Source: a virus
Virus record (IMG/VR): IMGVR_UViG_3300000477_000008
Coordinates: 1 to 28,646 of that record
Strand: one strand, 5' to 3'
Length of the DNA stretch: 28,646 bases
The first letter of the stretch is position 1, and each line of letters opens with the position of its first letter. Below are positions 1-28,646 of the stretch, piece by piece. The notes beneath the pieces are model-generated. The model saw nothing but the letters and a program-made list of their open reading frames with translations, had not been told where the DNA came from and searched no databases. A program made the position numbers and the translations under genes.

Positions 1-270
1 AACTCCCTGCTTGAAGAACACCTGATGATCCTGTTATAATCGGTATGTGTTCAGTAGATCCAATTTTACCATCATTAGTAATACTTCCGTGTGTGTGACT
101 TGATGGCGTTCTCGAATCACTTAATCTTCCATCGTTTCCCTCACAGAACGTGTTTGCTTCAGTTCCAAAACTCCCTGCTTGAAGAACACCTGATGATCCT
201 GTTATAATCGGTATGTGTTCAGTAGATCCAATTTTACCATCATTAGTAATACTTCCGTGTGTGTGCTCTT
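1..270 (-). repeat. 168-nt tandem repeat in tail fibre gene
   Basis: Bases 1 to about 101 recur at 169 to about 269 with no mismatch that I can see, giving a 168-nt (56-codon) in-frame period. Sequence between the identical blocks differs after the shared HTHG codons. At least two units exist, and more may lie beyond the left edge. Confidence 0.9.
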
Positions 271-646
271 CAAGCGTTCCATCCGCGCCTTCAAGCTGAA
301 TTGGAACACTCCATTCTCCAGCAGGTGGTAAGTCACCATCTGGGAGTTTAATTGCAACGCTCATCCATAACTTATTTGAATCGGGAACGGGAGGCGTATT
401 GCTCCATGTTGCAGGAGTACCATTTCCAGTTGGTGTATCGGGGATTGTTGCGGCACGTTTAAAGATAAAGTGATACCAATTGCCATCTGTAACGACATAA
501 TCTAACACAGACCAATCATCCACGCCGTTTCCGACTTTATATTTCCCGGTGTCGGTTTCGTATCCCCATTCACCTTCCGCAAGCACAGGATCAACCGATA
601 TCCAATTAGCCGCCAAATCCCTTCTTAATTGTATTTGATATGCCAT
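1..646 (-). CDS. Tail fibre / receptor-binding protein, 3' end cut by window edge
   Basis: The frame opens at ATG 644-646 and stays open to base 1, so about 215 residues are visible and the C-terminus is missing. A GGAGG lies 8 nt upstream of the ATG. The N-terminus (QLRRDLAANW, then VLAEGEWGYETDTGKYKVGNG) is the shaft-start motif of many phage tail-fibre and major-tropism-determinant-like proteins. After about residue 120 come HTHGSITNDGKIGS units, typical of phage tail fibres and collar proteins. Two units of 56 residues are visible, with a 168-nt period, and about 101 nt of them are identical. The role is adsorption to the host surface. It is the last gene of the virion block seen here and follows another structural gene with only 1 nt between. 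The family-level call is firm; the receptor is unknown. Confidence 0.85.
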   Translation of the reverse strand, partial: MAYQIQLRRDLAANWISVDPVLAEGEWGYETDTGKYKVGNGVDDWSVLDYVVTDGNWYHFIFKRAATIPDTPTGNGTPATWSNTPPVPDSNKLWMSVAIKLPDGDLPPAGEWSVPIQLEGADGTLEEHTHGSITNDGKIGSTEHIPIITGSSGVLQAGSFGTEANTFCEGNDGRLSDSRTPSSHTHGSITNDGKIGSTEHIPIITGSSGVLQAGS

Positions 647-647
647 T

Positions 648-1022
648 TTATGCTCCTCCACAATCAATCTGCTGATTGGCTATATAATTGGATACTGCGT
701 TCCCTCCGTCAAGAAAAGCGGAATCGTTTAATTCCATATGACACCCGGCAGTGAATACATTCTCAATAATAGCCCCGATTCCGAACGCCTGCCGTGTGGT
801 TTCTTCCAATCCTCGATTACCAAGCGTTAAACACTTTAGAGTATTTCCATCAACTTCCTGTATTTCAACGATTTCTCTTGTCGCTCCCTCACGAATCATC
901 GCCCTGAACGGAGGATTTGGGAATACTGCCCCGGAATCAACAGGAATATTAACATCAGTTGAATCGTTAATAGCGGCAGAAAGGGTTGAGTTGGCGAAAT
1001 TAGCCGCCTGCAACCGTGGCAT
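648..1022 (-). CDS. Virion structural protein, tail-associated (putative)
   Basis: This 124-residue protein begins MPRLQAANFANSTLSAAI and contains VFPNPPFRAMIREGATREIVEIQEVDGNTL, then an RGLEETTRQAFGIGAIIENVFTAG segment. That pattern of a short beta-rich protein with an EIVEI strand followed by RGxExT and a late TAG motif occurs in tail-associated proteins encoded next to tail fibres. It has no signal peptide or membrane segment. It lies between another tail-like gene (5 nt upstream) and the tail fibre gene (1 nt downstream), and a GGAG precedes the ATG. A baseplate or fibre-adaptor role is inferred from position only. I recognise the pattern but not a named family. Confidence 0.6.
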   Translation of the reverse strand: MPRLQAANFANSTLSAAINDSTDVNIPVDSGAVFPNPPFRAMIREGATREIVEIQEVDGNTLKCLTLGNRGLEETTRQAFGIGAIIENVFTAGCHMELNDSAFLDGGNAVSNYIANQQIDCGGA

Positions 1023-1027
1023 TTCAA

Positions 1028-1432
1028 TCAGCTCCCATCTGCGAATACCGTGTTAATAACGAACTCAATCTTATCTCCCGGATTCAAGTTTAAAGGGAGA
1101 AAGGAGCCGCGCAGAAACAGGTATCCAGTCGTATTACTTTCATGATTAAACAATCCAACCTCATTAATCGCTTTTGGCGTAGAATCACAAGTAAGCTCAC
1201 CAACAACTCTGTAAGTGTTAAAGATGCCTGATTCGGGCGTAGATTCAACAACCGAAGAAGTGCCGTCTGTTCTGGCTTCTGCACCCGGAACTTCAAGTGT
1301 TTCATCAGTAATCTGAGCGGCTGTTGCTCCACCCGTTCCCCAATGAACCCATTTTGGCTCGGTGCTATCTCCTTTGATTCTGTCTGCAATGATTTTAAGA
1401 CCATTGTTTACGATTTTTACTATATCTGTCAT
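1028..1432 (-). CDS. Tail/baseplate-associated protein (putative)
   Basis: This 134-residue protein has WVHWGTGGATAA near residue 28, a central EVPGAEARTDGTSS segment, and a C-terminal INEVGLFNH...GYLFLRGSF...LNPGDKIEF strand set. The EVGLF/LFLRG/GDxIEF pattern recurs in small virion proteins encoded beside tail fibres, so a tail or baseplate role is likely. The start ATG at 1432 has a strong GGAGG with 8-nt spacing. The gene is in a compact series with the 52-residue ORF upstream (1 nt apart) and the structural gene downstream. The precise structural role cannot be read from the sequence. Confidence 0.6.
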   Translation of the reverse strand: MTDIVKIVNNGLKIIADRIKGDSTEPKWVHWGTGGATAAQITDETLEVPGAEARTDGTSSVVESTPESGIFNTYRVVGELTCDSTPKAINEVGLFNHESNTTGYLFLRGSFLPLNLNPGDKIEFVINTVFADGS

Positions 1433-1433
1433 G

Positions 1434-1592
1434 TTAATTTCCTCCTATAAATTTCTTTATTTTGTAAGCAATACGTTTCAACGGGTTCCTGCTCCAATAA
1501 GCAATAACCCCTTTATCTTCTACTGTACCGTCTGCCCTGATAACCTTAGCAGATATCGAGGCTTCTTTCATTGCTGCATGACTTTCAATCAT
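1434..1592 (-). CDS. Small phage protein of 52 residues (virion gene cluster)
   Basis: The ORF starts at ATG 1592 and ends with TAA at 1434-1436. The protein begins MIESHAAMKEAS, followed by KVIRADGTVEDKGVIAYW and a basic tail (SRNPLKRIAYKIKKF). The 'IRADGTVEDxGVIAYW...NPLKR' pattern is one I associate with tiny conserved phage proteins encoded between terminase and tail genes; the function is unknown. GGAG lies 6 nt before the ATG, at the end of the preceding gene, and the stop lies 1 nt before the next start. The tight fit between neighbours and the phage-like motif make it a real gene despite its length. Confidence 0.75.
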   Translation of the reverse strand: MIESHAAMKEASISAKVIRADGTVEDKGVIAYWSRNPLKRIAYKIKKFIGGN

Positions 1593-1593
1593 T

Positions 1594-1878
1594 TTACTCT
1601 CCTACCTGTTCGATGTATCCTCTCATGTTCACAAAGGCTAATGTATCGGTTGCATGGGAAGTTACTTGTACCCGAATCTTTGATAATGCCGGGAAGATAA
1701 TCGGTGTACCAAACACAGTGATATCAGATTCGTCTTTCACGAACCCACTATAATGGGGGGCATCTCTCCTCCAATATGGAAGTGGGATGACTTTGATATC
1801 TCTGTTCTGTTTAATCTGTTCCAGTCTGATGACTAAATCATCTACCGTGCTAAAAGTTTCGACTTCATACTCTGACAT
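1594..1878 (-). CDS. Hypothetical protein downstream of terminase
   Basis: This 94-residue protein (MSEYEVETFSTVDDL...) has an N-terminal helix (LVIRLEQIKQNRD) followed by a beta-rich region with WRRDAPHYSGFVKDESDITVFGTPIIFPALSKIRVQVTSHATDTL. No catalytic or metal-binding motif is visible, and no membrane segment. It lies 14 nt after the terminase large-subunit gene and 1 nt before the next small gene, so it belongs to the packaging/virion transcription unit. A minor virion or tail-connector role is possible but not shown. I do not recognise the family. Confidence 0.6.
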   Translation of the reverse strand: MSEYEVETFSTVDDLVIRLEQIKQNRDIKVIPLPYWRRDAPHYSGFVKDESDITVFGTPIIFPALSKIRVQVTSHATDTLAFVNMRGYIEQVGE

Positions 1879-1892
1879 GCTTTTAACCGCCC

Positions 1893-3128
1893 TTATAACC
1901 CTAGTAACCGCTTATTAAACGGCGCTAATCCCGGAGTTTTACCAAACACTGTATGCAAAAAGTATCGCTCCTCATCCTTGGTATGGTCGTTCTGTTTAAG
2001 TGGTTTGTCTTGCCCTTGTGCCTGAGCTCTAACATCCCAAACATAACCCCCATACTCTCTGATAGTTTCTTTACAACTTCGATGTATATAATATCTCCCC
2101 TGATGCAACATTGTTGCCTGTGTCCGAATACCGTCCAATACGGCATTGTCTGCTTCTATCACATTATGGAACCCGTCTTTCCTCAATTGTGCTTTGAAAC
2201 TGAGCGCGGAAGGATCTACAATAATCGCACGGGGTTTGATGTTACCAAGAAACGTCTTCATATCTTGCGAATATTCAACATCTGTCTTTTGTCTGCCTTG
2301 CACCGTATAATCGTAATAATATTCACGTTCTTTCCAAGCAAGATCGTCTTTTACTCCATACAACCCAAATGCAGTCGGGTTGTTTGTTCCATAATCTACT
2401 GCAACATAATAGGCTGTTGGTGAAGCAGGAGGTAAATCAATGACATGCCGTGATTCATCAAACATATCATACACGGCTCCTTCTGCCATTACCCATAACC
2501 CTTCGATATACCGTTTATACCATAATCCAGTATATTCCATTTTGAGTTGCTGCACAAACATGCGGTCAAGAAATGGATTATCGTCAATCCTGAATGGAAT
2601 ATGTTTTATATCAAGATCAGTTGTATCAATGAACTTTTTTAACCAGTGATACGGGGATTCGGGGTTAGAAGTGCCATCAAACTTTGCACCGGGTTTATCC
2701 AGTCTTGATTTTAACATTTGGAAAAAAGGTTCCGGCCACGTACTCACTTCATCGCCCATACAATAAACAAGCCCGATACCCTGTATTTTAGCTACTGCGC
2801 GATCATCGTTTGCACCGACCACATACGCTGGACGCCCAAATAAATCTATCTGGTTGCCTTTTCCATACAACCTTGATACATTATCTGAACCATATAACGC
2901 ACGTAATGGTTCAATCACGTTTCTGATAAGTGTGCGTTCTGTTTTACCTACAAGCATGAAGTTACCCGGCCCTTGATATTTCACTCGTAACGGCAACAGA
3001 AAAAAAGAAGCAACGGTTTTACCGCTTCGGACAGAACCAGTAAGAAGATTCCATCGTGCATTAGCTTCACGGAGCACATATTTTTGTTTTTTTGATAACG
3101 CCTGACGTTTATATACCATCGTCTTCAT
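1893..3128 (-). CDS. terL: Terminase large subunit (packaging ATPase-nuclease)
   Basis: This 411-residue protein packages viral DNA into proheads. The N-terminal ATPase has Walker A GSVRSGKT (residues 31-38) and Walker B VYCMGDE (121-127, catalytic E127). The C-terminal RNase H-fold nuclease has VAVDYGTNNPTAFG (D245), IIVDPSA (D305) and NDHTKDEERY (D381), the three acidic positions expected. Size and motifs fit the PBSX/Terminase_3-like group. The gene overlaps the 3' end of the putative small-subunit gene by 20 nt. The start at 3128 has GGAG 3 nt upstream; an in-frame ATG at 3119 is an alternative. The protein is complete, with no sign of an intein or frameshift. Confidence 0.95.
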   Translation of the reverse strand: MKTMVYKRQALSKKQKYVLREANARWNLLTGSVRSGKTVASFFLLPLRVKYQGPGNFMLVGKTERTLIRNVIEPLRALYGSDNVSRLYGKGNQIDLFGRPAYVVGANDDRAVAKIQGIGLVYCMGDEVSTWPEPFFQMLKSRLDKPGAKFDGTSNPESPYHWLKKFIDTTDLDIKHIPFRIDDNPFLDRMFVQQLKMEYTGLWYKRYIEGLWVMAEGAVYDMFDESRHVIDLPPASPTAYYVAVDYGTNNPTAFGLYGVKDDLAWKEREYYYDYTVQGRQKTDVEYSQDMKTFLGNIKPRAIIVDPSALSFKAQLRKDGFHNVIEADNAVLDGIRTQATMLHQGRYYIHRSCKETIREYGGYVWDVRAQAQGQDKPLKQNDHTKDEERYFLHTVFGKTPGLAPFNKRLLGL

Positions 3129-3492
3129 CGTCTCCGAATGCTATGTTTCGTTCCAATGCTGCAACAAGTTTGTCAAGACGTTGTCCTTTATCTGTATCTT
3201 CAACCACTTCTGTATAACCCCGTGTTTTCCCTATAGTTCTCAGAACCAGATTAATAGCCCTGAAATCTCCTTCATTAACCATCCTGCTCAATTGTGTTTC
3301 TGCCATATCAATAGTCATTTCGCGTGCTTCTTCTACAACCTGCCTGACTTTTTTAACGGTCTGTGCCCGTCTATATATTGTCCATCTCGCAATACCAAGA
3401 CGCCGGGCTGCAGCTGTCATGTTACCCCGAGAAGCCCATAACGCTTCAATAATTTCTTCATTTGAAACTACACGCCCGGGTAGTCTTGTCAT
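3109..3492 (-). CDS. terS: Terminase small subunit-like DNA-binding protein
   Basis: This 127-residue protein has an N-terminal helix-turn-helix (NEEIIEALWASRGNMTAAARRLGIARWTIYRRA, about residues 11-43). A helical segment follows, with DMAETQLSRMVNEGDFRAINLVLRTIGKTRGY, a pattern common in terminase small subunits, and the tail is acidic (GDDEDDGI). It would recognise the packaging site and load TerL. It lies directly upstream of terL and overlaps it by 20 nt, the usual order. The assignment rests on the HTH, the helical core and the position; TerS families are very diverse. Confidence 0.75.
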   Translation of the reverse strand: MTRLPGRVVSNEEIIEALWASRGNMTAAARRLGIARWTIYRRAQTVKKVRQVVEEAREMTIDMAETQLSRMVNEGDFRAINLVLRTIGKTRGYTEVVEDTDKGQRLDKLVAALERNIAFGDDEDDGI

Positions 3493-3494
3493 TG

Positions 3495-4697
3495 TTATCT
3501 CCTCTTCTTTATCGGTTTCAGATCAAACTTTATGGTGTCTGTATAATCATTATCAAAAACACCCATATCTTTGATGTATGCAAGGGTGGCTCTTTCATCA
3601 TCATATTTCTTTACCATCTTGTATCCTTCATACTCTTCTCTGTTCGTTGTATAATATAAAACATTCCTTAAAAGTGTCGTCTGTTTTGAACTGCAAGGTA
3701 GTGTTCTCAATGGTCTGACATTTGCCATATATTTTCTCAGGAATTTTTCGGCTATTTTGGTGTTAAACATATTATCTAAACTGATATCATAACGTTCATG
3801 ACGCATAGGTGTAAACATTTGATAATCCAGATTGGTAAATTTAACACGGAACGCCCCTGCATTATCATAGATCGGCGGTATCTGTCCAAACAACCCGTCC
3901 CATTCTTCCATAGTATCAAGTCCCGTTATACAGAACAACCTTAACCTGACTTTGCGGCGGGCAGCCCGGAGCATAGCAGCTACAAATTCTGAATCAGTAA
4001 ACGATTTTCCATACTTTTTTCGGCGTTCTTCTGTTGCAAACTCTATTCCTAACCTGTATATCGACCCCTGCCTCAGAGGAGCCTTTAAAAAGTCTTTCAG
4101 CATGATAGATTGTGTTGGTCTCGATAAAAACCCCGCAGAATCGTTTGTTACAATAATACAGTTTGGGTATTGAGTAAGCACCTTGTTTACTCGGGCTGGG
4201 CTATTTGTCTGATACGTATTCGTCCAAGAAGTCACACAAAAACTACACTTATTCTTACACCCCACTGATCCCCAATAATATCGACCTCCTTTACTCACAT
4301 TTGCTACAGGCACGTTTTCCCATTCTATAAGATTCGATGGATGAATAATTTCGTCTTTGCCCTCCCACGTGACGCACTTTAATTCTTTCATTTCATCAAT
4401 AGACTGGCATTTCAGGAGTTCAAATCCCTGACCAATATTTACATAATCCCCAAACAAGAACCAGAGTTTGTAATAGACTGCAGCATGTCCTCCTATCATT
4501 ATGATTTTATTCGGGTATTTGTTCCTCACTTTTTCAGCAAACCCAAGATCATGGACATCACATACTGAAACCAGCAGCATATCTGCATCTTCAGGTTCTA
4601 CGATTTCGTGCCCGTAAAACTTGGCTATATGGGTAAGCACTGATACCGTATACTGGATATGATCCATTTCCGTATTACATAATATTGCGAATTTCAT
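3495..4697 (-). CDS. Radical SAM enzyme with B12-binding-like N-terminal domain
   Basis: The N-terminal ~110 residues read as a cobalamin-binding-type Rossmann fold (ADMLLVSVCDVHDLGFAEKVR, then KIIMIGGHAAVYYKL and GDYVNIGQGFELL). The radical SAM core follows, with GSVGCKNKCSFC giving a CxxxCxxC 4Fe-4S site at about C147, C151 and C154, and then a TIM-barrel-like region to residue 400. Such enzymes cleave SAM to start radical chemistry such as methylthiolation, methylation or ring rearrangement; the substrate is unknown. I see no DxHxxG in the N-terminal domain, so B12 binding is not assured. The frame opens at a TTG (4715), but ATG 4697, after AAGGGT, is the likelier start. It overlaps the ParB-like gene by 23 nt and precedes terS by 2 nt, an unusual place for a metabolic enzyme. 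Confidence 0.8.
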   Translation of the reverse strand: MKFAILCNTEMDHIQYTVSVLTHIAKFYGHEIVEPEDADMLLVSVCDVHDLGFAEKVRNKYPNKIIMIGGHAAVYYKLWFLFGDYVNIGQGFELLKCQSIDEMKELKCVTWEGKDEIIHPSNLIEWENVPVANVSKGGRYYWGSVGCKNKCSFCVTSWTNTYQTNSPARVNKVLTQYPNCIIVTNDSAGFLSRPTQSIMLKDFLKAPLRQGSIYRLGIEFATEERRKKYGKSFTDSEFVAAMLRAARRKVRLRLFCITGLDTMEEWDGLFGQIPPIYDNAGAFRVKFTNLDYQMFTPMRHERYDISLDNMFNTKIAEKFLRKYMANVRPLRTLPCSSKQTTLLRNVLYYTTNREEYEGYKMVKKYDDERATLAYIKDMGVFDNDYTDTIKFDLKPIKKRR

Positions 4698-5349
4698 CGG
4701 CAACCCTTGCAGCAAACTTTTTCATGAGTTCTTTAGCCTTTTCGTTTTCATTAATCCCTTCTTCAAAAAAGACATTAAAATGGTCGCTATCTGTCGTTTT
4801 ATCGTCATATTCAATAGGTTCATCAATATGTTTAAACACAATCAGTTTGCCTATGATTATAGGCATAGATTTTCTGGCGTATTCACCGGACACGGGAGAA
4901 GTCCCTTCAACTTCGTTATGTATCTCGGGGATATCGTCTGCTATACCATACTGATCCCTCATATCTTCGAGCAATTTTTCCACTATCTCGGATTCTAACT
5001 CGACATCTTCCATCAGTTCCCTGAGCGCTTCTTGATCGGCTTCTATCATTGCCCCGATAGGGTCAAAAGTAAGCATAGCTTTATTCTCTTCTTCCTCAGA
5101 AAGATCCACATATTTCACCGGCACGGACTCTTCTTTATTTTTCAAAGCTATTTCGAGCCTTAAATGTCCATCAACAAGATTTCCGGTTCTTTTGTTCACA
5201 ATAATATCCCGAATCCATCCTATTTCGTCAAGCACTCCCGCCATAACGCTTTCTTGATATTCAGGATGTTTCCTCCAATTTTTCGGGTTCGGTTTAAGCT
5301 TCTTTGGCTCAACCGTGCCCGATTCAACGATTCTATTTGAAAAACTCAT
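4675..5349 (-). CDS. ParB-like nuclease-fold protein
   Basis: The N-terminal ~90 residues form a ParB/Srx-like domain: VEPKKLKPNPKNWRKHPEYQ, then LDEIGWIRDIIVNKRTGNLVDGHLRLEIAL, with the LVDGHLR box of this superfamily. A long acidic helical region follows (EEEENKAMLTF, ELMEDVELESEIVEKLLEDM), with an extra C-terminal part of unknown fold. The 224-residue length is short for chromosomal ParB, which carries an HTH; no HTH is evident. Phages often encode such proteins just before terminase genes, where they serve in DNA processing or modification rather than partition. It overlaps the radical SAM gene. A TATA-like promoter lies about 50 nt upstream. Confidence 0.8.
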   Translation of the reverse strand: MSFSNRIVESGTVEPKKLKPNPKNWRKHPEYQESVMAGVLDEIGWIRDIIVNKRTGNLVDGHLRLEIALKNKEESVPVKYVDLSEEEENKAMLTFDPIGAMIEADQEALRELMEDVELESEIVEKLLEDMRDQYGIADDIPEIHNEVEGTSPVSGEYARKSMPIIIGKLIVFKHIDEPIEYDDKTTDSDHFNVFFEEGINENEKAKELMKKFAARVADEIRNIM

Positions 5350-5395
5350 TTTGCGTCACTCATCCTTGCGACTAATCTGTTTTACTTCTGTTTTT

Positions 5396-5408
5396 CTATT
5401 ATATAACC
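5396..5408 (-). promoter_or_regulatory. Candidate archaeal promoter of the packaging/structural unit
   Basis: On the minus strand GATAAGGTTATATAATAG contains a TTATATAA TATA box preceded by an AAG-rich stretch. Transcription would start about 25 nt downstream, near 5373, leaving a short leader before the ParB-like ATG at 5349. It lies in the 65-nt gap and would drive the ParB-radical SAM-terminase-tail genes. Confidence 0.5.
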
Positions 5409-5414
5409 TTATCG

Positions 5415-6029
5415 TCACAATCTGTTCTCTGTTACGAGTTGGAAGTATAACTTATCATCTTTAGAATCATATTTTGCTTTAAGCAGCTTCAACTTTTCGG
5501 TCATAAATTCGATATACCGAATTATGGTCTTTTTACTTTTTCGGTAATTTATCCTTTTAATAATCCACTTAATCAGCGCTTCTTCACTCAATCTACCTCC
5601 ATTTTTGAGTTGTGGATGTGTCATTATCGCCCTGACCACCTTAGCTTTTGGTCTATCGGGTTCGCCCACTTTATCGGTGATAGTTTCATCAAACACCCAT
5701 AATCCTTCATCTTTCAGCAATTGTTCCAGTTCGTTCCAGTTATTAGCATCAAAAAGTTTTGTTTCCCACCCTTCCCCTTCTTTAACTGCAGGACATTCTG
5801 CAATATCATATTCTTGCAGTTTCGGATGATAGCAGGTGATAGAGAATATATCTGGCCGATTCCACTTTATATCCCACCCCCAGTTCCACGATGCGTGCTG
5901 ACATCTTTTGCATGATCTACTTTCGCCATCATACCTGAGTATTACTTTCCTGAACCCGTAATAATTTCTTTCATTTTCCTCACACTCTGCCTCATTTTGT
6001 CTAAAACGACCTGTGGGGTTAGTTTCCAT
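5415..6029 (-). CDS. Hypothetical protein with Cys-rich N-terminal zinc-binding region
   Basis: This 204-residue protein has, near residues 38-80, SCKRCQHASWNWGWDIKW, ITCYHP and AECPAV, a CxxC plus two further Cys that could bind zinc. The C-terminal half is charged and helical, with HPQLKNGGRLSEEALIKWIIKRINYRKSKKTIIRYIEFM, which resembles a winged-helix or HTH-like DNA-binding region. The start METNPTG has AAGGG 7 nt upstream. It follows two mini-ORFs and precedes the ParB-like gene, from which a TATA-like promoter separates it. No enzymatic motif is visible. A regulatory or DNA-binding role is inference. I do not recognise a named family. Confidence 0.65.
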   Translation of the reverse strand: METNPTGRFRQNEAECEENERNYYGFRKVILRYDGESRSCKRCQHASWNWGWDIKWNRPDIFSITCYHPKLQEYDIAECPAVKEGEGWETKLFDANNWNELEQLLKDEGLWVFDETITDKVGEPDRPKAKVVRAIMTHPQLKNGGRLSEEALIKWIIKRINYRKSKKTIIRYIEFMTEKLKLLKAKYDSKDDKLYFQLVTENRL

Positions 6030-6091
6030 ACTGTTTTCCCTTCATTTTGTCTTCCGTTTCCCGATTCGTTAATTTTCTTTTGATTTATCTA

Positions 6092-6211
6092 TCACCGGGG
6101 CATTAGGTTGAATTTTTTGTCGTTCATATTATTTAAAACCCTATGTTGTCTACCCAATCTTAAATAAAATCCTAAATTATCAATCTCTTCTATTTGCTCT
6201 TCTTTTTCCAT
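6092..6211 (-). CDS. Putative 39-residue protein
   Basis: The ORF runs from ATG 6211 to TGA 6092-6094 and encodes an acidic-then-basic peptide starting MEKEEQIEEIDNLGFYLRLG. A GAGGG Shine-Dalgarno sits 6 nt before the ATG, and the ORF begins 1 nt after the stop of the preceding 21-residue ORF. Spacing and ribosome site support translation; the function is unknown. It could be a short regulatory or antagonist protein. Confidence is limited by the size and the lack of a recognisable domain. Confidence 0.45.
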   Translation of the reverse strand: MEKEEQIEEIDNLGFYLRLGRQHRVLNNMNDKKFNLMPR

Positions 6212-6212
6212 T

Positions 6213-6278
6213 TCAATCCCTCGTTGTGTTCGAATTTTTTTCCTCAATTATGCAGACGCCAATCTCAATTCCGTTCAT
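6213..6278 (-). CDS. Putative 21-residue leader peptide or mini-protein
   Basis: The ORF MNGIEIGVCIIEEKNSNTTRD is preceded by a perfect GGAGGT 6 nt from its ATG at 6278, one of the best ribosome-binding sites in the window. It is the first ORF after a strong TATA-like element and lies directly before a 39-residue ORF with its own Shine-Dalgarno site. It may be a leader peptide or a genuine mini-protein; sequence alone cannot separate these. Confidence 0.4.
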   Translation of the reverse strand: MNGIEIGVCIIEEKNSNTTRD

Positions 6279-6336
6279 TCTTTTACCTCCATTCACCATT
6301 TCACCCGATTTTCTCAGACTTCATCAGGACAAAAAC

Positions 6337-6353
6337 ACTATATATATATACAA
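6337..6353 (-). promoter_or_regulatory. Candidate archaeal promoter after the primase-helicase gene
   Basis: The minus strand reads TTTGTATATATATAGTG, an extended TATA box just downstream of the stop of the primase-helicase gene. A start about 25 nt further would fall near 6313, leaving a ~35-nt leader before the first mini-ORF at 6278. It would serve the mini-ORFs and the gene at 5415-6029. Confidence 0.5.
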
Positions 6354-6365
6354 ATTATGACCTAA

Positions 6366-9125
6366 TTATCTCCCCATAATATGCTCCGATTGAGCTATAC
6401 CGCTCAGTTTACCGCGTGATCCGGCATTCCGCATCTGCATAATGCCCCGAATTATCTTCTGGGCATTTTCCGTCTGTATTTTTTGATTTCGTGCCCGGAA
6501 ATTGTATTTTTCAAAATAGCCCCAAATGCTACTTGGTAAAATAACCAGTTTAATTAAGTCGTCCTCACGACCACCTATTGGTGCTACTCTTAAACACATA
6601 TTTATTACTTCATCATACTTTATCCTGTCCATTATATAGTTATACTCTTTCGCTTTCTCATCGTCACCCATATCAACCGCATGTTCACGCATCGCCATGA
6701 AATATGGTGTCTGAAAATCAGAACCCACAATAAACATGATATCATAAAAATCTACATCTAAACCCCTCGATACTACTGAATTCAAATACACGATGTTCGC
6801 ACGACCAGAATGGTGGTTCTCCAATTGTTCATACAAATCCTCATTGCTCGATATTATAGCGCCCGCACCTAAAGTCTGTTTCAAATCCAATTGTTTCTCT
6901 TTTGTGGGTGTCGCTATCAATACAGGTGTTTTTAATCCTCGGCGTTTCCGGTTTTCATTAATGATACCATGCAAAATACGTTTCATCTTGGTCGTGGATG
7001 CTCCTTCTATCACATAAAACACGAAATTGTTTATATAACGGAACGCTTCACAATTCAATATCCTGCAATCCTGCAAATCATGTTGTCTGTGCAAATCATT
7101 GATAAATAATTCTCCTGCCGTCTGGCCTATGATTATCATTTTTTCAAACGGGGTAAATGTAAATATCCGGCGTTCAGGTATGGCAAACAAAGTGCTTCTC
7201 ATTTTCCCGATCCACTGAAACCTACGCAAATGATTATTATAGATAAAGCCGGTGCATAGTTTTTCAATGGTTTCTTTGTGCTGCACCGGAAAACTCATGA
7301 TATAATCGTGTATCTTCTCTACAAGTTTTTCTTTTTGATTAAACTCGATATCATCAAGATATTCTACTGATTCCAGTTCTGCGACCAATCTTGATTTAAG
7401 TTCTTCTTTCTTATAATCTGCAGCACGATTAATATATGTCACCCATTTTATCACGCCATTTATAACCCGAATTATTTGATTATCTCTCTTTTTTGAAGGG
7501 TTTTTGTTGATTTCGGGATCGCTTATCATCGTTTTGAACTCGTTAAGATGTGTTTCGCTTACAGAACCCAACAGAGCCCTCATATTCATGATCCCACGTC
7601 CGATTGTAACTTCAGCAAGTGTTAATTCATTTGGATATAGCCCGGCTATAGTGATATCTTCATCAAGTATTATGAGGGATTGTGGAGGTAATGCTTTATC
7701 AGGCTGTTGTGTTGTTAAAAAATAAGGAACCGCAAAAATAAAATCTACATGATTTCTGGCTGATAATAACCCTTGGTAAGGACATACATTGTAGTTATGC
7801 AGTATATCGCCTGTAAGAATGGGTTCTCTTTCAACCAAATCACGTATAAATTCGTCCAGTTCAGCTTTTGTTTGGTGTATACCGTCCTCTTTATAGACAA
7901 TGTTATACTCACAATCAAAACAATCCTGTTCGAACTTACAGACCTTGTCTTTACCGCCGATATGGGCTGCCGTCTGACCTTCTTCTCTGATATGCTTAAA
8001 TATATTCAGGGCATGTTCCAATACACTATGACGGGCTGATATGAAGGCTCCACTGCGTTCTGTTACAAGATGCGCAACCACTTTGTGGGTTTTTCCTGTT
8101 CTCGGATACGCTTGTATCAGGAGTGCATCACATGACGGCAACTTATCGGGTAGCATAGCAACTTTTTGGATTTCAATATCTCCTGTTGCAACTGGTTTTT
8201 TACCAATTCGGGTGAATTGTGGCGTTTCAAGTCCTTCAAGTTCGCATGCTTCTCTGATTTCATAACCTCTATTCTGCAGGCTACCGGGAACACATTCACC
8301 ACATTCGATATACCCATGTTTCATGAGCAACGCATGAATCCAGTTTCCGCCAGAATTACACCGAAAACAGAACCACACATTTTTGTATGTATCCACAGAA
8401 TAGTTTTTACCGCCTGTAGACCCGTGAACAGGATGCGCACCTTGATATTCGGTTCCTTGTTTTACGGGATTGTCTGGCGGTAAAATGTCCATAATATCGT
8501 GATCACGTGAAAACTGGTCATAATCATATTTAGGAGGTAGTCTGGTCTGTGTAGGATGTAGTTTTTTGCGTAAAGGACTCAATATGGATTCTAATATGTC
8601 AAGATCAAACTCTTTAATATCGGTATCATGAACTACTGTATATGGTATTCCTGATGGATGTATAGATGGTGGTGCAACACAGAACCCTTTTTGTCCTGCA
8701 CCATAAAAATCCCCAATATGGTCGCCGGTGTTTGGGTTGTATAACGGGAATTTCCCGTGCATTTCAGGACATTTGATATAGAAATGGTATTTTTCGCCTT
8801 CTCCTCCTGTTTTCACGGTAAAAGTATCTTCAAAATAGTGTGCAATACCTAACTCTTCAAACACTTCAAACTTGTCTGCATCAAGAATACAATACCCGTT
8901 TACCGGAATAACCCCGATATTGCCTTTTCTTCTAAGATGCCGTTGAATTGTTAAAGAATCATGAGAGAAATTATTTGTTTGGAGATAATTAGCATCAATA
9001 GGATTTTTACCTTTTGGAACCACTCTAATAAACCGGAACCCTTCAAAACAGACTTTTTCAGGGATAGAAAAAACGAAACCTTTATATTCTTTCGTGTCCA
9101 TTATATTATGTGGTGGTTGATCCAT
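6366..9125 (-). CDS. PrimPol fused to XPD/DinG-like Fe-S SF2 helicase
   Basis: This is a 919-residue replication protein; positions below count from a TTG 6 nt upstream, so subtract 2 for the chosen start. A primase-polymerase domain comes first: YCILDADKF (D84/D86), EKYHFYIK (H116) and GDFYGAGQKGFCVAPPSIHPSG. Next is a CHC2-like zinc site (HPVHGS near 233, FCFRC near 254-258). The helicase follows: AYPRTGKT (341-348), four Cys arranged as in XPD/DinG Fe-S domains (C398, C404, C407, and C450 in VCPYQGLLSARNHVDFIFAVPYFL), motif II LDED (489-492), motif V VVSRGLDV (786-793) and a degenerate motif VI. It would prime and unwind DNA at the origin or fork. ATG 9125 has GGAG at 7-nt spacing, whereas the earlier TTG lies too close. 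The upstream neighbour is a PD-(D/E)XK nuclease. Confidence 0.85.
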   Translation of the reverse strand: MDQPPHNIMDTKEYKGFVFSIPEKVCFEGFRFIRVVPKGKNPIDANYLQTNNFSHDSLTIQRHLRRKGNIGVIPVNGYCILDADKFEVFEELGIAHYFEDTFTVKTGGEGEKYHFYIKCPEMHGKFPLYNPNTGDHIGDFYGAGQKGFCVAPPSIHPSGIPYTVVHDTDIKEFDLDILESILSPLRKKLHPTQTRLPPKYDYDQFSRDHDIMDILPPDNPVKQGTEYQGAHPVHGSTGGKNYSVDTYKNVWFCFRCNSGGNWIHALLMKHGYIECGECVPGSLQNRGYEIREACELEGLETPQFTRIGKKPVATGDIEIQKVAMLPDKLPSCDALLIQAYPRTGKTHKVVAHLVTERSGAFISARHSVLEHALNIFKHIREEGQTAAHIGGKDKVCKFEQDCFDCEYNIVYKEDGIHQTKAELDEFIRDLVEREPILTGDILHNYNVCPYQGLLSARNHVDFIFAVPYFLTTQQPDKALPPQSLIILDEDITIAGLYPNELTLAEVTIGRGIMNMRALLGSVSETHLNEFKTMISDPEINKNPSKKRDNQIIRVINGVIKWVTYINRAADYKKEELKSRLVAELESVEYLDDIEFNQKEKLVEKIHDYIMSFPVQHKETIEKLCTGFIYNNHLRRFQWIGKMRSTLFAIPERRIFTFTPFEKMIIIGQTAGELFINDLHRQHDLQDCRILNCEAFRYINNFVFYVIEGASTTKMKRILHGIINENRKRRGLKTPVLIATPTKEKQLDLKQTLGAGAIISSNEDLYEQLENHHSGRANIVYLNSVVSRGLDVDFYDIMFIVGSDFQTPYFMAMREHAVDMGDDEKAKEYNYIMDRIKYDEVINMCLRVAPIGGREDDLIKLVILPSSIWGYFEKYNFRARNQKIQTENAQKIIRGIMQMRNAGSRGKLSGIAQSEHIMGR

Positions 9126-9225
9126 ATTCAATCTCCTCTCATTTATTCCCCTCTCGGCTGGATCAGGAGTTTACCCCCACTCCTTTTCCTTTCCGTTTGT
9201 GCGCAATACACTATACGTTCTTGAT

Positions 9226-9236
9226 TCTTATAATGA
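9226..9236 (-). promoter_or_regulatory. Weak TATA-like element before the primase-helicase gene
   Basis: The 119-nt gap between the nuclease stop (9245) and the primase ATG (9125) contains CAATCATTATAAGAA on the minus strand. This resembles a TATA box and would give a leader of about 75 nt. The match is moderate and no other promoter signal is evident in the gap. Confidence 0.3.
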
Positions 9237-9244
9237 TTGTGATG

Positions 9245-9901
9245 TTATAATTTCGCATTGATTTTTGCTTTGTAACCATCTAATAACCCAAGAAATTCGA
9301 TTGCCCGGGCTTCAAGTTCTTCTTTATCAATAACGTATATTTTACCTTGCAATCCTTGATTTTTCTGTTCATAGGGACATAAACATATAATCACGCCCTG
9401 TTCTGGCGGCGGGTTGATTAAGAGACTATACGCTCCAAGCTGAACAAAGTGGTTATCATGAGCCTGTGCAGAAGTTTTGATATCTGCGATTGTCCATTTA
9501 AAATCTCCTCCATTGACCTTCATAGTTGCAGCAAGATCATAGGTTCCTGCATATCTATGTTTTCTATGGATTTCAGTTTGTTCAACATCGATTCTACCGG
9601 GTTGTATTTCTATTGTTCCCGATTCAGTCAAGTCATCGAACTGCAATTCGGCTATTTCACACAAATCTCTGGCATTTCCGGGCAGTTTTTTATATTCGAT
9701 ATCGGGATCGGGCAATGAATGTTTCACCAGTTTTTTGAGCACTCTATAATGAACCAGTGTTCCGATACCTGCAGTTTCTCTTGATATTTTTGCGGCTTCT
9801 TGTTCTCCTATCCGGCGTTTCCATCGCCATAACCATGATTTATCCATCATTTCTGAAATAACAGTTGTAACTCGAGGACATTTTTTCTTGTCATATTTCA
9901 T
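9245..9901 (-). CDS. PD-(D/E)XK family exonuclease (RecB/Cas4-like fold)
   Basis: This 218-residue protein shows the PD-(D/E)XK nuclease series: GIGTLVHYRVL with H51, HRYAGTYDLAA with D122, TIADIKTS giving D140-x-K142, and HFVQLGAYSLL with Q154 and Y158. These are the metal-binding and motif-IV residues of RecB-type and phage exonuclease-like enzymes. I see no four-Cys Fe-S cluster as in Cas4. It probably resects DNA ends for the recombination that supports viral replication, together with the Sak4-like ATPase and ssDNA-binding protein encoded further upstream. It precedes the primase-helicase gene. AGGTG at 5-nt spacing supports the ATG at 9901. Confidence 0.85.
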   Translation of the reverse strand: MKYDKKKCPRVTTVISEMMDKSWLWRWKRRIGEQEAAKISRETAGIGTLVHYRVLKKLVKHSLPDPDIEYKKLPGNARDLCEIAELQFDDLTESGTIEIQPGRIDVEQTEIHRKHRYAGTYDLAATMKVNGGDFKWTIADIKTSAQAHDNHFVQLGAYSLLINPPPEQGVIICLCPYEQKNQGLQGKIYVIDKEELEARAIEFLGLLDGYKAKINAKL

Positions 9902-9962
9902 TGAATCACCTTTCTCTCTTTATACCAACCGTTTCTGACTTGATACTGCTTTAATCCGTGCT

Positions 9963-10124
9963 TCAGCAATATTTCCTTACCTCTATCCACGAATCGCATA
10001 AATTATCTGGTTCAATTATGTAATTATATTTATTACACCAATCGAGGTGTAAATATCCGTGATCGCATGTATCACAACATTTGCATATTTTGGCTTTCCT
10101 AAACTTAGGTGGGCTGTCTGTCAT
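9963..10124 (-). CDS. Small Cys-rich zinc-binding phage protein (53 residues)
   Basis: The chosen start ATG 10124 (MTDSPPKFRK) lies 2 nt after the upstream stop and has GGAG at 9-nt spacing; the longer open frame to 10223 would overlap the upstream gene. The protein has CKCCDTCDHGYLHLDWCNKYNYIIEPDNLCDSWI, a CxxC...C...C arrangement shared by many short phage proteins thought to bind zinc. No further function can be assigned. It ends a chain of overlapping small genes that starts at 12369. Confidence 0.7.
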   Translation of the reverse strand: MTDSPPKFRKAKICKCCDTCDHGYLHLDWCNKYNYIIEPDNLCDSWIEVRKYC

Positions 10125-10126
10125 AA

Positions 10127-10318
10127 TCACTTCTCCCGATACGGTTGAAATTTGTGTAAAGGACAACCTGTAATTTGGCAATCTAAAGCACCATCGGTAT
10201 AGAATCCCATACACTCGTAACATTTCGCCCGAATCAGTTCTCGTTGTGTGCAGTATTCACCGCGCTTAAATTTCAAATATTCTCCTTTTCCGGCTCTTCT
10301 TGGTAAATAGTCAGTCAT
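10127..10318 (-). CDS. Small zinc-binding phage protein (KCxECM...CPLHxFxPYR type)
   Basis: A start at ATG 10318 (MTDYLPRRAG) gives 63 residues and an 8-nt overlap with the upstream stop; a longer frame to 10372 is possible but overlaps more. The core EYCTQRELIRAKCYECMGFYTDGALDC...GCPLHKFQPYR matches a pattern I know from many phage genomes: two Cys pairs and a terminal CPLxxFRPYR, likely one zinc site. The role is unknown; such proteins are often early accessory genes. It lies between a helical hypothetical gene and another Cys-rich gene. Confidence 0.7.
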   Translation of the reverse strand: MTDYLPRRAGKGEYLKFKRGEYCTQRELIRAKCYECMGFYTDGALDCQITGCPLHKFQPYREK

Positions 10319-10562
10319 ACAACTCAGTTTTTGTTTTGTGTATTTGGTCGTTTGTGAGGAGGTAGTATCCAAGACAAATTCCTACATAAACACACTCTTC
10401 TTGACTATAGTTCCATTCTACGGCTTCTTTTCTTATTTCTTCAACCAGTTCGGGCATTGTTTGACAATATTTATCCAACGCATCGAGCATCTTGTTGATT
10501 TTTACCAGTTGTGTATCACTGATATCAAGTATTTGTCGTGGACTAAATATTCCGGGGTTCAT
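10311..10562 (-). CDS. Hypothetical helical protein
   Basis: This 83-residue protein (MNPGIFSPRQILDISDTQLVKINKMLDALDKYC...) looks all-helical with no Cys pair or catalytic motif. The C-terminal part ECVYVGICLGYYLLTND is hydrophobic but short, and a membrane role is uncertain. It overlaps the upstream gene by 4 nt and the downstream one by 8 nt, so it is probably translated by coupling. I do not recognise the family. Confidence 0.6.
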   Translation of the reverse strand: MNPGIFSPRQILDISDTQLVKINKMLDALDKYCQTMPELVEEIRKEAVEWNYSQEECVYVGICLGYYLLTNDQIHKTKTELYD

Positions 10563-10870
10563 ATTCTTACCTCTACTTTTGCATCAGGGAATAAACGACA
10601 ATGCTTTAAATAAATTCCAACAAATTCTACAAGTGATTCATAATCCCCCCATCCATTAGGAGGATTATATTTTTTGTATTTTTCTGGATTTGCTTTTAAC
10701 CGAGCAAGTCCTTCTTCTAATGGTTTGATTAAATCTTCTGCATCCCAGATATCTATTTCCTCTGGATGCCACAAATGTTTATAGATTCCTGCGGCTTCAG
10801 CCATTTCACCCAAGTTATGAGTAATATTTCTACTATACACTCTGTGATAGAGATATACATCAAGACTCAT
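10559..10870 (-). CDS. Conserved phage protein (MSLDVYLYHRVYSRNITHNLGEMA type)
   Basis: This 103-residue protein begins MSLDVYLYHRVYSRNITHNLGEMAEAAGIYKHLWHPEE and continues to NPPNGWGDYESLVEFVGIYL...FPDAKVEV. I recognise this pattern from many phage and environmental viral contigs: a SLDVYL start, NITHNLxxMA, NGWGxYE and PDAxVxV. It has no known function. It is well formed and complete. It overlaps its upstream neighbour (44-residue ORF) and its downstream neighbour by 4 nt each. The conservation points to a useful, non-structural viral role that cannot be named from sequence. Confidence 0.75.
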   Translation of the reverse strand: MSLDVYLYHRVYSRNITHNLGEMAEAAGIYKHLWHPEEIDIWDAEDLIKPLEEGLARLKANPEKYKKYNPPNGWGDYESLVEFVGIYLKHCRLFPDAKVEVRI

Positions 10871-11001
10871 TTTTCATTTTCCTCCTTTCTGATAGCTTTT
10901 AACCATTCTTTCATCAAATTTTCGGTTTTCCGCGAATATTTGAGTCCGATTCGGTCACAGGCCTGTTTAAAATCGTTATAAGTTTCGGTGCAGATCATCA
11001 T
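10867..11001 (-). CDS. Small basic protein of 44 residues
   Basis: The ORF starts at ATG 10999-11001 and its TGA (10867-10869) overlaps the next start in an ATGA. The protein begins MMICTETYNDFKQACDRIGL and is a basic, mostly helical peptide (KTENLMKEWLKAIRKEE). It fills the 144-nt gap between two firm genes and carries AAAGGAGG near its 3' end for the next gene. The helix pattern could be a DNA-binding or adaptor fragment. No function is assigned. Confidence 0.6.
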   Translation of the reverse strand: MMICTETYNDFKQACDRIGLKYSRKTENLMKEWLKAIRKEENEK

Positions 11002-11014
11002 ATTCGCTGACGTT

Positions 11015-11746
11015 TTATTGGTCTTCTTCAACATAAAGGTTTTCCTCCTGTTTCAACTTTCGATACTCCCGAAATACCCAAATAACCTCATCCAATCCAC
11101 CAACTATTCCAACACCTTCTGCAAGTGCTCCTTTATACTCTTCTCGAGCCAGTTCTTCAATCTCTTCATCTGTGCTATCTGCAGTTATTTCATCAGGAAT
11201 ATCACAGAACCAATCGTCTGCATGCCATAATCCACCTACTTCAGTTATAGAAAACACATATCCCCGATCAATTCTGATCCGTAACTCTTCCAGCAAATCA
11301 AAAGTTTCTTCACTGAAATCACCAATCCAGTTGGAACCGTTCCATTCTGTGTAATATCCTTTATAGATTTCTTGTATATCGTCCTCAATTTCCTTTATTC
11401 CGGCTTCCAACCGTGTGGCATCGATATCGCGGGGTAAAAAGATTCTGTCTGCTCTTCTGTGCCAGAACCGTTCGGGGATACCTTGCCCGGTCATTGTTTC
11501 AATATACACTGCCCTGTTATCCCAATCCAGAACCAGATAAATTGGCGCCTGCTGGTTACGGTTATAGGGATCACTTTCTACCAAACTGCCCGAATACTTG
11601 TAGTCTGTAACTGCAAATTTCATTTTCAAAGGGCCGCTTTTTGATTTCACTTTTTCTGTAGCAATTTTACAGATTTTACAAAGCTGGAACATAGATCCTT
11701 CATGAACCAATGTTCCGCATTGTGGGCAAAAATGTTTATTTTTCAT
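11015..11746 (-). CDS. Hypothetical protein with N-terminal zinc ribbon
   Basis: This 243-residue protein begins with MKNKHFCPQCGTLVHEGSMFQLCKICK, a CxxC...CxxC zinc ribbon at residues 7-26. The rest is acidic and mixed: IYLVLDWDNRAVYIETMTGQGIPERFWHRR, a helical DIDATRLEAGIKEIEDDIQEIY, and an acidic C-terminus. No catalytic triad or Walker box is seen. It starts immediately after the stop of the DUF6908-like gene (adjacent, no gap). Homologues of this overall architecture occur in plasmid and viral contigs, but I cannot name a family. A role in nucleic-acid binding is suggested only by the ribbon. Confidence 0.65.
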   Translation of the reverse strand: MKNKHFCPQCGTLVHEGSMFQLCKICKIATEKVKSKSGPLKMKFAVTDYKYSGSLVESDPYNRNQQAPIYLVLDWDNRAVYIETMTGQGIPERFWHRRADRIFLPRDIDATRLEAGIKEIEDDIQEIYKGYYTEWNGSNWIGDFSEETFDLLEELRIRIDRGYVFSITEVGGLWHADDWFCDIPDEITADSTDEEIEELAREEYKGALAEGVGIVGGLDEVIWVFREYRKLKQEENLYVEEDQ

Positions 11747-12175
11747 TTATTCCACCATCCTGAATCCCTGACCTACGAGATTTTTCAGCCATAAATAGAG
11801 AAAGTCGTTCAGTTTGCGTTTCATTTTTACATTCACGCCCGATTCAGAATACACTCTCTGATAAATTCCAACAGCGCTCTGCTGATATGTCAAAACTTCA
11901 ACTGCTCGTATCCGGGGATATATCTGGATTTCCATGTCTGGATCTGCCATCACATCGTTGTTTGAAATGTAATTATGAGCCATTGCTATCCTGTATCCGT
12001 CTGCCTCTGCAGGTGACAAGATGTCGATATTCAATGCCATATAGGGTTCATTTTCAATTTTCTTATGTAACCCCGTAAAATTAGGAAACCCCGTATCATT
12101 GAGGATTCCTATTTTTATCAACAAATCAAACATATCTTCGTATTTGGTATTTAGTGATAATAACATTTCAATCAC
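11747..12175 (-). CDS. DUF6908/DUF1249-like protein
   Basis: This 142-residue protein contains EPYMALNIDILS...YRIAMAHNYISNNDVMADPDMEIQIYP...VEVLTYQQSAVGIYQRVYSE. The series of a central 'D-L...IAMAHNYxxNxDxMADPDMxIQxxP' block followed by 'YQQ...GxYQxVY' matches my memory of the DUF6908 (DUF1249-like) proteins found on mobile elements; the function is unknown. The ATG at 12175 overlaps the upstream zinc-ribbon gene by 4 nt, and the stop abuts the next gene. The family name is moderately sure; the existence of the gene is firm. Confidence 0.65.
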   Translation of the reverse strand: MIEMLLSLNTKYEDMFDLLIKIGILNDTGFPNFTGLHKKIENEPYMALNIDILSPAEADGYRIAMAHNYISNNDVMADPDMEIQIYPRIRAVEVLTYQQSAVGIYQRVYSESGVNVKMKRKLNDFLYLWLKNLVGQGFRMVE

Positions 12176-12369
12176 TCATATGTCTTTATGGTTTCCCGGC
12201 TGTGCCAAGGTTCATGACACTCTCTGCACCGCTCAAATGTTTTCCTTCCGGCTTGTGTCACTACAGATGGCGTGACCCGTTCTGCCGCATCCTTAGCCCC
12301 ACATTTGTGGCATGCGTGCACTACCCAAGGTATTACATGGGTAAAGTCGGTATGGTTTCGTGCCTTCAT
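12172..12369 (-). CDS. Zinc-ribbon protein, first gene of small-gene cluster
   Basis: This 65-residue protein has HACHKCGAKDAAERVTPSVV...FERCRECHEPWH, a CxxC...CxxC zinc ribbon with 25-30 residues between the pairs, and a basic N-terminus. It is the first gene of the 12369-9963 cluster and lies about 60 nt downstream of a TATA box whose predicted start overlaps a palindrome. Small zinc ribbons of this kind often act as transcription or replication adaptors, but no partner can be named. The start at ATG 12369 follows a pyrimidine-rich gap on the plus strand and has no strong Shine-Dalgarno. Confidence 0.65.
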   Translation of the reverse strand: MKARNHTDFTHVIPWVVHACHKCGAKDAAERVTPSVVTQAGRKTFERCRECHEPWHSRETIKTYE

Positions 12370-12392
12370 TTTTTTTTCTCAACCTCGTTTTT

Positions 12393-12410
12393 TTGTAGAT
12401 TTGTCTACAA
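12393..12410. promoter_or_regulatory. Palindrome at predicted transcription start (operator candidate)
   Basis: TTGTAGA (12393-12399), 4 nt, then TCTACAA (12404-12410) form a perfect 7-bp inverted repeat. It covers the position about 25-30 nt downstream of the minus-strand TATA at 12429-12438, where transcription of the cluster would begin. That is the usual site for an archaeal repressor that blocks polymerase recruitment or escape. Confidence 0.5.
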
Positions 12411-12428
12411 TATCCTTTAGGAGTCCTT

Positions 12429-12438
12429 CTTTTATATA
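12429..12438 (-). promoter_or_regulatory. TATA box of the zinc-ribbon gene cluster
   Basis: On the minus strand GATAAGTATATAAAAG gives a good archaeal TATA box with an A-rich upstream element. It lies 60 nt before the ATG at 12369. The predicted start near 12404 falls inside the TTGTAGA/TCTACAA palindrome. Confidence 0.55.
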
Positions 12439-12501
12439 CTTATCGGTTTGTATCTGCCCCCTGAATTGGGCTTATTTCCCGATTTTACAAAAGATTTGCT
12501 T

Positions 12502-12800
12502 GGCAACATCTTATATAAAGGTATGTATCTACCAAAACAAATAATATCAATTTGGCGAGTTCGGGGTTTTACCGCGCGGGACGATTTTCACGATTTCACG
12601 ATTATCACACTGGTTGTTACTATTTCTATGTATCGTTATAACGCTTCAAAGCGCTTCGGAGAACGCTTGAAACTGGCTGAATCGACTGGAAACATGCTTC
12701 TTCTCATGGCAGATCAACACTATGCCTTTGTGTTTATACGTTGAACATCGAAGCGCCATAGAATCGCTGATGTGGGGCTCTCAGTTGAAAACGGCAAAAA
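12502..12800. repeat. Long intergenic direct repeat, copy A
   Basis: About 300 bp related to copy B 374 bp downstream. Shared landmarks are GGCAACATC (12502-12510), a TATATAAAGGTATGTAT element (12513-12529), ACCGCGCGG with an 8-bp palindrome (12571-12579), a 36-bp identical block (12592-12627), TATCGTTATAAC just after it, AACATGCTTCTTCTCA (12691-12706) and ATCGCTGAT (12763-12771). The open frame on the plus strand is not convincing as a gene. The TATA element reads well in both directions. Confidence 0.8.
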
Positions 12801-12875
12801 ATGCAAAAACATTGAATAGTATCTGAGGGGCATGGTGGCAAAAATATATTAATAGATTATATCTCCTCAGAACCC

Positions 12876-13175
12876 GGCAACATCATATATAAAGGTATGT
12901 ATTCACCAAGAAAAATAATATCAATCTGGCGGTTTCGGTTCTTAACCGCGCGGAACATTTCTTGTGATTTCACGATTATCACACTGGTTGTTACTATTTC
13001 TTTATATCGTTATAACACCTCAAGGGACTTCGGGATGAACTTGGAATCGCTTGAATCGGCTGAAAACATGCTTCTTCTCACGCCGGATCTCGGAAGCCGC
13101 TTATGTTTATACGTTTGGTCAATAAACACTATAGGATCGCTGATATGATGGTCTCAGAACGAATCGACAAAAAAC
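12876..13175. repeat. Long intergenic direct repeat, copy B
   Basis: This is the second copy, in the same orientation: GGCAACATC (12876-12884), ATATATAAAGG (12885-12895), ACCGCGCGG (12945-12953), a 36-bp block identical to copy A (12966-13001), AACATGCTTCTTCTCA and ATCGCTGAT (13135-13143). Divergence is unevenly spread: fully conserved islands sit between poorly conserved stretches, as expected for protein-binding sites or a structured RNA rather than for coding sequence. Confidence 0.8.
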
Positions 13176-13191
13176 GTGAAAGTGTCGGGTA

Positions 13192-13602
13192 TCACCACAG
13201 ATACACCGCTTTAATATTCTCAACACCACATACATTTTTAAACATATTTAAAATTATATTTTTTTCTTCACATAGAAGTGGACGAAATGATGCTCCCAAC
13301 AAGTGTGAACTTTGGTGCCGGGTTGATACTTCAAAGTGACCTGTAACTAAACCGTTTTTGTATAAACGCAAATGAATCTGATAATCCAGTCCGACTAATC
13401 TTCTCCAAGTTGCTACCTGTCCTATGTATGTTATACTGAGATCATTATAATAATAATTATATTCCCATAACTTTTTGGTTATCTCTTTAACTGGAAGTTT
13501 AATATCAATTTCGAGCAGATTGTATTCAGGGGGTTCTTTTGTTCGTGCGAGTGCAATCTTTATGCGCCGGAATAAAAGTATAAGATGATATAAAAGTGTC
13601 AT
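13192..13602 (-). CDS. Hypothetical protein downstream of split protease
   Basis: This 136-residue protein (MTLLYHLILLFRRIKIALARTKEPPEYNLLEIDI...) has a hydrophobic N-terminal ~18 residues that could be a short membrane or signal segment, followed by a beta-rich part with WRRLVGLDYQIHLRLYKNGLVTGHFEVSTRHQSSHLLGA and a C-terminal helix. No active-site motif is seen. Its ATG overlaps the stop of the protease C-terminal fragment by 4 nt (ATGA), so the two were translationally coupled. It ends at the border of the repeat-containing intergenic region. The family is unknown to me. Confidence 0.6.
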   Translation of the reverse strand: MTLLYHLILLFRRIKIALARTKEPPEYNLLEIDIKLPVKEITKKLWEYNYYYNDLSITYIGQVATWRRLVGLDYQIHLRLYKNGLVTGHFEVSTRHQSSHLLGASFRPLLCEEKNIILNMFKNVCGVENIKAVYLW

Positions 13603-13793
13603 CTTATATCGTCATTGGCATCTATACAAGCTTTAGCAATAGCCCGTATTCGCTGCACCAATTCTTTGCAAAGCCGATCAAGCTTGTTTTCATAGGTAAA
13701 ATATGGATAGGGAGCCAGAGCATGTTGTGATTCTGGCAATGTAACCAATACGGGAATACCATCGCAATTATACATCTTCTCCATTTTGTTCAC
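13599..13793 (-). pseudogene. Detached C-terminal part of the serine protease (putative)
   Basis: The frame (GTG 13793 as nominal start) encodes NKMEKMYNCDGIPVLVTLPESQHALAPYPYFTYENKLDRLCKELVQ and a C-terminal helix. Trypsin-fold proteases continue for 40-60 residues after GDSGS with beta-strands such as DGxxVGLLFAGS and a closing helix; DGIPVLVTLPESQHAL fits that place. The upstream protease frame stops only about 15 residues after GDSGS. Removing 230 bp (13794-14023) joins the two frames without a stop. The fragment could be expressed separately from the GTG, but no good Shine-Dalgarno precedes it. That it is the lost end is inference. Confidence 0.55.
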
Positions 13794-14023
13794 GATCCAA
13801 CAGGCAGGAAGCCCACGACTTTAGTCGTGGGATGAATGCCGTTAATTTTATATATCTAACAGTCGATACTATTATGTGCAAGGGCACTCCCTCCGGGAGC
13901 AAACGGTTATTATGCACATATCTACGGGCTGCCCTATCAACCAGCCTATCGCACTCCGCTTTGATTCTATTGGGATCAAAGAGATGGAAGGGCAAACCAA
14001 TGACTTTAGTCGTCGGTAGTTGA
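13794..14023 (+). mobile_element. IS200/IS605-like mini-element without transposase (PATE/MITE)
   Basis: The left part has an 8-bp perfect hairpin CCCACGAC-TTTA-GTCGTGGG (13812-13831), preceded by GGAAG and followed by ATGAATGCC, the hallmark end hairpin of IS200/IS605 elements. The right part has CCAATGAC-TTTA-GTCGTCGG (14001-14016 for the loop side), same loop, followed by TAGTTGA. Between them is a nested fold: TATGTGCA (13873-13880) pairs with TGCACATA (13913-13920), enclosing CTCCC/GGGAG. No transposase or tnpB frame remains. TTCAC (13789-13793) flanks the left end and could be the target/TAM side. Boundaries are my estimate, chosen because this 230-bp removal restores the interrupted reading frame. 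Confidence 0.7.
13865..14016 (+). ncRNA. omegaRNA-like structured segment in the mini-element
   Basis: Nested inverted repeats (8-bp stem 13873-13880/13913-13920; inner 5-bp stem 13887-13891/13895-13899) and a terminal hairpin (13997-14016) resemble the scaffold RNAs that overlap the 3' ends of tnpB in IS200/IS605 elements. In those the guide is the sequence after the right end, here the protease gene. No tnpB is present in the window, so any RNA would depend on a protein encoded elsewhere. The RNA itself is not demonstrated. Confidence 0.35.
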
Positions 14024-15037
14024 TCGTGCTGCTGGTTTCCGGGTTAATGCAAAACTCCCGGAATCTCCTCCTTGTAACATCGAAATTCTTGTAAGGAATA
14101 CATGGGAAAATTCTACTACAACACCAAAAGCAAATCCTACACGGATTGTTGCAGAAGTGTCATTAATGGTTGATTCAGTAAACCCGGTTGTTCTACCAGA
14201 TTTTACTACACGCATGCCCCATTCAGGTTCTACAATGTCGTATCCACACGGATAAAACCCGTATTTGGCTAGTTCAGACCCCCGACAACCTATCGAAGTT
14301 TCGCTCGACCCCGCAAAAAATAATCCCACAAAGTTGTGTTCGCGGGGTCGGACATCATCAATAAATTCGTTTACAAACCCGTCACAGGTAGATATAGTGC
14401 CAACGGCAAAATCAATCGTGTTTTCAATATCCGCAACCTTTTCGACACGGGTAGTCCTGCCAAATGCTTCCGCAACCCCGTTCAGGAACTTCACCACCCT
14501 ATCAGCGATATTACAATCGGGCTCGTAATTCACCGGGAACAACTGTTGATGCCAGTAGTAATGACCGATAACATCATTTTCGCCCCCGCCGTCATAACGC
14601 CCGGGTTGTATCCACCGGGTATCTCCATTTTTCTGTTCTTCATGGGTTAGCATGGCATCTTGAGTTCCTACATGAGCATTTGTTCCAATATAGATGTTCC
14701 CGTCATCATCATGGAAAAACCCACCAAGGGTTCCTGCAGAAATATTCCAATGTCCCATTGATACTCCTTTAACAAGGGGACGGTGTCTTCTTGTTCTTAA
14801 TGCACGAACAACCCCGATTTCAACGACATCAGTTTGAACTCCATCTACTATCATTGGAATCAAGTATTTTGGATGTAACAAGTTTCTTGCCACTTTATGT
14901 CTTACATACACCCGGATACATGGAGTTTCTTCATGTGTTTCTCCACCAATTATCTTCGGCATATATTCTTCTGAAATGCCGTTCACATTTGGGTATTTTT
15001 TAAGTTCTGTCCATATTTCTTTGAAATTAGATATCAT
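14006..15037 (-). CDS. Trypsin-fold serine protease, C-terminally interrupted
   Basis: The N-terminal and catalytic parts of a chymotrypsin/Nal1-like protease are present. Counting from an upstream GTG (subtract 3 for the chosen start), the catalytic set is GTNAHV (H125), IDFAVG (D212) and GGDSGS (S329), plus the family motif VKSGRTTGFT (281-290). The chosen start, ATG 15037, has GGAG at 8-nt spacing. The frame ends with a short tail (ALTRKPAARSTTDD) whose last codons and stop come from the mini-element, so the closing beta-strands and helix after the catalytic serine are missing. Such proteases could process virion proteins or act on host factors. The interruption makes activity doubtful unless the element is removed. 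Confidence 0.75.
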   Translation of the reverse strand: MISNFKEIWTELKKYPNVNGISEEYMPKIIGGETHEETPCIRVYVRHKVARNLLHPKYLIPMIVDGVQTDVVEIGVVRALRTRRHRPLVKGVSMGHWNISAGTLGGFFHDDDGNIYIGTNAHVGTQDAMLTHEEQKNGDTRWIQPGRYDGGGENDVIGHYYWHQQLFPVNYEPDCNIADRVVKFLNGVAEAFGRTTRVEKVADIENTIDFAVGTISTCDGFVNEFIDDVRPREHNFVGLFFAGSSETSIGCRGSELAKYGFYPCGYDIVEPEWGMRVVKSGRTTGFTESTINDTSATIRVGFAFGVVVEFSHVFLTRISMLQGGDSGSFALTRKPAARSTTDD

Positions 15038-15042
15038 TTGTA

Positions 15043-15711
15043 TCACTCCTTTATATGGGTTTCAGCTACTTTCGCCCCTGTTCTTGTTAATTTCCATCGC
15101 CTCAACCTATGAGGTTTTTTTGAGGTTGTATGTTTGGGTTTAACATGCTTGAGCATACCAATTAATCGGAATGCTCGAAGTGCATTAGGGGATGTTTTTA
15201 TTCCAACTTGTTCTAAATCTTGAAACATAAATACATTTTCAGTCCCGAACTTCAAATATATTTGGACTAAAACGTCTATATTCTTTTTTCTGGTCAAATA
15301 TCCACCTCTGGCAAAGCCTAATACCCCGTCTACATAAAGATGTTGTCCTTTATCCAAATGTTTGGGAATGTGTTTTGGCCATCGAGCTATACATTTGTAT
15401 GGTTGCAGGTGTTCTGGCACTCGAATGGGTATTCCGTGTCGTCTGAGTGCATAGGTAATGGTTGATTCACCACAACCAATGGTTGCAGCTATATCTCTTG
15501 TTGATCTTCCATCTGTTATATATTCTTCGTATAACCACTGTTTATCTTCCAGTTCTGGTATCTCTTTCCAAGGTTTTCTTACCGGAATACCGAGTTTTTT
15601 CATTAAATTCGATATATAGGGTTGTGATACACTACATTCTTTAGCTATTTCAGAAGTCGTTTTTCTGAGTCCCCAATATGAATCCCACAAATATAACGCC
15701 GATATTCCCAT
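15043..15711 (-). CDS. Two-HTH DNA-binding protein, long paralogue
   Basis: This 222-residue protein has two helix-turn-helix units: TTSEIAKECSVSQPYISNLMKKLGIPVRKP (about residues 18-47) and STRDIAATIGCGESTITYALRRHGIPIRVP (69-98), separated by PELEDKQWLYEEYIT. The C-terminal ~110 residues look like a further winged-helix domain (VLVQIYLKFGTENVFMFQDLEQVGIKTSPNALRAFRLIGMLKHVK...RRWKLTRTGAKVAE). It is probably a transcriptional regulator or a site-binding protein. The first 100 residues align with the next upstream gene, which lacks the C-terminal domain. AGGATG at about 6-nt spacing supports the start. It overlaps the protease gene's upstream GTG region but not the chosen ATG. Confidence 0.75.
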   Translation of the reverse strand: MGISALYLWDSYWGLRKTTSEIAKECSVSQPYISNLMKKLGIPVRKPWKEIPELEDKQWLYEEYITDGRSTRDIAATIGCGESTITYALRRHGIPIRVPEHLQPYKCIARWPKHIPKHLDKGQHLYVDGVLGFARGGYLTRKKNIDVLVQIYLKFGTENVFMFQDLEQVGIKTSPNALRAFRLIGMLKHVKPKHTTSKKPHRLRRWKLTRTGAKVAETHIKE

Positions 15712-15715
15712 AATT

Positions 15716-16099
15716 TCATCCTGTTATTTCATCAAGTGCTTTAGCAAGTTCGGGGTTCCGAACCCGTAATTCAACAGCCCTGCCCCACCGATAAGCTGGT
15801 TCACGAACTGGTAGTTTATGTCTATGTAATGCCAGATTAACTGTAGAACGAGAACAGCCAAGTATCTTGGCTATTTTGTGAATAGATAAGTTTTTAGTGA
15901 TATAATGGTCATACACCCATTGTTTATCATGTAATTCGGGGTATCCTTCTGCATAACGATTGTGCCGGGTAGGAACTCCATATCTTCGAAAATCCCGTGA
16001 TATTTTTGCTGCAGATATGTTAGTTTCTTTAGATATCCATTTTATCGGTTTTTCTAATCCCCAATATACGTCCCACAAATAAGATTCGGTAATTGTCAT
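15716..16099 (-). CDS. Two-HTH DNA-binding protein, short paralogue
   Basis: This 127-residue protein begins MTITESYLWDVYWGLEKPIKWISKETNISAAKISRDFRRYGVPTR and continues with ELHDKQWVYDHYITKNLSIHKIAKILGCSRSTVNLALHRHKLPVREP, giving two HTH units in the same order and spacing as its downstream neighbour (15043-15711). The pair shares xLYLWDxYWGL, EL-DKQW-Y--YIT and the GCxxSTxxxALxRHxxPxR signature, so a local duplication is clear. The C-terminal winged domain of the longer paralogue is missing here. It likely binds DNA, with a role in gene control or site recognition. It overlaps the upstream gene by 4 nt. Confidence 0.75.
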   Translation of the reverse strand: MTITESYLWDVYWGLEKPIKWISKETNISAAKISRDFRRYGVPTRHNRYAEGYPELHDKQWVYDHYITKNLSIHKIAKILGCSRSTVNLALHRHKLPVREPAYRWGRAVELRVRNPELAKALDEITG

Positions 16100-16314
16100 G
16101 TCCTATTTGCCTCCATTACAGGTAAAGGACATTCATCACACGAACCGCCCCAATTATCATCATGTCTGCATACATATCGTGATACTTCATCTTTACGATA
16201 CGGACATTTTCTTTTATCAACAACCAGAATATACCTCGGCGGTCTGAATTTATATGTCCTTTTTACAACAGGAATCTGGTTGCCTGTTACTGGATTATTG
16301 ATATATTGTGTCAT
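16096..16314 (-). CDS. Small protein with Cys/His zinc-like site
   Basis: ATG 16314 (MTQYINNPVTG) forms an ATGA overlap with the upstream stop and is preferred to the longer frame beginning at 16347. The 72-residue protein has RKCPYRKDEVSRYVCRHDDNWGGSCDECPLPVME, a C...C...CxxC set that probably binds one metal ion. It ends with a 4-nt overlap into the short HTH gene. The function is unknown; it resembles other small accessory zinc proteins in this genome. Confidence 0.65.
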   Translation of the reverse strand: MTQYINNPVTGNQIPVVKRTYKFRPPRYILVVDKRKCPYRKDEVSRYVCRHDDNWGGSCDECPLPVMEANRT

Positions 16315-16565
16315 TTTGAATTCCCAAATGTCACAAATGCCTGCCATTCAGAGCCGTCTTCATTTTTTAACGTGATCTGATTATGCGAAAATTCGTTTAC
16401 AGTCACGGTCTGTATCCCAGTTCCACTACATACAGGACATGGTTTTGATATCTCCGTCCCTGTATATCCTCTTCCTGTATCAACATAACCAGATGCGAAT
16501 ATCGTAGATACTGCACCTGTTCCATTACATACAGAACACCTGATTTTCATACTGTAGGTTTTCAT
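16311..16565 (-). CDS. DnaJ-type Cys-rich zinc-finger protein
   Basis: ATG 16565 (MKTYSMKIRC) overlaps the upstream stop as ATGA and is preceded by GAGAGGAAGG; the open frame to 16601 is longer than the likely gene. The 84-residue product has IRCSVCNGTGAV and PCPVCSGTGIQ, two CxxCxGxG repeats as in the DnaJ central domain, so it probably binds a single zinc ion. Stand-alone proteins of this kind occur widely in phages; the function is unknown. There is no J-domain. Confidence 0.75.
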   Translation of the reverse strand: MKTYSMKIRCSVCNGTGAVSTIFASGYVDTGRGYTGTEISKPCPVCSGTGIQTVTVNEFSHNQITLKNEDGSEWQAFVTFGNSK

Positions 16566-16894
16566 TCCTTCCTCTCCTTTTCCGGGATACAATCGAAGCA
16601 AGCTTTTCCGAGACTATTAAATTCTGTACGATATCTACGACATTCAGCGGTTTCGCCGCAATAATCGCATCGCCCAATGAATCTATCCGGTTTCATTCTT
16701 CTTCCTCCACAATACGGGAAACTTCTGATATCAAGTTTCGGTGGTTCGTATTCGTATTCATCAATCCCGATATATACATCATCATATCGCGTTACCTGTC
16801 GTCCGTGCATATGATCTGTATGTAACGTGATTTCAAGATCGCCGTAATTAGATATGACGTCTTCTAATCTCTTTATTAATTCGGATGTTTTCAT
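16562..16894 (-). CDS. Small protein with C-terminal zinc finger
   Basis: This 110-residue protein starts MKTSELIKRLEDVISNYGDLEITLHTDHMHGRQV, the 'LIxxLExxxxxYGDLEIxxxxD' opening that I know from many phage proteins of unknown function. The C-terminal half carries RCDYCGETAECRRY...GKACFDCI, a probable four-Cys zinc site. It overlaps its upstream neighbour by 4 nt and its downstream neighbour by 4 nt. No enzymatic signature is visible. The two-part layout suggests an adaptor or regulatory role, which is inference. Confidence 0.7.
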   Translation of the reverse strand: MKTSELIKRLEDVISNYGDLEITLHTDHMHGRQVTRYDDVYIGIDEYEYEPPKLDIRSFPYCGGRRMKPDRFIGRCDYCGETAECRRYRTEFNSLGKACFDCIPEKERKE

Positions 16895-17151
16895 TCTTCT
16901 TCCTCCATTGGTAATTCAAGAATCTTTTTCCATCCCGGAACATCTGTCTTTTCTGAGCCCGCCCATCCTTTATCAATTGCTTCTTGTATCTCGGTTTTAA
17001 TAATCTCTTTTTTACGGTATGATAATGTATCCCAACTGTCGGTAAGGACTTGAATAGCCAGTCCCGGCATCATTGACCTGCGACCCAATGAATATCTAAA
17101 AAACCCGATCAGAATCATCCATTGGTCAATATCTCTACAATCCAGTTTCAT
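16891..17151 (-). CDS. Conserved hypothetical phage protein
   Basis: This 86-residue protein has DIDQWMILIGFFRYSLGRRSMMPGLAIQVLTDSWDTLSYRKKEIIKTEIQEAIDKG, a helical pattern (RYSLGRRSxMP) that I recall from phage contigs as a protein of unknown function. It overlaps the methylase gene by 4 nt and the next gene by 4 nt. It has no Cys pair, membrane segment or catalytic motif. It is a compact, probably soluble, all-helical protein. Confidence 0.7.
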   Translation of the reverse strand: MKLDCRDIDQWMILIGFFRYSLGRRSMMPGLAIQVLTDSWDTLSYRKKEIIKTEIQEAIDKGWAGSEKTDVPGWKKILELPMEEEE

Positions 17152-17639
17152 TTATACCTCCTCCATACTGTTCCCCATTCAGAGAACACCTTAACGAATT
17201 TCTCCGTATTCTGCCCCAAATAAAAAATAGCTGATGGAAACGGTGCAGAATGGTTGTGACCACTAAATTTGAGCCTGCCTTGTATTGCACACCAAGGATA
17301 TTTTGTAAGTAATGCAAACCACCGGGTATCAGTTCTCGCTGGAACCAATACAATCGCTTCTGTCACATTTCCAATGTTGTATTCATAAATTACCTTTTCA
17401 ATCCATTTTTTTATTTCTTTTCCATATGGTGGGTTCATGTAAACCCGTCCATACCAGTTTTGTTCCAATCCGTTGCTCCATTCTGTATAATACATCTTAG
17501 CCGGAACAGGTGCAAGTACTAAAGGTGAACACGGATCGAGATCAATCATTCCCATAACCTGCAACACTGAATCTATCAGTTCTGGTGGGGTTATCCAGTC
17601 TGATTTCTGTGAAGTCATCATACCTTTATGTTTGTTCAT
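17148..17639 (-). CDS. Phage DNA N6-adenine methyltransferase (Dam-like)
   Basis: This 163-residue protein belongs to the phage Dam family: SDWITPPELIDSVL, IDLDPCSP (DLDP at residues 33-36, cofactor-binding strand), TEWSNGLEQNW and YMNPPYGKEIKKWI with the catalytic NPPY at 69-72. The family transfers methyl from SAM to adenine N6, often at GATC, and in viruses protects genomes from host restriction. The length is normal for the family. The ATG overlaps the upstream paralogue gene by 4 nt, and GGAG lies 9 nt away. The target site is not readable from the protein. Confidence 0.9.
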   Translation of the reverse strand: MNKHKGMMTSQKSDWITPPELIDSVLQVMGMIDLDPCSPLVLAPVPAKMYYTEWSNGLEQNWYGRVYMNPPYGKEIKKWIEKVIYEYNIGNVTEAIVLVPARTDTRWFALLTKYPWCAIQGRLKFSGHNHSAPFPSAIFYLGQNTEKFVKVFSEWGTVWRRYK

Positions 17640-18076
17640 ATGTCAATCTCCGCATCATTGATATAATAATCATTTATTTCACGAATAGACGGTTTAAACT
17701 TCAATTTAAAAGATGCGTCATATTCTGCCTGTAATTCAACCGCTCTTTGAAACGCTTCATCACGATTTGAGTGAAACTCTTGTAACTCAGTATAAGCGCT
17801 GATATTGATATCGTGTCCTCTGATAATGGGAATAACAACCACTCTGACACGGTATTCTACTTTTTTACCTTCTGAATGGTGAGCTTTACTTAATACAATG
17901 GTTCTCTTGTATGTTGCTGCATCCAAAAGATACATCTGTTCTTTTATCGCCGTTTTAAACTCTTCAATAGTCCTGATATCATCAATACATCCTTTTAACA
18001 GCGATTCAAGCCGTTTTCTATCGAATTCGTGATAAATTTTATCTCTCGCTGCAGGACTATAATCGGATAGCATCAT
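17636..18076 (-). CDS. Hypothetical protein, paralogue of 18399-18875
   Basis: This 146-residue protein has an N-terminal coiled-coil-like helix (FDRKRLESLLKGCIDDIRTIEEFKTAIKEQMYLL), then VEYRVRVVVIPIIRG, then FQRAVELQAEYDASFKLKFKPSIREINDYYINDAEIDI. It aligns over its whole length with the gene at 18399-18875: (F/Y)DxKR, VEYRV--(V/I)V(I/V)P(I/V)I, a C-terminal RAxxLxxxY/W region, KPxxxE(I/M)xxY and DAEI/DSEI endings. The two flank the NrdD-like gene. The function is unknown; no catalytic motif is seen. It overlaps both neighbours by 4 nt. Confidence 0.75.
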   Translation of the reverse strand: MMLSDYSPAARDKIYHEFDRKRLESLLKGCIDDIRTIEEFKTAIKEQMYLLDAATYKRTIVLSKAHHSEGKKVEYRVRVVVIPIIRGHDINISAYTELQEFHSNRDEAFQRAVELQAEYDASFKLKFKPSIREINDYYINDAEIDI

Positions 18077-18402
18077 GATATTTCGTATCTCCTCCTGTCT
18101 TTAAACTCTTGTTTTTTCGCAACGTTCCATCCACCGCCCTTATCTGAGCCAACGGCGCTTATGTAGCCGGTTATTCTAGAGTACAGTTCTACGTTATGAC
18201 TTTTACAGGGACATACTCTTTCCCCACACACATCACACACATTCATCTCATACGATACTGGCTCGGCGCATGTACAAACTCCATCAGCTTCGCACATTTC
18301 GGTTAAGAAAGTGCTGGATTTGCATACAGGACATGCTCCATCTTCTTCTAAATCGGTATCTGAAATGATTAATAAACAATCTGAACATTTATATCGCGTC
18401 AT
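18073..18402 (-). CDS. Stand-alone NrdD glycyl-radical domain with zinc ribbons
   Basis: This 109-residue protein ends like the C-terminus of anaerobic (class III) ribonucleotide reductase: CDVCGERVCPCKSHNVELYSRITGYI, a gap, then GWNVAKKQEFKDRRRYEIS. The radical-bearing glycine would be G79 in SRITGY, 30 residues from the end, the usual distance in NrdD. C56, C59, C64 and C66 match the zinc site just before it, with somewhat closer spacing. The first ~45 residues hold another CxxC...CxxC (C6, C9, C24, C27), not part of normal NrdD. The catalytic barrel (about 550 residues) is absent. By analogy with YfiD/GrcA it may replace a damaged radical domain of a host or viral NrdD; this is inference. 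It lies between two paralogous genes with 4-nt overlaps. Confidence 0.75.
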   Translation of the reverse strand: MTRYKCSDCLLIISDTDLEEDGACPVCKSSTFLTEMCEADGVCTCAEPVSYEMNVCDVCGERVCPCKSHNVELYSRITGYISAVGSDKGGGWNVAKKQEFKDRRRYEIS

Positions 18403-18875
18403 AATTTAATCTCCGAATCGTAAATATTGTATTTATCCATCTCTTTTTTCGTTGGTTGAAACCGGATTATCCGTGCTGCAAGATGTTGTGACTGCAACCA
18501 TGTTGCCCGTTCAAGTGCAATTGCACGCCCCGGCATCCCGTCTAGATCATGCGAATTAGGGGTTGCTGGATATTCTTCTGATATTTCTGTCCATGCACCA
18601 TCACGATATTCTGTATTACCAATAACGGGAACTACTATTAGATCCACCCTGTATTCGACATGACCGAAATACGATTTACCTTTCCGAACAGTAACCGTTT
18701 TATTATATTCAATACCTTTAATAATATCCAGTTGTTTTTCACATGACCAGATATATGCCCGAATCTGTTCAATATCCTGCCGGGCATTGGTAATATACCC
18801 ATTAATTCGCTTTTGGTCGTATTCACAACATACACGATCAATAGAGTTACGTCCATATTCGTTCCATACTGACAT
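18399..18875 (-). CDS. Hypothetical protein, paralogue of 17636-18076
   Basis: This 158-residue protein shares its layout with 17636-18076: CEYDQKRINGYITNARQDIEQIRAYIWSCEKQLDII (helix), VEYRVDLIVVPVIGNT, GRAIALERATWLQSQHLAARIIRFQPTKKEMDKYNIYDSEIKL. It also has a short loop insertion (PATPNSHDLDGMPG). The conserved VEYRV strand and C-terminal RxxxLxxxx..F.P...E...Y.I.D.EI pattern show common origin. The start is ATG 18875, 4 nt after the upstream stop. Function unknown; the protein may form a complex with its paralogue, which is speculation. Confidence 0.75.
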   Translation of the reverse strand: MSVWNEYGRNSIDRVCCEYDQKRINGYITNARQDIEQIRAYIWSCEKQLDIIKGIEYNKTVTVRKGKSYFGHVEYRVDLIVVPVIGNTEYRDGAWTEISEEYPATPNSHDLDGMPGRAIALERATWLQSQHLAARIIRFQPTKKEMDKYNIYDSEIKL

Positions 18876-18879
18876 ACAA

Positions 18880-19062
18880 TTATCTCCTCACATGACGTTC
18901 ATCAGTCCAAGGCTGTGACCGTTTAATGAATTCACATTCTACAACTTTACACCAGAAAATCATCACCGGGCGGTTCATATGTCCGTGCCAATCTCTTGTA
19001 ATTCGGGGGAGTGCATTCTGACACTGGTTACAATCTAATGGTGATATCATTTTTCTACCCAT
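18880..19062 (-). CDS. Small Cys-rich protein
   Basis: The longer frame opens at a GTG that is itself part of the GAGGTG ribosome site, so ATG 19062 (MGRKMISPLDC), 6 nt from GAGGTG, is the likely start. The 60-residue product has CNQCQNALPRITRDWHGHMNRPVMIFWCKVVECEF, a CxxC...C...C pattern that may bind zinc. It is basic and has no other motif. It follows the ASCH-like gene and precedes the first of the two paralogues. Function unknown. Confidence 0.65.
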   Translation of the reverse strand: MGRKMISPLDCNQCQNALPRITRDWHGHMNRPVMIFWCKVVECEFIKRSQPWTDERHVRR

Positions 19063-19064
19063 TA

Positions 19065-19448
19065 TTACCACCTCAATATTTGTGCATCTCCTATGCAGCC
19101 CATTGATAAAAGGACGCTCCGCAATTCTTCCCCTGTTGGTGGATCAATACCGTCAAGACGGGCAATTTCATCCATTGTAACTTCACCCTTCGTTATTTGT
19201 AGAGCAACAACTATATCGGAATATACATCAAACCCTTCGTCATCAATACGGATGTCAATAACTTCGTTCAGTGTGAAATATTCCGTCCTGAAACTCCATT
19301 TGCTTTTGTATGGTGTTCCCTCCCACCCATGAAATGCCACCTGATCGCCTATTTTTAACTTCCAACCTTTTCGTATCGTTTGCCGAATAGTCCCGTTTAT
19401 GACACCCTGTATCTTGGGTTCATAAGTTAAAGGTAGAAACCGTTTCAT
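19065..19448 (-). CDS. ASCH/PUA-like domain protein
   Basis: This 127-residue protein reads MKRFLPLTYEPKIQGVINGTIRQTIRKGWKLKIGDQVAFHGWEG, the ASCH-type pattern: a beta-strand, a G-x-TxRQTIR segment and a KxGDxVxF strand. ASCH domains resemble PUA folds and bind RNA or act on modified nucleosides. The C-terminus (TMDEIARLDGIDPPTGEELRSVLLSM) is helical. Phages often carry such genes in their early accessory sets. It begins directly after the stop of the 50-residue ORF, with no gap. The domain call is fairly good; the substrate is unknown. Confidence 0.7.
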   Translation of the reverse strand: MKRFLPLTYEPKIQGVINGTIRQTIRKGWKLKIGDQVAFHGWEGTPYKSKWSFRTEYFTLNEVIDIRIDDEGFDVYSDIVVALQITKGEVTMDEIARLDGIDPPTGEELRSVLLSMGCIGDAQILRW

Positions 19449-19601
19449 TCAAACCGCCTGTGTTGGTCTATTTAATCTCCAATACCATTCCAGTTTGGAT
19501 TCCAGTTCATGCACCCGGTTCATCCAATATTGAATCTCTTCTTGTTGGGTTTTTAACCGTATCTGCGCCCATTCAGGCAATTCTGTTTCATCGGGTGTCA
19601 T
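19449..19601 (-). CDS. 50-residue coiled-coil-like protein
   Basis: The ORF starts at ATG 19601 (MTPDETELPEWAQIRLKTQQ) and ends with TGA 19449-19451, directly abutting the ASCH-like ATG. AGAGGA lies 5 nt before the ATG. The product is one long helix (KTQQEEIQYWMNRVHELESKL) with heptad-like spacing, then a Trp/Tyr-rich tail. Exact abutment and the ribosome site support a real small gene. The function is unknown. Confidence 0.6.
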   Translation of the reverse strand: MTPDETELPEWAQIRLKTQQEEIQYWMNRVHELESKLEWYWRLNRPTQAV

Positions 19602-19613
19602 TTTTTCCTCTAT

Positions 19614-19871
19614 TTATTCTCTTGATATTTCAAACTCTATTTTAGTAATTCTATCCAATCCAGCAATAATCACATCAGATATCGCTCTACTAAGCGAATT
19701 TGAAATGTGTTCAATATCGGTGTTTAATTTACAATCATACGCTATTATACACCCATCTATCACAGGAAATTCATTTCTTACCACAACTTCTCCCATATCG
19801 TTAATAAACGATATTTTGAGGATAAATTTCTCTTCTTCCTTTGGAAAAAGCATTTTTGTGATTTTATTCAT
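19614..19871 (-). CDS. Hypothetical protein
   Basis: This 85-residue protein (MNKITKMLFPKEEEKFILKISFINDMGEVVVRNEFPVIDGCIIAYDCKL...) is a beta-rich domain followed by a helix (IEHISNSLSRAISDVIIAGLDRI) and a final strand. It has no metal or catalytic motif. It overlaps the DUF551-like gene by 4 nt and is followed 12 nt later by the 50-residue ORF, so it belongs to the same transcript. The family is unknown to me. Confidence 0.6.
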   Translation of the reverse strand: MNKITKMLFPKEEEKFILKISFINDMGEVVVRNEFPVIDGCIIAYDCKLNTDIEHISNSLSRAISDVIIAGLDRITKIEFEISRE

Positions 19872-20146
19872 TCTTCACCCACCTTTGGAAATTCAAACCC
19901 GCGTGATAAACAATAACACCAATGTGTCACTTCTCGTGTTCTACAATAAATCCCTTCTCTGACAATCCGATATATCCCCGGAGTTATGAATTGTGGAGAA
20001 TTTTTATCCCCTGCTGCATATCGTAGATACCCGACCACTACACCCCTTGGAATACCTTTGTTTTCAAGGGGTTCGAGCAAACACAACACATATTTTCGTT
20101 CAGGAGGTAACTTTCCGCCCAATACAAATTTTATCCAGTCTTTCAT
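19868..20146 (-). CDS. DUF551-like protein
   Basis: This 92-residue protein has WIKFVLGGKLPPERKYVLCLLEP near the N-terminus, a central GVVVGYLRY...PQFITPGIYRIV part, and VTHWCYC near the end. The DUF551 pattern is Wxxxx..LPxxxxxVLxx at the start and xxTHWxxLP at the end, so the match is good, although the last LPxPP box is altered (CYCLSRG). The family is common in phages and prophages; its function is unknown. It overlaps both neighbours by 4 nt. Confidence 0.7.
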   Translation of the reverse strand: MKDWIKFVLGGKLPPERKYVLCLLEPLENKGIPRGVVVGYLRYAAGDKNSPQFITPGIYRIVREGIYCRTREVTHWCYCLSRGFEFPKVGEE

Positions 20147-20334
20147 GCTATCATCCTCTCGTCACGATACCCGGTGCTCCAATCTTTGCAGCCCGGCGGT
20201 TCCATTGTTTCATTAGGTGACTCCCACCCTACCAATTTATGCCTGTGATACTGACAATACCAAAAAGTGATTGTCTTACTGATGATATGCTCATCAAGAT
20301 GCTGGCATCCATACCTGCAGGGTTTAATCATCAT
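20143..20334 (-). CDS. Small Cys/His-rich protein
   Basis: This 63-residue protein (MMIKPCRYGCQHLDEHIISKTITFWYCQYHRHKLVGWESP...PPGCKDW) has CxxxC, CxxHxH and a last Cys in an order that suggests a zinc-binding fold similar to the other small proteins here. It overlaps the SANT-like gene and the DUF551-like gene by 4 nt each. The function is unknown, and there is no further motif. Confidence 0.6.
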   Translation of the reverse strand: MMIKPCRYGCQHLDEHIISKTITFWYCQYHRHKLVGWESPNETMEPPGCKDWSTGYRDERMIA

Positions 20335-20852
20335 TCTAATTCCACATCATCTGATTTTACCCATAACAACCCTTCTATCCCGAGATCCACCAAGATATCC
20401 CCCCCCGTTTCATCTTTTTTTCTTACCATACCCGTCTTTTTTGAGTATTTTGTTTTTATTACTACTTTATCTCCCCGGGTTATCACCGGGGTTTTGGGGT
20501 TCGGTTTAATGCGTTTCCATCGTGTGTGAATTGCACTTTTTGTTCTTTTTTCTCCAAATGTTTTTAGGTATGCAGTAATAGCTTCATCACGGGTTCTACA
20601 GTTTTTAATAGTCTGGTCTTCTTCCTGCGTCCACTTTATAGGGTGGTCTACAGTTGAAACTTGAATATCTGTAACAACCGCTTGTTCAGAAGATGATGGT
20701 TTTGAAATAGTTACAGGAGTTAAATCAACCCCTGATATTAATTTTACAACATCTTCTACCAATTCGCACGGTATAAACCGATTTTCTTCAACAGAAACAA
20801 CCTGTTTTTCGCCTGTTTCTTCATTTACAATGATTTTTATTGTTATCATCAT
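20331..20852 (-). CDS. SANT/Myb-like DNA-binding protein with KOW-like C-terminus
   Basis: In this 173-residue protein, residues ~85-130 read IKWTQEEDQTIKNCRTRDEAITAYLKTFGEKRTKSAIHTRWKRIK. That is the SANT/Myb arrangement: a W/EED start, the RTxxAIxxRW third helix, and the correct length. The C-terminus (GDKVVIKTKYSKKTGMVRKKDETGGDILVDLGIEGLLWVKSDDVELE) resembles a KOW or Tudor-like SH3 strand set, with GDxVxI, TGxV and a final strand. The N-terminal ~70 residues are beta-rich with an unknown fold. It probably binds DNA, perhaps in transcription or replication. The start is ATG 20852, 3 nt after the upstream stop. Function inferred. Confidence 0.65.
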   Translation of the reverse strand: MMITIKIIVNEETGEKQVVSVEENRFIPCELVEDVVKLISGVDLTPVTISKPSSSEQAVVTDIQVSTVDHPIKWTQEEDQTIKNCRTRDEAITAYLKTFGEKRTKSAIHTRWKRIKPNPKTPVITRGDKVVIKTKYSKKTGMVRKKDETGGDILVDLGIEGLLWVKSDDVELE

Positions 20853-20855
20853 GTT

Positions 20856-21209
20856 TTAATCCTCTTCATAGGTTTCGATTTCTGCCCATTTATAGCATAA
20901 CTTCATATGTCCTTTTCTCGCTGATTCCGGATCGTTATAGCCTTTGGAGTCCATTTCTATCCAAGACTTTGGAAGCCTCATTCCACATCCACAATGGCAC
21001 ACTTCATCCTGCAGTTTGAACACCATTGTTTCGAAAGTTCTCCCCACACCGATTTCTTCTGCTTCTTTGCTCAATTCTGTCCTGAAATCTCCCACTGTCG
21101 ATATGACATGATCTCCCACTTCTGTTCTCATTCTGAACTTGCATCTGTCAGCACCAATGAAGTGCCCGGGGTATCCCCCCCAAACCCATTCGCTTTCCGG
21201 TATCCTCAT
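20856..21209 (-). CDS. Hypothetical Cys-cluster protein
   Basis: This 117-residue protein has FKLQDEVCHCGCGMRLPKSWIEMDSKGYNDPESARKGHMKLCYKW. The CxCxC cluster with a distal His and Cys could bind zinc. The N-terminal half (VWGGYPGHFIGADRCKFRMRTEVGDHVISTVGDFRTE) is beta-rich. The ATG overlaps the helicase stop by 4 nt (ATGA), so it is translationally coupled to the helicase. Function unknown. Confidence 0.65.
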   Translation of the reverse strand: MRIPESEWVWGGYPGHFIGADRCKFRMRTEVGDHVISTVGDFRTELSKEAEEIGVGRTFETMVFKLQDEVCHCGCGMRLPKSWIEMDSKGYNDPESARKGHMKLCYKWAEIETYEED

Positions 21210-22621
21210 TTTATTACCTCTGCATTATCAAAGTATTCTCCATATTCAGCAGAATAAGCGCCAAATCGTTGTTGGGTATGCCTAATAAGGAATTTATGGC
21301 AATTATCAATCAATTCTATAATCAACGTATCTTCCTTACCATCGGCTGTTCTCATTACTCTGCCCGCCGTTTGTATAGTTGCGATACTACTTGCTCCTCC
21401 TGCAGCATTGATATACTGAGATGCTGCAGGGATATCTACACCTTCACGAAGTAAAGTCGAGATTAAACACCTGATAACCCCGTCTTTAAATGCTTGTAGC
21501 ATTTCTTGTCTGTCAGGGCTTGTTCCGTGTATGAAATATGAATCAGGTATCAGTCTGTTCAGTTTTTTTCCGTGTTCGATGTGCCGGACATTTATAAAGA
21601 CAAGACGACCCTCTTCAAGCCCTTTTTGAGCTTCACGTGCAATTATTTCGTTTCTGGCTTTGTGATGTGTGACACCCATTTTATAGACTTCTGAATACCT
21701 TGCATAATCCCCGATTGTATGTGCAGGATACGGCACTTCATACAACCGGAATTTAGGTTCTATAAGATACCCTTTTTCTACCAGTTCTGTGAGTTTCAAT
21801 GTATGAATAATCTCTCCTGCAGCACCAAACAGCATTTTGTCTTTTCCGTCTTCTCTCCGAGCAGTAGCCGACAATCCAAGACGCCATCTTGCTCCGATAT
21901 TCATGGCTACACTATAGGCTTCGTTTGCAGGGGTTGTGTGCACTTCATCAAAGATAACAAACGGAAAACTAAATCGGTATCCTTTCTTTACGAGTCGTAT
22001 CAATGACTGCACCATAACGACTGCAGGACGTTCTCCGGTAACTTCTTCTTTGTGTCCCGCGCCATACAATACCGGGGATATCTTCAATAACCTTTCTATC
22101 TCGGATTTCCACTGGTATAATAACTCCTTCCTATGAACCACCACTAAAAACGGGGTGTTTGCCATTGTTGCAACCCTGAGCGCGATTGCAGTCTTCCCGG
22201 CGCCTGTAGGGATTTGTATGGTGCACCAACCATTGTTCTCAATAATTTTATCAACAATTTCTTGCTGATATGGTCGTAACCTCATTATTTTATTATCCCA
22301 CTGAATCCCGAGAGTTTCAGTTTTGGGCACAGATACAACAACAGAATGGATTATTACGCCCGATGATCGTAGATAATCAATAACAACTTTCAGATACCCA
22401 ATAGGAAAATACCAAGCACCATTTTTTGCTTGTTTGAACAGTCTATACCGTCCATCCCATTCGCCCGATTTATAGGTATCCATCCATTCGAAGCCCTGTA
22501 CATAATCTGATAAGACCTCGTCCAAATCATTGATAACTTCTGCAGGAAGTTTCCCAGACACCATATTTATGAAACAAAGCCCGGAACCTTGGGGATTGTT
22601 GATTCGTGCCATGATTACCAT
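21206..22621 (-). CDS. UvsW/XPB-like SF2 DNA helicase
   Basis: This 471-residue SF2 helicase starts with an N-terminal domain of the UvsW type (DTYKSGEWDGRYRLFKQ, about residues 48-64) before the RecA-like cores. Motifs: LRPYQQEIVDKII (Q-like), IPTGAGKT (137-144), FDEVH (224-228), GLSATARREDGKD (249-261) and TAGRVMRTADGKED (motif VI). The family remodels branched DNA and unwinds R-loops, converting origin-dependent to recombination-dependent replication in T4. It follows the Sak4-like ATPase gene with a 7-nt overlap. The second ATG (22612) is a possible alternative start. The protein is complete. Confidence 0.9.
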   Translation of the reverse strand: MVIMARINNPQGSGLCFINMVSGKLPAEVINDLDEVLSDYVQGFEWMDTYKSGEWDGRYRLFKQAKNGAWYFPIGYLKVVIDYLRSSGVIIHSVVVSVPKTETLGIQWDNKIMRLRPYQQEIVDKIIENNGWCTIQIPTGAGKTAIALRVATMANTPFLVVVHRKELLYQWKSEIERLLKISPVLYGAGHKEEVTGERPAVVMVQSLIRLVKKGYRFSFPFVIFDEVHTTPANEAYSVAMNIGARWRLGLSATARREDGKDKMLFGAAGEIIHTLKLTELVEKGYLIEPKFRLYEVPYPAHTIGDYARYSEVYKMGVTHHKARNEIIAREAQKGLEEGRLVFINVRHIEHGKKLNRLIPDSYFIHGTSPDRQEMLQAFKDGVIRCLISTLLREGVDIPAASQYINAAGGASSIATIQTAGRVMRTADGKEDTLIIELIDNCHKFLIRHTQQRFGAYSAEYGEYFDNAEVIK

Positions 22622-23379
22622 AGTTCTTCAATCTCCTCCTCATAGGTTGTTTCAGATAAAACCTCTTCTTCCTCTTTTTCTTCTATCTCACCACCTGATA
22701 TCCATTCTTGGAGTTTCGCGCCCATTTCAATCGTAGGTATAAATTCGTGTCCCATCGGGAGTATATTTATTCTTGTTTTGCTCACTATTGCATAGTTGTC
22801 TTTCCCATCAAACGTCATATCGAGCGCAACATCTGGCTCATAATCAATTCCTTGTCGGAAAACCGGGCCTATACCTAGTTTCTTAGGAACCGCTTTTTGG
22901 TTGCTATCAATAACGACCTCATATTGGGTTTTTGCTCGAATCGTGAACAATATATGGATATCCGAGTAAACCAACAGATTTATGAATCTCGTATATTCCG
23001 GGGTTACTTTATTCCATGCAGTAAAAGAGTTGCCTGTTTGCCGGGTATATTTTTCGTGGAGTTCCAATAAAGTTCTCCATACAGGAGTTATAGAATCAAT
23101 AACCAGAACATCATATCCTGCAGCTATTGCACCTTTTATCATCTTATCCATTTCATCAACAGATACCTTTTCAGAAGGGATAGCAACATCAAAATCCGTC
23201 AAATCGGCATACAATTCGCTACTTTTGTTCTCGGAATCGATAACCGCAATTTTCCCGGTTTCCCCTGCGATCCCGCGTGCCAAAAGAAGGGATGAGTAGG
23301 TTTTCCCACTCCCACTCGGCCCGACTATCCCCATTTTCAATTTCTTCTGATGTCGAACACTCTTTTTGAAAACAACCAT
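22615..23379 (-). CDS. Sak4-like RecA-fold ATPase (phage recombination)
   Basis: This 254-residue P-loop protein has MGIVGPSGSGKTYSS (Walker A 20-27) and YDVLVIDSITPVW (Walker B about 89-95), followed by NKVTPEYTRFINLLVYSDIHILFTIRAKT. This is the AAA_24/Sak4-like RecA-core group that phages use for single-strand annealing or strand exchange. The length matches. An acidic C-terminal tail (EEKEEEEVLSE) could contact the ssDNA-binding protein encoded just upstream, as in the usual sak4-ssb pairing. It is 4 nt after that gene and overlaps the UvsW-like gene by 7 nt. Confidence 0.85.
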   Translation of the reverse strand: MVVFKKSVRHQKKLKMGIVGPSGSGKTYSSLLLARGIAGETGKIAVIDSENKSSELYADLTDFDVAIPSEKVSVDEMDKMIKGAIAAGYDVLVIDSITPVWRTLLELHEKYTRQTGNSFTAWNKVTPEYTRFINLLVYSDIHILFTIRAKTQYEVVIDSNQKAVPKKLGIGPVFRQGIDYEPDVALDMTFDGKDNYAIVSKTRINILPMGHEFIPTIEMGAKLQEWISGGEIEEKEEEEVLSETTYEEEIEELW

Positions 23380-23383
23380 AAGA

Positions 23384-24586
23384 TCACGCCTGTTTTACGC
23401 CAATCTCATATAACGACTTAGCCTTCTGAATACCCAATTCTATGGCAGTTTTCGTATATCCCTCGCCAATTCCGGCTTTCTTAAGCTCAGATGATGAGAG
23501 CATGGTTGGCGTTTTATTCACCGTTCTGCAGAATTCTACTATTTCTTCTGCAAGTTCCCATACAACACTCGCTTTAAGACTTTTGTCTTCAGTCTTCGGG
23601 GGTTCGTGCGTTGGCTCCTCTGACTTCGGTTCTTCGGGTTTGGCTTTCTTCTTTTTCTCTGCTTCAAGAAGTGGTTCTGTCCAAGGCTCTGTTGATTCAG
23701 ACTCCAATTCTGTGATACCGCCTACTGCAATATATACAGGCAATGTGCGATCTCCTTCTTTGGTAAACCTCTCAGAAATGTTCATTACATCCCCGGTTGC
23801 AAGAATATTTCTACCTTTTAGACCCATCTGCAGGAACTTTGCCTGCTCTTCTGGATTATCAGACTCTTCTATAGCATCATCCAACAGAACACCGATATCA
23901 GTTAAACCGATATAAGGACGACCCTTTGCCTGCGGATTAACACGCAGGTTGATTGTAACCAGAGAATCATATTCAAGCACAATCTCGGCTACCAGCTTGT
24001 TATCTACAAGCAGAGGTATCGCATTGGCTCTTTGACCGTCTGCATCCTTGTTATATATAGGGTTCACCCATGCAATCCGGCCTTTTACCATCACAGGATG
24101 CCCTGCACCAAGGTAGTTGTCGAATTCGCCTTCATCCCGGATAGTTAAAGCACCTGCAGCAATCTTTGATAAATCCCTCACAGGCTTTGCATCAACCAAT
24201 TCGAGCACTTGGTAGTTATTAAACTGCTCATTATAATTTGCTTTTATTCGTGTGATATGTGGGCCTGCAGGGATTGTAGATGACCTCCATGAAACAACCT
24301 TCTCTTTTGTCCCGTCCTTCTTAACGAGAACATAAGATACAGGCAACCTCATACCGGCTTTGTCACACCCACCAAGTGTAAACCCGGTAAGTTCTTCCGC
24401 ATCTTCGGTTTCTGCAACCGTGCGGAGTTTGCCCTTTATAAAAGAAACAATCGTGGGCTCGCTGTATCGATTTTTATATTTCTCGAACAACTCATCAAAT
24501 ATCTGCTCTGCTTTACCGCTATCAACAGCCGCCCATTCGGGGGTTGCTTCTAGCATTTTTAGGACTTTCTGTTTCTTATCGTCCAT
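23384..24586 (-). CDS. Putative ssDNA-binding protein (RPA-like)
   Basis: The ~400-residue protein lies between PolB and the RecA-like ATPase, the position expected for the replication ssDNA-binding protein. A central region such as VMVKGRIAWVNPIYNKDADGQRANAIPLLVDNKLVAEIVLEYDSLVTINLRVN reads as an OB-fold-like beta set. A flexible acidic/Lys/Pro-rich linker follows (KKKAKPEEPKSEEPTHEPPKTED), then a compact C-terminal helix bundle, as in RPA32-type subunits. I cannot see a zinc site, and no family is certain. The open frame starts at a GTG (24628), but ATG 24586 with AGAGGT at 8-nt spacing is the likelier start; a TTG with GGGGAGG upstream is another option. Confidence 0.55.
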   Translation of the reverse strand: MDDKKQKVLKMLEATPEWAAVDSGKAEQIFDELFEKYKNRYSEPTIVSFIKGKLRTVAETEDAEELTGFTLGGCDKAGMRLPVSYVLVKKDGTKEKVVSWRSSTIPAGPHITRIKANYNEQFNNYQVLELVDAKPVRDLSKIAAGALTIRDEGEFDNYLGAGHPVMVKGRIAWVNPIYNKDADGQRANAIPLLVDNKLVAEIVLEYDSLVTINLRVNPQAKGRPYIGLTDIGVLLDDAIEESDNPEEQAKFLQMGLKGRNILATGDVMNISERFTKEGDRTLPVYIAVGGITELESESTEPWTEPLLEAEKKKKAKPEEPKSEEPTHEPPKTEDKSLKASVVWELAEEIVEFCRTVNKTPTMLSSSELKKAGIGEGYTKTAIELGIQKAKSLYEIGVKQA

Positions 24587-24680
24587 TTTTTCGAACCTCT
24601 GTTTCAAACTGGTTTTTCCCCTCCCCACTTTTGCGGCTCATCGGGGATCGCTATCTGTGCATATTAGTATAGACTCTATG

Positions 24681-24690
24681 AATATATAAT
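24681..24690 (-). promoter_or_regulatory. TATA-like element before the ssDNA-binding protein gene
   Basis: The minus strand reads AAGGTATTATATATTCATAG, with TATA box ATTATATATT, just after the PolB stop. A start about 25 nt further, near 24656, would leave a leader of about 70 nt to the ATG at 24586 (or 28 nt to the GTG at 24628). It would drive the ssDNA-binding protein, recombinase and helicase genes. Confidence 0.45.
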
Positions 24691-24695
24691 ACCTT

Positions 24696-27038
24696 TTACA
24701 ACCCAAAATCGCTCAACGTTTTGACCGTAGGATCGACATCAGCCCACGTTAAACCGATATCTTGCAGGATTGGTTCTATAGGTGATCTTATGGTTTTCTC
24801 CATCATGAGTTCGTAATTCACAATGAACACAGATGGCAAATCACCGGGATATTCGGTTGATACAACGTCTGTTTGGGGATAATCCCCGGTAACTGTTTTT
24901 ATGAATATTTTCTTCGGTTTGGAGCCTTCACCAAGATGTTCTCCAAAATGTTCGTTGGCATATCGTGCTCCTCTAATGTGTTCGTCTTGTGTTAAGTATT
25001 CGTCCATATCTTTTTTAATCCCCCGAGGGATAGCTATATCTTCAAGACTGACTTCACCGCGTCTAATTTTCGTTATTACCCTTGATACATATTCCTTTAT
25101 TTCTGCCGGATCTACTTCATTCAACATCATATCAAAGACTTTTTGTTGGGTTTCTTTTGTTATTCGTGGATAATTGCTTCTTTTGAGTTCATAACCGACA
25201 ATTTCAGTTTTATCTACAAACTGACCTTCTTTCCATACAAGAAGCCCGGCATACCGTTTTTTGCCTACCTGATAATACCGTTTGTATATCTTCTCTAATT
25301 TTATTGAAAACCAGTGTTCATCGGCTTTTAATTCTTGTTTTGCAAAAGAATCATAACTTGAATTGATTTCAGACGCTAAAAAATCACCTATTTCAAGAAC
25401 AGATTTTAAATCTTCCACATCTATTTTTACCATCGTAGAATCCGTATCTCCATAAACCACTTCGAATCCATACGATTCAATGACATTTTTTGTATGCCGG
25501 ATTATTTTTCTGCCTGTAGACGTTATTGCTGCAGATATTACTCCATCAAACAACCGGAACCCTACATGAGCCGATGCCCCGTATAAGCTGTTCATCACGA
25601 TTTTCACGGCATTTTGCTGCAAGTCGTATAAAATATACTCTTCTGAATCGTATCGGGTTTTATCACGCATGGCACGCTTCTCTGACCGTTCTGTAAGCAA
25701 CTTCAATGTTACCTCTTTAAACAACCCGTCCGGTGTTTTTCGGAACCTTGCTCCTGTCGGTGCAACAAGTTCTCCTTTTGGATCTTTTGTTTCCGGGGAT
25801 GCGTTTAATGTCATCATTGCCATCGGATATAACGATTTTATATCAAGAACCACCACATTTTTCTGTAACCCTTTTGCAGGATCGAATATCAACGCACCTT
25901 CAAACTGTGGTTCTAATGCCCGCTTTTTTGATGGTAATACGTATCTACCTTTTGCCTGCCGTAATAACAGCATATCCAGTAGTTTTGTAGAATATAATGA
26001 ATCTTCAATACAACACCCGACATACCCCGATAACTGCTCGAAAAACTCAATAATTCTGCGTTTAATATCGAGTTCTCTACAGATTTCAACATCTCTGAGG
26101 TTGTATTTAATCAATTCCTCGGGGTTCCAACGCCACAAATCCCAAACATTTACCCGGCGTTCAATTTTCGAAAACCCAAGTTCTTCTTTTGCTATTGAAT
26201 CCAGTCTGTATGATTCGCGTTCTCCATCCACTATCGTTAATTTCTTGAATGCAGGCAACAAATCAAAAACTACCCGTCCTCTGATATCTTGTTTTTCTCT
26301 TGATATTCCGGGGATTCTGCCGAGTTTACCGGGGTCGATACCCAAATGCTCCATTCTGTCTTTTAGGTATGGAATATCGAAATTCGCAACATTCCATCCT
26401 GTTATGATATCGGGATTTTTTTGTTTCAAATAATTAAAAAGTCCTGCTAACATCTCTTTTTCAGTTTCAAACGACAACACAATATGGTTTTCAGAAACCG
26501 CGTCATGATCATCACCTGATAATATGAACGTCATATATTCGGCATCAAAAGAATCAAACACCGAAATACAAAGTATTTTGTGGTGTTTTGGCACAGGGAA
26601 CCCTTGCGAATCGTCACATTCAATATCAAGATAACACACCCGTGATAAAGATTTCAAAGTTGCGGGATAGATATTATCAGTATGTATCGTGTCTGAACCG
26701 CTATATTCTATTGCAGTAGATATTCCTTTATCAATTAAGAATCTGTTCGTGAACAATACATCAGCTTCATAATGGTGTCGCACCTGTTGTCTCAAATCAT
26801 AGATATCACCAACGGCACGCGGGAGCACTTTTACTACCTGTTCTCCATCAATAGCCTGATACAAAGTTGGTTTATCAACAATCCCCTTCAAATTGGGTGC
26901 ATCTTCAATAGAAACGTAAAAATAGGGTTTAAACCCCTGCACTTTTATATGGCATGCCCCACCTGATTCATCACGACCAAATAGGTGTATAACGTTTTTA
27001 GCAGCCGATTCTGCTTTTATAACGCTCATTTTTGCCAT
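24696..27038 (-). CDS. polB: Family B DNA polymerase with 3'-5' exonuclease
   Basis: This is the replicative polymerase. With the start at ATG 27038 (780 residues; AGGGGT at 6-nt spacing), the proofreading domain has YLDIECD (D138/E140), TGWNVANFDIPYL (N216/D221) and YNLRDVEI (Y312/D316). The polymerase domain has LDIKSLYP (motif A, D399), AVKIVMNSLYG (motif B, ~K479-G487), VYGDTDS (motif C, D531/D533) and KKRYAGL. All catalytic residues are present. It is of the archaeal/viral PolB type, without a protein-primed TPR insertion that I can see. An in-frame ATG at 27071 lacks a ribosome site. The next genes in the transcript are replication partners. Confidence 0.95.
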   Translation of the reverse strand: MAKMSVIKAESAAKNVIHLFGRDESGGACHIKVQGFKPYFYVSIEDAPNLKGIVDKPTLYQAIDGEQVVKVLPRAVGDIYDLRQQVRHHYEADVLFTNRFLIDKGISTAIEYSGSDTIHTDNIYPATLKSLSRVCYLDIECDDSQGFPVPKHHKILCISVFDSFDAEYMTFILSGDDHDAVSENHIVLSFETEKEMLAGLFNYLKQKNPDIITGWNVANFDIPYLKDRMEHLGIDPGKLGRIPGISREKQDIRGRVVFDLLPAFKKLTIVDGERESYRLDSIAKEELGFSKIERRVNVWDLWRWNPEELIKYNLRDVEICRELDIKRRIIEFFEQLSGYVGCCIEDSLYSTKLLDMLLLRQAKGRYVLPSKKRALEPQFEGALIFDPAKGLQKNVVVLDIKSLYPMAMMTLNASPETKDPKGELVAPTGARFRKTPDGLFKEVTLKLLTERSEKRAMRDKTRYDSEEYILYDLQQNAVKIVMNSLYGASAHVGFRLFDGVISAAITSTGRKIIRHTKNVIESYGFEVVYGDTDSTMVKIDVEDLKSVLEIGDFLASEINSSYDSFAKQELKADEHWFSIKLEKIYKRYYQVGKKRYAGLLVWKEGQFVDKTEIVGYELKRSNYPRITKETQQKVFDMMLNEVDPAEIKEYVSRVITKIRRGEVSLEDIAIPRGIKKDMDEYLTQDEHIRGARYANEHFGEHLGEGSKPKKIFIKTVTGDYPQTDVVSTEYPGDLPSVFIVNYELMMEKTIRSPIEPILQDIGLTWADVDPTVKTLSDFGL

Positions 27039-27084
27039 ATCATTACCCCTGTTATTAGGGTTGATAACCATAAAAGGATATTGT

Positions 27085-27273
27085 TATACATCTCCATACT
27101 ATAATCACCAAACTTCTCTTAAAGTCTTCAAAGCCATGATTATCAAAGGTTTTCGAAAGTTTTCGAGTCCCGGGTATCTAACTTTTGTAAAAGTTACCTG
27201 CAGCATGATCACCGAACTTTTTTAAAAATCTTCAAATCATGGGTATCAAACCTTTTTTAAAAAAGTTTGAAGA
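27085..27273. repeat. AT-rich imperfect direct repeats between DUF932 gene and polB
   Basis: Two related ~45-nt units lie at 27110-27148 and 27206-27250: AT(A/G)ATCACC(A/G)AACTT..TTAAA..TCTTCAAA, then CATG..TATCAAA. The second unit is followed by a partial inverted copy (TTTTTTAAAAAAGTTTGAAGAT) at 27253-27274. The block also contains AAAGTTTTCGA and CTTTTGTAAAAG palindromic stretches. It lies directly upstream of polB and holds a weak TATA-like ATTATAGT. Replication or promoter control is a possibility. Confidence 0.6.
27248..27268 (-). terminator. Hairpin/T-run terminator of the DUF932 gene
   Basis: The minus strand reads AAACTTTTTTAAAAAAGGTTT right after the DUF932 stop. It is a near-palindrome with one bulged base and a six-T run. 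It fits transcription termination, although archaeal terminators need only the T-run. Confidence 0.45.
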
Positions 27274-28137
27274 TCATTCTTCTTTGTTTTCCTCCAACAT
27301 CACCGGGATTTCGCCTGTTAAGAGTTTCTCGGCTATTATGTCATATTTTTCTCCATGATTAATAGACCGGGAATTATGCTCAAAATATCGTGTGATATCA
27401 TTGTAAAGCTCGTATCGGGTGAAGTTTTCAGGGTTTAATTCACCCACTTCAATGATGTATTTTGCCAGACGTTTTGAACCTGTTATTCTTTGCAGCACTT
27501 CAAACACACCATCTCTGGTAAAATGCCTGTATCTGTCTTCAACGGCAATTCCAATGAGAGTTTCTATTCTCTGAATTATTTCTATACCCGATGTGAGCAA
27601 TCCAAACGATTTCTTCACTTTTTCTTCAAAGTCGCCAATGTGTTTCACCGAAAAAGACGCTTCCGGTATTACGGTCTTAAACATCATACCGTTTGTGCAG
27701 ATAACCTTGTAGAAACGTGCACCACCGGCTAAGCTACCCCTGCCATCAATCGAATGATTAACAAAGGCGCCGGGATAAATCCCCTGAGATGTGTTGTCAT
27801 CGAATGTGTGATCAGGGAACATGAAGTTCAACCTCATTTTAGGGCCTGTTGTCTTTATTGTTCCCTTAATATGCAGGTTTGGAAAATGTTCTGTGATGAA
27901 CCCTGAAACCATCTCTGCTACTTCATAATGCTGAACCAGTTGATATTGGTCTGTAGCATACCCAAAAAATTGCTGCGATCTCTGCCCTATCAAGGCATTC
28001 CTGCGAGCAAGTGGGTGAACCTCTTCTGACCCCTCCGGTAATATAAACAGAGGTTTTTCATCGACCAATTCAACGTCTGCCCGGACAATGTCTACCATTT
28101 CTCCGAGCCCCTCGAACTTATATGTTCTGGTTTCCAT
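27274..28137 (-). CDS. DUF932-like phage/plasmid protein
   Basis: This ~287-residue protein shows the DUF932 pattern: a GYATDQYQLVQHYEVAEMV segment near residue 65, LNFMFPD, VNHSIDGRGSLAGGARFYKVICTNGMMFK (the 'N-HDG...RVVCxN' block in variant form) and a helical C-terminus. DUF932 proteins are widespread on plasmids and phages; the function is unknown. The frame opens at a GTG (28146), but ATG 28137 with AGGTGA at 5-nt spacing is the better start. The 60-nt leader holds two hairpins. It is the gene before polB in the transcription order, separated by a repeat-rich terminator region. Confidence 0.75.
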   Translation of the reverse strand: METRTYKFEGLGEMVDIVRADVELVDEKPLFILPEGSEEVHPLARRNALIGQRSQQFFGYATDQYQLVQHYEVAEMVSGFITEHFPNLHIKGTIKTTGPKMRLNFMFPDHTFDDNTSQGIYPGAFVNHSIDGRGSLAGGARFYKVICTNGMMFKTVIPEASFSVKHIGDFEEKVKKSFGLLTSGIEIIQRIETLIGIAVEDRYRHFTRDGVFEVLQRITGSKRLAKYIIEVGELNPENFTRYELYNDITRYFEHNSRSINHGEKYDIIAEKLLTGEIPVMLEENKEE

Positions 28138-28150
28138 TTGTTTCACCTAT

Positions 28151-28193
28151 CCCCTTTCGGGGAAATACTGCCGGATTGGTAATGAACCAATCC
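28151..28193 (-). promoter_or_regulatory. Double hairpin in the leader of the DUF932 gene
   Basis: GGATTGGT (28173-28180) pairs with ACCAATCC (28186-28193), a perfect 8-bp stem with a 5-nt loop. CCCC (28151-28154) pairs with GGGG (28159-28162) around TTTC. Both sit between the stop of the right-most gene and the DUF932 ribosome site, so they may shape mRNA processing, translation or read-through. There is no T-run. Confidence 0.5.
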
Positions 28194-28198
28194 TATCC

Positions 28199-28646
28199 CT
28201 ACAAGGGAGCAGTAATAACTTCCATCGGTTCTCCTTCTCCATTATCAACCAATGCCCTGCCTTTTCTATCAAAGGCAATAGGTTCATAATTGTTGGTTCT
28301 TAACTGAATAACAACAAACGGATCAGGCTTTACTGATGGTATTTTTTGCCATTCTACCCCGTATTTTTCGAATTTCGGGGACATCCCTTCTTCTTTACAT
28401 ACCCAGAGCATGTCATTAAACCATCCTTCGAGCATATAGATATTTTCACAATCCCACGTCATTATTTTTAACGCCGTAGATTTGAGAAACTCTATAGTTT
28501 CAACCCGTTTTGCCTGTCGTTTCAGTGCACGACCTGCCGCCCGTTTTTGTGCCCTATCCATGTTTATCCGCTCCCTGTTTTTCCAATAATATCTGTTAGA
28601 TTTTACATTTGCACATGATTTGCAGATATATGATATCCCTTCTGGC
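28199..28646 (-). CDS. Zinc-knuckle protein, 5' end cut by window edge
   Basis: The frame is open from the stop at 28199 to the last base, past the nominal ATG at 28561, so the start is probably outside. The extra 28 residues, PEGISYICKSCANVKSNRYYWKNRERIN, join smoothly to MDRAQKRAAGRALKRQAKR. CKxCANxKSxRYYxKNRERxN resembles the CxxC plus basic helix at the N-termini of HNH/endonuclease VII-like and homing-endonuclease-associated phage proteins. The rest has LEGWFNDMLWVCKEEG and VVIQLRTNNYEPIAFD without a clear catalytic motif. If the internal ATG were used, the Cys pair would be lost. It is followed by the DUF932 gene. A nuclease role is possible, not shown. Confidence 0.6.
   Translation of the reverse strand, partial: PEGISYICKSCANVKSNRYYWKNRERINMDRAQKRAAGRALKRQAKRVETIEFLKSTALKIMTWDCENIYMLEGWFNDMLWVCKEEGMSPKFEKYGVEWQKIPSVKPDPFVVIQLRTNNYEPIAFDRKGRALVDNGEGEPMEVITAPL

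Follow-up and report, generated by a model that had tools for sequence, protein, structure and literature searches.

Free-standing glycyl-radical domains are known from cells and viruses, namely YfiD (GrcA) of Escherichia coli and Y06I of phage T4, which serve pyruvate formate-lyase (PFL), resemble its C-terminus and replace this domain when it has been lost to oxygen. These two are the only validated spare parts, and the existence of others for further glycyl-radical enzymes is regarded as possible (PMC8683613). In addition, some ribonucleotide reductases (RNRs) are split, that is, one RNR chain is made from two genes, as in NrdJa/NrdJb of Pseudomonas aeruginosa and in the phage proteins NrdA-a/NrdA-b. 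The known split RNRs are of other classes or arise from other breakpoints, from introns, from inteins or from homing endonucleases, and a separate glycyl domain is not described among them in the available parts of two papers (PMC4520616, PMC3653736). No report of free-standing or split glycyl domains of the class III enzyme, NrdD, was found in the literature outside subscription journals.

The protein described here, P0001, consists of 109 amino acids and is encoded in a window of 28,646 nucleotides, which is the whole stretch of DNA analysed (positions 1 to 28,646 of the IMG/VR virus record IMGVR_UViG_3300000477_000008; full length of the linear contig, 30,559 bases, approximately 30.6 kb). 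Like YfiD and Y06I, P0001 is a small free-standing glycyl-radical domain; however, its block is of the NrdD type and is accompanied by zinc ribbons, and a role in replacing oxygen-damaged domains is only proposed for it. A Pfam scan with E-values of up to 1 allowed shows NRDD in P0001 but no Gly_radical domain of the PFL type; the protein is therefore not a GrcA, though its mode of action may be similar. With NrdD (PF13597, TIGR02487) it shares the C-terminal glycyl block, above the Pfam cut-off, whereas it has neither the barrel nor the ATP-cone of that enzyme.

The glycyl-radical domain of P0001

P0001 is a free-standing NrdD glycyl-radical domain, as the original prediction from the sequence had proposed. 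The Pfam NRDD profile matches residues 50-106 with an E-value of 7.1e-8 and 32 bits (cut-off, 26.2), and the match covers profile positions 505-562 of 562, the last 58 positions only, which agrees with the prediction that the barrel is missing. The NCBIfam NrdD model TIGR02487 (E = 1e-7; 30.9 bits, below its cut-off of 326) and PHROG 487, the phage NrdD family (E = 3e-4), also match. Both motifs on which the assignment was based, CPCKSHNVELYSRITGY and GWNVAKKQEFKDRRRY, are present, the glycine is located at position 79, 30 residues from the end, and the similarity is not confined to the Cys positions, the RxTGY and EFKDRRRY blocks being real. The RxTGY loop is followed by the pattern WN..K..E...R, and R76, G79, Y80, N93, K96, E99 and R103 are invariant in an alignment of 36 sequences. 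The ten-stranded catalytic barrel with the active-site cysteines does not occur in P0001, and the search of the whole 30.6-kb record with PF13597 gave no second NRDD match.

Four cysteines precede the loop as foreseen, but they are spaced CxxC-x4-CxC instead of the usual Cx2C...Cx2C, so that C56, C59, C64 and C66 probably, though not surely, form a normal zinc site. The additional N-terminal ribbon is also found, weakly matches a model of the zinc-ribbon RNA polymerase subunit P (E = 0.0014) and is followed by further cysteines at positions 37, 43 and 45 in the N-terminal half. The distance from the glycine to the tryptophan is 13 residues in P0001 and 8 in all of the 72 other free-standing domains (hereafter, solos) and all of the 78 full-length domains compared, and P0001 lacks the Arg-Pro found after GY in almost every other solo. 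The NrdD of phage ICP1 has the same longer Gly-Trp spacing and the same GYIS, so a longer loop is tolerated in natural enzymes. AlphaFold models were of low confidence for the whole protein (mean pLDDT, 63.8) and for the domain alone, and Foldseek with the low-confidence model of the whole protein found no NrdD. The nearest cellular relatives of the domain are the NrdD tails of an archaeal phylum of 29 species (51-56% identity, E = 5e-7), and this phylum also holds the solo-rubrerythrin pairs L207-L209 and L212 described below. In a Thermoplasmatota-like phylum, the NrdD tails alone matched P0001, at about 40% identity.

The gene, its neighbours and the virus record

The frame is intact, as predicted, and begins with an ATG which shares the 4-nt overlap ATGA with the upstream gene; the stop likewise overlaps the downstream gene by 4 nt, and a GGAG-type ribosome-binding site is located ahead of the start (Table 1). 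Both neighbours lack any Pfam or NCBIfam match, and at 26% identity (E = 2e-20) they are paralogous to one another. Consequently, a frameshifted barrel in the adjoining genes, which the original prediction had named as the observation that would speak against it, was not found, and a frameshifted or intein-split nrdD around P0001 was rejected, since the flanking ORFs are unrelated paralogues and only two ORFs of the record exceed 500 aa, a primase-polymerase and a family B DNA polymerase (PolB).

Table 1. Features of the P0001 region (positions in the window) and loci of cellular and viral solos.
Feature	Position or locus	Strand	Basis or gene content
Free-standing NrdD-type glycyl-radical protein P0001, 109 aa	18073..18402	minus	ATG at 18402; Pfam NRDD, TIGR02487, translation
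Glycyl-radical domain proper, residues 50-106	18085..18255	minus	single PF13597 match, whole-record search
Predicted radical glycine G79	18166-18168	minus	
Presumed zinc site, C56-x2-C59-x4-C64-x-C66, before the loop	18205..18237	minus	translation
N-terminal ribbon, Cx2C-x14-Cx2C (C6, C9, C24, C27)	18322..18387	minus	translation
Upstream gene, 158 aa, no assigned function	18399..18875	minus	ORF list
Downstream gene, 146 aa, no assigned function	17636..18076	minus	ORF list
Split NrdD, Elusimicrobia	L111, L119, L158		
Split NrdD, Chloroflexi	L117, L133		
Split NrdD, Micrarchaeota	L102, L141		
Split NrdD, Thermoplasmata	L126, L188		
Split NrdD, Hippea	L154		
Split NrdD, further loci	L017, L050		adjacent catalytic ORF ending before glycyl loop
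Solo in oxygen-defence cluster, Parcubacteria	L124, 5520-8181		Fur family, solo, AhpC/1-Cys peroxiredoxin, 87-aa ORF, rubrerythrin, desulfoferrodoxin
Solo in oxygen-defence cluster, Nanoarchaeia	L138, 5630-7615		Fur family, solo, rubrerythrin, second rubrerythrin-like protein
Solo beside rubrerythrin	L183		solo, rubrerythrin, ferredoxin
Solos beside rubrerythrin	L207, L208, L209, L212		rubrerythrin within ~3 kb; HxlR regulators or Prismane protein beside some

The record encodes a terminase and a PrimPol-type primase (Pfam), and the best-covered phage matches of the family B DNA polymerase are viruses of haloarchaea (about 30%). The repeated intergenic DNA has two TATA-like boxes. The host is likely an archaeon. 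No capsid or portal gene was identified in the 30.6 kb, and since the record is also linear, it is probably an incomplete genome. Close relatives were not found with P0001 alone, its neighbour or the DNA polymerase as the query in the viral contigs searched, a collection which may omit near relatives of the record. No NrdG was detected in the record with TIGR02495 and TIGR02491. The radical-SAM ORF at 3495-4715 was weighed as a candidate activase but discounted, as the models which it weakly resembles are the general Radical_SAM, B12-binding and MiaB-type ones and not NrdG. In the region 3495-5349, this radical-SAM protein with its weak B12-binding match adjoins a ParB-like protein close to the terminase, and tblastn gave no relative of it in the phage collection.

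Other parts of the window have features of their own. A 214-nt direct repeat (12502-12715 and 12876-13089, 80% identical) lies in otherwise gene-poor surroundings and has no Rfam match; each copy carries the box CTTTATATA on the minus strand and a plus-strand ORF, of 98 and 83 aa, which resemble each other. Furthermore, the product of 14006-15046 is protease-like and weakly matches the NARROW LEAF 1 N-terminal domain.

Naturally split NrdD

Scans of viral contigs and genomes gave more than 70 free-standing NrdD glycyl domains in three settings: split NrdD, a full NrdD with an extra solo, and viruses which have the solo gene only. For IMG/VR, the query was an alignment headed by P0001, and 80 loci were examined; an alignment of six sequences which included the tails of phage NrdDs was unsuitable as a query because of its diversity.

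In split NrdD, the catalytic ORF stops after the zinc region just before the glycyl loop, at profile positions 526-540, and the loop is encoded by a gene of 42-90 aa situated 1-163 nt downstream in varying frames, in most cases with its own Shine-Dalgarno sequence. The varied gaps, the differing frames and the Shine-Dalgarno sequences indicate separate genes rather than sequencing errors. At least 16 genomes, belonging to several phyla including Elusimicrobia, Chloroflexi, Patescibacteria, DPANN and Thermoplasmata, have such an organization, as do two viruses, and in a random sample from one Patescibacteria phylum 6 of the 18 NRDD-bearing genomes had a split enzyme. The loop gene usually precedes nrdG, the order being nrdD-solo-nrdG in L102, L126 and L158. 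A glycyl loop is absent from the catalytic chain itself, a strong argument that the loop works from a separate chain. Solos which are one half of a split NrdD, the other possibility raised in the original prediction, thus exist in nature.

Two kinds of irregular nrdD were also encountered. The nrdD matches of Syntrophomonas palmitatica (G068) are in several pieces on two contigs, one of them with a separate C-terminal ORF, and could be due to sequencing errors or to a real split. In addition, NrdD frames of 1500-2150 aa with a fragmented profile match (G350, G352, G353, G361, G061 and G339) look as would be expected of inteins.

Solos beside a full NrdD and oxygen-defence genes

In some genomes, a complete NrdD is accompanied by an additional solo whose subtype agrees with that of the NrdD tail in the same genome. 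In the Thermoplasmatota-like phylum, for example, solos with ITRVTGFFSK..WNKGKTGELKERYR match the NrdD tail subtype VEGITRVTGFFSK..WNKGKLGELKERHR of the same genome, and in two CPR bacteria (L118 and L129) the solo lies between nrdD and nrdG and has an added N-terminal ribbon. Solos distant from nrdD are often found by rubrerythrin and twice in Fur/PerR clusters (Table 1). In one phmmer search, rubrerythrin was near 6 of 18 solos away from nrdD and, among the other NrdD loci, near 1 of 76 (Fisher p = 1.4e-4, a figure inflated by shared ancestry; p = 0.003 without two related loci), and the linkage of solos to oxygen defence is seen in at least four distant lineages. Extra solos by rubrerythrin, peroxiredoxin and Fur/PerR-type regulators are what a spare-part function would predict, and the earlier suggestion of a spare part which restores an oxygen-damaged NrdD gains support from their repeated occurrence beside a full NrdD.

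Solo genes in viruses

Solo ORFs account for about 45 of the best 80 viral matches; most are 41-130 aa long, their typical block is C-EVYSRVVGYLRPVxxWNxGKKQEFKDRKTF, and many solos other than P0001 have no zinc site. Terminase genes are found at most 5 kb from several of these ORFs, and as these terminases are of unrelated kinds, the solo gene is carried by different tailed viruses. In pairs of viral solos preselected at 80% protein identity or more, synonymous and non-synonymous differences were counted at 562 and 221 codons, respectively, which, as a supportive observation, points to purifying selection.

Proposed function of P0001 and alternative explanations

We estimate a probability of approximately 0.7 that P0001 is a trans-acting glycyl-radical cofactor which is charged by the host NrdG and completes or repairs the host NrdD; the formation of the radical, the docking, the partner and host, the repair activity and the benefit to the virus are what we infer from the comparisons described above. 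The host NrdG, a radical-SAM activase, would take a hydrogen from G79, and the charged domain would then dock on a host NrdD barrel that has no glycyl loop, the chain having been cut by oxygen at the glycine or the enzyme being naturally of two chains. The radical would pass to the active-site cysteine and dNTP synthesis would resume. With some 330 bp in place of the roughly 2.5 kb of nrdD plus nrdG, the virus would keep up the dNTP supply during or after exposure to oxygen. Depending on the host, P0001 would either take the place of a cleaved tail, as YfiD does in pyruvate formate-lyase, or provide the smaller chain of a split enzyme.

Alternatively, P0001 might be the small half of a split NrdD wholly encoded by the virus, with the barrel, and perhaps NrdG, on the missing part of the genome. 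This arrangement does exist in viruses: G002 encodes a barrel reaching profile position 537, NrdG and a solo, and G013 (L050) also has a solo and a barrel; moreover, the P0001 record, linear and with no capsid or portal gene identified, is probably incomplete. In G002 and G013, however, solo and barrel are no more than about 2 kb apart, whereas no barrel lies anywhere in the 30.6-kb fragment. Furthermore, G002 and G013 are the only ones among 49 virus records, searched whole, which have both genes, while 46-47 have a single NRDD match (a full NrdD in G043, solo-only in the others) and 20 solo-only records are at least 36 kb long, so this explanation is improbable. The gene order in G013 (3226-6422), where the solo is upstream of a barrel ending at profile position 530, is opposite to that in cells.

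It is quite unlikely that P0001 reuses the glycyl fold as a zinc-ribbon protein, such as a regulator, and has lost the radical. Its eleven cysteines, the extra ribbon with its weak similarity to that of an RNA polymerase subunit, the altered loop length and the low-confidence model would fit such a protein, but the catalytic glycine and its neighbours are retained even in solos without any zinc site, which means that selection acts on the loop, and N-terminal ribbons comparable to that of P0001 occur in stress-linked cellular solos. Viruses commonly manipulate host enzymes and a solo domain is by nature a competitor for NrdG, but a decoy which occupies the host NrdG or the active-site cleft of NrdD and inhibits or redirects host dNTP synthesis is the least likely of these explanations, because dNTPs benefit a DNA virus, the residues for radical chemistry (G79, R76, Y80, W92 and N93) are retained, and cells keep solos by oxygen-defence genes and within the nrdD-nrdG operon.

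Significance

Beyond the trans-acting cofactor proposed for this virus, we are inclined to believe that a two-chain or spare-part organization of class III RNR is widespread and has so far gone unrecognised: a mobile glycyl subunit of 40-110 aa would complete or repair NrdD in trans and would be kept in the oxygen-stress clusters of several anaerobe lineages, and tailed viruses, including that of P0001, would have acquired it on many occasions as a minimal gene for dNTP supply. Spare parts beyond pyruvate formate-lyase were an open possibility in 2021 (PMC8683613), and the solo family makes the question testable for NrdD, the maker of DNA precursors in anaerobes. Natural two-chain NrdDs would offer an exchangeable radical domain for mechanistic work, and the solo gene may be a cheap viral route to influence the dNTP supply of the host.
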